NCBI GenBank assembly: GCA_002894665.1 | Contig: NCRB01000007.1 | Coordinates: 1-64,000 of the forward strand | Reading direction: 5' to 3' | Source: Salinivenus iranica | GTDB taxonomy: Bacteria > Bacteroidota > Rhodothermia > Rhodothermales > Salinibacteraceae | Length of the DNA: 64,000 nucleotides | Shown here: positions 1 to 64,000 of the stretch, piece after piece | Numbering within the stretch: position 1 is the first letter of the stretch | How the letters are laid out: each line of letters starts with the position of its first letter | Made by a program: the position numbers and the translations under genes | Notes under the pieces: model-generated | What the model was told of the DNA's origin: nothing | Database searches by the model: none | The model's input: only the letters and a program-made list of their open reading frames with translations

Positions 1-59
1 CGAGCAACGTCGAGAAATCTCCACGTCGAAGCTGCCAGGCTCAAGGAGGCTTCTCGACT

Positions 60-97
60 GCGCTCGAAGCGACCTGCCTCAGGGATTTTGAGTTCGC
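60..97. repeat. 38-bp repeat, inverted copy of 7510-7547
   Basis: This 38-base stretch is the exact reverse complement of 7510-7547, which lies near the left end of the IS200/IS605-type element. The two copies face each other across the histidine kinase gene. It is probably the broken left end of a second, opposite copy of that element, or of a non-autonomous derivative. No transposase gene adjoins this copy inside the window. Confidence 0.8.
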
Positions 98-145
98 ATC
101 GCCCATAGGATGAGGGTTGACAGAGCACTAGGCTGCGTCTGATAA

Positions 146-301
146 TTATCGCTTCGAGTGCTCTCGAACAAACGCCCAGAGAATCATGGCCTCGTAGTGG
201 CTTTTCTTCTTCTCGGACCGAACGACCAGTCAGCGACGCTCCCTCAACCGTCCAACAAAGCGCTCGACCGCGTTTCGATACTTGTACTTTCGGTCGTCGC
301 C
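146..301 (-). pseudogene. IS5-type transposase C-terminal remnant
   Basis: Reading the minus strand from about 301 down to the stop at 146 gives a peptide of about 50 residues. It contains KYRNAVERFVGRL and later HYEAMILWAFVREHSKR, the usual C-terminal end of IS5-type DDE transposases (the glutamate lies in the NAVERF motif). An in-frame stop interrupts it after RLRERR, and I could not find the N-terminal catalytic part in this frame. It is therefore a dead fragment. The family assignment is by eye and could be off by a subgroup. Confidence 0.6.
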
Positions 302-406
302 GGTTGGCAGGCGGCCTGCTCCTTCACACGGTCGCGCCCGAAGCGTTCACGGCTCCACTGAGACAGCGACTGGCACCTGCCGCCCTGCTGTAGAGCACCT
401 TCGCGT

Positions 407-3400
407 TCAGGCCTCTCCTCTCGCCTGCGGGAGACGGACGGTGAAGCAGGAGCCTTCTCCCTTTTCCGTCTCCACCTCAACGCTTCCGCCCATCTGCTCA
501 ACCGCCTCCCGCGTCACCGCGAGTCCCAGCCCCGTCCCTTCATACTCCCGGGACACGCCCTCCGACTCTTGCCGGAACGGCTCGAAGAGCCCCTCGGCCA
601 CTTCCGGCTCCATCCCGATGCCGGTGTCCACTACCTCGATTATTGCACTCCCATTTTCCCGGTAGACGCGGAGATGTATCTCGCCGTCCTCCGTGTATTT
701 GATGGCGTTGGAGACCAGATTGCGGAGCACGATCTGCACGCCGCCGCCGTCGGCCTGCGCCCAGGTCGGCTGGTTTGTAGTTCGGACCTGCATGCGCAGT
801 CCCTTCTCCTTGGCCTGAGGCCGAAGCTCGTCGGCGACCTCACGGGCCTGCTTGGACAGGTCCACCGGTTCGGCGGCTAGGTCCATCGCTCCCGCCTCCA
901 GCCGGGAGAGGTTGAGCACGCTGGTGAGCGTGTCCATCAGCCGCTGCCCACTCTTCTGAATCATCCCTCCCAAATCCCCGAGCGGTTGTAGGTCGCCTGC
1001 CTCGGCTGGAGGCTCCAGGCTCCCGGTTTTCTTTTCAATTATCTCCGCAAACCCCAAAATCGATGTCAGCGGCGTGCGGATTTCGTGGCTCATGTTCGCG
1101 AGAAGGGACGACTTCATCTGGTTGGCCTCCTCGGCGGCTTCCTTGGCCCTCATAAGCTCGCGCTCCTTGCGGACGTTCTCCGTAATGTCCTGTGCCAGCA
1201 TCAGGCCCTCTGCCTCGGTGTCGCCCTGGAGGGGCACGATGTGGACGCGCAGCGTGCGGCCGCCGACCCCAATCCGTCGGTCTGTCCGTTCTCCCTCCAG
1301 GGCCGCCTCGAAGCGGTCTATGATGGGAGGTCGGCCCCCTTCAATGCTGATGAGGACGGATCCGGCCTGTGCCCCAAGCAGGTCGGACTCCCCCAGCTCG
1401 TACGTACCGAGCAGTTCCCCGGCCGCCAGCGTGTAGGTAAGGTCCTCGTCAAACAAAAACACCGCCCCGTTTGGAATATTCTCGGCGAGGGTCCGGTAGC
1501 GGCGCTCGCGTGCAATCAGGTCGTGTTCTTGGGTAAGAGACGTCACCGCCTTTCGGAGGCTCTGCGCGATGGTTTCTAGAAAGCGAAGTTCCTCGTCGTC
1601 GAGCCGGTTTGGGGCGGCGGCGCCCACGACGAGCACGCCGCGCTGCCCCAGCGGGATGTACGCACAGCCCGCAAGGCCCGACCGGTCTACGCCGTCGTCG
1701 ATGGTGCTGGGATCGGAGTACGCATGGGTGTCGCCCTCGTCGAGGGCGGCCCAGAGCGGGGTGTGTCCCTGCTCGACCCGGGGCATCGACCCGACCACGT
1801 CACTGTCGATGGTGCCGGCCCGTACCAGCACATCGCCGTCCCGCAGATACACGGCGGCCTCCTGGAGCCCGAGGGTGTCGCCGAGGGCATCGGTGACAAT
1901 CGATGCGGCGCCGGCTTCCGTACTCACGTCGAGAAGGTTCCGCGTCACGCGGTAGAGGGTGCGAAGGCGCTGCTCCCGCACTTTCTGGTCGGTCACGTCG
2001 GTGGTCACGCCGGCGAGCCGCTGAAGGGTTCCCTCATCGTCGTACATCCCGTCGATCTGTGCTTTGAGCCACCGGCGGCCCCGGGTGGGATGCAGCACGC
2101 GGAACTCTTGATACTGCGGCCAGCGTGGTTCGCTGGCATTCTGCGCCTCGATGTCGGAGCGAAGGGACGCGAGGTCCGCGGGGTGGACGTGGCGGGTCCA
2201 GGCACCCGGGTCGTCGCGCAGCGTGTCCCGGTCTACGCCGTATAATGTTTCGGCCGCGCTATTGGCATAAAGGAGTTCCGAGTAATCGGGTGTAACGATG
2301 TAAAACGCGTTCGACACCGTCTCCGCGAACTGCTCGAACCGGTGGTTGGCACGCTGGAGGGCCCGGCGCCGCTCCTTTTGCTGGGTCACGTCGCGCCCAA
2401 TCCCACACAGGACCCGGCCCCGTGTCGGGTCGTTGAAGGCATCCCCCACAAACTCGTGGGGCACCCGGCGCCCGTCCTTGGTGACCAGGGGGGCTTCTAT
2501 TCGAACAGCCTGACCCGCGGCGCTCTCCTCGATGGCGTCTCGGATGCGCGCGGCATCGTCTTCCTCGAAGAGGTCGAGGGCCGTCATGGCCTCAAGCTCG
2601 GCGTCCGTGTAGCCGGTGACCTCATTGACGCGGCGGTTCCAGAACAGGAGGTCTCCCTGCTCGTCGAGCAGGTAAAACACGTCCTCAATCGTGTCGAGGA
2701 CCTGATCCAGAAACGCCTTCTGGTCGGCCAGATCCTGCCGGTGCTCCTCTCGTTCGGTGACGTCGTGGATGACCGAGAAGAGAAGCGTCCCGCCCCGATC
2801 GAGATTCGGAACCGGCGCCGAGAGGACCCGCACCGTTCGCACCTCTCCGGACGCGAGCTCGTGCTCGAACAGGAACTCGTCGCCGTCCTCCGCCGCTTCG
2901 CGGCGCTCCCGCGCCACCTCCTCCGCCGAGAGTTGATTGATGTCCTGGATCGACATGGACGTCAGGAGGTCCCGATCGTATCCGTAGAACTCGACGGCCG
3001 CCGCGTTGGCCCGCTCAATTGCGCCTGTCTCCTCGTCGATGAGCAGCATTGGGGCGCTGTGGCCCTCGAACATCATTCGGAACCGTCGCTCCCGGCGGGT
3101 GAGGCGCTTTTGCATGGCCTTTCGTTCGGAGATGTCCCGAAAGATCCCGTACACCACGCGGCCGTCGGGAAGATCTACGGTGGTGGCGTTGATCTCAATG
3201 GGAATGGTGGTGCCCTCCTCGGTGACGACCTCAATCTGGGTTCCGTCCGGGAGGGCCCGCATCAGGCCGTCTTCATCGAGGCTCTGCCGGAACAGAGACG
3301 CGTACGCCTCGGCCCGGCCCGAGGGGTGGAGGCCAGTCTGGTGGGTCCCGATGATCTCCTCGCGGGGACGCCCGAGCAGGCCCGTGGCGGCCGCGTTGGC

Positions 3401-6400
3401 CTCCACAATCTTGCCAGTTTCTACGTCGGCAACCAGGACCGGATCGGGGGTTGCCTGGAGGAGGGTCTGGTAGCGTTCCCGGCTGGACGCGAGGTCACGC
3501 CTGCGTTCCCACTGGGCCGTCACGTCGGTGGCGATGCCCAGGACGCGGACGGCCTCTCCGTCCTCGTTGACCGGCGTCACACGGAGGTTCATCCGGGCGA
3601 TTCGATCCTCGGAGTGGAGCAGCCAAAAGTTTCCCTTCCACGACTCGCCGGTGCGGATCACGTCTTCCAGGGCCGCCTCCACATCGGGCAGATCGTTGGG
3701 ATGGATGATGTTGCTGAAGGCCTCGAAGGTCTGGGGGTTGTGCCCGAATAGGTCTTGGAGGGTTTCGTCCCACTGCATCTCACCGGTCCGCAGGTCCCAC
3801 TCGAGAATTCCGGTGTCGGTCCTCTCCAGTGCCAGGTCGAGCTTGCGCTGGCGGTCCTTAAGCAGCTGCGTTTTGCGGCGTCGCTCGGTGACGTCCTGCC
3901 GGATCCCCACGTAGTGCTGAAGGGCGCCCTCCTCGTCGTGCACTGGTGTGAGGGACAGCCGGCTCCAGTACGGCGTGCCGTCGCGCCGATAGTTCTTGAT
4001 TTTCACGGTGGTGGCGTTCCCGGCGTCGACGGCCGAGCGGAGGGCGTCCGCCGTTTCTGGGTCCGTGTCTGGGCCCTGGAGAAGCCAGGCGCCCTCCCCC
4101 AGAACGGCGTCTCGGTCGTAGCCGGTTTGCGCCTCGTAGCCGTCGTTCACGTAGACCAACGGATTGCCGGGCCGAGTGGGGTCGGTGATTTCAATGCCCA
4201 CGTCGGCCTCGTCCATCGCCCGCTCCTTCAAGCGGAGCTCCTGCTCGCGCTCTTTTCGCTCTGTCACGTCGGTGACGGTCGCGAGCAGACGGGTCTCTTC
4301 CCTACCGTCGGGGAGGGGAACCACCAAGGTTTCAATCCAGCGGGTGTGCCCATTCCCGTCCTCGATTCGAAACTCTCCGTTCCAGGAAGACGCGTTCTCG
4401 GCGACGGACTCGATGTTCTTCTTTACCTGCGGGCGGTCGTCCGGGTGAACCTGTTCAAAAAAGCCGCTCACGCTCGTCGGCGCGCGGTCAAAGGCGCCCT
4501 GGGGCGTGCCGTCCCACTGGATCTGATCGGCCTCGAGGTCCCATTCGGCGATGCCGCTCTCACTTGCGGTGAGGAGCAACTGGCGCTTCCGGTTCCGCTC
4601 CCGGCGGCCGGTCATGTCCCGCACGGTACACACGAGCCGCCCCGCCCCCGTGAAGGTGAGGGACAGCTCCGCCGGAAACGTGCTGCCGTCCGGGCGCTGT
4701 CCGGTCACGAACCCTTGCCAGTGTCCGTCCTCCTCAAGGATGGGAAACACCGTTTTCTCGAGGCGCTCGATCTCGTCCTCCCCGTAGAGCATCCGCCAGG
4801 TGTTGCCCAGGAGCTGCTCCTTGTCGTCGAAGCCGTACATGTCGGCGTGGGTTTGGTCCACGTACACGTACTCGTCGCCGGCCAGCACGGCCATGCCGTC
4901 GGCGGCGTCCTCGACGGCCTGGTGAAGCACCTCCAGCTCGCGCCGCTGGTCCTCCCGAGCGGTCACGTCGCGGCCCGAGACGATGAGGGCCGTGACCGTT
5001 CCGTCCTCGTTGGTGACCGGACGAATGCTGCCACGCACGGTGAACGTCAGGCCGTCGCCCGTGACGTGCTCGGACTGGTACGATACGTACTCCCCCGCCG
5101 CCGCCCGTTCGATCCAGCCTTGAAGGTCCGCCTGGAGGGCAGAATCGTGGTTCCACCAGGGCGTCTCCCAGAGAGGGTGCCCCACCAGGTCGTCCCGGCC
5201 TGCGTCGATGAAGGAGAGGGCCGTGTCATTGACCCTGCGGAGCGTCCCGTCCAGGTCGAGGAGGCCGGTCAGGAGGTTTGGGTCCTGGAAGACCGCTTCG
5301 AACTGCCGTTCACGGCGGCGTAGCCCTTGCTTTCGTCTTTGCTGCTCGGTTACGTCCTGGTAAATGCCGACCAGTCGTTCCGCGTCTCCGTCTTCGTTCC
5401 GGAGGATGCGCGCATGGGATTGCACATGTCGGTCTTCTCCGTCGGGCCGGCGAATGCGGTAGCGGACCTGACAGGTCTCTTTATCAGGGGTCCCCAAGAC
5501 GCGGGCCATTGTGTCTTGGAGACGTCTCCGGTCACCTGGGTGGACGTGTCCGAGGAGGGCACCGGTTGTCTTCGGGGCCGCATCGACCCCGAAAAGTGCC
5601 TGAACGCGCTCGTCCCACACGCGGCGGTCGTCCGGGATCGACCACTCAAAAACGCCCGCCTCGGCGGCGTCGAGGGCCACCCGGAGGCGCGTCTTCTCCT
5701 CGGCAAGAGCCGTGCTTTTCGCCTGCGCGGAGGCCTTCGCCTGCTTGCGCTGGTGAATGCTCCGGGTGACGCCGGCCAGCTTTACGGGGGCGTCCAATGT
5801 CCTTTCGTCCTGCGAGGAAAACGAGGGGCGCCCGACAACCTGTACGGAGGTTTCGACCCACTGGGAGGTTCCGTCCGGGCGAAGAACGCGGTACTCCCCG
5901 CGCCAGCGCCCGTGCTCAAGCAGGTCAGGGGCGGTTGGCAGGTCGGGCTGATCCTTGGGGTGCGCCGCCGACCGCCAGAGCATCGGGTCTCGAATAAATG
6001 CGTCGGTGGGACGGCCGAAAATGTGCTCTTCCGAACTGTTCACGTAGGCCAGTTCATGCCGGACGGGATCGGCCTCGTTCGCGCCGGTAGGATGAACCTG
6101 CACTTCCCAGACCGCATCGTCGAGGGACGCGAGCAGCTCATTGAGCCGCGTCTCGTCCGACTCGGCGGCGCCCCCTTGTTCGACCGCGCTGATTTTCTGC
6201 CGGCGGCGCCGTTCTAACTGCTCGATCCCCATCTGCGCCAGGTCGTCTAGCCCTGTGAGTTGACGCTCCGAGGGGACTCGCGGCTCAGTGTCCAGCACGC
6301 AGACGGTCCCCAGCACATGGCCGTCCGGGGTGACCATAGGGGCGCCGGCGTAGAAGCGGACGTGGGGATCCTCCGTAACGAGCGGATTCTCTTCAAACCG

Positions 6401-6709
6401 CTCGTCCTCGGTCGCGTCCTCCACCACGAGCCGCTCGCCATCGTCGAGGGTGTGTACACAGAAAGAGGCATCCAGCCCGAGTTCCTGTGCATCGAGCCCG
6501 ATACAGGCTTTGTGCGACTGTTTTTGGTCGTTGACGAACGTGACAAGCCCGATGGGTGCGTCGAACAGGGCCGCCGCGAGGTCCGCAATGCGATCGAACG
6601 TTTCCTCCGGGGGGGTGTCGATGACGTCGTACCGGCGTAGGGCCTGGAGGCGACTGGGATCTACACGTACGAACTTTTTTTCTGAGTCGGAGGTGGAAAC
6701 GGAGGGCAT
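407..6709 (-). CDS. Giant multi-PAS/GAF hybrid sensor histidine kinase
   Basis: A 2100-residue cytoplasmic sensor kinase with no visible membrane segment. Order: an N-terminal GAF domain (about 20-165); eleven PAS/PAC units, each ending in a DVTE-type PAC motif (about 185-1560); a second GAF (about 1580-1735); a twelfth PAS (about 1740-1845); a HisKA dimerisation domain with the phospho-accepting His1875 in MSHEIRTPLTS; and a C-terminal HATPase with N-box NLVSNAIKYTEDG and G boxes DTGIGM and GTGLGLA. There is no receiver domain, so the signal should pass to a separate response regulator, which is not in the window. The size is extreme even for PAS kinases. The repeated PAC units suggest growth by domain duplication. 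Ligands cannot be read from the sequence. The family call is very secure. Confidence 0.95.
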   Translation of the reverse strand: MPSVSTSDSEKKFVRVDPSRLQALRRYDVIDTPPEETFDRIADLAAALFDAPIGLVTFVNDQKQSHKACIGLDAQELGLDASFCVHTLDDGERLVVEDATEDERFEENPLVTEDPHVRFYAGAPMVTPDGHVLGTVCVLDTEPRVPSERQLTGLDDLAQMGIEQLERRRRQKISAVEQGGAAESDETRLNELLASLDDAVWEVQVHPTGANEADPVRHELAYVNSSEEHIFGRPTDAFIRDPMLWRSAAHPKDQPDLPTAPDLLEHGRWRGEYRVLRPDGTSQWVETSVQVVGRPSFSSQDERTLDAPVKLAGVTRSIHQRKQAKASAQAKSTALAEEKTRLRVALDAAEAGVFEWSIPDDRRVWDERVQALFGVDAAPKTTGALLGHVHPGDRRRLQDTMARVLGTPDKETCQVRYRIRRPDGEDRHVQSHARILRNEDGDAERLVGIYQDVTEQQRRKQGLRRRERQFEAVFQDPNLLTGLLDLDGTLRRVNDTALSFIDAGRDDLVGHPLWETPWWNHDSALQADLQGWIERAAAGEYVSYQSEHVTGDGLTFTVRGSIRPVTNEDGTVTALIVSGRDVTAREDQRRELEVLHQAVEDAADGMAVLAGDEYVYVDQTHADMYGFDDKEQLLGNTWRMLYGEDEIERLEKTVFPILEEDGHWQGFVTGQRPDGSTFPAELSLTFTGAGRLVCTVRDMTGRRERNRKRQLLLTASESGIAEWDLEADQIQWDGTPQGAFDRAPTSVSGFFEQVHPDDRPQVKKNIESVAENASSWNGEFRIEDGNGHTRWIETLVVPLPDGREETRLLATVTDVTERKEREQELRLKERAMDEADVGIEITDPTRPGNPLVYVNDGYEAQTGYDRDAVLGEGAWLLQGPDTDPETADALRSAVDAGNATTVKIKNYRRDGTPYWSRLSLTPVHDEEGALQHYVGIRQDVTERRRKTQLLKDRQRKLDLALERTDTGILEWDLRTGEMQWDETLQDLFGHNPQTFEAFSNIIHPNDLPDVEAALEDVIRTGESWKGNFWLLHSEDRIARMNLRVTPVNEDGEAVRVLGIATDVTAQWERRRDLASSRERYQTLLQATPDPVLVADVETGKIVEANAAATGLLGRPREEIIGTHQTGLHPSGRAEAYASLFRQSLDEDGLMRALPDGTQIEVVTEEGTTIPIEINATTVDLPDGRVVYGIFRDISERKAMQKRLTRRERRFRMMFEGHSAPMLLIDEETGAIERANAAAVEFYGYDRDLLTSMSIQDINQLSAEEVARERREAAEDGDEFLFEHELASGEVRTVRVLSAPVPNLDRGGTLLFSVIHDVTEREEHRQDLADQKAFLDQVLDTIEDVFYLLDEQGDLLFWNRRVNEVTGYTDAELEAMTALDLFEEDDAARIRDAIEESAAGQAVRIEAPLVTKDGRRVPHEFVGDAFNDPTRGRVLCGIGRDVTQQKERRRALQRANHRFEQFAETVSNAFYIVTPDYSELLYANSAAETLYGVDRDTLRDDPGAWTRHVHPADLASLRSDIEAQNASEPRWPQYQEFRVLHPTRGRRWLKAQIDGMYDDEGTLQRLAGVTTDVTDQKVREQRLRTLYRVTRNLLDVSTEAGAASIVTDALGDTLGLQEAAVYLRDGDVLVRAGTIDSDVVGSMPRVEQGHTPLWAALDEGDTHAYSDPSTIDDGVDRSGLAGCAYIPLGQRGVLVVGAAAPNRLDDEELRFLETIAQSLRKAVTSLTQEHDLIARERRYRTLAENIPNGAVFLFDEDLTYTLAAGELLGTYELGESDLLGAQAGSVLISIEGGRPPIIDRFEAALEGERTDRRIGVGGRTLRVHIVPLQGDTEAEGLMLAQDITENVRKERELMRAKEAAEEANQMKSSLLANMSHEIRTPLTSILGFAEIIEKKTGSLEPPAEAGDLQPLGDLGGMIQKSGQRLMDTLTSVLNLSRLEAGAMDLAAEPVDLSKQAREVADELRPQAKEKGLRMQVRTTNQPTWAQADGGGVQIVLRNLVSNAIKYTEDGEIHLRVYRENGSAIIEVVDTGIGMEPEVAEGLFEPFRQESEGVSREYEGTGLGLAVTREAVEQMGGSVEVETEKGEGSCFTVRLPQARGEA

Positions 6710-6759
6710 GGAGGCGGGAGCCTGAGGTAGAGACGATGTGGAAGGATACTGGAATCCGC

Positions 6760-7073
6760 TACGCGAGGACCCGGAGGGAACTCTCCATCCTGGAGCGGAG
6801 ACCGGCTTTCAATGTGCTGGCGAAGAGCCGACTGGTCGGCCTTGGTCAGTTGGGCGTACTGGACAACGTCGATGCCGCTGAGATCGGGGCTGCCGTTGCC
6901 TCGGACTGGGTCGCCGAGAGGCTCAGCACGACACGTCCGTCGGCGAGGGCCCACTGCCTCCTGTCGTTGTTGGAGAACGGTCCACTACACAAAACCAGTT
7001 TGTCACCGGAGAAGTGGACGGGACGGGCCCAGGGGGCGATACAGCAGAATGCAAGCCGGGTGTCTTGAAGCAA
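6760..7073 (-). pseudogene. Frameshifted small protein remnant, possibly lipocalin-like
   Basis: On the minus strand one frame reads VHFSGDKLVLCSGPFSNN then WALADGRVVLSLSATQ. A neighbouring frame continues with IDVVQYAQLTKADQSALRQ. Joined across a frameshift these look like the second half of a small lipocalin-like or META-like domain (strand-turn-strand plus a final LTKADLVLR-type strand). The idea rests on pattern alone. No start codon or signal peptide is preserved. The rest of 6710-7254 holds no gene I can support. It contains an AT-rich stretch near 7165-7190 and may include the kinase promoter. Confidence 0.3.
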
Positions 7074-7254
7074 ATTCGGGAAAGATTTTGCCTATGTTAT
7101 TTTGGCGGAACCATCAGTCTTTTCTTTTGGGTTCACTTCGAACGCCTGTATGCTTTTATTCTGCATTATTTTAAAATAACCCCCCCTATACAGAGGATGA
7201 GAGGCACCTTCAGGTAGAGTCCCTACTTTCGTGTAATTGAGCAGGCAGATAGAA

Positions 7255-7480
7255 AAACCATTGCGTTCTGTCAGGTTGGAAACGCGACCAAACGAACCAA
7301 TCCTGACCTACCGACGACGGCCACCTTTGAGATTACGATTGACGACGAGAAGATCCAAGAGCTCCTCCTCGAGGACCGCGGCATGGCCGCCTTGCTGGAG
7401 CTGATCCTGAACCAGATTCTTCAAGCCGAGACGACTGACCATCTTGGGGTCGAGCGAGCGTACAGACGAGAGGCTAAGTA
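7255..7480 (+). pseudogene. IS256-family transposase, N-terminal fragment
   Basis: The plus strand from about 7255 encodes TFEITIDDEKIQELLLEDRG followed by MAALLELILNQILQAETTDH and HLGVERAYRREAKY. This is the N-terminal region of an IS256/MULE transposase. The reading stops making sense at about 7480. The continuation of the same protein (SYRNGSYERQLTTCVGRLEL) resumes at about 9364. Between them lies the IS200/IS605-type element, so this gene was split by insertion. The C-terminal half carries more frameshifts and a deletion. Confidence 0.8.
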
Positions 7481-7509
7481 CACCGTCAACTTTGTTTTTA
7501 AAGGGGAGA

Positions 7510-7547
7510 GCGAACTCAAAATCCCTGAGGCAGGTCGCTTCGAGCGC
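7510..7547. repeat. 38-bp repeat, inverted copy of 60-97
   Basis: Exact reverse complement of 60-97. It lies about 30 bases inside the left end of the IS200/IS605-type element, upstream of tnpA, so it is probably part of the element's left-end recognition region. Confidence 0.8.
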
Positions 7548-7719
7548 ACCCCGGAGAGCACTCGGTCGCTCCGCTCCCAGCGCAGCCCGGTGACTATTCG
7601 GTCGCAGTCGCTCCTTGGGGGACATGAACCTGTCGGTTCGGGACTCCTTCGCAGTGAGAAGTCGAACGCAATGTGAGTCTTCTCTCCCGGAACACCGCAC
7701 GTGTGGCTCTGCTGATTGA

Positions 7720-8121
7720 GTGATGCCAATCAACAAAGAACCATACCGCAGAAGCCGTCATGCCGTCCACGCGGTGAAGTATCACTTCGTGTGGGGCCCA
7801 AAACGGAGGGCTTCTGTTCTCAAGGATGCAGTTGCAAACCGATTGGAAGAAGTGCTCTACGATGTAGCCGAAGAGCATGACTGGGAAATCAACTCCCTTG
7901 CCATTCGGCCCGATCACGTTCATCTCTTCGTTCAAGCTGATACCCGACACGCTCCGTATCAGGTGATTCATCGGTTCAAGGGAACCAGTGCTCACGTTCT
8001 TCGAGATGAGTTCGAACATCTGCATAGACTTCCGTCTCTCTGGACCCGTTCGTACTTCGTCAGCACGACTGGCAAAGTGAGCGAGCAAGTCGTTGAGCAG
8101 TACATCGAAGATCAATCCTGA
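7720..8121 (+). CDS. tnpA: IS200/IS605 Y1-type transposase TnpA
   Basis: A 133-residue single-strand DNA transposase of the HUH superfamily. The metal-binding HUH motif is visible as DHVHLF (about residues 66-71). The catalytic tyrosine lies in the C-terminal helix VVEQYIEDQ. The N-terminal core KYHFVWGPKRR is typical, and the length matches the usual 130-150 residues. Two ATG codons stand together at 7720 and 7723, and either may start the protein. The gene is followed after 3 bases by the truncated tnpB. Every part needed for peel-and-paste transposition seems intact, so the element could still move. Confidence 0.92.
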   Translation: MMPINKEPYRRSRHAVHAVKYHFVWGPKRRASVLKDAVANRLEEVLYDVAEEHDWEINSLAIRPDHVHLFVQADTRHAPYQVIHRFKGTSAHVLRDEFEHLHRLPSLWTRSYFVSTTGKVSEQVVEQYIEDQS

Positions 8122-8124
8122 CGC

Positions 8125-8403
8125 ATGTACCTGACCCGAAAATTCCATATTGAGGGCACCGAGCAGCTTGAACGGCTGTCTCGTTCGTCTGCGGACCTGT
8201 GGAACTCGATCTGCAAGTGGTACTGGCGTACAGTAGATCGGCAGGAACACTGGCTGAGTAAAACGGCAATGCGTCGGTGGCACTGCAAGGGTCACGACGT
8301 GCTGCCGTCTCAGACTGCCCAGGAGGTCGCGGAGCAGTTCTACGAAGCAATTGGTTCCTGGCACGACAACGACCGGGAAAGCTATCATAACGCTTGTACC
8401 TGA
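8125..8403 (+). pseudogene. tnpB: Truncated TnpB, N-terminal part only
   Basis: It encodes MYLTRKFHIEGTEQL and then the helical N-terminal region of an IS605-type TnpB (ADLWNSICKWYWRT, SQTAQEVAEQFYEAIGSWH). The family match ends at about residue 88, where the frame soon hits a stop. Intact TnpB proteins have about 370-430 residues. The whole RuvC nuclease core (DED triad) and the zinc finger are missing. The following gene begins in another frame about ten bases before this stop. The break looks like replacement or insertion with deletion rather than point decay, because the remaining codons are clean. Confidence 0.75.
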
Positions 8404-9173
8404 TTACAATAGCATACCATACCTCTGATAAAGAACAAGACGAGATCGTAAAACGCTATAAGTCCGGTGAGTCGAGCGGTTCTATAGGCGACGATCTGGG
8501 CTTTTCGCGGCGCGGCGTTTTAAACGTACTGTCTCGGCATGGAGTTGACACGAGATCGCAAAAAGAGGCGCAGCGCGAGTACGCAGTCAACCACAATGCT
8601 TTTGACGAGGTAACCCCCGAGTCAGCATATTGGGTTGGGTTCTTGATGGCAGATGGGTTTGTTACGGATACCAAGGATGGCAGTCCATTCGTCGGTGTCA
8701 CGTTGGCTGAAAAAGACAGAAATCACCTTGTAAACCTGCGTGATTGTCTGGAGTCAACGCATCCTATCAAAGAGCAGCAGGGTGATAGTTATAGTGAAGG
8801 CCTTGCTTATCGATTCGGGGTTTACAGCCAATCGTTAGCTGACGATCTTGCTGAATACGGGGTTCTACCAAGAAAGTCTGACGATACAAAGGTTCGAATC
8901 TTGGACGATAACCGACATTTTTGGCGGGGTGTCGTTGATGGTGATGGGTATGTCAGGCACGGGACAGGTTCGGAGGCTCGCGTTGAACTCGTTGGGGCGA
9001 AACCGCTACTTCAGCAGTACAGCTCTTTCTGCACCGCTCGTATAGGGTCTGATCTTTCCGTTCGTCCGCACAAAAGCATTTGGAGGGTCGGCTGTTCTTG
9101 GGGAACGGCAGAGCATTTATTGAGCCTTTTGTATCAAGATCAAGATGTATGCTTGGATCGAAAGTCACCATAG
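8394..9173 (+). CDS. LAGLIDADG-type homing endonuclease inside the IS605 element
   Basis: A 259-residue protein with two LAGLIDADG motifs: YWVGFLMADGFV (79-90, acidic residue D87) and FWRGVVDGDGYV (176-187, D184). They are about 97 residues apart, as expected for a monomeric two-repeat meganuclease. Ahead of them is a helix-turn-helix-like segment (14-55, EIVKRYKSGESSGSIGDDLG), common in free-standing or intron-borne LAGLIDADG proteins. The only start in frame near the 5' end is TTG at 8394, overlapping the end of the tnpB fragment, so the true start is uncertain. The gene is less G+C-rich than its neighbours. No intein splice motifs and no clear group I intron core were recognised around it. 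Confidence 0.85.
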   Translation: MYLITIAYHTSDKEQDEIVKRYKSGESSGSIGDDLGFSRRGVLNVLSRHGVDTRSQKEAQREYAVNHNAFDEVTPESAYWVGFLMADGFVTDTKDGSPFVGVTLAEKDRNHLVNLRDCLESTHPIKEQQGDSYSEGLAYRFGVYSQSLADDLAEYGVLPRKSDDTKVRILDDNRHFWRGVVDGDGYVRHGTGSEARVELVGAKPLLQQYSSFCTARIGSDLSVRPHKSIWRVGCSWGTAEHLLSLLYQDQDVCLDRKSP

Positions 9174-9363
9174 TAGGTGCCGCGAACATCCGAAGGAAGT
9201 ATGTCGGGAACGACAACAGTTCCCGTCTACCTGGTGTCATGGCTTCACCCTCGGGAGTGAGGTTTCATCCTCATCTCTCGTGTAGCTCGCGGAGCAGGCG
9301 TAAGACCTCACGGCAGCCTGCGTAGAACGCGAAGAATCTCCCGGCTTTAGCCGGGGGAGAAGT
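9174..9363 (+). ncRNA. IS605 right end with omega-RNA-like scaffold
   Basis: This 190-base stretch has no gene. It holds several short hairpins, and its last 25 bases form a strong stem (CTCCCGGC...GCCGGGGGAG, about 9339-9360) abutting the element boundary. In IS605 elements with TnpB this position carries the omega (re)RNA scaffold, whose guide is read from the flanking DNA. Here the guide would come from the host IS256 gene after 9363. With TnpB destroyed the RNA would have no partner in the element itself. The RNA is inferred from position and structure, not shown. Confidence 0.45.
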
Positions 9364-10142
9364 CAAGCTACCGCAACGGGAGCTACGAGCGTCAGCTCAC
9401 CACGTGTGTCGGCCGGCTCGAGCTGGAGGTGCCCCGCGATCGAGAGGGGACATTCCAGACCGAACTCTTTCAGCTGTATCCGCGGTTGGGGAAAGCACTG
9501 GTTCTGGCTTTGATGCAGTATGGCCCACCAGGGCATCTCCATGCGCCGCGTGAAGGAGGTCACCACCGAGCTTTTGCGGACGGGAGTTCAGTAAGTCGAC
9601 AGGTGCTTGGCTCACCGGCGGGCTAGACGAGCAGGTTGAGGCCTGGGCCTCTCGCTCTCTGGAGGAGCAGCGCTACCCGTTTCTGGTGCTAGACGTGATG
9701 CACCTGAAGGTTCGGCGTCAGGGTGCGGTACGTTCAACGATCGTGATGCTGGCGGTATGCATCAATGAGGCGGGCCAACGGAAATTCTCGGCCTTTGAGA
9801 CCGCCTTCGGCTCTGCGGGCACTTGAGGACGGCCTATGCGAGGCGACCGCCGTACTGGCCGTGCCAGAGAAGTATCGAAAGCGGCTCCGGACGACAAACA
9901 TGCTGAAACGCTCCATTCAGGAGATCAGATATTGGGAAAAGGGGATCCGAATCTTCCTGAACATGGGCTCAGCTGGACGGCTTGTTGGCGCCCTCTGTGC
10001 AGAGACGCATGAAGGGGGGTTAACCGAGCACCGGTACCTGATCCTGGGCGAATACTTCGAGTGGAGAACCGCCCGATCGGCACTGTCCATGCCTAAATCG
10101 AAGATCTGGCAGAACGCTGGGTACACACTTTTCGGGCTTTGA
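9364..10142 (+). pseudogene. IS256-family transposase, C-terminal fragment
   Basis: It continues the transposase split at 7480: SYRNGSYERQLTTCVGRLEL, EVPRDREGTFQTELFQ, then after a frameshift ISMRRVKEVTTELLR, then SLEEQRYPFLVLDVMHLKVR. An internal deletion near 9816 joins FETAFGSAG to ATAVLAVPEKYRKRL, removing roughly a hundred residues of the catalytic region. The end reads LKRSIQEIRYWEKGIRIF and LVGALCAETHE. With several frameshifts, a stop and a deletion, the transposase cannot be active. Confidence 0.85.
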
Positions 10143-10255
10143 TCGGCACCTCATAGGGGACGGGAAATCTGTTCCCAATATATTCCCAGGTCCCTCGGGT
10201 TTAACGGTGTTATTTTCCGCACTCGCCGCACAATCGGAAAGGAGGCCCTAAACAG

Positions 10256-10299
10256 AAAACGCCCCTGAGTCGGCTATAGAAGCCGCTCAGGGGCGTTTT
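10256..10299. terminator. Strong bidirectional hairpin terminator
   Basis: Perfect 14-base arms AAAACGCCCCTGAG (10256-10269) and CTCAGGGGCGTTTT (10286-10299) enclose a second 5-base stem (CGGCT/AGCCG). The A and T runs at the two ends make it work as a terminator on either strand. It stands directly downstream (minus-strand sense) of a tRNA-3'-end-like fragment, the usual place for a tRNA terminator. Confidence 0.8.
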
Positions 10300-10301
10300 G
10301 C

Positions 10302-10322
10302 TGGTGCCCGAGATGGGATTCG
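10302..10322 (-). other. tRNA 3'-end fragment, candidate left attachment site
   Basis: This 21-base segment matches the CCA end and T-arm of the tRNA-Leu at 62251-62271 in 18 of 21 positions, with the first 12 identical (TGGTGCCCGAGA). It lies in the same orientation and next to a terminator, and no tRNA body follows. That is the expected footprint of an island integrated into the 3' end of a tRNA gene. The mismatches leave open that it derives from a different tRNA. Confidence 0.5.
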
Positions 10323-10641
10323 TGGTAAACGCAACCGCCGAGAAGTCCCGAGGATTGACGGAATATCAGCCTCTGTAGCTGTTAAACGGCGAAATAGGAC
10401 GTTGTGTGTCAAAACGGATCAGGTCGTAGCAGAGAACTTATGGGGACTCAACCCTGACAGTAGCCCTGAGAGTTTTAATCTGGACACTTGAAGGACTCGA
10501 GTCTCTCATCTGGACAGTTTTATAAACGCTTCTCTGCAAGTCCGACTTCTCTGGCGCACATCGCTTGCAATCAAAGTATCATATCGATATTCTCTAGCAG
10601 ATTAAATGGACTCGCTGTTGAATTTTATCTTTTGACAAGAC
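10323..10641. other. Non-coding stretch with short repeats before the PfkB-NDT operon
   Basis: No gene is supportable here. It holds the left copy of the repeat shared with 62127-62146 (10450-10469) and two direct copies of ATCTGGACA 30 bases apart (10478-10486, 10508-10516). The last 80 bases are AT-rich and should contain the promoter of the operon starting at 10642; a TTGACA hexamer at about 10634 is too close to the start to be its -35. Confidence 0.5.
10450..10469. repeat. Direct repeat near island left end
   Basis: AACCCTGACAGTAGCCCTGA matches 62127-62146 in 19 of 20 positions and in the same orientation. The two copies lie about 128 and 105-125 bases inside the left and right candidate attachment sites. 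Confidence 0.6.
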
Positions 10642-10959
10642 ATGTGTGGAGGCTCTAGCAGCAGTTACGCGTCTACTAGCACTTCCGACGAGAACTGTGA
10701 GGATGTCCACGTTAAAGAAAAGCTTAGCTCCCCGCAGCCGCGTGGAATGACAGAGGTTGAAGAGGGCGACATCTTAGCCATTGATTTGGTCGAGGGTTCA
10801 GTGAAGGCAGTGACAGAGGGTGGTCTTACTGTTGGCTCGATTACGGGCCCGGAGACCGCAAACCTGAAGGACTGTCTACGGAGCGGGCATGAATACGAGG
10901 CCGAGGTGGTAAGCAAGGAAGGAGGAAGTTGTGAAGTCGTGGTGACCTATGACAGGTAG
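10642..10959 (+). CDS. Small protein of unknown function, first gene of the PfkB-NDT/QueC-like operon
   Basis: A 105-residue protein. The first 35 residues are Ser/Glu-rich and look disordered. Residues 36-105 read as a small beta domain: EEGDILAIDL, VKAVTEGGLTVGSITG, then CLRSGHEYEAEVVSKEGG and CEVVVTY. The pattern of a strand, a GG turn, an L..C..SG helix and two final strands faintly recalls HIRAN domains, which bind DNA ends, but this is only a resemblance. It ends 8 bases before the kinase-transferase gene and is surely co-transcribed with it. No membrane segment or signal peptide is visible. Confidence 0.7.
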   Translation: MCGGSSSSYASTSTSDENCEDVHVKEKLSSPQPRGMTEVEEGDILAIDLVEGSVKAVTEGGLTVGSITGPETANLKDCLRSGHEYEAEVVSKEGGSCEVVVTYDR

Positions 10960-10967
10960 GACAAATA

Positions 10968-12173
10968 ATGGATGTCGTTGGTGGTACCTATCACGAATGC
11001 GTTCTTACAGGAGACTCGGCTAACCAGCTACGCGGTTCCGGCTTGCGAGGTGTTGCGGCCTTAGCGAATCTGCTCTCCGACCATGTGACGTTCCACACTT
11101 GCGTTGCAGAAGAGGACATACCGAAACTCGAAGCCTGTAAAGAAGCCTACTGCTTTGAGCCTGACATCTATGAAATCCCGGAGACGGTAGCGTTCAACTA
11201 TCTTCATCCCCTTCGAGGCGACGGATACAGACCGGTCAGTGCTTCCAGCCAAGAACGTCGATTTGAAGTCGATGTGGATGCTCCAGTACTGTACTTCGGA
11301 ATGATAGAAGCTACTCCCGTCGTCGATGGGAGCCGCGTAGTGTATGATCCTCAAAACGCGATCCCTCAACCCTTTTCTAAGACAGGCTCTGCAGCAGACG
11401 AACTAGCCCTTGTCCTTAACCGAGAAGAGGGTAGGCACTTGACTGATCGACAAGACCCTGTTTCGATATGCCAGCAACTTGTCGAGGAAGAAGCCTCTGT
11501 CGTTGTAATGAAATGTGGAACTCAAGGGGCTTACGTTTACAACGATGGAGAAATTGAATGGGTCGCTCCATATAAAACAGATGAAATACACCCGATTGGG
11601 TCGGGGGACGTGTTCTCAGCAGTTTTCTTTCGAGAATGGGCAGACAAGCAACGAGACCCCTTCGAGGCGGCTAAGACGGCCTCTCTCTATACTGCTTTCT
11701 ACTGTAGGTACAACAATTTGCCCTTTCCCTCAGATCCTTCCTTGGTAGAAGATTTCAATCCAGAGCCTATAAGTGCTTCTTTTAATCCTGGTCAAGTGTA
11801 TCTCGCTGGTCCATTTTTCGATATGGGCCAACAGATGATGGTTATTGAGACGAAAATGGCATTGGAGAAGATGGGGGCGGATGTATTTTCGCCGTATCAC
11901 GATGTTGGGTTTCCCAATAATAGTTACCAAAGAAAAAAGGTTGCCCGGAAAGATCTCGGAGGACTGGAGACAAGCGACGTTGTTCTTGCTCTGTTAGACG
12001 ATCCGGATCGCGGTACTTCTTTTGAGATGGGGTACGCGCGTAACTCAGATCTACCAGTGATAGGTTACGCGAATGATCTCGATAGAAATCATACGCTCAT
12101 GCTTGAAGGAACTGACTGCTTTCTGACCGAAAGCTTTTCAACTGCTATTTACAGAGCTTTATGGGCGACCTAG
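10968..12173 (+). CDS. PfkB-family kinase fused to nucleoside 2-deoxyribosyltransferase
   Basis: A 401-residue two-domain enzyme. Residues 1-265 form a ribokinase/PfkB-type fold: the start DVVGGTYHE is typical of PfkB sugar or nucleoside kinases, and IGSGDVFSAVF (210-220) carries the GSGD anion hole with catalytic Asp214. Residues 275-401 form a nucleoside 2-deoxyribosyltransferase-like domain: VYLAGPFFDMG (277-287), SDVVLALLDDPDRGTSFEMG with the probable nucleophile Glu353, then LPVIGY. Such transferases cleave or exchange the N-glycosidic bond of deoxynucleosides or dNMPs, and PfkB enzymes phosphorylate sugars or nucleosides. The fusion implies that one nucleoside passes through both steps. 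The gene overlaps the QueC-like gene by 13 bases, so the products are tightly coupled. The substrate is unknown. Confidence 0.85.
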   Translation: MDVVGGTYHECVLTGDSANQLRGSGLRGVAALANLLSDHVTFHTCVAEEDIPKLEACKEAYCFEPDIYEIPETVAFNYLHPLRGDGYRPVSASSQERRFEVDVDAPVLYFGMIEATPVVDGSRVVYDPQNAIPQPFSKTGSAADELALVLNREEGRHLTDRQDPVSICQQLVEEEASVVVMKCGTQGAYVYNDGEIEWVAPYKTDEIHPIGSGDVFSAVFFREWADKQRDPFEAAKTASLYTAFYCRYNNLPFPSDPSLVEDFNPEPISASFNPGQVYLAGPFFDMGQQMMVIETKMALEKMGADVFSPYHDVGFPNNSYQRKKVARKDLGGLETSDVVLALLDDPDRGTSFEMGYARNSDLPVIGYANDLDRNHTLMLEGTDCFLTESFSTAIYRALWAT

Positions 12174-12760
12174 AATATTCAAATATCCTGCTTTTTTCTG
12201 GTGGCATCGACTCGACCGCACTTGCGTTCTCGATGCGTCCAGATTTGGCCTTGACGGTAGATTATGGACAGGTCTGCGCAGATGCTGAGATTCTTGCGTC
12301 GGAGCAGATTTGCTCCACTTTGGGGGTTGAACATGAGGCTGTCGAGGTTGATTGCAGCGACTTCGGCACCGGGTCGCTCTCTCCCAATGAGCAAGTAGAA
12401 GAGGGACCCACGCCGGAATGGTGGCCGTTTCGAAACCAGTTTCTGATTACCGTTGCTGCTATGAAGGGAGTCCAGATAGGCGCTGATAATATTGTTGTCG
12501 GAACCGTTGAAGGGGACTCAGATCACGCCGATGGGCAGGCTGATTTTTTTCGATCAATGGACGAAGTAGTTTATGGACAGGAAGGGAGCCTACACGTGAG
12601 AGTGCCAGCTATATGCTCCACCACCGTCGAGCTCGTTGAACAATCAGGAGTTCCAGAAAGGATTCTGTTGTGGTCCCACTCCTGTCACGTTTCTAACCAC
12701 CCATGTGGCGAATGTAGGGGGTGTCAGAAACACTATGAGGTTATCGAGCAGTCTTTCTAA
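12161..12760 (+). CDS. QueC-like PP-loop ATPase (7-cyano-7-deazaguanine synthase homologue)
   Basis: A compact 199-residue relative of QueC. The ATP-pyrophosphatase P-loop is FSGGIDSTA (12-20), followed by LTVDYGQVCADAEI, a QueC hallmark, and PFRNQFLITVAA (89-100). A zinc site of four cysteines closes the protein: C175, C182, C185 and C188 (CHVSNHPCGECRGC). QueC makes a nitrile from a carboxylate using ammonia and ATP. This shorter form may work on a related substrate. It is distinct from the true-length QueC at 23940, which has lost these cysteines. The start ATG lies inside the end of the preceding gene. Confidence 0.85.
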   Translation: MGDLEYSNILLFSGGIDSTALAFSMRPDLALTVDYGQVCADAEILASEQICSTLGVEHEAVEVDCSDFGTGSLSPNEQVEEGPTPEWWPFRNQFLITVAAMKGVQIGADNIVVGTVEGDSDHADGQADFFRSMDEVVYGQEGSLHVRVPAICSTTVELVEQSGVPERILLWSHSCHVSNHPCGECRGCQKHYEVIEQSF

Positions 12761-12777
12761 CCCAAGGCCAGTCAGCC

Positions 12778-13089
12778 ATGGCTACACTCGTGGAAAAATC
12801 CCGATCCGATCATGATAAGATCATGAGTCGCGCACTTGACCAGTGGGGATTCGAAGGGCAGATTACAAAAACCTTTGAAGAATGTAGTGAGCTAAAAAAC
12901 GCTCTTCGACGCTACAAGAGAGGTGAGGCTAAAGATAAAGAAGTGATCACTGAGGTTGCTGATGTGATGATCATGGCATCGCAACTGGCCCATTATTTTG
13001 GGAGCCAGAAAGTCAAAGACGAAATAAATAGGAAGCTGAGTCGTGTAGAAAGACGTCTAGGGGAAACGTCCGACTCTACATTTGCATGA
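12778..13089 (+). CDS. MazG-like nucleotide pyrophosphohydrolase
   Basis: A 103-residue all-helical protein with the metal-binding MazG signature: EECSELKNAL (E35 and E38) in the first helix and EVADVMIMASQL (E59 and D62) in the next. Such enzymes cleave NTPs or dNTPs to monophosphates and pyrophosphate and remove non-canonical nucleotides from the pool. It follows the QueC-like gene by 17 bases and is probably the last gene of the operon. With the deoxyribosyltransferase and kinase upstream, it suggests handling of a modified deoxynucleotide. Its length is normal for single-domain MazG proteins. Confidence 0.88.
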   Translation: MATLVEKSRSDHDKIMSRALDQWGFEGQITKTFEECSELKNALRRYKRGEAKDKEVITEVADVMIMASQLAHYFGSQKVKDEINRKLSRVERRLGETSDSTFA

Positions 13090-13169
13090 TACATAAGTGT
13101 ATCGTTTACGATACCATTCTTGCTAAACTGCTCCTGCCGAATCGCACGTCGAATAACACATCTTTGCGC

Positions 13170-14610
13170 GTCTACGCGATTCCTTCTAGGAAACCTCGTT
13201 CGCTGTTCGCGAGCCGCCACCAGGTCCCGTGCCCTCGTCCCTCCAGTTCGACCAGATCAAGTGAGCGAAGCGTCTGGAGGTTATTGCACTGTTCGACGAG
13301 GCACGTCATCCAGCGCCTCTTAAACGTCAGAAAGCGAGGTCTCGCCTGTTTTCGCGAGCACCTTCAAGATCTCACGCTGGAGACCGCTGAGATCGTGCTC
13401 AACGCGGGTCGGCGGAACGTAATGAACTGGGCGAAAGCGCACGACAATCTCCCCGCCCCGCTCCTCAAACTCCGGAGGAATGAGGCTCGCCTCTTCGGTA
13501 AGTTCGACCATTTTCACCGTGCCACGGCCCCACTGCTCGATGATCCCGCGGCGGTAGAAGGTATCCGCGATGAGGTCGTTGCGAATTTGAGACGTGTGCG
13601 GCTCGGTTAGCTCTTCAATCGTGATCTCGGGCGGCAGGGCGCCGATGTTCGTGATCTCGAGGCGGTCATCGAAGATAGCCATGCCAATGGAGCCGCCCTG
13701 GAGGCCGTAGTCGCGGTGGCAGAGCGCATTGGCCAGTGCCTCGCGGAGCGCCTCCAGCGGGTAAAGGGGGCGTGTCCTCACGCTCCATTTCGTCTGGGCG
13801 CACCTCGCTTGCAATCGGCAGGTGCTCCCGAAGAAACCGCTGGGCCTGCTGGAAGAGCTTGAACGCGTTCCCTCGCACCTGACGGTTGTCTTCAAACTCG
13901 CTTTTGGTCGTTCCACGGAACCGTGCCATCCGTAGGAGGCACTGCGGATAGTCGGGCATAAAGAGTCGATCCTCCCCGAAGAATACCACAGCGGCGTTTA
14001 AAACCTGCCCGTTGCGAATCAGGCCGAGACCTCGAAGAAGATCTTCAGGGTCGCGGGTCCCAGGCTCCCACATCCGCCCCCGGTCGGTCGCCGCATTGAT
14101 CGTTCGCGTGATCTCCGAAGCATCAAGGTCGCCCACCCCTATATTCGAGGCCGGACAGGCCTCCCAGCGCCGACGCGGGTCCCGGTTCTCCACGAGGCGC
14201 TGCTCGTAGGTCTCCTGCTCCATCTGCCGAGTCGTCGGTCCCTGCCGGACGTAGGAGCGTCCGTCGTAGGTGTACGGCCCTGTGCGGTCCCCAGGCACGC
14301 TGATGACGAGAACTGCACGATCGCCCTCTACCGGCACAATCTCCGGATCAAGGACCACCTGGGGTTCAATCTGGCTCAGTTCACGCGCGATGTCCTGGCG
14401 CGTGGAGTCCGATCCCTCCTGGCCTACGATGTCCCCGTCGTCGGTGACCCCGAAGAGGACGTGCCCGCCCCCTCCATTCAGCATTCCGCATATCGACCGG
14501 GCCGCGGCGCTTCGTTGTCCCGTCGAGCGCTTGAACTCCACCTGCGGAGACTCCCGGCCTCGTACGATACTTCGAACCTCATCAAGAGTCACAGACAATC
14601 GCGCTCCATG
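13170..14610 (-). pseudogene. Frameshifted AlbA-type (COG2865) ATP-binding transcriptional regulator
   Basis: The minus strand begins near 14600 with an AlbA_2 (Schlafen-like) domain (VEFKRSTGQRSAAARSI, GGGHVLFGVTDDG). It continues through the middle region to SEVRPDEMERE at about 13800. A frameshift there moves the reading to the frame that carries the HATPase-like part (LREALANALCHRDYGLQGGS, RGIIEQWGRGTVKMVEL). A second break near 13320 separates a final winged-helix piece (VEQCNNLQTLRSLDLVELEG, about 13180-13310). All parts of a normal regulator of about 480 residues are recognisable but in three frames, so it is a recent pseudogene. An original start at TTG or GTG around 14592-14598 is likely. 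Alternatively, sequencing error could explain the breaks. Confidence 0.8.
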
Positions 14611-14909
14611 AACAGTCGAGTCGCAGCGAAAGAAAACGGACTCTTCAGCAAACCATAAGCAGGGTGCATCCCGGCGGTTTTTGGAATGGCGAAGAGCTCG
14701 CAAACTCCGTGATCAATGCCGCTGAAGCAAGGAGCAAGCTTGAAGGTGAAGTCGCGAAGCTCTTCCGGGCCGCCCACGACATGTTCCAAACTGCAGGCGC
14801 GGGGTTGACGATGCACCCGTAAGAGTCACCTGTCGACTGGGACGTTCGGTGCTCCTGGAGGGAAGCTCCTCACACACCGTGGAGGACACTCAGAGCGCCG
14901 AAGGGCGAA

Positions 14910-15431
14910 TCATGACTGCTCTCCGCTATTGTCGAGGAAGTCTAATTTGAAAATGGAATACGGGGATTCCCGCCAGGCGTCGAGGTCGATCGCTGGTCCA
15001 GCGCCCAGCCTGTGGGGCTGCTCGATCGGAGTGCCGTCTTCCTCGTACTTCAACGTTTTTAGTAGCGCAGTAGGCAACTCATCGTACATGCTGTCAAAGC
15101 CTGTGTAGACGAGGCCGATCCTCTCGAAGTACTGGTACTCGCCGCCCTGTATGACGGTCTTCCCATCCGCAGTGTGGATCGGACTCCACCAGCCCCCATC
15201 AATGGGGGCATCGGGGTAGTCGGATGAGCCGATGATCCCGAATCTTCCCAGTCGTGCCCGGTAGATGTTGTCTGTATGATCAGATCCGGAGTCGGATATC
15301 TTCATTAGAGGACGGATCTCCCCGTCTTCTTCGCGGAATGGTTTGATCCCCCAGACGTCGGCGGCGATTTTTGATAGACGTATTTCGTACGGAGTAGCGT
15401 TTAGGTCGTCGAGAATCGGGGTACTGCTCAT
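14910..15431 (-). CDS. Hypothetical protein, 173 residues
   Basis: I do not recognise this family. The protein is acidic, with no membrane segment or signal peptide. It contains a Trp/Gly-rich centre (APIDGGWWSPIHTADG) and alternating hydrophobic strands, suggesting a compact beta-rich fold. It starts with ATG at 15431 and ends with EQS. It stands alone between the decayed AlbA-type regulator and the integrase, with gaps of about 90 and 320 bases. The 15432-15752 gap contains no gene I can support. Confidence 0.6.
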   Translation of the reverse strand: MSSTPILDDLNATPYEIRLSKIAADVWGIKPFREEDGEIRPLMKISDSGSDHTDNIYRARLGRFGIIGSSDYPDAPIDGGWWSPIHTADGKTVIQGGEYQYFERIGLVYTGFDSMYDELPTALLKTLKYEEDGTPIEQPHRLGAGPAIDLDAWRESPYSIFKLDFLDNSGEQS

Positions 15432-15752
15432 CGCAATGGGGAGAACTTGTAGAGGAGTTGACAGAGTAAGGGAGCACTTGAAGGCTCAGTCACAGTCTCT
15501 GCCTGTCGGCGAGTTCTGATCGTTAAAATCCAGGTTCAATCGCTGAGCCGCTACTTGACTAAATGGAACCGTTCATTCCGCGGCCAGCTGCCCCACCAAT
15601 TCTAGTGGGCGGGGCTGGCTGAACGGCCTCCAGCCAATGGGGCTATTCTGCAGGAGAGGCCTCCCTCGGGGTCCGTTTCGCATGCTGTGGAGGTGGCAAG
15701 TGGGGGACGTGACGGCAAGTGCGGTTTGGAAAGAGATCGAGGGGCCTGACAG

Positions 15753-17240
15753 TTACTCCTGCTCGGAGTCCGAGTCTCCAGGCACCTCCCCACCTAAGGT
15801 CGGCACAGGGATCTCGTGGCGGATGCACTGCCGACGGACCAGGGATTTGCCCACGTCCAGAAGGCGAGCCGCCCCGCTGATCGACCCGGCTTCTTCGATG
15901 GCCTCTCGGTAGTCGGCTTCCGAGTGTCCTTTGCGCCCGCCGCCGAGACCTCCGCGGTCGGGCACCTTGAGTATTTCTGGACCGTCCTCCCCCGGAAGGC
16001 GGGGCGGTTCCGACCGGTCAAACCACCACTCGGGAATCTTCCAGTCTGACCGGCCTTCAGACTCCGGCTCAGAGAGATCCTCTTCGAGGCGATCCGGCAG
16101 CTCCAGGCCCATCGCCTCGGCGGCGCTCTGCATGTCCGAGTGGCCGTTCGTTTCGTGTCGGCCGTACATGAGGCTCTGCTCCTCGCGGCTGTGGCGGAGG
16201 CGGCCCATGAGGCCCGCGATGTTGCCGCCCCCTCGCAGGTAGTGAGCGGCGAACGTGTGGCGGAGATCTTTAAGACGAACCCCCTCTTCGTATCCGTTTT
16301 CCGGCGTGAGTCCGGCAGCCTTCCGGGCTTTCCGCCACCGGTAGTCGAGTTGGCCCTTGCTGAGCCGAAAGGCCCGCTCCTCCGGCTCGCGGCTCTTGAG
16401 AAGCCCCTGGAGGGCATACATAGCCACAGGAGGGAGGTCAATCCGCGCGCTCCGTTCGCGAGTTTTATTGTCGCGGACAAAAAGGGTCCAGTTCTCTTCG
16501 TCGACATCTCGTCCCCGGATGCGGAGGATGGGCGACTTGTCGATTCCCGTCGACGCTTTGAGAAGAAGAAACATCCGCACCTCCCATTCGCTCGCCGAGA
16601 TCACGCGGTGGAGCGCTTTGGGCGAGAGGACCACGTCCCGCCGGTCGTCTTCGCTCGGGCGATCGGCCTCTCGGAGGATGGCCCGCGCGTCGGGGGTGCC
16701 GAGCCGATCCTGAAGGAACTTGGATAAGAAGCCCCAGAGCCCATTTTTGACGGTGTTCGGCTTGTAGCCCTCCGTCTGGATCATGTGGCGGACGCACCGG
16801 TCGATGTGGCTCGGCTCGTAGAGCCAGCTCACGCGAGCCTCTTTTCCGGCGAGAAGCGGGCCCGAGGGCTCAACGGTGATCCGAAGCAAGTGCCGCGCGC
16901 CGAGCTGATGGTTCTCGTAGTCGAGCGTCTGGGCAAAGGTTTTGACGACCTGCTTCAGGAGCGGATCGTTGACCCGGCGGGCAAGCTCATCCAAATGGTC
17001 GCGGCGCCACGCGTGATAGAGGCTCGGGAGATCGATTTTACCGCCCTGTCCGGGCCCCTCCGGCTCTAGTGCCTCGATCAGCCCGTAGTATCCCCCCTCC
17101 CAGACGTAACGAAGGGCCTGCTCCATTTTCTTGGCGACGGCCTTCCGGTCGGTCTTGGTGCTGAGCCGAGGGGTCTTGCCGTAGCCGGGAAGGACAATTT
17201 CTACCTTATAATATTTGCTGTTGCTAGCCTTGAAGGGCAT
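15753..17240 (-). CDS. Tyrosine recombinase (phage integrase family) with altered catalytic motif
   Basis: A 495-residue integrase. Residues 1-50 resemble an arm-type N-terminal domain, about 70-185 the SAM-like core-binding domain, and about 200-365 the catalytic domain. LKDLRHTFAAHYL (323-335) supplies Arg327, LRHSREEQ supplies His350, and SLMYGR supplies the nucleophile Tyr359. The place of the first catalytic arginine (normally TGLR) reads TGIDKSP (231-237), and the HxxR histidine is replaced by Lys324. A C-terminal extension (366-495) contains an HTH-like stretch (YREAIEEAGSISGAARLLD). It is probably the island's recombinase, unless the changed residues have inactivated it. The likely excisionase gene lies just upstream. 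Confidence 0.88.
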   Translation of the reverse strand: MPFKASNSKYYKVEIVLPGYGKTPRLSTKTDRKAVAKKMEQALRYVWEGGYYGLIEALEPEGPGQGGKIDLPSLYHAWRRDHLDELARRVNDPLLKQVVKTFAQTLDYENHQLGARHLLRITVEPSGPLLAGKEARVSWLYEPSHIDRCVRHMIQTEGYKPNTVKNGLWGFLSKFLQDRLGTPDARAILREADRPSEDDRRDVVLSPKALHRVISASEWEVRMFLLLKASTGIDKSPILRIRGRDVDEENWTLFVRDNKTRERSARIDLPPVAMYALQGLLKSREPEERAFRLSKGQLDYRWRKARKAAGLTPENGYEEGVRLKDLRHTFAAHYLRGGGNIAGLMGRLRHSREEQSLMYGRHETNGHSDMQSAAEAMGLELPDRLEEDLSEPESEGRSDWKIPEWWFDRSEPPRLPGEDGPEILKVPDRGGLGGGRKGHSEADYREAIEEAGSISGAARLLDVGKSLVRRQCIRHEIPVPTLGGEVPGDSDSEQE

Positions 17241-17267
17241 GTCATCTTCTTATCTCTCGGGTTTATC

Positions 17268-17777
17268 TCAGTCTGGAGGGGAGTTCTCATCCGTAAGAGC
17301 GGGAAGTTCGCTGTTGTAAGGACGACCATTTTTGCTCTCCTCATCGGAGCGTGAGGGGCGCCTGTATGATTGCCGGGACCCGGGGAATTCAGGCGCGAGT
17401 TCAGTTTCCGGCCTGGTGGACGACTCGCTCATATGTGCCTCAAGGTCGACACCTTCGTAGCGGAGAATGTCGATTCCTCGATATCGAATCTCTCCTCCTT
17501 TCCAGTCCGAGCGGGGAAGTTCACTCTCCGACTTCTTGCGCACATTGTCTTCAGTCACATCCCAACGGGCTGCTAAGAAGGTGACGGGGTACAGCGCGTG
17601 CAACCGGATTCCCATAATTTCGGCACTTGACTCTCTGACCCCTGCGACCGCCTCCCGGGCCATAGGACGTTTCTCTTCAATCCTCTGAACTACCTCAGAC
17701 AGAAGCCGCTCCTCGCGCTGCAGGAGCGCGTCTGCGAGCTGCCTGACAAGCTTCTCAGTGTCGATTTGAAGCTCCAT
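17268..17777 (-). CDS. HTH protein, probable excisionase or recombination directionality factor
   Basis: A 169-residue protein when started at the ATG at 17777 (MELQIDTEKLV); the frame is open further upstream, but that part looks non-coding. A predicted coiled helix (LLQREERLLSEVVQRIEEK) is followed by a winged-helix segment, LYPVTFLAARWDVTEDNVRK, with GGEIRYRGIDILRYEGVDLE. This matches the layout of MerR/excisionase-type HTH domains. The C-terminal 45 residues are polar and probably disordered. It ends 27 bases before the integrase on the same strand, the usual place for an Xis partner. Confidence 0.65.
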   Translation of the reverse strand: MELQIDTEKLVRQLADALLQREERLLSEVVQRIEEKRPMAREAVAGVRESSAEIMGIRLHALYPVTFLAARWDVTEDNVRKKSESELPRSDWKGGEIRYRGIDILRYEGVDLEAHMSESSTRPETELAPEFPGSRQSYRRPSRSDEESKNGRPYNSELPALTDENSPPD

Positions 17778-18052
17778 CTCTGAGGGAGAGCCGGGCCAGT
17801 TCGAATGCGAGGTCGCGTCGGCCCATATTCTCAGATGAGAAGCTCGTTCGTGGTGCCGAGGCGGTCGCATGGACGCATTTTTCGGGGGTTCGTCCACGCG
17901 TCCTTCGGTGCTGTCCATGCGAAAGCCCCGGCGGAGCCTCAACCCACCTGTTTACACATGTTCAAGCCGGGGCGGTAGCCGCCAGCATGGACACAGAAAT
18001 CAGTCATTCGTCCATGGAGAAACCGGCGAGAATGTCGGAAACCGGAAGGCAT

Positions 18053-18880
18053 CTACTCGTCCATCCGCGTAAAGGCCTCATGGAGCGCTTTCCGGACGTG
18101 CCGCTCGTCGGTATGTCCAGTGTAACTGGAGTCGAGCTTGTATTCCTGCTGCGCGATGTCGACGCGCTTTGCTCGCGGCTTGTCGGCATGTTCGGCCTGC
18201 ACCGCCTTCGCAATGGCAGCTGGAGAGGAAAGCGCCGTTCTCTGGTCGCTGTCGTATGCCTCGTAACCGTCTAAGTAATGGCCCACCTCGTCCAGCACCT
18301 CAAGGGCAACACTGTGTTGGGCAGCGTCCAGGGCCCGGCGGCCGAGTTCATCAATTTCTCCGGGGCTGAGGCAGTAGACACTCAGCTCCACGGCAGACTC
18401 GTCGTCGACTTTTTCGGGAGTCCGGTATTGCCAGCCGGTGGTGTCGTGAACCGTTTTGCAGAGCATCTGTCGAGGAATTGGAGCCTCTACATCAGACAGG
18501 CTAAGTTCAGCGGCCGGATCCCCTGCTGGCAGCGCGAGCATCTGTTGCCAGAGCCGATGGAGCTGAAGCGACCGCTCATCCTCGTGGTAGGAGCGGCGCC
18601 GCTCTTTTATCTCCTGAAAATCCTCGTAGTGGAGCCCGTCCCAGTCCTCGCGAAACTCCTCCCGAAAGGACCGGGCCTTTCCGGTCATCTCCGCAAAGCG
18701 CTCGGCAAAAAATCCGGCATTGGACGAGAAGCCCCCCGTGTCAAGGAACTCTGCGTGGCGGACGGCAATCTGCCAAAAGTGGCGTTTCGTGTCGCGACTT
18801 ACTCGAAGCATTGGGTGCTGCGTGTTCGTCTTGAGAATTAGCGTACGCTCGATGGCGGCAGGAAGGCCCAGATTCACCAC
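18053..18880 (-). CDS. Hypothetical protein, 275 residues
   Basis: The family is not recognised. The sequence is largely alpha-helical and acidic, with charged stretches such as EIKERRRSYHEDERSL (about 90-105) and SPGEIDELGRRALDAAQHSV. The length is uncertain because the GTG start at 18880 could be replaced by the ATG at 18811 (MLRVSRDTKRHFWQI). No catalytic motif, membrane segment or signal peptide is seen. It lies in the recombination region between the probable excisionase and a double-HTH regulator, all on the minus strand, so a role in island maintenance is possible but unproven. Confidence 0.6.
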   Translation of the reverse strand: MVNLGLPAAIERTLILKTNTQHPMLRVSRDTKRHFWQIAVRHAEFLDTGGFSSNAGFFAERFAEMTGKARSFREEFREDWDGLHYEDFQEIKERRRSYHEDERSLQLHRLWQQMLALPAGDPAAELSLSDVEAPIPRQMLCKTVHDTTGWQYRTPEKVDDESAVELSVYCLSPGEIDELGRRALDAAQHSVALEVLDEVGHYLDGYEAYDSDQRTALSSPAAIAKAVQAEHADKPRAKRVDIAQQEYKLDSSYTGHTDERHVRKALHEAFTRMDE

Positions 18881-18970
18881 AGGGCCTGGAGGAAAGGAGC
18901 GCCGTGCAGAGGAAGGAACGCCTTAAAAAAAGGAGGAGAGAGGCGACCTCTGGCCTGTCCCTCACTGGAA

Positions 18971-19615
18971 TCAGATCTGAAGGTCCAAGGCCTCGTCGTA
19001 GAAGGCCTGCAGGCCCTGCGTCTTGAGCGTGTCCCACGCCGATGTGGGCTCCCGGTAGTCGGGCTGGTCCGGGTCCGAAGAGAGATCCAGTGCCAGGAGT
19101 GCTGCGCGGATCGCGTCCCCGAACGAGCCGTCGCCGCTTTCCCAAACGGCAGGAACGGAGTGGGTCACGCCCATGAATTTGGCAAACTCGGTTTGCGTCC
19201 AGCCCAGCCGGTTCCGCACGCCGAAGACCATCCGCCAATCCACCGGCTCGTCGGGCTGCATTTCGGGGGAGGGGGGGCGTCGGCATAAGGCCGCGGTTAC
19301 AACGGGGACCACTCCCATATCGAGAAGCAAATCCCCGATTTCTTGCCCTTCAGCAGAGGAGGCCTCCACGCCTCCGGCCACGAGCCGAAGAGCGGCTTTG
19401 CGCGCTTCAGTCTCTCCGACATGCTGTTTTTCCCAGCGGTGGGCCGTGAGCTTCGAGACCCCGAAAAACGCGCCCAGGTCCGCTTGCGTCCAGCCGAGCG
19501 TGTCACGGAGTGTCGGAAGCAGCTCCCCGAAGAGGTCAGGCGTCTCGATCGGAGATCGATCCCGACTGCGCTCCGTCCTCTCGCCGTGGCTCAACCCTTT
19601 TTGGACCGTTGGCAT
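18971..19615 (-). CDS. Regulator with two XRE-type helix-turn-helix domains
   Basis: A 214-residue protein with two tandem XRE-like HTH units. The first is LRDTLGWTQADLGAFFGVSK with LTAHRWEKQHVG (about 36-70). The second is RNRLGWTQTEFAKFMGVTHS with VPAVWESGDGS (about 132-165). Each shows the WTQ..(L/F)...(F/M)GV pattern of the lambda-repressor-like fold. There is no visible effector domain, so the second unit may serve in dimerisation or bind a second half-site. It is divergent from the gene at 19691 across a 75-base spacer and may control it. Confidence 0.82.
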   Translation of the reverse strand: MPTVQKGLSHGERTERSRDRSPIETPDLFGELLPTLRDTLGWTQADLGAFFGVSKLTAHRWEKQHVGETEARKAALRLVAGGVEASSAEGQEIGDLLLDMGVVPVVTAALCRRPPSPEMQPDEPVDWRMVFGVRNRLGWTQTEFAKFMGVTHSVPAVWESGDGSFGDAIRAALLALDLSSDPDQPDYREPTSAWDTLKTQGLQAFYDEALDLQI

Positions 19616-19690
19616 TTTTACGACTACTGTATTATCGTTATAAGGGAATCAGTCATCAGTTACTTTAATCACTGCTTCAGAGAATCTCAA

Positions 19691-21061
19691 ATGGCCGCTC
19701 CGAATCCATTCGACTTGCGACACCACCGCCCAGGCCCGGATGGGGACCTCGTGGAGCAGTTTCTCTCCACCTTTGGAAGCCGACTGACGCGCCGCAACTA
19801 CCGGACGGACCTGCGACAGTTTTTGGACGGGGAGGAGGTGACGCGACAGCAGGTGTCTCATGTCGGGGAGGAGGACATCGTCGAGTTTCTTCGAGGGAAG
19901 GCCGATTCTCTCAAGCGCTCGACGCTAAAACGCAAGCTGGAGACGATCCGCTCCTTCTTCCGGTGGCTCGTCCGACAGGACGTGCTCGGAGAGGGGCCGA
20001 TCCAGAAGGAAGTTGAGACCGGAGACCTAATCGATCAGGTCGTGGGGGAGAACCAGAAGACAGCTGGAGGAGACAGGGGAGACGAAAAAGAGAGCCGGAG
20101 TGAAGAAGGAGCATCAGGGCAAAGCGTCAGCGGACCCTCCCTCGCCACCCACCGGTCGGGCCGTGAAGAGGACCCCTTCGCCAGCGAGACCGACAGCGAT
20201 GGCGGCAGTGCGCGAGACAACCGCTCCGACTCGTCGTCCTCCGGTCGACTCTATCGTAGTGGAACGCCAGTGAGTTCACAACCCACGGAATCGCATTCCT
20301 CCACCTCCGACGGGGATGCGGGCCAAGAGGACCGGTTCGAAGAAGGGGGCTACGAGGAGACAGAGGCCGAGGCGGAATCCCCTCCTGAAGACGAACCGAC
20401 GCGGGGCAGGTCGACCGACGAGGGGGCCTCTGGGGGAGGCGCTTCGGACCCGACGCCAGTGAATACGCCCCCAACGGACACGCCGTCGCCAGACACAACC
20501 TCCGTGGAAAAACGCTCAGGTGGCGAAGATTCTACCGGCCCACCACAGTGGGCGTATGAGCCGGGGGAGCCACTGACCGTTGACCTCCGTCGGGGAGAGC
20601 ACTTTTCGATCGCTGATCTGCCGAAAGCCCTCCGGGGGGCGCTTCGAAAAATCTCGAGTCCTGACGGGGCCAACGGCTTCGTTATCCGATGCACCAGGGA
20701 TCTGAAGATTCTGGTTCAGAGTCACCAGGACCAGGAATCCCTGACCGTTCAGGTGAGGGTCAAACACCGTGCTCTGCGGCGCGCGATTCGGAATCAAGGA
20801 GACCTATCGGACGAGCCCGGCCTGCGCCGGGCGGTTGGGTACCTCGCGGGTCGGGACTGGGTCCTGCCGCGCGCGATTCACGCAAGCATGTCGGCGGACT
20901 CGGGCGAGGCAGAGGGGCCATTTTCCGAGGAAGGCCCAATATGGAGCCAAGAGAGTGCCGACAATCAAATGATTCGAGTGTACATCGCAACGGAAGTCAC
21001 GGGTGTGCTCACCGAGGGGTTTAATCTCGAAAAGGATGAACGGGTCTTTCTTGGGGCATGA
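19691..21061 (+). CDS. Orphan integrase-core-domain protein with long disordered linker
   Basis: The 456-residue product starts at ATG 19691 (MAAPNPFDLRHH); the frame is open further upstream, but that part overlaps the divergent regulator. Residues about 18-105 form a SAM-like core-binding domain of tyrosine recombinases (RRNYRTDLRQFLDG, VEFLRGKADSLKRST, LETIRSFFRWLVRQD). No catalytic domain follows. Instead there are about 175 acidic Ser/Glu/Pro-rich, probably disordered residues, then a compact 140-residue C-terminal domain (FSIADLPKALRGALRKI, VQVRVKHRALRRAIRNQ). The protein could bind DNA at recombination sites without cutting it. The C-terminal family is unknown to me. Confidence 0.75.
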   Translation: MAAPNPFDLRHHRPGPDGDLVEQFLSTFGSRLTRRNYRTDLRQFLDGEEVTRQQVSHVGEEDIVEFLRGKADSLKRSTLKRKLETIRSFFRWLVRQDVLGEGPIQKEVETGDLIDQVVGENQKTAGGDRGDEKESRSEEGASGQSVSGPSLATHRSGREEDPFASETDSDGGSARDNRSDSSSSGRLYRSGTPVSSQPTESHSSTSDGDAGQEDRFEEGGYEETEAEAESPPEDEPTRGRSTDEGASGGGASDPTPVNTPPTDTPSPDTTSVEKRSGGEDSTGPPQWAYEPGEPLTVDLRRGEHFSIADLPKALRGALRKISSPDGANGFVIRCTRDLKILVQSHQDQESLTVQVRVKHRALRRAIRNQGDLSDEPGLRRAVGYLAGRDWVLPRAIHASMSADSGEAEGPFSEEGPIWSQESADNQMIRVYIATEVTGVLTEGFNLEKDERVFLGA

Positions 21062-21425
21062 GGGCCCTCGTCTCCGAGAGAAGCTCAGATGCGTGTCTGA
21101 TAACGCTGATAATACAGGCTTAGCGGCGTATGAGGTCGATTTGGTTTGTCGCATCTGCCCCAGAAGACCCGTGGTAAGCTGCATTATAACCACCGGCTCT
21201 ACTTCAAGGCAGCATTATACAGTTTATCCAATAATGCAGGCTTTGCGAGGGGGGCATCCCTTGCAAGGAGGGGCTTTGTAGGGGAGTGGTGGAGGCTTCG
21301 CCCTCCCCCTTGCGCCCCCTGTTTTGCCGGATGACACGGCAAATCTTATAACGCCAAGCCGGAGCGCCTTCCGTTCACAGACCTCCTCAAATCATATATC
21401 TGCTCGAACAGAATCACCTGATGCG
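21062..21425. other. Non-coding stretch with small hairpins
   Basis: No gene is supportable between the orphan integrase-domain gene and the BrxL-like gene. An imperfect hairpin lies at about 21241-21265 (TTGCGAGGG against CCCTTGCAA). Two near copies of GCAGCATTATA occur about 33 bases apart (around 21178 and 21211). A short stem with a CTTCG loop is at about 21290-21307. Promoters for the BrxL-like gene should lie here. Confidence 0.5.
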
Positions 21426-23006
21426 ATGACTTCTCTAACCGACCAGTCTCCAGGCCACATGCCGCAGAGTGACAGCCCCGACCCCCGCGCCCGCTCCTCC
21501 TCAGACGAAAAAGACGAGCGATCGGGAGGGGAGGTTGAAAGCGGTGATGTGGACCGCGCGGCGAAGTCTGCCTTTGGGGACTGGCTTGTCTCAAAAGCGC
21601 GGGCCCGCCGGTTTGCAGGACAGCATTCCGTCCCACATCACCTCGCCGAGTGGGTCCTGTCGCGGTATAGGGCAGAGGGACGTTCAGGTCGTGAAGCTGC
21701 GCGTGAGGCGCGCAAACTGCTGAGCGAGCGATTGGCCAAAGCCGAAGACATTGAGCTCCTGAAAATGGAGGCGAGTGATGAAGGGGCGGTTCGGGTTATC
21801 GACGAGGTAGAAGGAACGTTTGACGAGCGTCGAGACCAAGCCATTCTAGACTTTGCGGAGCTCGGTCTCACCAGCGTTCCAGTGGAGAAAGAGACTGCGC
21901 AATCATACCCGCGACTTCTGAAGGGCGGGTTCTATGCAGATGTTGAACTGCGCTATGTGGGAGAGGAAACGGGTTCTTCCTTTCGGGCTGCGGACCTTCG
22001 GCCGATGACGGCTCCAGGCACCGGTCTCTTGGAAACGCTCAGCGCGGGCCGGGAGCACTTCACCGATGCTGAGTGGCTGTATTTTCTTGTTCGGTCGGTG
22101 GGCTTCGCCTCTCCCAGTGAAAACATTCCACCGAGAGCCGCGGCTCTTACGTTGCTTCGGCTTCTGCCGCTCGTCGAAGAGCGGTATAGCATGCTTGAGC
22201 TTGGGCCCCGGCAGACCGGAAAAAGCTATCTCTACGAAGACCTGACGCCCCACGCGTATCTCCTCTCCAGCGGCATGGCCACGGAGGCGCAGCTTTTTGT
22301 GCACGCTGGGACTGGAGAGGCGGGCCTCATCGCTCAGTACGACACGGTCTGCTTCGACGAGATCACGACTGCGTCGGCGGCCATCGAGAATATCGTAAGC
22401 GGCCTCAAGGGATATCTCTCTTCTGGGGCTTCGCGCCGGGGGACGGAGGAGGTGCGGGGCCGAGCCTCCGTGGTCATGCTTGGAAACATTGACCGACCTG
22501 TGGGCGAAGTCCTTGAAGAAGACGGTCATCTCTTTTCTCCCTTGCCGGACGCCTTGGCGGAAGATACAGCCGTTATGGACCGCATGTCTGCCTTTCTGCC
22601 GGGCTGGGAGATGCCCAAGCTCGGGCCGGGGCACTACGCCTCCGGCCTCGCGCTTCCAAGTGACCTGCTGGCCGAGGGAGTCAAAGAGCTTCGAGAGAGA
22701 AACTACATTCCTACCCTCGAACAGCGGATCTCACTGAAGGGAAACCTGACGGGGCGAGACCGACGCGCGGCATGGCAGACCATGAGTGGCCTCGTGAAAC
22801 TGCTTTATCCGTCCCTGGACGGAATCGCACCAGAGGAGATCTCAGATGAGGTGCTCCGGTGGGCCGCCTGGCTGGGGCTGGAGATGCGGCTGCGCGTCCG
22901 AAGTCAGCAGCACCGCCTCCAGCCCGACGAATTTGAGGAAGGAGAGTTTGGGTTTCAGGTTGGTGGAGACGGGAGGACCGTGGTGGTCCAGCTGCCCGAG
23001 GAATAG
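21426..23006 (+). CDS. BrxL-like AAA+ ATPase lacking the Lon protease domain
   Basis: A 526-residue product from ATG 21426. The first 55 residues are polar and disordered. A helical N-terminal domain is followed by an AAA+ core: ELGPRQTGKSYLYEDLTPHA carries Walker A (about 260-267), YDTVCFDEIT carries Walker B (about 304-312), and SVVMLGNIDRP (about 348-358) resembles sensor 1. The wording around the P-loop, with YLLSSGMATEAQLF next to it, closely follows BrxL of BREX phage-defence systems, which is about 680 residues with a C-terminal Lon-like protease domain. That domain is absent here. No other BREX gene (pglX, pglZ, brxC) is present, so this is a solitary relative. It may act as a DNA-dependent helicase-like ring. 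Confidence 0.72.
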   Translation: MTSLTDQSPGHMPQSDSPDPRARSSSDEKDERSGGEVESGDVDRAAKSAFGDWLVSKARARRFAGQHSVPHHLAEWVLSRYRAEGRSGREAAREARKLLSERLAKAEDIELLKMEASDEGAVRVIDEVEGTFDERRDQAILDFAELGLTSVPVEKETAQSYPRLLKGGFYADVELRYVGEETGSSFRAADLRPMTAPGTGLLETLSAGREHFTDAEWLYFLVRSVGFASPSENIPPRAAALTLLRLLPLVEERYSMLELGPRQTGKSYLYEDLTPHAYLLSSGMATEAQLFVHAGTGEAGLIAQYDTVCFDEITTASAAIENIVSGLKGYLSSGASRRGTEEVRGRASVVMLGNIDRPVGEVLEEDGHLFSPLPDALAEDTAVMDRMSAFLPGWEMPKLGPGHYASGLALPSDLLAEGVKELRERNYIPTLEQRISLKGNLTGRDRRAAWQTMSGLVKLLYPSLDGIAPEEISDEVLRWAAWLGLEMRLRVRSQQHRLQPDEFEEGEFGFQVGGDGRTVVVQLPEE

Positions 23007-23105
23007 GCGTGGAGCGAAAAGTGGGAGGCGCGTGTGTTATGACTCAGTTTCCTCTTTCTGATTTGTTGGCCAACGGGCGGAATTCCGATTGACTTTCGGG
23101 GGGCT

Positions 23106-23124
23106 GTGTAACATCATGTTACAC
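23106..23124. promoter_or_regulatory. Palindromic operator candidate
   Basis: GTGTAACATCATGTTACAC is a perfect inverted repeat with 9-base arms around one central base. It lies 27 bases upstream of the ATG of the HTH gene at 23152 and about 300 bases upstream of queD. It is a good candidate binding site for a dimeric regulator, perhaps the HTH protein itself. Confidence 0.65.
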
Positions 23125-23151
23125 GCATCAAAAAATAGATCTGACCGGCCC

Positions 23152-23385
23152 ATGCCCATTGAGATCTCTGGGAAGCGGTTCTTTACGGTCACGGACCTGA
23201 CCGAAATCGTTGGCGTAACTCGTCAAACAATATGGCGTTGGCGTCGGAACGGCCACGTTCCTACTGGGCGCCGATACCGAGGCCAGAACATCGTATTTAC
23301 CCGGGATGAGGTAGAAGAAATTTATGCTCATGCACATCGTCTTGAGCCGAGTGACGTAGGTGACGATGTCAGAGAGCAACTCTAA
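23152..23385 (+). CDS. Small MerR/excisionase-type HTH protein upstream of the preQ0 genes
   Basis: A 77-residue protein from ATG 23152 (MPIEISGKRFFT); the frame is open upstream, but that would run across the palindrome at 23106-23124. RFFTVTDLTEIVGVTRQTIW followed by RWRRNGHVPTGRRYRGQNIV is a complete winged helix-turn-helix of the HTH_17/excisionase kind (about residues 9-55). There is no effector domain. It ends 38 bases before queD on the same strand, so it may be the first gene of the preQ0 operon and its regulator, or a recombination directionality factor. Confidence 0.75.
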   Translation: MPIEISGKRFFTVTDLTEIVGVTRQTIWRWRRNGHVPTGRRYRGQNIVFTRDEVEEIYAHAHRLEPSDVGDDVREQL

Positions 23386-23423
23386 CTCTTTGATCAAAAC
23401 GACGCGGAAGCGCAGACTAGCCA

Positions 23424-23930
23424 ATGACAGTAGCCAAGCGATTTCGTTGGGAAGCGGCACACCGCCTTCCCTGGCACGAGGGAGACTGTCGGTTTGTCCA
23501 TGGGCACTCCTACCGGATGATGGTAGAAGTGGAGGGGGAGCCTACGGAGGATACCCCCGGTGGCAGCTCGATGCTGATTGATTTCAAGCACGTTAAGCGG
23601 ATGGTCAAGCCTCTGGTTGAAGAAATGGACCATGCGACCATGGTCGCCGACTACGACACCGAACTGAAGGAGGCCCTGGCGACGATCAACTCGAAGACAT
23701 ACGTGCTTGACGTGGACTCGACAGCCGAAAACCTCGCGGCTCACTTTGCTGATCACATAGGCACCGAAGGCCACGAGGTCCTCGAAAAGCATGGCGTCGA
23801 TACGATTCGGGTCAAGCTTTGGGAAACGGAAACCTGCTACGCGGAGATTAAAAAATCGGTCTCAGAATACGTCGGCGTAGAGGAGTCCGAAGTCGAGACC
23901 CATTCCACCCCTACTCCCGTGAGCGCGTAG
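23424..23930 (+). CDS. queD: 6-carboxy-5,6,7,8-tetrahydropterin synthase QueD
   Basis: A 168-residue member of the 6-pyruvoyl-tetrahydropterin synthase family. It converts 7,8-dihydroneopterin triphosphate to 6-carboxytetrahydropterin, the second step to preQ0. The zinc ligands His13 (WEAAHRL), His26 and His28 (VHGHSY) are present. So are the catalytic Cys22, the Asp69-His70 pair and the substrate-binding Glu136 (WETETCYAEI). It is somewhat longer than typical QueD (about 120-140) because of an insertion around 38-50 and a C-terminal tail. It is 9 bases from queC and part of the queD-queC-queE-folE2 operon that supplies the Dpd system. Confidence 0.95.
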   Translation: MTVAKRFRWEAAHRLPWHEGDCRFVHGHSYRMMVEVEGEPTEDTPGGSSMLIDFKHVKRMVKPLVEEMDHATMVADYDTELKEALATINSKTYVLDVDSTAENLAAHFADHIGTEGHEVLEKHGVDTIRVKLWETETCYAEIKKSVSEYVGVEESEVETHSTPTPVSA

Positions 23931-23939
23931 CTACCAGAT

Positions 23940-24671
23940 ATGGAGATTGGAAACAACCAGAATCTGTCTCCTCCTTCCACGCCCGGCGATTCAGCCGTCG
24001 TATTGTTTTCTGGAGGACAAGACTCTACGACCTGTCTCTTTTGGGCGCTGCACCACTTCGATGAGGTCAGGGCCCTCGGCTTCGACTACGGACAAAAACA
24101 TGACGTCGAGGTTGAGCAGGCGCAGAAGATTGCCTCCCAGGCGGGCGTGCCGTACGATCGGATTGACATGGCGGGCACCCTCGAAGGCTCGGCGCTCACC
24201 GAGCATGAGAAAGACATGAGCGCCAAGCACGAGAAGGATGAGAACCTACCTGCCTCCTTCGTCCCAGGTCGCAACGCGCTCTTTTTGAGCACCGCGGCGA
24301 GTTATGCCTACAACCGCGACATCCGGGACCTCATCGGGGGGATGTGTCAAACCGACTACTCTGGCTATCCGGACTGTCGCCGCGTCTTCATTGACTCCAT
24401 GGAGACGAGCCTGTCCTTGGCAATGGACGTCGACGTGCGCATCCACACGCCACTCATGTACCTCACCAAGGCCGAGACCTGGAAGTTGGCAAAAGACCTC
24501 GGGGAGGTAAATGGAGAAGATGTATTCGAGACGGTTCGCGTTGAGAGTCACACGGACTACAACGGCAACCGCTCACAGTGGAACGAATGGGGATACGGCA
24601 AACTCGACAACCCGGCCTCGAAGCTCCGCGCTGAGGGCTACAAAGAAGCCAAGGAGAAAGGATGGATATAG
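23940..24671 (+). CDS. queC: 7-cyano-7-deazaguanine (preQ0) synthase QueC, zinc cysteines lost
   Basis: A 243-residue QueC, the ATP-dependent enzyme that turns 7-carboxy-7-deazaguanine into preQ0. The PP-loop is LFSGGQDSTTCLFWAL (22-37), followed by ALGFDYGQKHDVE and VPGRNALFLSTAA (108-120). The expected C-terminal zinc knuckle (one Cys, then CxxCxxC) reads TDYNG (205-209) and GKLDNPASKLRAEG (220-233). All four cysteines are therefore replaced, by Asp206, Lys221, Asn224 and Ser227, while the surrounding residues are kept. The fold may be held without zinc. It overlaps queE by 10 bases. A second QueC-like gene at 12161 retains the cysteines. Confidence 0.93.
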   Translation: MEIGNNQNLSPPSTPGDSAVVLFSGGQDSTTCLFWALHHFDEVRALGFDYGQKHDVEVEQAQKIASQAGVPYDRIDMAGTLEGSALTEHEKDMSAKHEKDENLPASFVPGRNALFLSTAASYAYNRDIRDLIGGMCQTDYSGYPDCRRVFIDSMETSLSLAMDVDVRIHTPLMYLTKAETWKLAKDLGEVNGEDVFETVRVESHTDYNGNRSQWNEWGYGKLDNPASKLRAEGYKEAKEKGWI

Positions 24672-25483
24672 ACCGCAAGAACGCCACTTTGCCTGATGGT
24701 CCGCCCGCGGAGGCAGACCCATCCGGTACCGAGTCGCAGGAAGCGTCCCTGCCGAGTGACGTAAAGCAGGGGGAGGGCTCTGCTCAGACGTACCGTGTCA
24801 AGAATGTTTTTCGCACCGTTCAGGGCGAAGGATTCTGGGCTGGACGTCCTGCTGTATTCGTCCGTCTGGTAGGATGCAACATGTGGAGCGGGTACGAGGA
24901 GGATCGCGAGCGAGATGCGGAGCGGACGGGTGCGGGTTGCCCGCTCTGGTGCGACACAGACTTCACGAAGGAGGGAAGTGATGAGTTTACCGCCGCGGGG
25001 CTAGTTTCTCAGATGAAAGAAGAAGGGGGTGAGATTGGCTTCTGCGTCCTCACCGGTGGAGAGCCGTTTCTTCAGGCCGACGCCGCACTGATAGAGGCGC
25101 TTCACGACGCTGGGTACCAAGTCTCAATCGAGACCAACGGCACCGTACCAATTGAGGATGCTTTCTGGAGCGAGAGCAGAGAGCAACTGGTACCGCCGGA
25201 CTGGATCACCTGCAGCCCGAAGCTTCCAGAAGAGCAACTGCAACTGGAACGGTTCGATGAACTGAAACTCATCGTCCCTGATTATCGGCCTTCCGACTAC
25301 AAAGACTTTGCTGAACGGGGAATCGTGCACGGTGTCAACGGGGAGGAACGGAGGATCCTGCAGGTGCAGCCTGAAGATGGTCCTCGGCTGGAGGAGGCCA
25401 AGAACCTGGCCGTCGAGATCGTAACGAAAAACCCAGACTGGCAGGTGAGCGTGCAGGCCCACAAGATGCTTGGTATCGCTTAG
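24662..25483 (+). CDS. queE: 7-carboxy-7-deazaguanine synthase QueE (radical SAM)
   Basis: A 273-residue radical-SAM enzyme that converts carboxytetrahydropterin to 7-carboxy-7-deazaguanine. The start FRTVQGEGFWAGRPAVFVRL (50-69) and the SAM-binding motif LTGGEPFLQ (130-138) are classical QueE. The cluster cysteines are Cys72, Cys93 and Cys97. This gives C-x20-C-x3-C, with a long loop like the QueE forms that have C-x14-C-x2-C, but with an extra residue (Trp96) between the last two cysteines. The first 40 residues are a polar extension. It is translationally coupled to queC, and folE2 follows after 15 bases. Confidence 0.93.
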   Translation: MDIDRKNATLPDGPPAEADPSGTESQEASLPSDVKQGEGSAQTYRVKNVFRTVQGEGFWAGRPAVFVRLVGCNMWSGYEEDRERDAERTGAGCPLWCDTDFTKEGSDEFTAAGLVSQMKEEGGEIGFCVLTGGEPFLQADAALIEALHDAGYQVSIETNGTVPIEDAFWSESREQLVPPDWITCSPKLPEEQLQLERFDELKLIVPDYRPSDYKDFAERGIVHGVNGEERRILQVQPEDGPRLEEAKNLAVEIVTKNPDWQVSVQAHKMLGIA

Positions 25484-25498
25484 AACTCACATTTACAA

Positions 25499-26311
25499 AT
25501 GGCCCACTCCGGAGAAGGACTCGCCGACGTTCAAAGCAGCAGAGACGACCGAGGCATTGCGCTTGACCAGGTCGGGGTCAGTGACCTAAAGTATCCGATC
25601 ACCGTCTTAGACCGAGAGCAAGAGACGCAGCAGACGGTAGCGGAGGTGTCGATGTCGGTGGGGCTCCCGAAGGAATATAAAGGCACCCACATGAGCCGCT
25701 TCGTCGAGGTGCTCAACCAGTACCGAGGCGAGTTTACGATGCACACCCTGCCTGATCTGCTTGAAACGCTTCAAGAACGACTAGAGGCTGAACAAGCCCG
25801 GATTGAAGTCGAGTTTCCGTATTTCCTTAAACGTACGGCCCCGGTGACAGAGAAAGAGGCGCTTATGGACTACGAGTGCTCGTTCGTCGGGGAGAAAAAC
25901 GGTGACGACAGTAGCTTTATACTCGGTGTAACCGTGCCGGTGACGAGCCTCTGCCCCTGCAGCAAGGAGATCAGCGAGGAGGGGGCACATAACCAGCGAG
26001 GAAATGTCGGCATCCAGGTCCGCAGTGTACCGAACGAGGAGGGAGCCCCGACGATGATCTGGATCGAGGAGCTCGTCGAGATGGCAGAAGTGTCAGCTTC
26101 CGCTCCGCTGTATCCACTTCTGAAGCGGCCGGACGAGCGCCACGTGACCATGGAGGCGTACCAAAATCCAGCGTTTGTGGAAGATATCACGCGGGACATG
26201 GCCGTGCGGCTGAAGGAAGACGAGCGGGTGGCGTGGTTTCATCTCCAAGTAGAGAACTTCGAGAGTATCCACAATCACAACGCGTTTGCGGAAGTAACGT
26301 GGGAGAAGTGA
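25499..26311 (+). CDS. folE2: GTP cyclohydrolase FolE2 (type IB)
   Basis: A 270-residue GTP cyclohydrolase of the FolE2/COG1469 family. It opens GTP to dihydroneopterin triphosphate, the first step of both folate and preQ0 synthesis. The family motifs are KGTHMSRFVEVLN (61-73), SLCPCSKEIS (150-159, active-site cysteines 152 and 154) and GAHNQRG (162-168), followed by the tail FESIHNHNAFAEV. The length is normal. Its place after queE shows that it is dedicated to the 7-deazapurine pathway of the island rather than folate supply. This type works with various metals, which may free the pathway from zinc limitation. Confidence 0.95.
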   Translation: MAHSGEGLADVQSSRDDRGIALDQVGVSDLKYPITVLDREQETQQTVAEVSMSVGLPKEYKGTHMSRFVEVLNQYRGEFTMHTLPDLLETLQERLEAEQARIEVEFPYFLKRTAPVTEKEALMDYECSFVGEKNGDDSSFILGVTVPVTSLCPCSKEISEEGAHNQRGNVGIQVRSVPNEEGAPTMIWIEELVEMAEVSASAPLYPLLKRPDERHVTMEAYQNPAFVEDITRDMAVRLKEDERVAWFHLQVENFESIHNHNAFAEVTWEK

Positions 26312-26378
26312 TGGAGATTGCCTGATCTCCGTTTCTGTAGTAACCTGTCGTCACGTTTTCATCGAGAGGACACCCCAC

Positions 26379-27095
26379 GTGCACATCAGAATCCTTACCT
26401 CCTGTACGAAGAAGAAAGCTGTTTCCTGTCTCAATCCTATCACCGCCAAGGATTTTGAGAGAGGAGGGAAGCACTTAGAGGAGCGCGAGAGTGAACTTCG
26501 CGACTACCAGTTGCCGGCAGGCGAGATGTACACAGGACTTCAGCACCGGTATCTTATGAACGGGGTTCGAGCGGTACGCAAGGGGAAGCCTGAGTTCGAT
26601 ATTGATGTCGCTATTATTTCGGCCGGGTACGGGATCGTTACGGAGGACGACATCATCGCTCCCTACGAGCGAGGTTTTAATGGGAAACCGAAAACAGAAA
26701 TTCGGGAGTTGTCGGATCGTCTCGACATTCCTAAGGAAAGCCGTCGGTTTCTTGCTCAGCCAGCTGACCTTATTCTGATTTTGCTCGGAGGGAAATACCT
26801 TCATGCCGTCGATTTCGACGAAACTGTTGTCTTTGGAGGTGACACGCTTCTTTTTTGCTCTCAATCAGCGGTGAAGTCGCTTCCGGATTGGGAGGAGGTC
26901 AAAAAGGTACCAGTTACTCAGGAGACTGCCAGACGATTTTCTGAAGCACTCGTCAGACTAAAAGGGATTTTAGCGAAGCGTCTACTTCTGAAGATCGCCC
27001 AAGATTCAACTGCTGCAGGCAGTCTCATGCAACCTCAGACTGATGTGGTGAATGCCCTCGATACTGATGGCTTGCAGACCAAATTAGAGTTGTAA
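26379..27095 (+). CDS. dpdC: DpdC-type protein (YaaA/DUF6884-like)
   Basis: A 238-residue protein that begins at GTG 26379, with a good ribosome-binding stretch (GAGAGGA) 8 bases upstream. The N-terminus ILTSCTKKKA and the later VAIISAGYGIVTEDD and PYERGF follow the pattern of YaaA-like/DUF6884 proteins, where the SCTKKK and SAGYG motifs bind a nucleobase-like ligand. In characterised Dpd clusters, DpdC converts preQ0 already in DNA into 7-amido-7-deazaguanine. Its position between folE2 and dpdA supports that role. The assignment rests on motif and context. It is followed 62 bases later by dpdA on the same strand. Confidence 0.72.
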   Translation: MHIRILTSCTKKKAVSCLNPITAKDFERGGKHLEERESELRDYQLPAGEMYTGLQHRYLMNGVRAVRKGKPEFDIDVAIISAGYGIVTEDDIIAPYERGFNGKPKTEIRELSDRLDIPKESRRFLAQPADLILILLGGKYLHAVDFDETVVFGGDTLLFCSQSAVKSLPDWEEVKKVPVTQETARRFSEALVRLKGILAKRLLLKIAQDSTAAGSLMQPQTDVVNALDTDGLQTKLEL

Positions 27096-27156
27096 AGAGT
27101 TAATCAGAGATTAGGAACTGGTACCCGTTCACCACGACTGTTGAAGTAATTAAAGG

Positions 27157-28665
27157 ATGATGGAAAAAGACTCTGAAGGCGAATATCTCAATCCCGGCAA
27201 GAAGACAATTGACTACCGAGCTGATCGTGGTTCAGAAGATCCGCGAACTCCCAATTCGGAAGTATCACAGGAATGGAAAGGATGGAAAGAGCAGTCACAG
27301 CAGCGTAAACTGAAGTACTTTATTCCGGACTGGGATGACCTCGTAGATCCTCGCTACGATTTTGAGAATGAGCGGTACAGCAACAGCACCGGGCCCGATG
27401 ACCGTGGGTCGGGCGGATGGGAGAATGAGGTGTTTGCTCATCAAATCTACGACACTCCCTCATACGACGGGATTCTAGTCTCGCGGGAGGTTCTTCACAA
27501 GAGCAAAAAGAAAAAGAAGGCACTTGAAGAGTTAGCCGACGGGAACGGAGGCGTTCACCGCTATCTCCGTGTCCCCACAAATTTTCCTGTCATGGGAGAC
27601 TGTGGGGCATTCGGATACGTCGATCAGGAGGAGCCTCCTTACTCCGTCGACGATGTGCTCGACTATTACACACGTCACGGATTCAACTATGGTATTTCCG
27701 TTGACCACCTCGTCTTTGGTGCCGACGATCGGGAGGGGCAAAGATATCGATATGACTTGACGCTGGAAAATGCACAGGAGTTTTATGACAAGCATCAGGC
27801 ACAGGGGCGGGAATGGGTGCCCATGGCAGCCGTCCAAGGGTGGAATGTCGACTCCTACGTTCAAGCGGCCCAAGAGTGTGTGGCGATAGGGTATGACTAT
27901 TTGGCGGTCGGCGGTCTCGTCAAGTCGACCACCGTCGAGATCACAAGTGTGTTAGAGGCGATACGAGACGCTGTTGGGGATGATATTCGCATTCACGCCC
28001 TCGGGGTCGCGCGGTTTGCTTCGATCCGCGATTTCCTACGTATTGGGGTTACATCGGTCGATAGTGCAACGTACCTCCGGCGTGCCTGGACGAGTCGGAA
28101 AGACAACTTCTGGACACGCGACCAGCGTGTGTATTCGGCAATCCGCGTGCCCGGACCAAAGCGTGCTCTGCGGTCAGCGGCTAAGAAACAAGCGAAGGAG
28201 AAAGCAAAGAAGAGAGGAATGTCTCCTGAGGAGAAAGGGGCGTTAGTTGACGAGGCCGTCGAAGCACATCTACGCGAACGTCTTGTCCGGTCTAGGGAAA
28301 TGGAGCAGGAGTGCTTTGACCAACTTCGTGCCTACGGAAATCGTAAAACCAACGCACCATCAGTCGACGACCTCGTTGAGTTGCTTGATCAGTATCAGGG
28401 CTATGTTGGGCGCGACTGTCTCCGTGAGCACTACAAGGCTACTTTGCGGGCCAGACCCTGGGAGCGGTGCGACTGCGCAATCTGCGAGCGTGACGGCATT
28501 GAAGTGGTAATCTTTCGGGGTAACAACCGTAACCGTCGCCGCGGCTTCCACAATACCCGTGTCTTCTACGACCTTCTTGGCCAAGTTCTAGAGAGCGGCG
28601 AGTCCGTCACAATCCGACGCGGCGTCAACGCAGAGCCCGAACTTTTCCGAACAGGCATGTCCTAG
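27157..28665 (+). CDS. dpdA: DpdA-type DNA-guanine transglycosylase, long form
   Basis: A 502-residue homologue of tRNA-guanine transglycosylase that in Dpd systems swaps guanine in DNA for preQ0. A (beta/alpha)8 TGT core shows MGDCGAFGYVDQ with probable Asp148, SVDHLVFG with Asp183 (the TGT nucleophile region), and LAVGGLVKS (249-257). The zinc site is Cys438, Cys440, Cys443 (CDCAIC) and His465 in GFHNTRVF. Compared with the second copy at 56199, it has an N-terminal extension of about 50 residues and a Lys/Glu-rich helical insertion (about 336-382). Two ATGs stand at 27157 and 27160. It ends the preQ0/dpdC operon; the next gene starts 200 bases later. Confidence 0.9.
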   Translation: MMEKDSEGEYLNPGKKTIDYRADRGSEDPRTPNSEVSQEWKGWKEQSQQRKLKYFIPDWDDLVDPRYDFENERYSNSTGPDDRGSGGWENEVFAHQIYDTPSYDGILVSREVLHKSKKKKKALEELADGNGGVHRYLRVPTNFPVMGDCGAFGYVDQEEPPYSVDDVLDYYTRHGFNYGISVDHLVFGADDREGQRYRYDLTLENAQEFYDKHQAQGREWVPMAAVQGWNVDSYVQAAQECVAIGYDYLAVGGLVKSTTVEITSVLEAIRDAVGDDIRIHALGVARFASIRDFLRIGVTSVDSATYLRRAWTSRKDNFWTRDQRVYSAIRVPGPKRALRSAAKKQAKEKAKKRGMSPEEKGALVDEAVEAHLRERLVRSREMEQECFDQLRAYGNRKTNAPSVDDLVELLDQYQGYVGRDCLREHYKATLRARPWERCDCAICERDGIEVVIFRGNNRNRRRGFHNTRVFYDLLGQVLESGESVTIRRGVNAEPELFRTGMS

Positions 28666-28865
28666 TCATCGCATCTTAGAGAGATGCGTAACTTGTTCTA
28701 TCGCTAGAAAGCGCTAACCCTCGGTCCCAGTCCGCTAGCGAATAATCTCCCTATTCTCACACATTCCAGGGGTAGCATATATACACTTCTCTTGCTGCTC
28801 TTGTCCGGCCTCTTCAGCACTGTCATTGTGCACTTTCCGCAGTTGAAAAACACAGTTTCTCTACA

Positions 28866-31800
28866 GTGAAAAACACCTCGAACGAGCCGGATCGCGACGT
28901 TCTTTCAGAGTCCCATTGGGATGTTCTGCGCCGTCTCGAAGACCGAGAGCAGGAACTCATCAATTTCGGAATTTACGAGACGGTTGTCAGCGCTTCTGAG
29001 ATTGCAGAGGAGGGAAGCGAAGACCTGTCTCAGGTTAGGGATCTCCTCCAAGAGTTGAAGGACCGCTACCAGGTTCTGTCGGTTGAGAACGGTTACCGTT
29101 CGCGAATCAGTGAGATCGTTCGTCTTCTCGCGAACGTTAAGCGTAGATTCCGTCCCGACGATATTCGAAGCGCTCCTTACCTAATCCGGTCGCTTCGGGT
29201 GCGCTTCAAAGACCGCTACCAACAAGATCGTGAAATCCCGCTTGAAAGAGTTGCAGACCGCCTCGTCAATCCCTTCTTACGTCGTGATGTGCGCCGAAAC
29301 CTGAAGCGCGCGAAGGACGCTTTGCACCGGGGAATGAAGACTGCAATCCTGGGAGGTGGTCCAGCTGAAGATGTTCCCAGTGAGGATGTCAAACTCACCC
29401 GCGTACAGGCCGATGCGTTCGATAGAATTGGTGAGTCTTACTTAAAGCAGAAAGGGGGTAGTTTTGTTGTTACCGGCAACACCGGAAGCGGAAAGACGGA
29501 GGCGTCGCTCTGGCCTCTCTTACTAAGTGCGGCAGAGGAGAAACTGAACAGTGCGCCTGGGTGCAAGGTCATTTTGACCTATCCGCGCAAGCAGCTGGCA
29601 AAAAATCAACTTCAGCGAATTTGCAAGTACTGCGCTCACATCAACCGCGATCTGGACAACCGCGGACGGACGGGTAAGCAGCGCCTATCGGTGGGAATTG
29701 TGTTCGGGGACACCCCTCGAGATCGGGAGGAGATTGAGGAAGGAGGATACTATCAAGACGATCTCGTTCGTGGAAACTGGCGATGCAACGGCAACTACCG
29801 CGAACTCCCCTACTTCCGAAACGAAAACGACGATCCGGTCCTCTTCAGGATGAACAGGGGACACGGAGAGATTCGCTCCACGGAGGGCGGATGGGACGAT
29901 GGTGGATGGGTGCTTAATCGGTTTCGTCCATCGCGGAAGGGCATTCGTGAGGATCCGCCGGACATTCTCGTCATCACGACGGAGATGCTCCACAAGTGGT
30001 TGATGCGTCCGGACTACGCCGAATTTTTCGGCGTCGGGTCGTCGTTTACGCCGCCTCGCGCTCTTGTCCTCGACGAGATTCATCTCTACGACACGACACA
30101 CGGAGCCCAGATCGGGATGCTCGTCCGGCGCCTTCGCCATCGTCTTCGGGAGGCGATGCGCGAAGATGACGAGGACGAGTGGGAGGAACCCCTCTGTATC
30201 GGTATGAGCGCAACCATCGGCGATCCGCCACGATTTTGGGGCGAACTCTCCGGGTACGACGCCCACAACGTGGTCGACCTGTCCCCTTCTGAAGAAGACC
30301 GAAGCTTGCAGACCGGAAGAGAGCGCCTTCTGTTCCTGCAGCCTGAAACGTACTCGCGGGGCCAGCGGGTGGGGAGCGCGTCGGTCGCGATTCAGGCCAT
30401 CATGTGTATCGCGCACAACATGGTCCGCCGGCCGAGCGTGGATGGGGAAGCCCCAAAGCACCGAACGCTGGCTTTTCAGGATTCGATCTCGAAACTCAAG
30501 AAATTAGCCCTTGAGTTCTACGATGCAGAGGTCAATCAGGGATTGTCCCGGTTCAGGTTGGGGAACTGGGACGAAGATGAATTTAGGGAAGGGGAGTATT
30601 GGTACTTCGATATCAAGGACCCGCGGCAGTACTCCGAGAATCGCAACCGGGGGGGCGAACCGACCAACCTGACGGCCGCTCCCAGTCCGGTTTATAGCGG
30701 GAATCAGGGTCTTGATGCTCTTGACCGGGACATCGTCTTCGCCACTTCGGTTCTAGAGGTTGGGTACGATGATCCATCCATTCAGTTTGTCTACCAGCAC
30801 CACGCGCCGAATACGACGGCCAGTTTCGTTCAGAAGAAGGGAAGAGCCGGCCGGTCTACGGAAGACCGGCCCATCACTGCGGTGACGCTTTCGCGCCACT
30901 CGTATAAGGATGCCTTCTATTTCCAGAACCCAGACTATCTCATAGAGGCTGGAGAATATAACCCGCCTCTTAATGTCGAAAATTATTTCGTTCAGCGCTT
31001 CCACACGCTGGCCCTCTTCTTTGACGAACTGGCCCGTCTCGAACATCCAAGTGATGTAGACTACATTCGGGTCAGCGCAGGCAGGGACGAAATAGACTCC
31101 CAACTGGACCGCATTGAAGAAGCGCTCAGCAACAACGGCCGACTGCTCCAGCGTGCCTTCGAGTTCGTCACGGCCAGTTCCTTCCGACGCGCACTAGATC
31201 GTGGGGAATGGGAAGACGTCTGGGACGAATTTGTCGGCGAATTTAGCGACTCGGAGATTCGAGAACGTTTGGAGGGGGACGGCACACGGAATTTACTACG
31301 GATAAATCCACATTATCCGAGTAACCTCTTCGGGTCGATTAACATGCCGGCTCTTAGGGTGGGTGCTCATCCGACTGGCGAACCGGAAAAGGTGGAGCAG
31401 CAGGACGAGGACGAATCGGAAAATATGAAGTGGAAGAGCGAGGATGTTGGCCAAAGCCTTTCCACACTTGCCCCAGGCAAGGTGACGCGCCGGTACAGTC
31501 AAGGACAGTGGATCCATTGGCGTCCCCCGCAGGCTTTCGTCGCTGGCGACGGTTACACCTCACCGGGAAAGGCAGCGCTCGAGCGCTATAAAGAGGATCG
31601 CGATGGGGGACCTGGTCCATTTGACCCCGAGCGCATTCAACCGCTTGAGGAGGAGTGGGGGAAAGGGTGGAAAGATATTCTGCCCAAGAACGTCCATGAT
31701 TTCTACAGAGACGACGTTCCCAGTCGATTTTATCGGCCGCGATTTGTGGAAGCTTGGACGATAGGAGAAGTCAGTGACGACGATCCACGAGACATCCACC

Positions 31801-33779
31801 AGGTTGCCCGTTCGGATGGTTGGCATGCGTGGGCATCTCTTGATACCGATCGGGGCGTCATCACTCGCATTGATGCTAACAAGGATGGCGAACGCCCGAA
31901 AGATGACTGGGCACCGGCCGGACAAGAGTGGCGTCCCGTCTCTCCCGACTCGAACAGCTTTTCTCTCTCATTTTCGTACGCACGACCTAAGACAGACAAT
32001 AACGACCAGTGGGCTCCCTCGAAGGAAACGGTTGCTCTACCTCCTGTTTACGGTAAACTCATTGAGGATGTCGACTTCTACTTCGGAGAAAAAGGGCAGG
32101 AGCGCTCTGCAATCAAGGTATGGGAGGCTCACTATGGAGCAGAAGCCTCCATTCGGTTGGCTTCGAAGGAATCCGACGACCCCCATGCAGGCCAGGGGGA
32201 TCTTGAGGTAGAATACATCAGTGAGCACGATGGCGATCCGATCCTTTACGGATACCAACTTGAGACCGAGGGTCTGAAAATGCCCTATGACAAGGACCTC
32301 CTTGAGGACCTTGCGCGGGTGCTGTACGAAGACATCTATCGGGAACAGGCATCTCGCCTGCATCTGCAGGACCAGTTCCTGCGGTACATTTTGAAGAGCG
32401 AGTCGTGGTCTCAGTTGAACAAATTTGATCGGCGCCGTGCTGCCGATTTGATCTCCACCATGCGCGCAGTCTCACGCTCGCGGGACGAGGACGTAGAAGC
32501 GTTTCTTGATAACCTCTTTGATACCGACAGACGACGTCAACTCATCGATCTCGCCAGCCACTTTTGGCAAGAGTCCGGGACCATGACGGACGAATTTTTA
32601 GATCGCTTTACCCGCGGCCTCGACCAACCCGGGGCAGAAGAGGCAATCCGAAGGGCGTTTCAGGAGCGCATCCGTTCCCGGAAGGAGGTAATTGACTATA
32701 TACAGTCGACGATCCTCCATTCCCTCAAACACGGAATGCGCAACCTGTTTGTGGCCGACGGAAGTACCAAGGATGAAGAGGTCGGAAGCTTCGGGATGTT
32801 CAAGCTTACCTACGGCCACTGGTCAACCGACGAGGATGCACTGTGGGTCTATGAGCGAAACCAGGACGGAAGCGGTGCAACACGCCTAGTCGACGAAGTG
32901 CTCTCGTCAAAGGGGAGGGGCTACGTCTTGAAGCGGTTGTGGGACTCGACTCTTGCTTGTCCTGTGGGAGATGAGGAGTCATTCATGAAGACTGTCATCC
33001 AAAAGGAGGGCAAAGTGCTCAGAGACTACGCGGAAACTCTTCGGGACGACGACCGGGAGACTTCTGACCCGCGTGACTTTTTGAAAGACCTCTTCGGGCC
33101 GCGTATCAGCAACAGTCGCCACGCGAAGGCGCTCTCACGACTACTAGTTGCTCAGGATCGAATCTACGGAAGTGAGAGGATTCCACGCATCGAACTCGTT
33201 TGCGAGATCCAGAAAATTGAAGATCTCATCGCGAATCGGTTTCACCGCAAGCCGACGGTTGGAGAGGTGGCCAGTTACGCGCTTTCACTGGTCCGGAGCG
33301 ATGAGCGCTCCGATGAGTACCCGGCGTTATGCCGTATGCTCTCGGTTTTCGAGGAGCATGACGAGCGACTCTCTAGGGGCGGAAACCCGAACGAGGCGTC
33401 CACTCCTGCAGATCGCTTCATAAATCAGGTTCGCTTACTCAGCCTAAGCACGTGCAGCGACTCCTGCGAAGCCTGCATTGGCTCTCGGTGTGACCAAGGG
33501 CCGATCCAGGAAATGGGACATGCGCTGTCGAGAACGCTCCTGAAGCGGGCACATCGGTTCCTTACGTCGTCGTTGACCGTGAAGTACGAGCGGGGAACTG
33601 GTGCCGGAGAACTTGTCCGCACCGCCCGCGAAAATGCCGGATGGGTCATCCTGCGCCGCGAACAAGAACTAGATGTTGAGTTCAAAACCTCTCTTCGTGA
33701 ATCCGGCCTTGAGTTACACGCGGACATCACTGATCCAAATACCCTCGAAGGCCTCACCATCTACTACCTGTCGCAATGA
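28866..33779 (+). CDS. dpdJ: DpdJ-like superfamily 2 helicase, copy 1
   Basis: A 1637-residue DEAD/DEAH-type helicase that begins at GTG 28866. Walker A is GNTGSGKT (204-211), the DEIH box is at 403-406, MSATIGD is motif III, and QKKGRAGRS (about 656-664) is motif VI. The last third contains a cysteine cluster: Cys1530, Cys1534, Cys1537 and Cys1542 (CSDSCEACIGSRC). This recalls the DUF1998/MZB zinc region of MrfA-type helicases. In Dpd islands DpdJ belongs to the part that restricts unmodified DNA. The stop overlaps the ATG of the dpdK-like gene (ATGA), so the two are made together. A second DpdJ-like gene lies at 46605. Confidence 0.85.
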   Translation: MKNTSNEPDRDVLSESHWDVLRRLEDREQELINFGIYETVVSASEIAEEGSEDLSQVRDLLQELKDRYQVLSVENGYRSRISEIVRLLANVKRRFRPDDIRSAPYLIRSLRVRFKDRYQQDREIPLERVADRLVNPFLRRDVRRNLKRAKDALHRGMKTAILGGGPAEDVPSEDVKLTRVQADAFDRIGESYLKQKGGSFVVTGNTGSGKTEASLWPLLLSAAEEKLNSAPGCKVILTYPRKQLAKNQLQRICKYCAHINRDLDNRGRTGKQRLSVGIVFGDTPRDREEIEEGGYYQDDLVRGNWRCNGNYRELPYFRNENDDPVLFRMNRGHGEIRSTEGGWDDGGWVLNRFRPSRKGIREDPPDILVITTEMLHKWLMRPDYAEFFGVGSSFTPPRALVLDEIHLYDTTHGAQIGMLVRRLRHRLREAMREDDEDEWEEPLCIGMSATIGDPPRFWGELSGYDAHNVVDLSPSEEDRSLQTGRERLLFLQPETYSRGQRVGSASVAIQAIMCIAHNMVRRPSVDGEAPKHRTLAFQDSISKLKKLALEFYDAEVNQGLSRFRLGNWDEDEFREGEYWYFDIKDPRQYSENRNRGGEPTNLTAAPSPVYSGNQGLDALDRDIVFATSVLEVGYDDPSIQFVYQHHAPNTTASFVQKKGRAGRSTEDRPITAVTLSRHSYKDAFYFQNPDYLIEAGEYNPPLNVENYFVQRFHTLALFFDELARLEHPSDVDYIRVSAGRDEIDSQLDRIEEALSNNGRLLQRAFEFVTASSFRRALDRGEWEDVWDEFVGEFSDSEIRERLEGDGTRNLLRINPHYPSNLFGSINMPALRVGAHPTGEPEKVEQQDEDESENMKWKSEDVGQSLSTLAPGKVTRRYSQGQWIHWRPPQAFVAGDGYTSPGKAALERYKEDRDGGPGPFDPERIQPLEEEWGKGWKDILPKNVHDFYRDDVPSRFYRPRFVEAWTIGEVSDDDPRDIHQVARSDGWHAWASLDTDRGVITRIDANKDGERPKDDWAPAGQEWRPVSPDSNSFSLSFSYARPKTDNNDQWAPSKETVALPPVYGKLIEDVDFYFGEKGQERSAIKVWEAHYGAEASIRLASKESDDPHAGQGDLEVEYISEHDGDPILYGYQLETEGLKMPYDKDLLEDLARVLYEDIYREQASRLHLQDQFLRYILKSESWSQLNKFDRRRAADLISTMRAVSRSRDEDVEAFLDNLFDTDRRRQLIDLASHFWQESGTMTDEFLDRFTRGLDQPGAEEAIRRAFQERIRSRKEVIDYIQSTILHSLKHGMRNLFVADGSTKDEEVGSFGMFKLTYGHWSTDEDALWVYERNQDGSGATRLVDEVLSSKGRGYVLKRLWDSTLACPVGDEESFMKTVIQKEGKVLRDYAETLRDDDRETSDPRDFLKDLFGPRISNSRHAKALSRLLVAQDRIYGSERIPRIELVCEIQKIEDLIANRFHRKPTVGEVASYALSLVRSDERSDEYPALCRMLSVFEEHDERLSRGGNPNEASTPADRFINQVRLLSLSTCSDSCEACIGSRCDQGPIQEMGHALSRTLLKRAHRFLTSSLTVKYERGTGAGELVRTARENAGWVILRREQELDVEFKTSLRESGLELHADITDPNTLEGLTIYYLSQ

Positions 33780-34573
33780 CAGAACGCATCGTCACCAACA
33801 TCGGACCGACTAAGGTTGCCGAGCGCATCCGGAGCCTTCTACTAGACAGTCTTTCGGCAACCGGGGGCGAAATTTGGATCATCAGTCCGTGGTTAACAGA
33901 CGTTGATCTTTCGGTGTCGGAGGCTGGGCACTTCGCGAGCGCCCTTGGCGGAAGTCGGGAGCGCGTGTCGCTCTCAGAACTTCTGGGACATACAGCGGAG
34001 CGCTTTGATGTTCACGTGGTTACTCGCCCGCCCCACCAACTCGTCCCGACGAGTCTCCTGACGCGCCTTCAGGAAAAGTGCACCGTGTATCATCGTGCCA
34101 AGGAAAGCGAGTCAGCCAGACAGGATCCGACCTATGAAGACATCATGGCTGCTCTGCTTGACGAAATAGAGTATCTCGCTGATGAGGTTGTCAAGCACAT
34201 CTCAACGCTTAGATGTGCCTCAAACTTCCTCGATGCAGGAGCCGATCTCTTGTATCGGCCTTCGCTGCACGCCAAATTGTTCTGGACCCCGTTTGGCGCA
34301 ACGGTCGGTAGCGCCAACCTCACCTACTCCGGGCTCTTTCAGAACCCAGAACTCGTTCTCGAGACCTCGACCGATGAGCAGATTGAAAACCTTCATCGAG
34401 CTGCTTGCGATCTTGCCGAGGGGGCAGAACTGCGAGAAGACTACGAACTCTACAACCTCGAAAATATCGATCTCCAGAGTGAAGTACTCGATGCCATTCC
34501 TCCTGCGCACCGCCGGAAGGTCGAGAGCCTTACTCCCCTTTTGAATCGACTGAGTGGGCCACGATCAAACTGA
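33776..34573 (+). CDS. dpdK: DpdK-like phospholipase D superfamily protein, copy 1
   Basis: A 265-residue protein with one PLD-type active site: SLHAKLFW supplies His165 and Lys167, and the following VGSANLTYSGL completes the HxK(x)n-N pattern. The N-terminal half shows ISPWLTDVDLS, common in PLD-like nucleases associated with defence. One motif per chain means that the active site must form in a dimer, as in Nuc-type endonucleases. It is translationally coupled to the helicase upstream. It probably cuts DNA loaded by that helicase; whether it is a nuclease or only a binding subunit is not shown. Confidence 0.85.
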   Translation: MTERIVTNIGPTKVAERIRSLLLDSLSATGGEIWIISPWLTDVDLSVSEAGHFASALGGSRERVSLSELLGHTAERFDVHVVTRPPHQLVPTSLLTRLQEKCTVYHRAKESESARQDPTYEDIMAALLDEIEYLADEVVKHISTLRCASNFLDAGADLLYRPSLHAKLFWTPFGATVGSANLTYSGLFQNPELVLETSTDEQIENLHRAACDLAEGAELREDYELYNLENIDLQSEVLDAIPPAHRRKVESLTPLLNRLSGPRSN

Positions 34574-34934
34574 TCAGCAACCTGAGTCACCGCAGGAGAG
34601 CGATTCTTTTAGCCGTGCTTTCTCACCGGAGTACTGCTAAGGCTATGGTCAGTCATGGGCGAAAAAGCGTTCGCCATTCCTGAACATAATATCACTTCTC
34701 CTAAAACGGTTTACTTCTTTCTCCTTCTAACTTCAGTATCCTGGGTGCTCTACCGGAAATAGCAAGGTTACAGCTCTTAAGTGGAACGGAGTTGGCTTCC
34801 TGCAGCGTGGGAAACAAATAGAAACACTGATCTGAAATAACTGTCCGGACTACTCGACGTTGTACTATATTTTGCCAAAACAAAAGATTTTCTGCAGCAG
34901 ACTTTTCAAAAGTTACCTCACAAGACGACATTGA
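34574..34934. other. Intergenic region before dpdE
   Basis: About 360 bases without a supportable gene. A short hairpin (GGCGAA at 34658 against TTCGCC ending at 34675) lies 85 bases after the dpdK-like stop, but without a T run. The last 150 bases are AT-rich, including TTGTACTATATTTTGCC near 34859, and should hold the promoter of the long dpdE-dpdD operon. Confidence 0.5.
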
Positions 34935-37900
34935 ATGAGCAACGAGCCAGTTTCCGAAATGCTCAGATGGTGGTTGAGGCAATCCTCGACTGAGGAGTTC
35001 TCCCTTAACCCCGAACTCCGCCGAATCTTACAACTGGGGGTTCAAGGAACTCTTGACCTTGAGCCGGAGCACCTTCGGCGGATTGCCCAGAAGTTCGGCG
35101 ATCCCGGACATCCGCCTGGCGTTAGTCCTAATCTTGACAAGAACAACTTCGAGGATGGGGATCATGTGTTTTCTCCTTCAAACGGTTTGGGGATCGGACA
35201 CTACCGAGGTCAGGTGAAAGACAAGGTCAAAACCATCGTAGACGTAGAGTACTTTCACGCTCCGGGGGATACGCGTCTGCGACAGGTTCCAATGGAAAAT
35301 ATCGTCGGAGCCCATCTTTCGGAGCAGACCCGGTGTTATGTTGAAAGGGAGGAAGACTGGATTCCGGGACGCATTAAGCGCTACCGAAGCGAAGGCGACG
35401 AATACGAAGTCGACTTCCTTGGAGAAGCCCGCTCCTTCGTACCGGCTTCAGACATTTACGTGCGCTGGGCGAAGCCGCTTGAAGACCCAACCGAGATGCT
35501 GGCTGCCAAGCAGCACGGCACGGTGTTCTTTCGATCCCAACGCCTTCCATATGTAAGGCGAATGCTTCGTCAGCGTGCTGCTTCTCGAGGACACACTGGT
35601 CTCCTCTCTTCAAACGTCGACCTGTACCCGCATCAGGTTGAAATCGTCCGTCGGGTTCTACAGGACCCAGTTCAGCGGTACTTGCTGGCAGATGAAGTGG
35701 GGCTCGGAAAGACAATCGAGGCGGGCGTCATTCTACGCCAGTATCTTCTCGACGCTGGTCGGGAGGCGACAGCCATCATCGCAGTACCGAGTTCTCTGAA
35801 GCACCAATGGAGGAGCGAACTCGAAAGCAAGTTTGGAGTCGGCAGCCTTCCTGGTTCTGTGCGCATCGTCACGCTGAGAGCCCTCCCTGATCTTGCCGAG
35901 ACGTCCGCTCCCGGAATGCTGATCGTCGATGAGGCGCATCGGGTGGCACAGTGGAGCAGCGACTCGGACGGCGAATACCAGCGACAATTCGACCACGTTC
36001 GACGCCTTGCCCACAGCGCCGGGCGGCTCCTCTTGCTCTCTGCAACCCCTGCGCATCGGGAGGAGCGTACGTTCCTCGCGATGCTGCACCTCATCGATCC
36101 GGCGATGTACTCTCTGGATGACCTCTCCTCGTTTCGGAAGCGGCTCGAGAAACGAGAAGACGTGCAGAGGTTTCTGCTGGAACTGCAGGGCGAAGAGGAT
36201 TCAGACTGGCTAAGGTGGACTGCCGAAGATCTGATCAAGGCCTTTCCCGACGACGATCACCTGATCGAGTTGTGCAGAGGCCTGCTTGAAATCCTCGACG
36301 CGGATCCCGTTGACAGTGAGGCGCGAGACGAGCAGGTGCACTTGATTCAGGTGCACCTTCGGGAAACGTACCGGGTCCACCAACGAATGCTGCGGAGTCG
36401 GCGGAATCGGGTTCGTTCTTCCCTTGACACGACACGCACCAACGAGCAAGAAAATGAACGGTCTCTGATCGAGCAATATGATCTTGACGGGCGCCGCGAA
36501 GACCTACACGACCTCATTGAGGAGTGGCGCCTGAGCGCCGGCCGGACGTTGGACCGCCGCGCTGACTTGGAAATCGGTCGGTACGCCCGCCTGTACGAAC
36601 TATTGACTCAGACGGCTGCGTCTAACCTTGAGGTATTCCGCAGAGTCATCAGGCGGCGACTGCAGACCAAAGAGGTGGGAGTAAACCTGGGCGAGGAGGA
36701 TTTCATTGAGAACCGGGACGGGGCGCCTACCCTTGACCTGTCGGCTGAAGAGGAGGAGGCTACCACTGCTCCCCTTCTGGACGAGGAAGTAGCTCTTCTT
36801 CGCGAGATGGCGACTGTCGCCGGGCAAGAAACGGCAGAAGGCGAATTGGATCGACCCATCCTCCTCCATCAAATTCTTGAGCAGTCATTAGAGGCGGATG
36901 AACAGGCGGTGGTCTTTGCGAGCCGTACGGAAACCGCCGAGTACCTTGCACAGCGGCTCTTAGAGGAGGTCGAAGTCGGGGACGCTTTAGCCTGCCATGC
37001 CAGTTCGATGAGTGAAGAGGAGCGGAACGACGAACTGTGGCGCTTTCATAATGAGGTGTCGTGCCAGGTCCTAATTACAGATGAGTCGGGGGAGGAGGGC
37101 CAGAACTTCCAGAAGGCTGGCCTGCTGGTTCACTATGACCTTCCGTGGGATCCGAGCCGCATCGAACAGCGCATTGGTCGCGTTGATCGGATCGGGCGAG
37201 GAGAGGTCCCCCTTCAGACCCATGTGCTCCTGGGACCAGTCGGCGATGAGGACGTCTCTACTCCCCACGAGGCGTGGCACCGCATTCTCAAGGAGGGCCT
37301 TGGCGTATATGAATCGTCCATTGCGAGCCTGCAGTTTCTGGTCGATCGCCTCGCCCCCAGAATCCGAGAGCATCTCTTTCTTGATGGCACCACAGACCTG
37401 GACAAGATCATCGAAAAGGTGCAAGAGAAGGCCAAGGAGGAAATGAAGCGCATCGAGGAGGAAGACAGTCTGGACGCTGTCGCAGCTTACGAGGATGAGG
37501 CACGGCGCTTTTACGAAGACCTGGCAGAGCTCGACTCACCCGAGATGGTTTCGAAGATCCGCAGAGATGTCGAGGGTTGGGTCAAGAAAGCGCTCCACTT
37601 TTACCGACAGTCAGAGAGGAGGGGGGTTGTTGAATACGAGGAAAACATTAAGGGGAAAACTCTCGTCCCGAGAGATCAGATCCTGAACAAGCTCATGCCG
37701 GCGCTCCGTCGGCCGATGTCCTACCACCGGAGTGTCGCCGCTCGACTGGATGATGTCGATCTCCTTCAACCGGGTCACCCGTTTCTGGATGCCATCAGCG
37801 AACTTCTACACTGGGACGATCGCGGACGTGCTTATGCCATCTGGCGAGAGGTGCCGTCATGGCCTAGTGATGGGTCAAGAGAGTGGGCCGGATTCCGTTT

Positions 37901-38504
37901 TGACTTTATAGTGGAAGCCGACCGTACTCCCATTGAAGACGCCCTTGCTGACACGAACCGTACGGACGTAAATGCGATTCTCCGCAGGGCAGATAGATTT
38001 CTTCCTCCCCGCGTTGAAACCGTGTTTGTCGATCCTGAGGGGGAGCAGCCACCTAGATGGGTCAGAAACGCTCTCCAGGATGAGCCTCAGAAGAGAGAAA
38101 ATGGGGGAATAGACACGAATCTGACGAAGGACCGAACGCCTGTCATTCACGACTATATCGGAAGTCTCAAGTGGGAGTCTCGATGCCGACAGAGCCGATC
38201 CAGCGCCGAGGACCTGTTGCGCGGATCCGATGCATTTCAGCAGCGGATCCGATTGGCCCTGCAGAACCTCCGTAGCACGATGCGCGAACGGATTGAGCGC
38301 CTTCGAATTCGGACGGATAGTGCACTGACGGCCAGTTCCAATCAGAGATACGAGGATCAGGTCGCTTTTGAACAAAAAATCGGAGACGCTCTCGAACGGA
38401 GCTTAGAGAGTCCGTTGGTCCGTCTTGACAGCATTGGCTTCGTCGTGGCATCCGGCTGCTCGCTTCGAGATCATCGGAGAAGCCGTAGTGCCGAAACGGG
38501 GTGA
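34935..38504 (+). CDS. dpdE: DpdE, SNF2-type helicase of the Dpd restriction module
   Basis: A 1189-residue SNF2/RapA-like ATPase. Two Tudor/SH3-like beta domains precede the motor (about 70-175, for example DEYEVDFLGEARSFVPASDI). Walker A is EVGLGKT (254-260), the DEAH box is at 332-335, and LLLSATPAHRE is motif III. The second lobe ends in DPSRIEQRIGRVDRIGR, the arginine-finger motif typical of this family. The C-terminal 400 residues are helical and include coiled-coil-like KEEMKRIEEE. In Dpd systems DpdE belongs to the D-K group that blocks unmodified plasmids and phages. It is the first gene of a run with dpdF, dpdG, dpdH, dpdI, dpdJ, dpdK and dpdD. Confidence 0.92.
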   Translation: MSNEPVSEMLRWWLRQSSTEEFSLNPELRRILQLGVQGTLDLEPEHLRRIAQKFGDPGHPPGVSPNLDKNNFEDGDHVFSPSNGLGIGHYRGQVKDKVKTIVDVEYFHAPGDTRLRQVPMENIVGAHLSEQTRCYVEREEDWIPGRIKRYRSEGDEYEVDFLGEARSFVPASDIYVRWAKPLEDPTEMLAAKQHGTVFFRSQRLPYVRRMLRQRAASRGHTGLLSSNVDLYPHQVEIVRRVLQDPVQRYLLADEVGLGKTIEAGVILRQYLLDAGREATAIIAVPSSLKHQWRSELESKFGVGSLPGSVRIVTLRALPDLAETSAPGMLIVDEAHRVAQWSSDSDGEYQRQFDHVRRLAHSAGRLLLLSATPAHREERTFLAMLHLIDPAMYSLDDLSSFRKRLEKREDVQRFLLELQGEEDSDWLRWTAEDLIKAFPDDDHLIELCRGLLEILDADPVDSEARDEQVHLIQVHLRETYRVHQRMLRSRRNRVRSSLDTTRTNEQENERSLIEQYDLDGRREDLHDLIEEWRLSAGRTLDRRADLEIGRYARLYELLTQTAASNLEVFRRVIRRRLQTKEVGVNLGEEDFIENRDGAPTLDLSAEEEEATTAPLLDEEVALLREMATVAGQETAEGELDRPILLHQILEQSLEADEQAVVFASRTETAEYLAQRLLEEVEVGDALACHASSMSEEERNDELWRFHNEVSCQVLITDESGEEGQNFQKAGLLVHYDLPWDPSRIEQRIGRVDRIGRGEVPLQTHVLLGPVGDEDVSTPHEAWHRILKEGLGVYESSIASLQFLVDRLAPRIREHLFLDGTTDLDKIIEKVQEKAKEEMKRIEEEDSLDAVAAYEDEARRFYEDLAELDSPEMVSKIRRDVEGWVKKALHFYRQSERRGVVEYEENIKGKTLVPRDQILNKLMPALRRPMSYHRSVAARLDDVDLLQPGHPFLDAISELLHWDDRGRAYAIWREVPSWPSDGSREWAGFRFDFIVEADRTPIEDALADTNRTDVNAILRRADRFLPPRVETVFVDPEGEQPPRWVRNALQDEPQKRENGGIDTNLTKDRTPVIHDYIGSLKWESRCRQSRSSAEDLLRGSDAFQQRIRLALQNLRSTMRERIERLRIRTDSALTASSNQRYEDQVAFEQKIGDALERSLESPLVRLDSIGFVVASGCSLRDHRRSRSAETG

Positions 38505-38734
38505 AATAACGGTTGCCCTTCTTAGCGCTTGCACACGTCCCTGTGGGAGATCGCGCTCTAAAAGCCCTCCTTCCGAGACTACAAGCAGGCAGGGCATCTC
38601 CCCTCTTATAAGCCATTATCATTCTTTACCTTGAGCCATAAGCACGCACTGGAAGATGTGCGGCAGTTTGTCGTTTGCTTTTCGGGTGCTTTTCTCTCTT
38701 CACCGCTGCACTCCAGATCAACCCCCTGTATCGC

Positions 38735-41395
38735 ATGAGGAGCCGCACTTTTTCGTCCACAAGTGAAGAGACCGGACCCGATCCGTTTCAACAGGTCAGA
38801 AGTTACCTCTCCGATGAATATCCAGATCCAAACCGTGCAGACGACCGTGCCGCGAATCTTCCGACAGGGCCCTGCCGGCGCCTCCTACAGGTCCTCTCGG
38901 ACGATAGTGCTTCGAGAATCGACCTTGCCCCCCTCGTGCGACACGTACTTCGCCACGAGACCGAGGTCACAGGGCAAGAGGACGTACAACTTCGGGTCCC
39001 ACAGACCGATCAGTGGCCGAGCGTGAACGAGTGGAAGAGGCACGGCCTCTCTGTAATTCCGGGCCCTGAAAGTACACTTTTTGTAGAGGCTTCTTCGTGG
39101 ATACCCGATTGGCTTTCTGATAATGATAAGTGGGCACCTGCTGCCCGGGCGTTTGAGGGCAAGAAGCGGCGCCAGCACTCGCAGGTCCCGGGTGACCCCT
39201 TTCTCTCAGTGAGCGGATACAAGACGTACGCGTCCGAAGGGCAGAAAGAGGCTGTGCGGGCCGTTCTGAGTGCTCCTTCCGACTCAACGCTGGTTGTAAA
39301 CCTTCCCACCGGTTCTGGGAAGAGCCAGTGCGCTCGTCTTCCTGTGCTCCTCAGCGACGACGGAGCGGGCGACATGACGGTGGTAGTCGTCCCGACTGTA
39401 TCCTTAGCCATGGACCAGGAGGAGGAACTGCAGGACAAGTTTGACATGCCGCTTGCATATTATGGCGGGGCCACCGAGGCTAACGAACGCCGTCGCGAAT
39501 GCATCCGAAATCAGATTCGACGGGGCCAACAGCCCATTGTCTTCACCTCTCCAGAGAGCTTTTGCGGATCGTTGGCGCCGGCGATCTTTCAAGCTGCGAG
39601 GCGCGGCTATTTGGGGCGACTTGTCGTCGACGAGGCTCACATCGTAGACCAGTGGGGAGACGACTTCCGCTCCTCGTTTCAGGAACTGGCTGGCGTGAGG
39701 CACGGACTGCTTCGCGAAGCAGGGAAGGCGGACGAATCGCCGTTCCAGACAGTCCTCATGACGGCAACCTTAACAGAATCCGTGCTGGACACGCTCGAGT
39801 CCCTCTTCGGAGAACCTGGACCATTCGAGCACGTCTCCGCAACTCAGTTGCGACCTGAGCCATCGTACTGGTACTCGCGCTGTGACAGTGCAGAGGAGAA
39901 AGCCTCACGTGTCATGGAGGCCCTTCGCCACCTCCCGCGCCCACTCATCCTTTACACCACAGAACGCGACGATGTCGATGACTGGGCCGAGCGCTTGCGC
40001 AGCGAAGGGTATGAGCGATGGAAAACGATGACGGGAGGTTCGTCCTCCGATCATCGCCAGGAGGTCCTTCGCAAGTGGCGGAACGACCAGGTGGATCTTG
40101 TGGTCGCCACGTCTGCTTTCGGTCTGGGGGTCGATAAGGAGAACGTCCGTGCAGTCGTTCATGCCTGTCTACCCGAAAGCATCGACCGCTACTATCAAGA
40201 AGTAGGCCGTAGTGGCCGTGACGGCAAAGCGTCGGTGTCCCTCGTTGCTTTTACAAACAAGGACGTTGAGACTGCTGCGACGATCAATAACAAGAAGTTG
40301 ATTTCCGTCGAGAAGGGTCTTGAGCGCTGGCAAGCAATGTGGGGAACGCAGACCCACCTTCAGGGACGAAGGTACCGCGTCCGAACGGACGCAATGCGCG
40401 AGATCGACATGGACAACGATTACAACCGGATCTGGAACGTCCGGACCCTGAACCTGATGCATCGGGCCGGGCTCATCGGTCTCGACGCAGCGCCACCCCC
40501 GAAGCGGGAGGAGGTCCTTGGCGAAGACGTATCCGAGGAGACGCTTACGACGGAGCAAGCCGAAAAACTCGAGGATGCCTTCGAGGAGTATCGTTCAAAG
40601 CGGACCATCGAGATTCGCACCGACGAGGACCACACGGAGCGAGACGTTTGGGAGGAAACCATTGGTCCGCTCCGAAAGGACATCAAGCGCCAGAACCGAA
40701 GGGGGTTCGAGGTTATGAGGGAATTGGTCAATGCCCCTACCCAGACCTGCGTTGCCGAGCGGTTTCAGAAGGTATACGGGATTGAGGCACGTTCGGACCC
40801 ACCCCGCGAACAGGTAGTAGTCGCACCGGCTTGTGGGGGATGCCCATTCTGCCGGCGAAGGGTGAAAAGTTCCACCGTACTGTCGTCGGGTCCAGATCCG
40901 TCCTATGAGGAACCAGCCTGTCCGCAAATGCCGAGGTGGGCTGAGTACGACCTCAACGTTCCGGCCGAACTTGACGACCTTCTGAGCGGCGAACGGATCG
41001 CCGTTGTTCTCTATAGCCAGTCGGATTTAGAGGACGGAGCACAAGAGCAGATACGACGGTTCGTCCGCTGGTTTCACCGCGTGGGTCCCCACTACGCTGT
41101 AGCCCCTGAAGAGACCCTTCAGAGGTGGAGAAACGAGTGGTGGGGGGGAACTGCCCCCGTCTTTCTGGAAGACCCAGAAGGACGCGAGGAAAGGATTCCG
41201 CTACCGGAGGTAATTTTCGCTCCCGACCTCACGGACTTTCCCAAGTCCGTCGTTTTCCCGCCCGAGAACGGGTTTCGGGTTCTCATCGTCCCCGACCACG
41301 CTCGGTCCCCGTTTCAGGAGAGGCGTCCGCTTCGCGACGCCCTCGACATTCCTTTGCACCGGCTTGAGTCCATCCCAACGAAGTTCGTCCTATGA
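38735..41395 (+). CDS. dpdF: DpdF, RecQ-like helicase
   Basis: An 886-residue RecQ-type DEAH helicase counted from ATG 38735; a TTG 60 bases earlier in frame is less likely. It shows PTGSGKS (191-197), the DEAH box at 299-302 within DEAHIVDQWGDDFRSSF, and the RecQ motif VI region (YQEVGRSGRDG, about 487-497). A cysteine cluster CGGCPFC (Cys700, 703, 706) lies where RecQ proteins hold zinc, although further downstream than usual. An N-terminal 150-residue region and a C-terminal domain have no match known to me. The stop overlaps the dpdG start as ATGA. Confidence 0.92.
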   Translation: MRSRTFSSTSEETGPDPFQQVRSYLSDEYPDPNRADDRAANLPTGPCRRLLQVLSDDSASRIDLAPLVRHVLRHETEVTGQEDVQLRVPQTDQWPSVNEWKRHGLSVIPGPESTLFVEASSWIPDWLSDNDKWAPAARAFEGKKRRQHSQVPGDPFLSVSGYKTYASEGQKEAVRAVLSAPSDSTLVVNLPTGSGKSQCARLPVLLSDDGAGDMTVVVVPTVSLAMDQEEELQDKFDMPLAYYGGATEANERRRECIRNQIRRGQQPIVFTSPESFCGSLAPAIFQAARRGYLGRLVVDEAHIVDQWGDDFRSSFQELAGVRHGLLREAGKADESPFQTVLMTATLTESVLDTLESLFGEPGPFEHVSATQLRPEPSYWYSRCDSAEEKASRVMEALRHLPRPLILYTTERDDVDDWAERLRSEGYERWKTMTGGSSSDHRQEVLRKWRNDQVDLVVATSAFGLGVDKENVRAVVHACLPESIDRYYQEVGRSGRDGKASVSLVAFTNKDVETAATINNKKLISVEKGLERWQAMWGTQTHLQGRRYRVRTDAMREIDMDNDYNRIWNVRTLNLMHRAGLIGLDAAPPPKREEVLGEDVSEETLTTEQAEKLEDAFEEYRSKRTIEIRTDEDHTERDVWEETIGPLRKDIKRQNRRGFEVMRELVNAPTQTCVAERFQKVYGIEARSDPPREQVVVAPACGGCPFCRRRVKSSTVLSSGPDPSYEEPACPQMPRWAEYDLNVPAELDDLLSGERIAVVLYSQSDLEDGAQEQIRRFVRWFHRVGPHYAVAPEETLQRWRNEWWGGTAPVFLEDPEGREERIPLPEVIFAPDLTDFPKSVVFPPENGFRVLIVPDHARSPFQERRPLRDALDIPLHRLESIPTKFVL

Positions 41396-42279
41396 GTCTG
41401 TTTAGTAATCCCGAGGCTGTTCCGAGTCGGATCATTGGTGCCTGGCGCTACCTCGCTATGAACTCCGGTGATGACGTGCTCGACGCAGTCCTCAAACAAG
41501 ACCTGATGCCAGATACGGTCCTTCCTGATCGGAAAGGAGACCGCCGGGGTATTCTCTCGCAATCACTGAAGGCTGGCGTTGAGATCGGCCTCTTCGGGAG
41601 TTCCGGAGGAAAGGATCTTTCTCGAGTTCGACTTGCTTCAGACGCTTCTGCCATCGACCCGGCTAAGGACGAGGTCTGCCGCGACGTTCTCGCTGACCTC
41701 CTCCTCGATTCCGACGACGGAGATGACGGATTTGCCACTGCTTTGGCGTGGTTCTTATGCCACTCCCCGTTCGCCCGTCCCCTTCGAGACAAAGAGCCTC
41801 CAACCCTGCCGGGAAAGATTCAGGAGGCCGGACTGCAAGACCGTACAGGCATCACGTCGGATGCAAGTTCGGGGGCGTTTCGTCATTGGTGTACGTACCT
41901 CGGCTTTGCAAACAGTCACAAGTTGGACGGAAAGGCAGCCGTTTCGCCGGACCCGACCCGCTATCTTTCGAGTCGTCTTCCTCAGATCGTTGAAGCAACG
42001 GGTGAGCGCGTTCCACTTCTCGAAGTCATGCGGAGGCTATCGCAGAGATGCCCGGTGCTGGAGGGCGGGGCCTACCGAGACGAGATAGAGACACTTCTCG
42101 ACGTGTCTCGTCCTGAGCGGCACCTCTCCGAAACCACGTCGCTTGCCCTCCTTCGCCTTACGGATCGTGGCGAGATCGACCTCTATGAAGAATCGGACGC
42201 TGCGAACGTCATGGTGCTTCAGAAAGGAAACCAGAGCCCTCGATATTCCCATCTCATCCTCAACGATCCCAGCGGCTAG
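41392..42279 (+). CDS. dpdG: DpdG, Dpd-associated protein
   Basis: A 295-residue protein with no recognised domain. It is coupled to dpdF by an ATGA overlap and followed by dpdH. The start SLFSNPEAVPSRIIGAWRYL and the helix-rich body with SVGDEVCRDVL-type acidic helices fit the protein that stands between the RecQ-like helicase and the large ATPase in known Dpd clusters. The name is given by position and size rather than by motif. It may be an adaptor linking DpdF and DpdH. The C-terminal half (about 225-290, with an LALLRLTDRGEIDLYEESD stretch) looks like a small winged helix. Confidence 0.8.
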   Translation: MSLFSNPEAVPSRIIGAWRYLAMNSGDDVLDAVLKQDLMPDTVLPDRKGDRRGILSQSLKAGVEIGLFGSSGGKDLSRVRLASDASAIDPAKDEVCRDVLADLLLDSDDGDDGFATALAWFLCHSPFARPLRDKEPPTLPGKIQEAGLQDRTGITSDASSGAFRHWCTYLGFANSHKLDGKAAVSPDPTRYLSSRLPQIVEATGERVPLLEVMRRLSQRCPVLEGGAYRDEIETLLDVSRPERHLSETTSLALLRLTDRGEIDLYEESDAANVMVLQKGNQSPRYSHLILNDPSG

Positions 42280-42358
42280 GCGGGAAATATGTAGGGAAGA
42301 CGCCCCGGCGCGACGCCTCACTGAGGTCCAGTAATTTCACCTGCCACCGCTTCCTATT

Positions 42359-45300
42359 ATGAGTTCCTTTGAGAAATATACGTGCTGGAAGGAGCAGGAC
42401 GTACGCGACATACTTGACATCGAGGCGCTCCATGTCTCGGATGCTACTTTTCTGGCTACTCACTCTCCCGTTCCCATGCGTCGGATTGATGCGGGGAACG
42501 ACCAGCGCCAGGAGTTCGGCGAGGACGAGCTTCTAGAAGACATTCTCACCCCTCAAGAGGACTACCAGTTCGTTCCGGTCCTTGGATCAACCGGTGTCGG
42601 AAAGTCTCACCTTGTTCGCTGGCTCAGCGTTCAGTTGAGCCGCCGCCTTTCGGAGGACGACTCCAGAGAGGTTCTCCTGATTCCGAAGGCCGGAACAAAC
42701 CTTCGGGACATCCTCCTGCGCATTCTCGACCTTCCCGAAGGAGAGGACCAGGAGTTTGAGCGCTACCGAGAAAAGGTTGAGCAAGCCAGTACATCGGTCT
42801 CGGCCGAGGAGGGGAAGAAGCGACTCCTCGATGAGTTGGCCCTCGCGGCTGAAGAATATGATCCCTTTGAAGGAGTCAATCCCAACGACCTCGGAAAGGA
42901 AGAGCAGAGGAAACTGGAAAAAGAGGAGAAGTTTGCTTCGTTGCTTCCAAGCATCCTTCGTGACATCTATTTCCGGCGTGAGTGCTGGCTAAAGGAGGAA
43001 GGTCCCATCGAGCGCCTGTACGAGCGCCATATTGGTGAGGCTTCCTCGGAAGGAGAGGAACTTGAATTCACGAAGGAAGACCTCCCTCTTGACTTTCAAA
43101 CCAACATTGTGCGGCGCAAAGCCCCTGAGGCATTCGATGCCTTTCGGCGGCTTAAGGCCAGAGGAGAAAAGTCTTCAGTTGTAGAGGCCGCTCTCCGGAT
43201 CCTTAACGACTGCCTGGACCGAGCAATTCGGAGGTTCCACAACTTTGACGAGCAAAACCTTCACCGGATGATGCTGAAGGTGCGGCAGGCTCTCTCCAGA
43301 AAGGGAATTGACCTGATCCTTCTCATCGAGGATATTGCCGTCGTCCAGGGCATTGACCGCCAGTTGGTTGCCGCGGTTCTGGAGCGGGAGTCTGAACTCG
43401 TGGACGACCTCTGCAATGTGCAGACTGTCTTCGGGTGCACAGAAGGCTACTACCGCCGCCTGGAAAATGCGGTACAAGATCGGATTTGGCCGTGTCGGAT
43501 CGACCTGAATATTCCAAACGATGAACTTGGAAAGATCGACCTCACCGAGTTTGCTGCAAAGTACCTAAATGCCGTTCGCCACGGTCAAAAGTCTCTGAAG
43601 GAGGACTGTGAGGCCGATGTGGTGTCGAGTTGGTGCGCTCGGTGCGACTTCAAAGAACAGTGCCACGACGCATTTGGAGCGGAGGAGGGAATCGGTCTTT
43701 ATCCTTTCAACGAAACGGCCCTCCGTCAGATGTACGAGCGGGTAGCCAAGAGCGAATTCAACCCGCGGCGTCTGATTCAGGGTGTTCTGAAGAAAACGCT
43801 CCTCGAGGCCGAGGATGAAATCGACCAGGGGGAATTCCCCTCCGCTTCGTTTCACGCCGGGTACCTGGAGGGGACTTCATCAACGGTCACTCCCGGGGAC
43901 CGGAGAAAACTCCCCGACGAAGACGAAGGGCGCTGGGAAGCCCTGCTGGACCTCTGGCGGGAAGACACCACCCCAAGAGACTTCCCCGACGCGCTTCACG
44001 AGGCCTTTAGCCTGGAGAAGATTGATGAGGACGGTGCTCCTTCTGGCCCATCGAGCGGTGGCGATAGCATCCCTGAATCCTCATCGTCGGAACCAGTCAC
44101 TGTCCCCCCCGAGGAAGAGCCCACACCGGAGCCCACCGATCCGGCGCAGACAACGCCCTCGGCAGACCCCGCCTCAGAACCCTCCGGAGATCTCTCGTCC
44201 GGTTCTGCGCCAAAATCCCCGCAGTGGAAGCAAGACGTACAGAGCCTACGCGACTGGGCCAGTGGCCAGACGATCGAGCAGTCCGTCGCTCAGTTCATTC
44301 GAGACGAACTTTGGGAAGCCATCGACGCGTACATCGACTGGAATGCCTTGACCCTTCGCTCCTCCTTCTTCAGCAAGAAGAAGACGAACGCTCCTTTCCG
44401 GAGTAGAAGCATCCAGGTCGAAGACTCCATCGGAGGGAGTGATCACCGCTGGGTTACGCTAAAGGTTCCTCTCAATCACCAGGACCGCAACGAGGTCGCG
44501 TTCGCCCTTGAAGGGTACAGGAAGTTTCAGGAGCACCGCCACTGGCAATTCGAAGACGGCCCGGACCACTACCAGAGCTTCATGAACTGCCTGGAAGAAT
44601 GGGCAGACGAAGTGGTGGGTCAACTTCAGACCACCACTGCGGCCGGAGATCGGTGGGATCCTGCCCCGATGGCAGTTGAGGTTCTCGCGGTCGGCGCTCG
44701 TCTTCATGGTCGAGACATGAGTTCAGACCTCCCTTTTGGAGAGCGCCTGGATGTCCTCCTGGTTCCATTCGAGCGCACGGATGAATCTCAGCCTGGCTAC
44801 CAGAATCGCTCTAAGCCCTGGTCAGAACTTGCGGAAATGATCCGCGGCCACCAAGACGAACTGATCGAAATCCTTGATGCCCATACCCTGTGTTTGAAAG
44901 GAAACGGGCGAACCAAGGTCTACGATGTCAGTCAGTTCGCACATGTGCTTTCTTCACTGGAAGAGGAGGGAGAGCTCCACTCTTCTCTTCCTGTTGGCAG
45001 GAAGGAGAATATGCGAGACGAGTACGCCCCCCTCTGGAAGTGCTATCGAAGAATTCAGCGTATGCTCAGCGGAGTGGTTGACAAAGAAACCGCGGAGTAT
45101 CGCGAATGGCACGATGTTGTCCGTGGTGCATTTGGCGACTCCCCTGACATCGACGAGGTAGTGGTCACCGTTAACGAGTCACTTGAGGCGGCCCAAGAGG
45201 TGTCACCCGGCAGTATTAAGTACGACAATCTTAAGGAGTTGCGTAAGATTGGTGAGACCCTACAGGATCTTTCTGAAAGCGTCGGGGACGAAAATGTAGA

Positions 45301-45673
45301 GCGTGGCGACGGGGAGGGTAAACCTCTAGAAGGGAATGTATCCGTCGAAGAGGCTATGAGGACGGTTAAAACCGTGGTCGAACTCGACGAGGAAGATGGT
45401 CCGCTTGGCCGGCGCTTGAGTCTTCTCGGTAAGGACCTTCAGAGGCCGATGCACCTCTTGAAAACCTACGCAGAGAAGGCAGACGCACTGCTCGAAAGGG
45501 CAGAGGCCCGAATTGAAGGGGACATAGAAAACCAAGAGGGCATTGCCGAGGGCGTCGAGGAGACGATCGATGCCATTGAGGAGCACTTCGAGGCCATCGA
45601 CCTTCTTCTTCGCGGCATCGACGCCCCATCGGACCTTTCGGCGGAACAGGTGTCGACGATTGAGTCCATGTAG
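42359..45673 (+). CDS. dpdH: DpdH, large P-loop ATPase
   Basis: A 1104-residue STAND/AAA-like ATPase. Walker A is GSTGVGKS (76-83), and the Walker B-like stretch is DLILLIEDIAV (about 318-328). A cysteine group at Cys426, Cys429 and Cys435 (CARCDFKEQC) may bind zinc. A Pro/Ser/Glu-rich linker (about 558-624) separates the ATPase half from a C-terminal half with charged helices and coiled-coil character (about 1010-1100). The N-terminus SSFEKYTCWKEQDVRDILDI is typical of the DpdH group. It probably controls the helicases and nuclease of the restriction module. It starts 79 bases after dpdG. Confidence 0.88.
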   Translation: MSSFEKYTCWKEQDVRDILDIEALHVSDATFLATHSPVPMRRIDAGNDQRQEFGEDELLEDILTPQEDYQFVPVLGSTGVGKSHLVRWLSVQLSRRLSEDDSREVLLIPKAGTNLRDILLRILDLPEGEDQEFERYREKVEQASTSVSAEEGKKRLLDELALAAEEYDPFEGVNPNDLGKEEQRKLEKEEKFASLLPSILRDIYFRRECWLKEEGPIERLYERHIGEASSEGEELEFTKEDLPLDFQTNIVRRKAPEAFDAFRRLKARGEKSSVVEAALRILNDCLDRAIRRFHNFDEQNLHRMMLKVRQALSRKGIDLILLIEDIAVVQGIDRQLVAAVLERESELVDDLCNVQTVFGCTEGYYRRLENAVQDRIWPCRIDLNIPNDELGKIDLTEFAAKYLNAVRHGQKSLKEDCEADVVSSWCARCDFKEQCHDAFGAEEGIGLYPFNETALRQMYERVAKSEFNPRRLIQGVLKKTLLEAEDEIDQGEFPSASFHAGYLEGTSSTVTPGDRRKLPDEDEGRWEALLDLWREDTTPRDFPDALHEAFSLEKIDEDGAPSGPSSGGDSIPESSSSEPVTVPPEEEPTPEPTDPAQTTPSADPASEPSGDLSSGSAPKSPQWKQDVQSLRDWASGQTIEQSVAQFIRDELWEAIDAYIDWNALTLRSSFFSKKKTNAPFRSRSIQVEDSIGGSDHRWVTLKVPLNHQDRNEVAFALEGYRKFQEHRHWQFEDGPDHYQSFMNCLEEWADEVVGQLQTTTAAGDRWDPAPMAVEVLAVGARLHGRDMSSDLPFGERLDVLLVPFERTDESQPGYQNRSKPWSELAEMIRGHQDELIEILDAHTLCLKGNGRTKVYDVSQFAHVLSSLEEEGELHSSLPVGRKENMRDEYAPLWKCYRRIQRMLSGVVDKETAEYREWHDVVRGAFGDSPDIDEVVVTVNESLEAAQEVSPGSIKYDNLKELRKIGETLQDLSESVGDENVERGDGEGKPLEGNVSVEEAMRTVKTVVELDEEDGPLGRRLSLLGKDLQRPMHLLKTYAEKADALLERAEARIEGDIENQEGIAEGVEETIDAIEEHFEAIDLLLRGIDAPSDLSAEQVSTIESM

Positions 45674-45732
45674 TCCTTTCCTGTTTACCCGCAACTCCCT
45701 GTTATCTGTGTAGCCTTACTCCATCGACACCA

Positions 45733-46455
45733 ATGCCTGAAGATAGAACGATCCTCCTTACCACGAAAGCCAGCCATTTGCAGGAGAAAGTCTCTGCGCT
45801 TAAGGACAAAAAACGCCGAGCTGGTCGGCGCAAGGACTTCGAGGATCGCCGGAAAACCCTTGAGAGTGCTCGGGATGACATGAAGCCCCTCGCCAAAAAA
45901 CGAGTCCTCTTTGCTTCGAACGGAATTCCTTGTGAGCACGAGGGCAAGGGAATTCGGTCCTCCATCGACGAAATTTGGGAAGTACAGAACCGCTTCGAGG
46001 AAGACCCGGACTGGGTAATCGATACGGACTTGCGCAATCGCATTCTCGATCGGATCCGCGGTCACCGACGCCCAACTGAGCGAAGCCTCGAGGCCGCCTG
46101 GAGGAACTATTACAAACAGAAGAATACGCGCATCTCAGAAGACCTTCTAGCTGCCCTTGAGGAGGTCGACGGCTTTGAGGCGGATGTCCAGAAGATTCGC
46201 AAATTGTCTTCGAAGGTGTCGCAGTGGGAGCATCAGCCGCCGTCGAGTCAAAGTGGGCTCGACCGCTTCGAGCAACGGGCCTCCGCCCTCCGAGATGCCT
46301 GGGAACGCATCGAAGAGCAGGATCTCTCTCCGGATGTGAAGGCCTTTCTGAGTGCCACGGTGTCTGGAGGCGCTCCACTCAAACTCGTCACCACCGAGGT
46401 GCGAGAGTGGCTCGAAGAGCACGACTTGCTTGACAGAGCCACGGTCTCGCTATAG
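45733..46455 (+). CDS. dpdI: DpdI, Dpd-associated helical protein
   Basis: A 240-residue, almost wholly helical protein. The first 60 residues are strongly basic and charged (KDKKRRAGRRKDFEDRRKTL) and probably form a coiled coil. The rest continues with amphipathic helices (YYKQKNTRISEDLLAALEEV). There is no catalytic motif. It is assigned by position between dpdH and the dpdJ gene and by size. A structural or DNA-binding role in the restriction complex is the simplest guess. About 150 bases separate it from the next gene; I found no separate gene in that gap. Confidence 0.72.
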   Translation: MPEDRTILLTTKASHLQEKVSALKDKKRRAGRRKDFEDRRKTLESARDDMKPLAKKRVLFASNGIPCEHEGKGIRSSIDEIWEVQNRFEEDPDWVIDTDLRNRILDRIRGHRRPTERSLEAAWRNYYKQKNTRISEDLLAALEEVDGFEADVQKIRKLSSKVSQWEHQPPSSQSGLDRFEQRASALRDAWERIEEQDLSPDVKAFLSATVSGGAPLKLVTTEVREWLEEHDLLDRATVSL

Positions 46456-46604
46456 GGCTTATCCGATCTGTGAATGTCTTCACGGTAAGAAGGCTTTGAA
46501 AACTGAGCTCGCGCACGAGGTGCCGATGGATCTTCGGGAGACGACGTTTCGCGGTGGGAGCCAGGCGCGACAGATTTCACGCACGCGATCGATAGAGACA
46601 GCAC

Positions 46605-49600
46605 ATGAAGGACATTGACTCCATTTCAATTTCGGTACTGGACGCCATTGAGCGCCGAGAGGCCGAGCTTCTCAGTTGGGGAATTGTCGATGGCGGCTTC
46701 CCAAAAGAAGAACTCGAAGACCTCGTCGATGGGGTCTTGTATGAGAAGGAGTCGCTGCGCAGTCCGGAGGACGTGATTGACGAGTTGGAGGAGCACAAAC
46801 TGCTCTTTGGCTTTTCGAACCGGCGCGGAGAGCGGCGCTGGCGTTCGCGCATGGCAGAGGCCGTCCGGCTCTTTTCTCGGTTGCGCCAACTTACTCCGTG
46901 GCGCGACTGGCGAGAAGCTCCAGCCCTTGTTTCAGACTTTCGCTTCGACATCAAGCCCCGCCTTTACCCGAAGCGAAACTGGCCGCTCAACGAAGGCGAA
47001 CTCGAGGACGATTCGGACGACCCGACGGTCCTGGGACGGGTCACGGAGGAGGTCCACCTGCAAGACCTGCAGAAGCGCGTGTTTCGAGATCTGGTCCACC
47101 CCGTCGATCCAGACACGGGGGAGCGAGAGAAGTATGAGCTATCGGAATTCCAGGTAGAGGCTACCCGACGGGCACTCTCTGACGTGAAGACCGCCAAGAG
47201 TCGGGGAATGATCGTCTGCGCGGGCACTGGTACTGGCAAGACACTGGCATTCTATCTTCCAGCCTTTTCGCGTGTCGCTCGCAAGGTGCGTAAGGACGAC
47301 CATTGGACTAAGGTGCTTGCCCTGTATCCACGACGCGAGCTCCTCAAGGATCAACTGTCGGACGCCTACGAAAATGCTCGCCGGCTTGACGACACAATGC
47401 TGGATGCAGGCAAGCGCAAGATTACCGTGGGGGCCTACTATGGGGATACTCCGAAGCGGGCCAAATCCGTTCTCCGACAAGAGGACCTGTGGCCGCAGGA
47501 CCCAAACGGCCGAGACTACCTCTGCCCGTACCTTCAGTGCCCGAGGTGTGATTCTACTCTGAGGTGGAATCGGGAAGACATCGAGAGAGGAGTCGAGCGT
47601 CTCGAATGCACGGGTCGTAACTGCTCCCACGTCGTCGAAGAAAACGAAGTCAGGCTCACCCGCCAGAGCATTTTGGAGGACCGCCCGGACTTCGTCTTCA
47701 CGACGACAGAGATGATGAATCGCCTTATGAGCAACCATCATCACAGTCAGGTCATTGGGGTGGGGACGAGTGACCCTGCGCCCGAGATGGTGCTCCTCGA
47801 CGAGGTCCACACGTACTCGGGAACGCACGGCGCCCAGGTTGCGCACCTTCTGCGCCGCTGGCACCATGCGGTCAAGGACCGCGGGCGCCCGCAATACACT
47901 GGCCTGTCGGCGACGCTTCGAAGCGCACGCGACTTCTTTGCGACGCTCACGGACCTCAACCCGACGCAAGTTGAGAAGATTGCTCCCCGTGAGGAGACCT
48001 TGACTGAGTCTGAAAGCGTCGAGTATCAGCTTGCTCTTCGCGGCGACCCGGTCTCTGGGACGGCGCTTTTGTCGACGAGCATTCAGGCGCTCATGCTCCT
48101 TCGCCGCATCTTGGACCCCGTGGAAGAGAGCCTCGACGAGGGGACCAGTCAGGGAATTTACGGCCAGCGGGCTTTTGCCTTTACAGACAACCTCGACGTT
48201 ATCAATCGCTTCTACCACAACTTTCTCGACGCCGAAGGTCGGCACCCGCGTGGCTGGCAAAAAAAGAAGTCGCTGGCGAGTTTGCGCTCGCATTACAGGG
48301 ACGAAGAGGCCGCCCGATTTCGGTGGGGACAGTCGTGGCGACTGGCCGAAGAGATTGGTCACCCGAAGGGCCTTCAGAAGTCGCTAGAGGTCGACCGAAC
48401 GAGTTCTCAGGACACCGGCGTGACGCAGAAGTCCGATGTCGTCATCGCGACTGCGTCGCTGGAGGTTGGCTACAACGATGCCCGTGTCGGGGGCATTCTG
48501 CAGCACAAAGCCCCCAGGGACATGGCCTCTTTTCTTCAGCGCAAGGGGCGGGCCGGACGCCCACCGCGCATGCGACCATGGACCGTCGTCGTGCTCTCCG
48601 ACTACGGACGTGATCGCATGGCATACCAGGGCTACGACCAATTATTCAGCCCCGTCATCGAAGAGCGGACGTTGCCGGTTTCCAACCGGTTCGTCCTTCG
48701 TATGCAGGCTGTTTACGCAACCATGGACTGGCTTGCTCGAGAAGCCCGCCAGTCTGGTCTTCCGCCAGGAAGGCTGTGGCGCGACCTAAGCACGCCCGTT
48801 AGTAAGGAAAAGCACGACGGCTATCGTGAGAACCGTGAAACCCGCCGGGAGTGGCTCGTCGGTAAGATCGAAGCGGTTCTCGACGGTGGGGCCGACTACC
48901 ACGCCCTCCGCGCCTACGTGGGGGAGGCCTTGGGGATCGAAGGGACGAGCGACCTGCACGCCGTCTTCTGGGATCCTCCTCGTCCTCTCATGACGGCCGT
49001 GCTTCCGACGGCCCTCCGCCGCCTTGAGACAGACTGGGCTACGCTGGCCGACGGTGAAGATTACGAGGCGCACGATCAGGGTCACCCGCTACCCGAGTTC
49101 ATTCCGGATGCCCTCTTTGGCGACCTCAACCTTCCCGAGGTGAACATCGACGTGCCCGTTGAGGATGAAGAAGAGGGTGAAGAAAAGATGGAGTCCCACA
49201 CAATGCCAGTTGCACAGGCGATGCGCGAGTATGCGCCCGGACGCGTGAGTCGGCGCTTCGGCATCCACAGCGACGCGGACACGCATTGGATTGCCCCACC
49301 TTCGCTTGACCCCTCGCGTCGACGGCAGGACCTCGAGGTGCGCTCCTTCTGCAAAGCCATCAGTGGAGGGACCGTGCAGGTGGAGGGAGATGATGGGACC
49401 CCCGTCGACTACCCTTGCCTTCGCCCCACTACCTACGCGGGGTCTCAAGTCAGAGAGTCGGTGCGCAACAGTTCCAACGCATTTCTGGATTGGCGAACTC
49501 AGATCTACCCCTTCACTGAAGGGGAGACGGAACCGGTGTCGGAGGCCATTCACTGGCACGAGATCGTCCCCGAGGTCGCCTTCTATACGCACAGGGATCA

Positions 49601-51236
49601 CTCGCCACTTGAAATCCGGCGCTTCGCCCTGGCGTCCGACGCAGAAATTGGATTCGAAGACGATCGGCAAGACCTCAATGCCCGGATTCGCTTCGTGCAA
49701 GACGGGGCGCCCGTGGCTCTGGGATTCACCCAAGAAGTAGATGGGGTCTCGTTTCGGGTGAAGGTGCCCGACCAATTTGATGTCGACCTGTCCGATCCAG
49801 AATCGAGGCAGGCCCGAACGCTGAGAACGGCATACTACGAGCACCGTCTTCAGGCTAGCGAAGCCCTCGACGAGTTGGCTAACGAATTCCAACGAGGGTG
49901 GATCTACCAACTCAGCCTCGCGGCTTTGTCAGACCGGGCAGCCTTTGACTCGTCTTCCCTGGATACTGCGTTCGAGAATGTGGAAGAAGAAGGCATCGGA
50001 GAGGCGATGATCGACGTCTTGGAGCGCATCTTCAAGTCTCTTCCCGATGAGGCCGACAGCGAGAGACGGGAAGACCACATCAAGGAGGATCTGCGCTCGC
50101 TGTGTGTTCATCCGACCGTCGAGCAAGTCGTAGCTGAGGAGTTGCCTGTGCTTTGGCGCCCTGCCGACCGCGAGGAAGACTGGCAGGACTGGCTCGAGCG
50201 CCGGTTTTTGTCTTCCCTCGGAAACGCCCTCCTGGAAGCCTGCACACTTCTCTGTCCCGAGTTCGAGGGGAGCGAGTTGCTCCTGGACATTGACACCGGA
50301 CCTCGACCCTCTGGTGCAGGGGAACCCCCGGATGATGTTGAGGAGATCTGGATCACCGAGCGCACGCTAGGAGGCGGAGGCGTTGTCAACCAGATCCGTC
50401 GGGAGTACCGCAAGGACCCTCGACGCTTTTACCAACTCGTCGAAAATGCACTTTCAGCCTCCGATCTCGAACTCGTTGATGCCGAACTGCAGATGGTGCT
50501 CGACCTTGCCACGTCTGACGATAAGGTCCAGAGCGCTCTCAAGAGCGTGCGCCACGCCCGAGGAGTCGACGACCTCCAGGACGCTAACGCGGACCTGCGC
50601 GACGCCCTAACGAGTCGAGGCATCCTCGGCATTCATCCCGTATACGCCGGCTTGCAGAACCGAGTCCTTCGGCCCGGCAGTTCGGCACAGACAGACCGCC
50701 TCCTCCACACGCTCATTCGCGACTGGCAGGCGACCGAGCGACGACTGGGGATTGAGGTTGATGCCCGGGTGTTCGCATACACGGCTAGCCGGGAGGAAAA
50801 ATACGCCGAAGCCCTCGCGAGCGTCGACTCGGATGCGGCCAGCGATGCCGAGTGGCGGTTTCAGACGATCTACAGCCTTCTCTGGCCCCGGGGACGTAAT
50901 GTCCGCGAGAAGGAAATGGATGCTTACAACCCGTTTTCGGATCTCCCGCTCGGTGACCGGCTGCTAGTTGCCGAGCACTTGCCACAGCGTCGTCCCCCGG
51001 TCGACATTGATCGTGACGGGTGGAAGGGACGCGTCACGGAGCGACTTTCCGACCACGGCTTGGCCCGACTGTCGGCAGAGGAGAGCGGACGACCGGGTCT
51101 GCAGAGCGCTCTCGTTGCGCTCCTTTCCGAGCCTGTTGACGTCGATTTTCTTCGCCTCTACCCGCAACTGAGTGGTGTAGAGCGCGAGGAAGACGGTTTT
51201 GTAGCCACGATCGTGTTGCCGGAGGTGGCCCAGTAG
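46605..51236 (+). CDS. dpdJ: DpdJ, superfamily 2 helicase, copy 2
   Basis: A 1543-residue helicase related to the gene at 28866 along its whole length. Walker A is GTGTGKT (207-213), the DEVH box is at 399-402, the LSATLRS motif follows, and QRKGRAGRPPR is motif VI (about 645-655). Between motifs it carries a zinc-ribbon-like insert: Cys307, Cys312, Cys315, Cys335 and Cys340. The C-terminal cysteine cluster of copy 1 is reduced here to ACTLLC. The shared N-terminal leucine-rich helices and the common phrase THGAQ after the DEXH box show that the two are paralogues. It lies between dpdI and a dpdK-like gene, the canonical order. Confidence 0.88.
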   Translation: MKDIDSISISVLDAIERREAELLSWGIVDGGFPKEELEDLVDGVLYEKESLRSPEDVIDELEEHKLLFGFSNRRGERRWRSRMAEAVRLFSRLRQLTPWRDWREAPALVSDFRFDIKPRLYPKRNWPLNEGELEDDSDDPTVLGRVTEEVHLQDLQKRVFRDLVHPVDPDTGEREKYELSEFQVEATRRALSDVKTAKSRGMIVCAGTGTGKTLAFYLPAFSRVARKVRKDDHWTKVLALYPRRELLKDQLSDAYENARRLDDTMLDAGKRKITVGAYYGDTPKRAKSVLRQEDLWPQDPNGRDYLCPYLQCPRCDSTLRWNREDIERGVERLECTGRNCSHVVEENEVRLTRQSILEDRPDFVFTTTEMMNRLMSNHHHSQVIGVGTSDPAPEMVLLDEVHTYSGTHGAQVAHLLRRWHHAVKDRGRPQYTGLSATLRSARDFFATLTDLNPTQVEKIAPREETLTESESVEYQLALRGDPVSGTALLSTSIQALMLLRRILDPVEESLDEGTSQGIYGQRAFAFTDNLDVINRFYHNFLDAEGRHPRGWQKKKSLASLRSHYRDEEAARFRWGQSWRLAEEIGHPKGLQKSLEVDRTSSQDTGVTQKSDVVIATASLEVGYNDARVGGILQHKAPRDMASFLQRKGRAGRPPRMRPWTVVVLSDYGRDRMAYQGYDQLFSPVIEERTLPVSNRFVLRMQAVYATMDWLAREARQSGLPPGRLWRDLSTPVSKEKHDGYRENRETRREWLVGKIEAVLDGGADYHALRAYVGEALGIEGTSDLHAVFWDPPRPLMTAVLPTALRRLETDWATLADGEDYEAHDQGHPLPEFIPDALFGDLNLPEVNIDVPVEDEEEGEEKMESHTMPVAQAMREYAPGRVSRRFGIHSDADTHWIAPPSLDPSRRRQDLEVRSFCKAISGGTVQVEGDDGTPVDYPCLRPTTYAGSQVRESVRNSSNAFLDWRTQIYPFTEGETEPVSEAIHWHEIVPEVAFYTHRDHSPLEIRRFALASDAEIGFEDDRQDLNARIRFVQDGAPVALGFTQEVDGVSFRVKVPDQFDVDLSDPESRQARTLRTAYYEHRLQASEALDELANEFQRGWIYQLSLAALSDRAAFDSSSLDTAFENVEEEGIGEAMIDVLERIFKSLPDEADSERREDHIKEDLRSLCVHPTVEQVVAEELPVLWRPADREEDWQDWLERRFLSSLGNALLEACTLLCPEFEGSELLLDIDTGPRPSGAGEPPDDVEEIWITERTLGGGGVVNQIRREYRKDPRRFYQLVENALSASDLELVDAELQMVLDLATSDDKVQSALKSVRHARGVDDLQDANADLRDALTSRGILGIHPVYAGLQNRVLRPGSSAQTDRLLHTLIRDWQATERRLGIEVDARVFAYTASREEKYAEALASVDSDAASDAEWRFQTIYSLLWPRGRNVREKEMDAYNPFSDLPLGDRLLVAEHLPQRRPPVDIDRDGWKGRVTERLSDHGLARLSAEESGRPGLQSALVALLSEPVDVDFLRLYPQLSGVEREEDGFVATIVLPEVAQ

Positions 51237-51368
51237 GGTCTCGTTCTTGGCGTGGCGAAAGGCAAAGACCGGTGCAACCCACTTGCGGTCGACAGGATGC
51301 CAGCACGAGCATGCTACACCTTAAGATTCCACATACCTTGTAATCTCCACTCTGCTGCTAGCTCTACC

Positions 51369-51965
51369 ATGGCTGAGTCCAACCCTGCCTTGTCTTCTGA
51401 TGCCCCGTCGCCTTCGACTTCCGAGGGATCCGATCCTTCGCTCCCGCACCCGTCGCGGCGGTTGACCTCAGGGACACCGTCTCAGGCGATCCAGTCGGCT
51501 CTGCAAGGCCTCTTCGCAGCCGAACTTCTCGACCCCGGCCCAGACCTGTGGATGGCTTTGCCGCGCATCTGGAACGTCTCCGTTCTTGACAACCGTGCGA
51601 ACGCGTTTCACCACCTCGAACCGACCTGGCCGCAGTCCGAGGTCCGGCTCCTCAACATATTGCAGAAGGTCATGCAGGAGGGGACGAGCGTTCGTGTGAT
51701 AGCGAGCGATCACTACAAGAACGAAACGTTTGCGGGAGAATTTCGGAATCTTGAGGCCGCCCAAAGCCGCGGCGATTACCGGGCGGTCAGCAATTGGGCA
51801 CCGATCGAGTCGGGAATCGTCGCCTCCTCCTTCTGTGTCCGTGGCGCTTTGCAGTTCTCACAACATGGCCTTTCTGTTACCGGCGGGGAGGCCCACATCT
51901 ACGTCGAAAACGGAGCTATAGAAGACTACAAGCGGACATTCGAGGATCAGTGGTTGACTGCATAG
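51369..51965 (+). CDS. dpdK: DpdK-like PLD-fold protein without catalytic HKD motif, copy 2
   Basis: The 198-residue product starts at ATG 51369; the frame is open upstream to the helicase, but the codon use there is poor. It begins with about 30 disordered residues. Then WMALPRIWNVSVLDNRANAF resembles the ISPWL-DVDLLDNR start of DpdK-type PLD proteins, followed by GTSVRVIASDHYKNETF. Where PLD enzymes have HxK, it reads PIESGIVASSFCVRGALQFS, without His or Lys at the catalytic positions. It is therefore probably a structural or inhibitory subunit, in contrast to the intact copy at 33776. It is assigned mainly from position after dpdJ. Confidence 0.65.
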   Translation: MAESNPALSSDAPSPSTSEGSDPSLPHPSRRLTSGTPSQAIQSALQGLFAAELLDPGPDLWMALPRIWNVSVLDNRANAFHHLEPTWPQSEVRLLNILQKVMQEGTSVRVIASDHYKNETFAGEFRNLEAAQSRGDYRAVSNWAPIESGIVASSFCVRGALQFSQHGLSVTGGEAHIYVENGAIEDYKRTFEDQWLTA

Positions 51966-52036
51966 CGGCGGGGTGAACGGTATTCACCGCACCATACAAC
52001 TCTGTCACGCTCTGACTTATCTGTTGCTTCATTTCC

Positions 52037-54271
52037 ATGGACACCGGCGACTTTCTGAGGGCGTTTTTCGGCGAAGGTAACCGCTTCGACTACGACTCGC
52101 TTGTTTCTTCTTCGACGGAAACCCACCGTGCGGTCAAGAGGTGGGCCGAGGCGCTCAAGGAAGACCGTTCGGCCGTTCTGCCCCGCTGGGAAGAGGACGG
52201 CGTGACATGGTACGGCTTCGCCACGACTGAAGAAGCAATGCAGGGTCTGATCGAGCAGGTGGAAGCGTTTATCGGCCCGAGTTTCTCGACATTTACTGGG
52301 GAGCGGGCTCGACTTGATGAGGAGGATCCGATCGAAAGGGCTGTTCAGAACTACACAGGTGGACGTGCCCTTCGCTTTCACGGGAAGGATAACGCGATCC
52401 GAACGCGCCTCGACCAGATGCATGAGGTACGGATGCAGCGTCAGCCGCACACCACCGAAGAGGACCTGGGGACGGGAATTGTCCTGCGGCGATTCAACAT
52501 GGCGCTGGCGGCTGGGGACCGCCCCGAGGCAGAGAAGCAGATCCAGTACCTCCGAGAGCGCGGCCTCCTGGACCCCACCAACATTAGGTATTTGCAGATC
52601 CGTATGCGGGCTGCCTTCGAGGCTTGGGACGAGATCGTTCAGTTTGAGGAGATCTCCGACTTGATCGAGAGCACGAGCCATCCACTTCCGGTGCGGCGGG
52701 CGCTACTTCAGGCAGTCTACCATACTCACTTCGATTCGTACGAGGGTCAAGGCGCTCCGGAGGAGGCCCTTGAGCACTATGAGAAGACGGTTCAGCCCGA
52801 GTACGGCCCTCTCTTTACGGTTCGATCGTCGATGCAGGCGCCGGAAGTATTGAAGACCTTCATGATGAAGGCAGTATCCGGAGAAGAAACCGACGAGGAC
52901 CTTCGGGACGAGTTGATGAAGGTTGCCGAGCGCATCGAACTTAATGACCCATTTTTCGAGGTGCTGACAGAACTTGGCTCAGACGCCGGAGAGCCAACAG
53001 TTGTCGAGAATCCCATTTCCGAAGCGATGACGGCCTGGTCAAAAGGCGATGTCGATGCAGCATTCCGCATGCTCCGGCAGGCTGAGTCCTCTCCGCGGAA
53101 AAGCGAGTGTCTTGCACTAATACACGGTGACCTCCAGAGTCTTGATGTTGAGCAAGAACTGGAAGCCACCCTCGCCGACCTGCCTGCTGAAGAGCAGAAG
53201 GAACTAGCACGGAGGCACCCCATCTGCCAGCAAGTCCTCGAGTCGGTTAGCGCACCGTCGAGTTGGAGACACTGGCTCAGTCACGTAGGAGAAGCAGTTT
53301 ACGATTCCCAGGAGAAAGCCCTCCAGCACGCTGAGAAGCTAGTCGAGGAATGGCACCCCCAGCAAGTGTTGGATGCAGAAGGGGCTCTCGAAGAACTCGT
53401 TCAACAGGTCGAGACTGCTCCGCTCGACGGTTGGGGCGGACGTATCGTTAGCCTTGCTCTTCCGCGTTTGCTCGAATCGCTGCAGAACGATCCTGAATAT
53501 CCCCGCAGCACGTTTCAGAGCCTCTACGGGGTGGTTCTAAACAGAATCCCGTACGCCAGCGACCTAACGAAGAGTGATTTCGACGTGTATCGTGACTTAG
53601 CGGAAGTACGTCTTGGATACGGTGTTAATAAAGAGGCGTATCGTGAGATACTTGAAGGAGCGGAAGCGCTTTGGGCAGAGGCAGGCTCGCCCCGACGTAT
53701 AAACTGGCTTTTAGACTTCGCCGAACTTCTAACTCTGGTACCGTCACGGGACGAGGAGGCTCAACTCCGTTTCCTGATGACAGTGGTCGAGGCACTCCAG
53801 AAGTATCGAGATCACGTAGAACCCATTCAGGTTGATCTATTTCGCTCGCTCTGTGAAGCCGTGGGGCAACCTGAAGTTGGTGGCCAGATTCATGTAGAAG
53901 AGAAACAGAAAGAGGGAGGGTCGAAGGAGCCTCTCCGACAGATGTTGGATGGAAAAACCCTTGGCATCTATACGCTTACTGAGTCCGCTGGTAGGAGAGC
54001 GAGGTCGTTTTTGGAAGAGAAGTGTGCGAACCTAACCGTGCATCTACGCCATGATAAAGCTGGAAACTCCGAACTTGAGCAGGTCGCCGAAAATGCTGAC
54101 TACTTTCTGGTTGTGACGTGGAGTGCGAAGCATGCCGCCACGGAGGTTATCGGCCAACACGTTCCGACCGAACGGCTCATTCGGCCGCAAGGAAAGGGAG
54201 AATCCAGTATGATTCGGGACCTGGTAGACTACGCGAAAAAAGAAGACGAGGTAAGTACCGCCCCGTCCTAA
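52037..54271 (+). CDS. dpdD: DpdD, Dpd-associated protein of 744 residues
   Basis: A long helical protein, acidic throughout, last in the dpdE-dpdD run. The middle part contains repeated helix pairs (ALAAGDRPEAEKQIQYLRER, PEEALEHYEKTVQPEYGPLF) like a TPR or HAT superhelix (about 150-420). The last 110 residues form a separate domain (LDGKTLGIYTLTESAGRRAR, ADYFLVVTWSAKHAATEVI) with alternating strands and helices, resembling the DUF2325/toprim-like end of DpdD proteins. It is required for restriction in characterised clusters. The sequence shows no nuclease motif clearly. It converges with the repressor gene at 54323 and has 51 bases between stops. Confidence 0.82.
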   Translation: MDTGDFLRAFFGEGNRFDYDSLVSSSTETHRAVKRWAEALKEDRSAVLPRWEEDGVTWYGFATTEEAMQGLIEQVEAFIGPSFSTFTGERARLDEEDPIERAVQNYTGGRALRFHGKDNAIRTRLDQMHEVRMQRQPHTTEEDLGTGIVLRRFNMALAAGDRPEAEKQIQYLRERGLLDPTNIRYLQIRMRAAFEAWDEIVQFEEISDLIESTSHPLPVRRALLQAVYHTHFDSYEGQGAPEEALEHYEKTVQPEYGPLFTVRSSMQAPEVLKTFMMKAVSGEETDEDLRDELMKVAERIELNDPFFEVLTELGSDAGEPTVVENPISEAMTAWSKGDVDAAFRMLRQAESSPRKSECLALIHGDLQSLDVEQELEATLADLPAEEQKELARRHPICQQVLESVSAPSSWRHWLSHVGEAVYDSQEKALQHAEKLVEEWHPQQVLDAEGALEELVQQVETAPLDGWGGRIVSLALPRLLESLQNDPEYPRSTFQSLYGVVLNRIPYASDLTKSDFDVYRDLAEVRLGYGVNKEAYREILEGAEALWAEAGSPRRINWLLDFAELLTLVPSRDEEAQLRFLMTVVEALQKYRDHVEPIQVDLFRSLCEAVGQPEVGGQIHVEEKQKEGGSKEPLRQMLDGKTLGIYTLTESAGRRARSFLEEKCANLTVHLRHDKAGNSELEQVAENADYFLVVTWSAKHAATEVIGQHVPTERLIRPQGKGESSMIRDLVDYAKKEDEVSTAPS

Positions 54272-54322
54272 TAGTGCACTACTTTCCAATTCCTGGGGCA
54301 AAGTGGAAAGCTTGACAGGGAT

Positions 54323-54907
54323 CTACACGAGCACTCGGCCGAGAACCTCGAAGTCTACGTCCTGATCAATTTGTAGCACGGTGTTGGGGTACGCCGCATT
54401 GTCCGAAATGACTCGAATACGCTGATTCGGGAGTCGTTGAAGCCGCTTCAGTTGAACTGCATTTTCCAGGCGAACGAGGTAAACGTCGTCTTCCTTAATG
54501 TCTGTCGTTTCCGACTGGAACTTAAGCACGGGCACAAGCGACTGCTTACGATACGACCGTCCCATTGAGTCCCCACCAATAAATATCCAGAAGACCTCTC
54601 TGCCCGGCCGTGAAAGAGCCTCTTCTCCCTGAACATGTCCGATCGGTCGCTTACTGATTTGGTACTTTTCTTCCTCTGAATGAGTCGCGAGGCGGTATAT
54701 CGGATCGCGGTTATTTTCGGAACGGCTACGTATCTCGGATAAAACGGCCTCCAGACTTCTGTCTCGAGGCTTGTGTTTATCATCTTCCCAGTTGCCCAGA
54801 GTCCGCTTGCTAACGTCCAGAAGCGACGCAGCCTCCTGTTGTGTTAAACTTGCCTTCTTTCGGGCCTTACGCAACTGTTCACCAAAACTATCTTCTGACT
54901 CCTTCAT
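54323..54907 (-). CDS. XRE-family repressor with S24/LexA-like peptidase domain
   Basis: A 194-residue CI/LexA-like regulator. Residues 8-60 form an XRE helix-turn-helix (LRKARKKASLTQQEAASLLD, VSKRTLGNWEDDKHKP). Residues 100-194 form an S24 peptidase fold with probable catalytic Ser114 (GGDSMGRS) and Lys154 (NAVQLKRLQ). The usual Ala-Gly cleavage site before the domain is not obvious. The gene is divergent from dpdB at 55090 across 182 bases that contain repeated CGAAAC boxes. It likely represses the dpdB-dpdA-dpdB operon, keeps its own level steady, and might respond to DNA damage. Confidence 0.9.
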   Translation of the reverse strand: MKESEDSFGEQLRKARKKASLTQQEAASLLDVSKRTLGNWEDDKHKPRDRSLEAVLSEIRSRSENNRDPIYRLATHSEEEKYQISKRPIGHVQGEEALSRPGREVFWIFIGGDSMGRSYRKQSLVPVLKFQSETTDIKEDDVYLVRLENAVQLKRLQRLPNQRIRVISDNAAYPNTVLQIDQDVDFEVLGRVLV

Positions 54908-54913
54908 GATAAT

Positions 54914-54965
54914 ACGAAACTTAAAGCGAAACTATGCGAAACAATGTTGCAGCTTGTTAAGTTTC
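54914..54965. promoter_or_regulatory. Operator region for the S24-type repressor
   Basis: Just upstream of the repressor start, CGAAAC occurs three times in a row (54915, 54927 and 54937; spacing 12 and 10 bases). An inverted pair GAAACTTAA (54916-54924) and TTAAGTTTC (54957-54965) frames the region. This is the expected layout of a multi-site operator in a divergent promoter shared with dpdB. Confidence 0.65.
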
Positions 54966-55089
54966 AGTGGGCGAGTTGCAGCCCAGAACCGATCAATGTT
55001 CATGACAGGAACCCAGTCTGGGCAAGTTCCAGTCTTCCACTACTGAAGACTCCGTGCTCCCGTCATAAATCGATCATAGCGGTCTAAAG

Positions 55090-56202
55090 ATGGAGAAGGA
55101 AGTGCTTGATACGAACGCGTTTCTCCTTAATCAGGATGCATCCAACCCACTGTACCTGTTTAGTCTCCGGGCATCTGAATTGAATCAGATCACCACAGTT
55201 TTTCGGGTGGGGCGTGATGGACAAGGAAACCTGGAGGGTTATCAACGCACGGAGAGCGATCGCTACATCAACGATATTGCCGAGTATCTCGGTACGGAGC
55301 GGGCTGTTCTGCCGAATAGCATTGTCCTTTCTCTGTCTTCGGAGACGCAGTTTCGCTTCCATGACCTTTCCGGTTTAAGGGAAAGAGGCATCGGTCAACT
55401 CGAAATTCCCATCTCCGAAGACCCCGATAATCGGATTGTTGATGGTCAGCAACGAATGTTGGCGCTGGCCCAGAATGCCCAAGAAAACTTTCCGGTCCCG
55501 GTTACCGCGATTGTCTCCGACGACGTGCCTCTGGAGCGGGAGCTCTTTTTTCGGGTAAACAGAGGTCGGTCTGTATCGAGTAGTTTGGTGAATGAACTTC
55601 TTCCTGTAATTGACCCTCCGCTGCCGGACAAACTTCAGGATCGAAAAATTCCCTCCATCTTGTGTGAGCGATTGAACCGGAATCCGTCGTCCCCTCTCTA
55701 TGGGATGATTCGGCGTGCTTCCACTCCCAAGTCTAAGCGTGCCGAGGCAGTGATAAAAGACTCCTCGTTGATGGGTGTGATACAGGAGAGCCTGTCCTCT
55801 CCATCCGGCTGTTTGTTCCCTTACCACAACATCGCAACTGGAGAGGTAGACATCGACGAGGCGGTGGAGGTGCTTACGGTGTTCTGGGGAGCAGTTCGCG
55901 AGGTATTCGACGAAGCGTGGGGGCTACCAGCGAAGCGAAGTCGGTTGATGCACAGTGCTGGGATCCAGGTGATGGGACAGATGATGGATCTGATAATGCC
56001 CTCCGTCTCGCCGACCGCATCCGATGCCAAAGAACAGGTTGTTTGCGAATTGGGAAGATTCGCTCCCGCGTGTCGGTGGACCAGCGGATCCTGGGAAAGA
56101 CTTGGGGGGCTCGCGTGGAATGATCTGAAAGGAACGAAGCAGCACGTTACGGCGCTCTCGAAGCATCTGGCCGACATTTACTACGAGAATCTTCCATCAT
56201 GA
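55090..56202 (+). CDS. dpdB: DpdB-type DGQHR-domain protein, copy 1
   Basis: A 370-residue member of the DGQHR/DndB-like branch of the ParB-Srx superfamily. The signature is VDGQQRMLAL with DGQQR at 118-122, preceded by GNLEGYQRTESDRYINDI (47-64) and AVLPNSIVLSL (72-82), which belong to the same ATP-binding fold. In Dpd systems DpdB acts with DpdA to insert preQ0 into DNA and hydrolyses ATP. The stop overlaps the ATG of dpdA copy 2 (ATGA), a sign that the two form a complex. It shares motif layout with the copy at 57474, but the two are clearly diverged. Confidence 0.87.
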   Translation: MEKEVLDTNAFLLNQDASNPLYLFSLRASELNQITTVFRVGRDGQGNLEGYQRTESDRYINDIAEYLGTERAVLPNSIVLSLSSETQFRFHDLSGLRERGIGQLEIPISEDPDNRIVDGQQRMLALAQNAQENFPVPVTAIVSDDVPLERELFFRVNRGRSVSSSLVNELLPVIDPPLPDKLQDRKIPSILCERLNRNPSSPLYGMIRRASTPKSKRAEAVIKDSSLMGVIQESLSSPSGCLFPYHNIATGEVDIDEAVEVLTVFWGAVREVFDEAWGLPAKRSRLMHSAGIQVMGQMMDLIMPSVSPTASDAKEQVVCELGRFAPACRWTSGSWERLGGLAWNDLKGTKQHVTALSKHLADIYYENLPS

Positions 56203-57431
56203 AATTCTTCTATCCTGATAGCCTTGACCTCGTCGATCCGGAATTTGATTTCAAGAGCGAGGAGCATTCGACCCATCGGGTCCGGCATCGAGACGATGTC
56301 TTCGCGCACGAGCTCCTTGAGGAGGCGCCGTACCATGGGCTTTTAGTGTCCCGATCTATGGTATACGGCACAGGAGGCAATCAGCGGTATAGACAGTCAC
56401 AGCGGTTTCGGCTGCTTCGGACGGGGGCACGCCGCTTCTTTGAGACTGATCAGGCCCCGAATGCGCCGTTGCAGATTATGGGAGACTGCGGGGCGTACGC
56501 GTACGTCGAACAGGAAACGCCTCCGGTTACCGTTGACGAAGTACTGGACTTCTATGAGAGTTGTCGTTGTGATTACGTCCTTTCGGTCGATCATGTAATA
56601 CCGGGATTCCACACTGAGCGACAGAAATCGGAAGGCAAGTCGATCCGGGAGGAGTGGAGACGACGACAAGAGATTACGCTCAGTTATGCGCGTTTCTTTC
56701 TCAAGGAGCATCAGGCAAGAGACCATTCGTCGGTTCCCATCGGAATCGCTCAGGGGTGGGATGGGGACTCTTACGCTCAGGCGGTTGAAGCACTTCAGAA
56801 AATGGGATACGACTATGTGGCCCTGGGCGGGCTCGCCTCTTTGGCCACCGAGGACATTGCATCGACGGTCGAGCGGGTGAGCGGGGTGCTACGGGACGCT
56901 ACCCGGGTGCATCTGCTTGGGGTATCGCGAGCGAGAGAATTTCGCAGGTTCCAGAATTGGGGAGTGGCGAGTTTCGACAGTACGATGCCCCTGCGACAGG
57001 CCTTCATGGACGACAAGCACAACTATCACACGCCCGAGAAGGATTATCTGGCGATTCGGCTCCCGAAGGTGACGGGGAGCAATCAGTTGCAGAAGAAGGT
57101 GAACGAGGAAAAGATATCTGCCAGTGAGGCCTTCGAGCATGAGCAAAAGTGCCTGAGGGCATTGAGGCGTTTCGACAGGGATAAGGCCTCAGTCGAAGAG
57201 GTTCTCGATCGAGTTCGGAAATACGAATTGCTCTTCAATGGGCGCGACCAAACGGACAAGTACCGTGAACTGCTGGAGGATCGTCCCTGGAAATATTGTG
57301 ACTGCACAGTGTGTCGGAGACTCGGAATCGAGGTAACCCTTCTTCGCGGAAAGGAGCGCAACAAACGTCGGGGGTTTCACAATATGCGCGTCCTATTCGA
57401 AAAAGTTGCGCCTGCTCTCCAGGGCAGGTGA
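56199..57431 (+). CDS. dpdA: DpdA-type DNA-guanine transglycosylase, short form
   Basis: A 410-residue TGT-like enzyme. All landmarks of the longer copy at 27157 are kept: MGDCGAYAYVEQE with Asp96, SVDHVIPG with Asp131, VALGGLAS (208-215), LLGVSRAREFRRFQNWGVAS, the zinc cysteines Cys367, Cys369 and Cys372 (CDCTVC), and His394 in GFHNMRVLF. It lacks the N-terminal extension and has only a short charged stretch (about 300-320) where the other has a long Lys-rich insert. It sits between two dpdB genes and is coupled to the first by ATGA. The two DpdAs may target different sequences or use different precursor bases. Confidence 0.9.
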   Translation: MKFFYPDSLDLVDPEFDFKSEEHSTHRVRHRDDVFAHELLEEAPYHGLLVSRSMVYGTGGNQRYRQSQRFRLLRTGARRFFETDQAPNAPLQIMGDCGAYAYVEQETPPVTVDEVLDFYESCRCDYVLSVDHVIPGFHTERQKSEGKSIREEWRRRQEITLSYARFFLKEHQARDHSSVPIGIAQGWDGDSYAQAVEALQKMGYDYVALGGLASLATEDIASTVERVSGVLRDATRVHLLGVSRAREFRRFQNWGVASFDSTMPLRQAFMDDKHNYHTPEKDYLAIRLPKVTGSNQLQKKVNEEKISASEAFEHEQKCLRALRRFDRDKASVEEVLDRVRKYELLFNGRDQTDKYRELLEDRPWKYCDCTVCRRLGIEVTLLRGKERNKRRGFHNMRVLFEKVAPALQGR

Positions 57432-57473
57432 GACGGATGGAGCAATTCTGCACGTCAGACAAACTCACGTATC

Positions 57474-58592
57474 ATGGAAGAAGAGCTTCGCCTTCCCGCC
57501 ATAACCCTTCGTCAGAGCCGGGGTCGGAGGCTCTATGCATTCGTCGTGTCCGGGGACGTGCTTCCGTCCTTCGTCACAGTATCGCGGCTACAGCGCGATG
57601 AGGATGCGAAGTTAGGTGGATATCAGCGTCCAGAGGTCCTCTCACATATCGATGAGATTCGTTCGTACCTGGACAGTGATGGGGCAATTCTGCCGAACGC
57701 CCTGGTTGTCGCCTTTGACGACCGTGTGTCCTTCGAGCCTGTTGAGAACGGGAATTGCCACTTTGGGGAGTTGATCGTGCCCTTAGACGAGAACGACTCA
57801 AGCCATGAAAAGCCTGCCTGGATCGTAGACGGGCAACAGCGCATGGCCGCCCTGCAGAACACGAGTAAGGAGAATTTCGAGGTCTGCGTAATCGGATTCA
57901 TCGCCGAGGACCAGGAGGAGCAGCGGGAGCAGTTCATGCTCGTGAACTCGGCGAAGCCGCTTCCGAAGGGACTCATTTACGAGCTTCTCCCAATGACGGA
58001 CTGCCAGTTGCCGGAGAACCTATCGAAGCGGCAGCTTCCAGCCCGCCTCATGGAGCGGTTGAATTATGATGAGGACTCCCCGCTCCACCAGCGAATAAAG
58101 ACGCACACCAATCCAGAGGGGACGATCAAAGACACCTCGGTGCTGAACATGCTCGAAAACAGCTTAAACGACGGGGCGCTGTACCACCACCGGGATTCTC
58201 GATCGGGCGATCATGATGTCGAGACCATGCTCGAGGTACTCAAGACGTTTTGGCGGGCTGTGGCCGAGGTCTTTCCGAAGGCGTGGGCGCGTCCACCTCG
58301 TCGCTCAAGGCTCACGCACGGTGCAGGGATAGTGGGAATGGGCTATATTATGGACTCGATCGTAGGCCGACACCGGCACAAAGGGACCCCGTCAAAGAAA
58401 CAGTTCGTGGACGACCTGGAGATGCTCCGACCTGCCTGCAACTGGACGGAGGGGGAATGGAGTTTCGGGGATGGGGTTCAGCGCAGGTGGAACGATATAC
58501 AGAACACATCGCAGGATCGTCGGCTTCTGGCGAATCATCTCATGGTGCAGTACAGAGAAGCAACTGAAGAGCAGGTCGGCTGCGGGAGATAA
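57474..58592 (+). CDS. dpdB: DpdB-type DGQHR-domain protein, copy 2
   Basis: A 372-residue paralogue of the protein at 55090. The signature IVDGQQRMAALQ gives DGQQR at 119-123. LGGYQRPEVLSHIDEIRSYL (47-66) and AILPNALVVAFDD (71-83) match the first copy in place and wording. The C-terminal third retains RPPRRSRLTHGAGIVGMGYI, close to KRSRLMHSAGIQVMGQMM of copy 1, so the whole length is homologous. It starts with ATG 42 bases after dpdA copy 2 and ends the operon. It could form a heteromer with copy 1, or each could serve one of the two DpdAs. Confidence 0.87.
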   Translation: MEEELRLPAITLRQSRGRRLYAFVVSGDVLPSFVTVSRLQRDEDAKLGGYQRPEVLSHIDEIRSYLDSDGAILPNALVVAFDDRVSFEPVENGNCHFGELIVPLDENDSSHEKPAWIVDGQQRMAALQNTSKENFEVCVIGFIAEDQEEQREQFMLVNSAKPLPKGLIYELLPMTDCQLPENLSKRQLPARLMERLNYDEDSPLHQRIKTHTNPEGTIKDTSVLNMLENSLNDGALYHHRDSRSGDHDVETMLEVLKTFWRAVAEVFPKAWARPPRRSRLTHGAGIVGMGYIMDSIVGRHRHKGTPSKKQFVDDLEMLRPACNWTEGEWSFGDGVQRRWNDIQNTSQDRRLLANHLMVQYREATEEQVGCGR

Positions 58593-59513
58593 TGTATCAG
58601 TCAAACCCGTCCATTTGGTTGGGTTTGAAGGGCACGACCATGGATCAGAACTACGACTGAGGTTTGAGCCGAAAATCTTTTTCTCGGCAACACCCGTTCT
58701 CAGTTGAACAGATATCTGTTACATTCGGGACGTTCTGGAGTGTGTCCGCCATGATGGGCAGTTTATCGCTTTCAGGGAATGTAATTGAGGAATAGTACGA
58801 TCTAGTTTTCGGCCCGTCTCCAGTTGCAATCGACTTACCTCAAAAGTACGTTTTCTCTGGCCCGTTAGCGTATCATAAAGAGAATTCTGATGCGCCAGTG
58901 TGGGCTGCTGTGTTCTCGTTTCTGTCTGCCAAATCGACAAAAATTGCCCCGTGACCTATGCCGTCCAGTTCAAAGTTGATGGCGAGGAACCCCAAAGATA
59001 GAGGCGTTGAAAGGCTCCCCGACATAGACCGACCTCCTATCCTCAATCAACGAGGCGAGTGACGCCCAGGCGGGCGTAAGCGGAAGGAATTGCCTGTAAG
59101 TGTATCCGAGGAATTGCAGTCGTTTAGAAGAAAAAAGTGTCTCTTCTCCGGCCAGTGGAATGACTCGCGAAGGTGATTTATCGGACCGCCGGATGGAAGG
59201 GACATCATTGCTTCAGATGGTCAAATGCTGAGTAGGAACCGGGAGATTCAACGCCGATCAGGTGTGTTGTCATACTGTTTTAGGTGCTGGCATTACGGCC
59301 CTATTTCAAAAGCGCCGGAAAGTTGGAGGTGGTCTAACGCATTGCCGGACGAGCCGATGAATCCACCCCCAAACTGTATGACCGATGGCAGGAGCCGATC
59401 GGCAACGAGGAGGTTGAGAAGGGAGTGGATTGATTCTTGTTGTTCGCGTATGAGGGGGGGTAATTTGCTTTCTCCAATCATATGATTTGAATCATAATTA
59501 ATAATAGTAAATA
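58593..59513. other. Long intergenic stretch, no supportable gene
   Basis: About 920 bases between the dpdB-dpdA-dpdB operon and the TPR/HEPN-like gene. Short open frames at 59225-59485 (plus) and 59293-59481 (minus) lack recognisable motifs and convincing starts. A short inverted segment CCATTTGGTTGGG lies near 58610. The region seems a scar of degraded sequence and includes the AT-rich promoter area of the next gene. Confidence 0.5.
59476..59496. promoter_or_regulatory. Overlapping palindromes before the TPR/HEPN-like gene
   Basis: AATCATATGATT (59476-59487) is a perfect 12-base palindrome. It overlaps a second one, TATGATT-TG-AATCATA (59481-59496), so the half-site AATCAT appears three times in alternating directions. 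It ends 17 bases before the start codon at 59514 and could be an operator covering the promoter. Confidence 0.55.
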
Positions 59514-61478
59514 ATGATCGACTCTAAAAACAATAAAAAACTAGACCTGAACTTATATAGTAATAATCCTACTGGATGTAGTGTTTGTGATTCGATAAGC
59601 AGCCCATTTCATGAATATAGATCGCTATATGTGTTGAATTTTGATACATACGAACTTAGACGTCATGAAGTTAAGCGTATCGGGGTTGGAGAGTTTGTGG
59701 ATAAACTAGATCACGATATAAAAATCGTATTCGGGCAGATATATGCTTACGACGTAGATACTGAGAGTGACGAAAAAGAGTCTTTCTGTTCTAGGGAGTG
59801 TGCAATGAGATGGGCAAAGGAAAAGAATTCCGTTTTGCTTACCGGTGGATCTACGCTCGTTGTGACGCCTCATCAGAAGCAACTGGACCAGTATGCTCGG
59901 AAAAACGATTTAACACATCACGTCTTGGTGATGCGAGAAGGAGAATCAGCTCGAATCAAGGAGCTTGAGTATAGAGTCGAAAACGAAATTCACGGACATG
60001 AGCGGACTGCACACCTTGCCCTGCGAGCCCACTCTTGGGGATACGATAGCCGAGCTAAAGAGGCTGCGGACTATATTTTGAAGAGTTATCCTCCCCGAGA
60101 ATTGCTCACAAATATGAAGCTTTTGGAGTTACTTCCAAGACTTGGGTACTATGATGAAGTAAACCGACTCTTTGAAATCTTCGAGGTGCGTGAAGGAATT
60201 GGAGCGCTAGGTTCGAGCGGGTACTCCACTTGGGGGTACATCCTATCCTATTCTCCGGAGTACCATGATGAGGCCATTCAGCTATCCAAGACTGCGATGG
60301 AACTCGATCCAAACGACGAGCGCTCTTTCGCTAACCACATTCAGGTTTTGAAGTCCACCGGAAAAGACTTATCTGAGGTTATCTCGTTTATCGAGGGATG
60401 GGGTGGTAGACTCTCTCAGCATATGAGCTTGTATCAGGTTGGATCTGCGTACCTGGAGGCTAGGGAGTACAAAAAGGCAGTAAGACCCCTTAAGGAAGCT
60501 CACTTGATTTGCTCAGACTCAGCTACGAAAAGAGATCTTGCAGAGGCGCTCTGGAAAAGTGGTGACCCTCATGAAGCTCTGGCTGTATGCCGGTCGGGTA
60601 GGAAGGAAACTGAGGGTGGAGACAGGCAAACCTACCAAGACTTAGATGGAGAGAAAGTGTCAGTCGCGGAAAAAGAAAGAGAATCGAAAATGTACTACAG
60701 AAAGATTTTTCTCGCTATGGAGGGGAGGCTACTAATAGATGTTGGCGAGGAAGATTCTGGAAAAAAATTGATCAAGCGATCTATAGATATAAACTTATCC
60801 GTAGACGATAGAATTACTAACGGAATAGAGAAATTAGTGAAAAATTATGATAGCAAAAAAGAGTTATTAGAAAAGGTGCAAAATAAAGATAAAGAGATAG
60901 AAAATCTAAAAGAAAAGGTGTCTGAGCTTAGGGAGAAAGCATCCAGTTCAGAGGACGTAGAGAGCGTTAGGGAAATCGAGAAAACTATTGTAAGCGTTTC
61001 AGAGGCGGAGGCTCCTTCGATCCCAGATCTCCGCAATGATGCGGAAAGAAGTATCACCGAATACCACCCGGAGGCGTCTGACTCCGCAACTGAGTCCTTG
61101 CGGGAAGCTTACTACCTTCGATATGTCCTCGATCAGGCTGGTACGGCTACTGGTGACTGGGCCGCGCCGATGGTGCATTTGGTCAAAGCTCTGGAGCGTC
61201 ACCTCCAGGAGTCCTTGAATTCCATTGGTATCCAGACCCAGGACGAGTGCACTCTAGGCAGTTTACTAAGGACATTGAATCACAAACTGCAGGAGATACT
61301 GAGCAAGTCTAGCGTGACCGAGGAGAGGCTTTTTCGTTATGTAGATACTATAAAGGAAATAAAAGATGACTTTAGAAATTCGTACGTCCACGAAGACTCC
61401 ATGAGCAGAAGTAAGATAAATGAACTATTTAGAATAGGGGAACAGAGAAATATATTCTTCGATATAAAGGCTGAATAG
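59514..61478 (+). CDS. TPR-repeat protein with HEPN-like C-terminus
   Basis: A 654-residue protein, visibly richer in A+T than its neighbours. An N-terminal zinc-binding candidate (CSVC at 22-25 with SFCSREC around 95-100) is followed by TPR-like helix pairs (about 150-360, for example YHDEAIQLSKTAMELDPNDE). A coiled coil covers about 455-490 (DKEIENLKEKVSELREKASS). The last 110 residues are a helical domain with Arg621 and His626 in DDFRNSYVHED, which fits the R-x4-H motif of HEPN ribonucleases. Such a layout suggests a sensor joined to an RNase effector, as in abortive-infection proteins. The HEPN call is by motif only. It is the last gene of the island. Confidence 0.65.
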   Translation: MIDSKNNKKLDLNLYSNNPTGCSVCDSISSPFHEYRSLYVLNFDTYELRRHEVKRIGVGEFVDKLDHDIKIVFGQIYAYDVDTESDEKESFCSRECAMRWAKEKNSVLLTGGSTLVVTPHQKQLDQYARKNDLTHHVLVMREGESARIKELEYRVENEIHGHERTAHLALRAHSWGYDSRAKEAADYILKSYPPRELLTNMKLLELLPRLGYYDEVNRLFEIFEVREGIGALGSSGYSTWGYILSYSPEYHDEAIQLSKTAMELDPNDERSFANHIQVLKSTGKDLSEVISFIEGWGGRLSQHMSLYQVGSAYLEAREYKKAVRPLKEAHLICSDSATKRDLAEALWKSGDPHEALAVCRSGRKETEGGDRQTYQDLDGEKVSVAEKERESKMYYRKIFLAMEGRLLIDVGEEDSGKKLIKRSIDINLSVDDRITNGIEKLVKNYDSKKELLEKVQNKDKEIENLKEKVSELREKASSSEDVESVREIEKTIVSVSEAEAPSIPDLRNDAERSITEYHPEASDSATESLREAYYLRYVLDQAGTATGDWAAPMVHLVKALERHLQESLNSIGIQTQDECTLGSLLRTLNHKLQEILSKSSVTEERLFRYVDTIKEIKDDFRNSYVHEDSMSRSKINELFRIGEQRNIFFDIKAE

Positions 61479-62126
61479 ATAAAAGAGTTGTATTTTATAT
61501 CGATTTACTGATGGCGAAATATAGAAGAAAAGAAAAGGTTTTCGCTATCCTGTAGCCTTCTGCTCGTGCGCAGAAGTTGCTGAAATGAAGACAAGCCAAC
61601 AGTGCGAAGTTAATGGGACGGTGCTGCGATACGAGGCATGCTCTGACCGATACGCTGGATGAACATCGAGTCCGACTTTGACTCCAATGAGCGTACTGGG
61701 CGAGTCCTATCGTTCTTTCGCTTCTCCTTCGGTGTTCGAGGATATACTGGGATGGATAGCGTTGCTCTGGTATGACATACACTTTTTACCTCGGAGAGTG
61801 ATATCTAGGCTGCCACCAAATGTGTTTTTGGCAACTTTCTCCCTCTTAGAACCCCGCCTTTTGCAGAAAGCCTGCAGGCTCTCTTTCTTCCGCCTGAGTG
61901 GTGCTGCCAGCGGATGTAGTTAGTTCACTCTCTGCTTCTGAGGGGCTACGCTCATGGCGTGATACGCTGGATTGGTTGCAGAGAAACCAACCACGTCGCG
62001 AGCCAACCTCATTCTCTTAGTCGATCCACCAGTCCAACTTTTCGGGCGCATCTCAAATGAGACCAGGCCTTCAGAAGCTTGAGCCGCTGACTAAGGTCTG
62101 GAATTTGGCCATTCAATTCCCATTGT

Positions 62127-62146
62127 AACCCTGACAGTAGCGCTGA
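62127..62146. repeat. Direct repeat near island right end
   Basis: AACCCTGACAGTAGCGCTGA differs at one base from 10450-10469 and has the same orientation. It lies about 105 bases from the tRNA-Leu 3' end. Confidence 0.6.
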
Positions 62147-62214
62147 CACCCGGATCTCCGGGAAAGACCCCTGAATGTATAAAAACAGGCTTCAGGCACC
62201 ATAGACACAGAAAA

Positions 62215-62245
62215 AGCCTGCCTGAGAACTGATCTCAAGCAGGCT
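62215..62245 (-). terminator. Terminator of the tRNA-Leu gene
   Basis: Arms AGCCTGCCTGAGA (62215-62227) and TCTCAAGCAGGCT (62233-62245) pair with one G-T mismatch around a 5-base loop. On the minus strand the hairpin is followed by TTTTTCTG, a proper Rho-independent terminator just after the tRNA. Confidence 0.8.
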
Positions 62246-62250
62246 CTGAA

Positions 62251-62339
62251 TGGTGCCCGAGAGAGGACTCGAACCTCCACGGCCTTTAACGGCCACATGG
62301 CCCTCAACCATGCGCGTCTACCAATTCCGCCACTCGGGC
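62251..62339 (-). tRNA. tRNA-Leu (anticodon GAG)
   Basis: The minus strand gives GCCCGAGTGGCGGAATTGG, an anticodon loop TTGAGGG (anticodon GAG), a long class II variable arm (GGCCGTTAAAGGCC), a T-arm GGTTCGAGTCC and an encoded CCA at 62251-62253. The acceptor stem GCCCGAG/CTCGGGC pairs fully. Its 3' end is the candidate integration site of the island. Confidence 0.97.
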
Positions 62340-62425
62340 AAGTCAATGTCGTCGTGCAAATTTCGAATGCCGAATGGCGAGGGTTGTTTCTCCATTGGAA
62401 ACTCGCCCCTCGTCATTCGCAACTG

Positions 62426-62501
<76 letters not shown>

Positions 62502-62595
62502 TTTGTCCGACTCCGAAATCTATGTATGCTGCTGCGGAGCATCTGTTCGCCCGCGGCCCGTCCGCCCCATGAAGCACCTGTGAGTCCGAAGGGAC

Positions 62596-63003
62596 CTAAG
62601 TGGCCTGTTGGCCCCAAAGCGTAGGCATCGGCCGCCGAAGGACGAGCACCCCCTCCAGAAGAGAGCGGTCAAAGTTAATGAAGCCGTGGGCGGTGTACAC
62701 CTCGGACGGGGTGCAGTCGTAGAGGAGTTTGCCCTCGCGGTCTCCGCGTCGGTGGTCGGTCGTGAGCAGGAGGCCGACAAGGCCGGCCGTTCCCGAGCCG
62801 ACGAAGACGTCCACGGGCTCGCCGTCGGTGCCCACCGTGTGGGGAATGAACCCGTAGTCCATTGGGTAGATGACGGATGGGTATTGGGGATGGGGCGAGC
62901 GGGCCGGACGATCGATGGTGATGCCCCGGGTCTCGATGCATCGTGCCCAGGCGTCCCAGGAAAAGTGGGTGCGGACGAGGGGGCGGAGGGCCTGCGGGGT
63001 CAC
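62596..63003 (-). CDS. Inorganic pyrophosphatase-like protein
   Basis: A 135-residue family I soluble pyrophosphatase relative, starting at GTG 63003. YPMDYGFIPHTVGTDGEPVD (about 46-65) continues to VFVGSG. This is the metal-binding core, equivalent to YGFIP...DGDPLD in classical enzymes. It is shorter than bacterial PPases (about 175), lacking part of the C-terminal helix. The family hydrolyses pyrophosphate to phosphate and drives biosynthesis forward. It stands apart from the island next to the tRNAs. Whether it is the main cellular enzyme or a divergent paralogue cannot be told. Confidence 0.8.
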   Translation of the reverse strand: MTPQALRPLVRTHFSWDAWARCIETRGITIDRPARSPHPQYPSVIYPMDYGFIPHTVGTDGEPVDVFVGSGTAGLVGLLLTTDHRRGDREGKLLYDCTPSEVYTAHGFINFDRSLLEGVLVLRRPMPTLWGQQAT

Positions 63004-63148
63004 AAGGGTGGGGCGCAGAAGAGAAACAGACGGACTTTCCAGTCAACGAGTGGACGAAACACTTTCGTTCCCGTTCTTCTGCATCTAAACCGACTGACCG
63101 TGCGTTACAACATCCTATCGCAATCCACTCGCAAATTCCTCTTCCGCC

Positions 63149-63742
63149 ATGGCCGTTACCGAATCGACGATGCTGGAGCTTGGAACGTCCGCGCCGGACT
63201 TCACGCTCCCTGTTGCGAACCCCGACGTGGACGACCGGGGAGGCGACACTCGATCGTTGAGTGATTACGACGAGGCGGAGGCGCTCGTCGTGGTGTTCAT
63301 GTGCAATCATTGCCCGTACGTGAAGCACATCGAAGACGCCCTCGTGGAGGTCGCGACGGACTATCAGGAGCAGGGCGTCCAGTTTATCGGCATCTGCTCG
63401 AATGATGCCGAGCGCTACCCAGACGATTCGTTCGAGAGCATGGCGGCGCGTGCCGAGGCAAAGAACTATCCGTTTCCGTATTTGCAGGACGAGACGCAGG
63501 AGGTGGCGCGCGCGTACACCGCCGCCTGCACCCCGGACGTCTCTGTGTTTGACGCGGACCGCACGCTGGCCTACCGGGGCCGCTTCGATGAAACCCGCCC
63601 CGACGGCGCGGAGGCACACGGGGGCGCCCTCCAACAGGCCCTCGACGAGCTCCTGAACGAGGGGGCGGTGACGATGGAACAGAAGCCGTCCATGGGCTGC
63701 AACATCAAATGGAAGCCCGACGTCAATCCGGCCCACGCGTAG
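63149..63742 (+). CDS. Thioredoxin-fold redoxin (AhpC/TSA-like)
   Basis: A 197-residue protein without a signal peptide. The TAPDFTLP-like start (SAPDFTLPVAN) and the CNHCPYVKH motif (Cys52, Cys55) define the group of thioredoxin-fold proteins often annotated as thiol-disulphide isomerase or peroxiredoxin-like. GICSNDAERYPDDSFESMA and the redox-loop ACTPDVSVFD follow in standard order. It probably acts in cytoplasmic thiol redox balance or peroxide detoxification. It is divergent from the pyrophosphatase-like gene with 145 bases between starts. Confidence 0.9.
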   Translation: MAVTESTMLELGTSAPDFTLPVANPDVDDRGGDTRSLSDYDEAEALVVVFMCNHCPYVKHIEDALVEVATDYQEQGVQFIGICSNDAERYPDDSFESMAARAEAKNYPFPYLQDETQEVARAYTAACTPDVSVFDADRTLAYRGRFDETRPDGAEAHGGALQQALDELLNEGAVTMEQKPSMGCNIKWKPDVNPAHA

Positions 63743-63799
63743 AACATCACAGGAGTGGCGCGGGCGGAGCCGTCTCCCGCCCGCGTCCGGCCCTCTTCT

Positions 63800-64000
63800 A
63801 TGTTTAACGGACGCGCCTTCCGAACCTGGGCCCACGTGGTTCTGGGGGCGTGTATCTTTGCGACCCTCTTCTTGGGCCTCATGGTGATGGCCGAAGGCGT
63901 GGTGGGGGATCGCCCCCGGCTGTCCCGGGCCGCCGTCACGATGAGCATCGCAGCGTTTGTCGGCTACGTCGGAACAGCCTGGATCGTCCGGCTCGAAGGG
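63800..64000 (+). CDS. Membrane protein, start of gene cut by the window edge
   Basis: An open frame from ATG 63800 runs past the end of the window; 67 residues are visible. Two hydrophobic segments (HVVLGACIFATLFLGLMVM, about 12-30, and VTMSIAAFVGYVGTAWIV, about 46-63) are joined by a short charged loop. It looks like a small integral membrane protein; the family is not recognised. It lies 57 bases after the redoxin stop and may be in the same transcript. Confidence 0.65.
   Translation, partial: MFNGRAFRTWAHVVLGACIFATLFLGLMVMAEGVVGDRPRLSRAAVTMSIAAFVGYVGTAWIVRLEG

Follow-up and report, generated by a model that had tools for sequence, protein, structure and literature searches.

What do four closely spaced genes, encoding a small protein, a PfkB-NDT fusion, a QueC-like enzyme and a MazG-like protein, do together in Salinivenus iranica? 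They lie in the window, the whole stretch of 64,000 nucleotides that was analysed (contig NCRB01000007.1, positions 1 to 64,000). Their coordinates are collected in Table 1. From gene 1 to gene 4, they are separated by a gap of 8 bases, an overlap of 13 bases and a gap of 17 bases. This tight packing agrees exactly with a sequence-only reading of the same DNA, which had also named the PfkB-NDT fusion and a QueC-like enzyme with an intact zinc site. Both of these assignments were borne out: gene 2 matches PF00294 (8e-11) and PF05014 (3e-17), and gene 3 matches PF06508 (3e-24) with four conserved zinc cysteines. The assignment of gene 4 as MazG stood in part. The MazG metal motif can be read by eye as ExxE (35-38) and ExxD (59-62), but the PF03819 score is 19.4 against a gathering score of 22 bits. 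The fold of gene 4 predicted from its single sequence was of low confidence, and a structure search with it gave no useful match.

A fragment of a Mutator-family transposase (window 9765-10142) is located directly 5' of the cassette. An AlbA_2/Schlafen-type gene (window 13320-13916 plus 13666-14703, minus strand) seems to be split by a frameshift, its C-terminal ATPase-like part running on in another frame.

Table 1. Features of the cassette and of the dpd island in the window
Feature	Position	Strand	Evidence	Proposed role or remark
HIRAN-domain small protein, 105 aa, with Gly/Ser/Thr-rich disordered N-terminal tail	10642..10959	+	Conserved 5' of PfkB-NDT in 89/98 loci; AF2; Foldseek	Proposed nucleobase acceptor
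N-terminal motif M-C-G-G-S-S-S-S	10642..10665	+	Conservation in 55 homologues	Predicted modification site once Met is removed
PfkB kinase - nucleoside 2-deoxyribosyltransferase (NDT) fusion, 401 aa	10968..12173	+	PF00294 and PF05014 above cut-off; invariant motifs	
QueC-like PP-loop ligase, 199 aa	12161..12760	+	PF06508; Cap9 9nto, 7e-16	Would attach 7-carboxy-7-deazaguanine to the HIRAN N-terminus (proposed)
MazG-like NTP pyrophosphohydrolase	12778..13089	+	PF03819 E 0.0013, below cut-off; motif in sequence	Local, non-conserved accessory
QueD of dpd island	23424..23930	+	Operon QueD profile match, 5e-22	Possible deazaguanine precursor source
QueE (7-carboxy-7-deazaguanine synthase) of dpd island	24662..25483	+	TIGR04508, 4e-48	Possible precursor source
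FolE2 GTP cyclohydrolase of dpd island	25499..26311	+	NF010200, 1e-86, above cut-off	Possible precursor source

With gene 3 as the query, 84,980 species genomes gave 80 loci and plasmids gave 24 records. Viral contigs contained one close copy of gene 3, and the QueC proteins in phage records were distant, with identities up to about 28% among the matches listed. PfkB-NDT is present in 95 of the 98 loci examined. The conserved unit is three genes, encoding the HIRAN small protein, PfkB-NDT and the QueC-like enzyme, and their co-occurrence in 89 of the 98 loci exceeds chance; of the nine loci without the small protein, some end with the contig and others seem incomplete. Across the loci, the usual overlap is 4 bases between genes 1 and 2 and 4-22 bases between genes 2 and 3. 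The hosts are Pseudomonadota, Bacteroidota, Actinomycetota, Acidobacteriota, Myxococcota, Verrucomicrobiota, Planctomycetota, Cyanobacteriota and haloarchaea, plasmids included. The search of the other 97 loci gave no homologue of the MazG gene, which rules MazG out as a core gene; of the four genes read as one unit, the first three belong together and the fourth does not. The sequence-only reading had advised a search for the gene set in other genomes, with or without dpd genes. The set recurs widely without dpd. Several dpd-region homologues stand beside the cassette at only one of the 97 other loci (L065, from Dactylosporangium), and a dpd linkage of the cassette is thereby ruled out. At L065 (8136-12510), homologues of three dpd-region genes of the window adjoin the cassette, the operon's own QueE is a fragment, and a second QueC and a QueE-like gene are located about 25 kb away.

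QueC-family enzymes are known from two defence systems, with protein modification shown for one and proposed for the other. In type IV CBASS, Cap9 joins 7-carboxy-7-deazaguanine (CDG) to the N-terminal Gly of the CD-NTase (MGGS), and QatB requires an MGTS N-terminus (PMC13279940; PMC11996544); QatC uses a similar motif, yet is without both CDG-binding residues (PMC13279940). Protein deazaguanylation was reported in 2025 for type IV CBASS and proposed in 2026 for Qat. Gene 3 is not a canonical QueC: its score against TIGR00364 is 77 bits, with a cut-off of 150, and the canonical YPDC motif is HxDG. When its profile was compared with solved structures, Cap9 was the top match, ahead of QueC. The SGGxDS motif and the zinc cysteines C175, C182, C185 and C188 are conserved in the family, and RN is also kept. 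Asp124, which corresponds to the base-edge reader Asp117 of Cap9, is invariant. The enzyme thus carries the catalytic signature of a Cap9-like ligase, except that Tyr115 of Cap9, which stacks on CDG, is replaced by His122 in 44 of 45 QueC-like sequences. Because of this replacement, the substrate could differ from CDG. In the relatives of PfkB-NDT, the NxxE and G[S/T]GD motifs of PfkB and the DxGTxxExG motif of NDT are invariant, as is Glu353 of NDT.

The small protein matches no Pfam family. Its AF2 model, based on 58 homologues, has a pLDDT of 86 and a pTM of 0.71, with low confidence in the first ~20 residues. Foldseek matched this model to 3k2y (1e-4) and to the HIRAN-DNA structures of HLTF, 4s0n and 4xzf (~1.5e-3; TM 0.63-0.65). 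In this model, a disordered tail precedes a HIRAN domain. Two HIRAN-like repeats can be read by eye in the haloarchaeal copies. Longer small proteins with an apparent second repeat are encoded at L075 (4187-4762), L079 (4134-4727), L168 and L173.

The start of this protein is nearly fixed, as M-[S/G/C/T/A]-G-[S/G]. Among 55 non-redundant homologues, whose start codons were picked with the motif in mind in ORFs having several starts, so that the counts are biased towards the pattern, residue 2 is Ser in 43, Gly in 8, Cys in 2, Thr in 1 and Ala in 1; position 3 is Gly in 54, and position 4 is Ser in 40 and Gly in 13 (Ser or Gly in 53 of 55). The first start of many ORFs already has the motif, and several plasmid records annotate the identical start. 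The information content falls from more than 3 bits to about 1 bit by position 8, and the tail beyond the first residues varies in length and sequence. Most copies begin with MSG[S/G], and L045, L048, L072, L075 and L087 with MGGS, which continues as MGGSG in L045. The MCGG of the window is shared with Halorientalis only and is ruled out as a universal start. A small residue at position 2 predicts removal of the initiator Met, and this removal is predicted for the small protein. The motif resembles the acceptor N-termini of type IV CBASS and QatB. A near-invariant start on a variable tail, with a motif like those of the known acceptors, suggests conjugation. In most copies the putative acceptor residue is Ser instead of Gly, and this counts against a Cap9-like CDG model, as does the loss of both CDG-binding residues in QatC.

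The genes around the cassette point to several sources of CDG. Ten of the 11 actinobacterial genomes are without QueC above the cut-off, and in 7 of the 11 QueE is found solely at the operon, with QueD adjoining. Bacteroidota genomes without QueC above the cut-off still have QueD and QueE matches. At L014, and at L072 and L075, whose genomes gave no convincing QueE in these searches, a homologue of the queuosine-precursor transporter adjoins the cassette; the match of the latter two to TIGR00697 (about 2e-8) is below the cut-off. Operons in genomes without the deazaguanine pathway often have their own QueD-QueE or this transporter. A transporter homologue beside the cassette, usually just 3' of it, is also seen at L003, L021, L082 and L172. 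For L060 and L031, genome searches found no QueE and the transporter is not linked, which counts against the CDG model. In the window genome, CDG is probably supplied by the neighbouring dpd island through FolE2, QueD and QueE. The genomes of L060 and L031, where no CDG source could be seen, together with the change of Tyr to His in the base pocket, would suit a ligase that joins an acid other than CDG to the HIRAN protein, as suspected for QatC; the linkage to QueD-QueE or to the transporter and the invariance of the base-reading Asp speak for CDG, and we regard another acid as unlikely.

In relatives, copies of the cassette sit in defence islands, whereas the canonical queC genes of the same genomes do not. 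In 20 genomes having both, with an identical gene-picking rule, 144 PADLOC families were matched around the cassette and 22 around canonical queC; these are counts of families and not of proteins, because one protein may match several families. The neighbours of the cassette include Gabija, Hachiman, AbiE, Lamassu, Upx and dGTPase, and those of canonical queC are mostly single weak or generic families. On plasmids, TIR, restriction-modification, Dam and ubiquitin-like genes are neighbours of the cassette. By eye, genes resembling a Pycsar-type cyclase and a CD-NTase/HORMA/TRIP13 CBASS operon border the cassette at L057 (1746-10026), and this CBASS-like cluster reads as separate from it. The AAA and DUF4435 genes at L030 were rejected as partner effectors; they match AriA/AriB of PARIS, an independent system.

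This setting bears on purine or deoxynucleoside salvage or housecleaning, in which a free base of the deazaguanine type would come from the QueC-like enzyme, and its nucleosides and nucleotides would be processed by NDT and PfkB together with MazG. Salvage is suggested in PMC13329287 for Cluster 4, the family of this enzyme, and the intact active sites of NDT and PfkB and the presence of dGTPase (19 loci) or MazG nearby are in keeping with it. It leaves unexplained, however, the HIRAN protein and its fixed N-terminus, the location in defence islands, unlike that of canonical queC, and the presence on plasmids. We judge it improbable. The sequence-only reading had offered housecleaning of dPreQ0-type nucleotides as one idea, which is not supported, because it leaves the HIRAN protein and its N-terminus unexplained and because dpd neighbours are almost absent at the other loci. 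Its other idea, an independent nucleotide-based defence system, has gained ground: a nucleobase-based defence separate from dpd fits best, because the relatives lie in chromosomal and plasmid defence islands.

Most copies are accompanied by an OGG-like glycosylase (PF22175; 71 of 98 loci) and a SagB-like nitroreductase. At L045 (6575-7306), a PADLOC OGG-family gene (model match 2e-79) follows QueC in place of SagB, and at L048 (4546-5196) a homologue of this gene occupies the same place and is followed by a dGTPase gene. The PADLOC OGG model is numbered adjacent to the PADLOC QueC model, and we take it to derive from type IV CBASS. In Moraxella, an antiphage dGTPase overlaps gene 3; in Agrobacterium and Rhizobium, a gene annotated as a restriction endonuclease is in its place. 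This looks like a constant three-gene core with exchangeable partners. A DNA repair or modification operon, in which the HIRAN and OGG-like proteins would act on DNA that is damaged or modified and QueC and NDT would provide a modified base, would account for the frequent OGG-like gene, the HIRAN fold and the Dam methylase that adjoins the cassette in gammaproteobacterial and Synechocystis plasmids, but it is very unlikely, as OGG is absent from the haloarchaeal and Bacteroidota copies and from the window, where the HIRAN N-terminus is kept, and as the unit is without a base-inserting TGT/DpdA gene.

It seems likely, on the evidence of the ligase family, the fixed N-terminus and the defence setting, that genes 1-3 form a third QueC-type protein-nucleobase conjugation module, acting in anti-phage defence. 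Removal of Met would leave a small residue, Cys in the window, exposed at the N-terminus of the HIRAN protein and its flexible tail. The QueC-like ligase would then activate CDG with ATP and join it to this N-terminus, as Cap9 does to the CD-NTase; family, motif and gene linkage all point this way. NDT-PfkB may act on the base: it may supply the base or take it off deoxynucleosides, or it may attach 2-deoxyribose (phosphate) to the base once this is bound to the protein. This is the weakest step, and the role would parallel that of the TGT-like Cap10. The best-known relative of the HIRAN domain binds 3' ends of DNA, and the domain here might sense invading or broken DNA. The linked partners (OGG-like glycosylase and SagB-like oxidase, dGTPase or nuclease, and MazG in the window) would execute or tune the response.

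A doubtful extension of the conjugation module is that a nucleotide is built on the protein end. CDG would form an amide at residue 2, and Ser or Thr at this position would be converted to an azoline in a second ATP-driven step and then to an azole by the SagB-like enzyme. Addition of deoxyribose by NDT and of phosphate by PfkB would give the HIRAN protein a deoxynucleotide cap that engages or joins DNA ends. In SagB-bearing copies, residue 2 is Ser or Thr in 38 of 38 non-redundant loci (one start corrected by eye). SagB is absent where residue 2 is Gly, Ala or Cys (Fisher 3e-7, ancestry ignored), but the association is not significant, because the tree gives only 2-3 independent contrasts; as a firm link it was rejected, and once ancestry is counted it is suggestive only.

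The cassette was found in 0 of 59 relatives of the window genome, its GC content is lower (0.50 versus 0.57), and in the tree the window copy and haloarchaeal plasmid copies form one group (98% SH-aLRT). For these reasons, the cassette probably arrived by horizontal transfer, and the donor may have been a halophilic neighbour. No TBP was found in the window genome, which rules out that this genome is an archaeon.

The claim that no named system has this composition was nearly right. The QueC-like family had been described in 2026 as Cluster 4, with PfkB-NDT neighbours noted and purine salvage suggested (PMC13329287); the main text of that paper, in its treatment of Cluster 4, describes no HIRAN protein, glycosylase or nitroreductase and no N-terminal motif or defence role. 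Among the papers listed, a literature search for HIRAN with QueC gave unrelated word matches only; Burroughs 2015 was outside the search, and an earlier mention there is possible. The HIRAN partner and the conjugation function appear to be unreported in the searchable literature. If the proposal is true, nucleobase tagging would become a general immune strategy, because a third, unrelated acceptor would have the same type of N-terminus. The HIRAN protein of ~105 aa would then be a small test protein for tagging. The NDT-PfkB and SagB partners hint at a possible fate of the base after attachment, and a QueC cluster currently filed under purine salvage would gain a testable function.

Comparison with known systems places the cassette as follows. 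It may share the CDG precursor with dpd, which is 10 kb away in the window, but there is no dpd gene in the unit. Both the zinc motif CH(x)5CxxCxGCxK and the PfkB-NDT neighbour given for Cluster 4 in the main text of PMC13329287 are found here; YGQ(x)6E is printed there, whereas the sequences here have YGQ(x)5E. QatABCD likewise combines a QueC-family enzyme with a dedicated partner having a disordered tail and a conserved start. However, QatC is ~20 kDa larger than this type of enzyme and has a remodelled pocket (Thr/Thr), QatB is all-helical, the unit here is without KAP ATPase or TatD nuclease, and the Qat models gave no match to window genes 1-4. Type IV CBASS differs in having a CD-NTase, which is absent from the unit and from the window cassette, where the HIRAN protein is the proposed acceptor. 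In addition, PfkB-NDT is in place of the TGT-like Cap10, a SagB-like oxidase is often present here, and residue 2 is mostly Ser. Type IV CBASS nevertheless shares with the cassette a QueC-family ligase, that of the cassette being closest to Cap9, a flexible Gly/Ser start of the acceptor, which is a proposed one in the cassette (MGGS there; here MGGSG in several copies, mostly MSG[S/G], and MCGG in the window), a base-exchange enzyme (TGT there, NDT here), and the PADLOC OGG-family gene seen at L045, with its homologue at L048.
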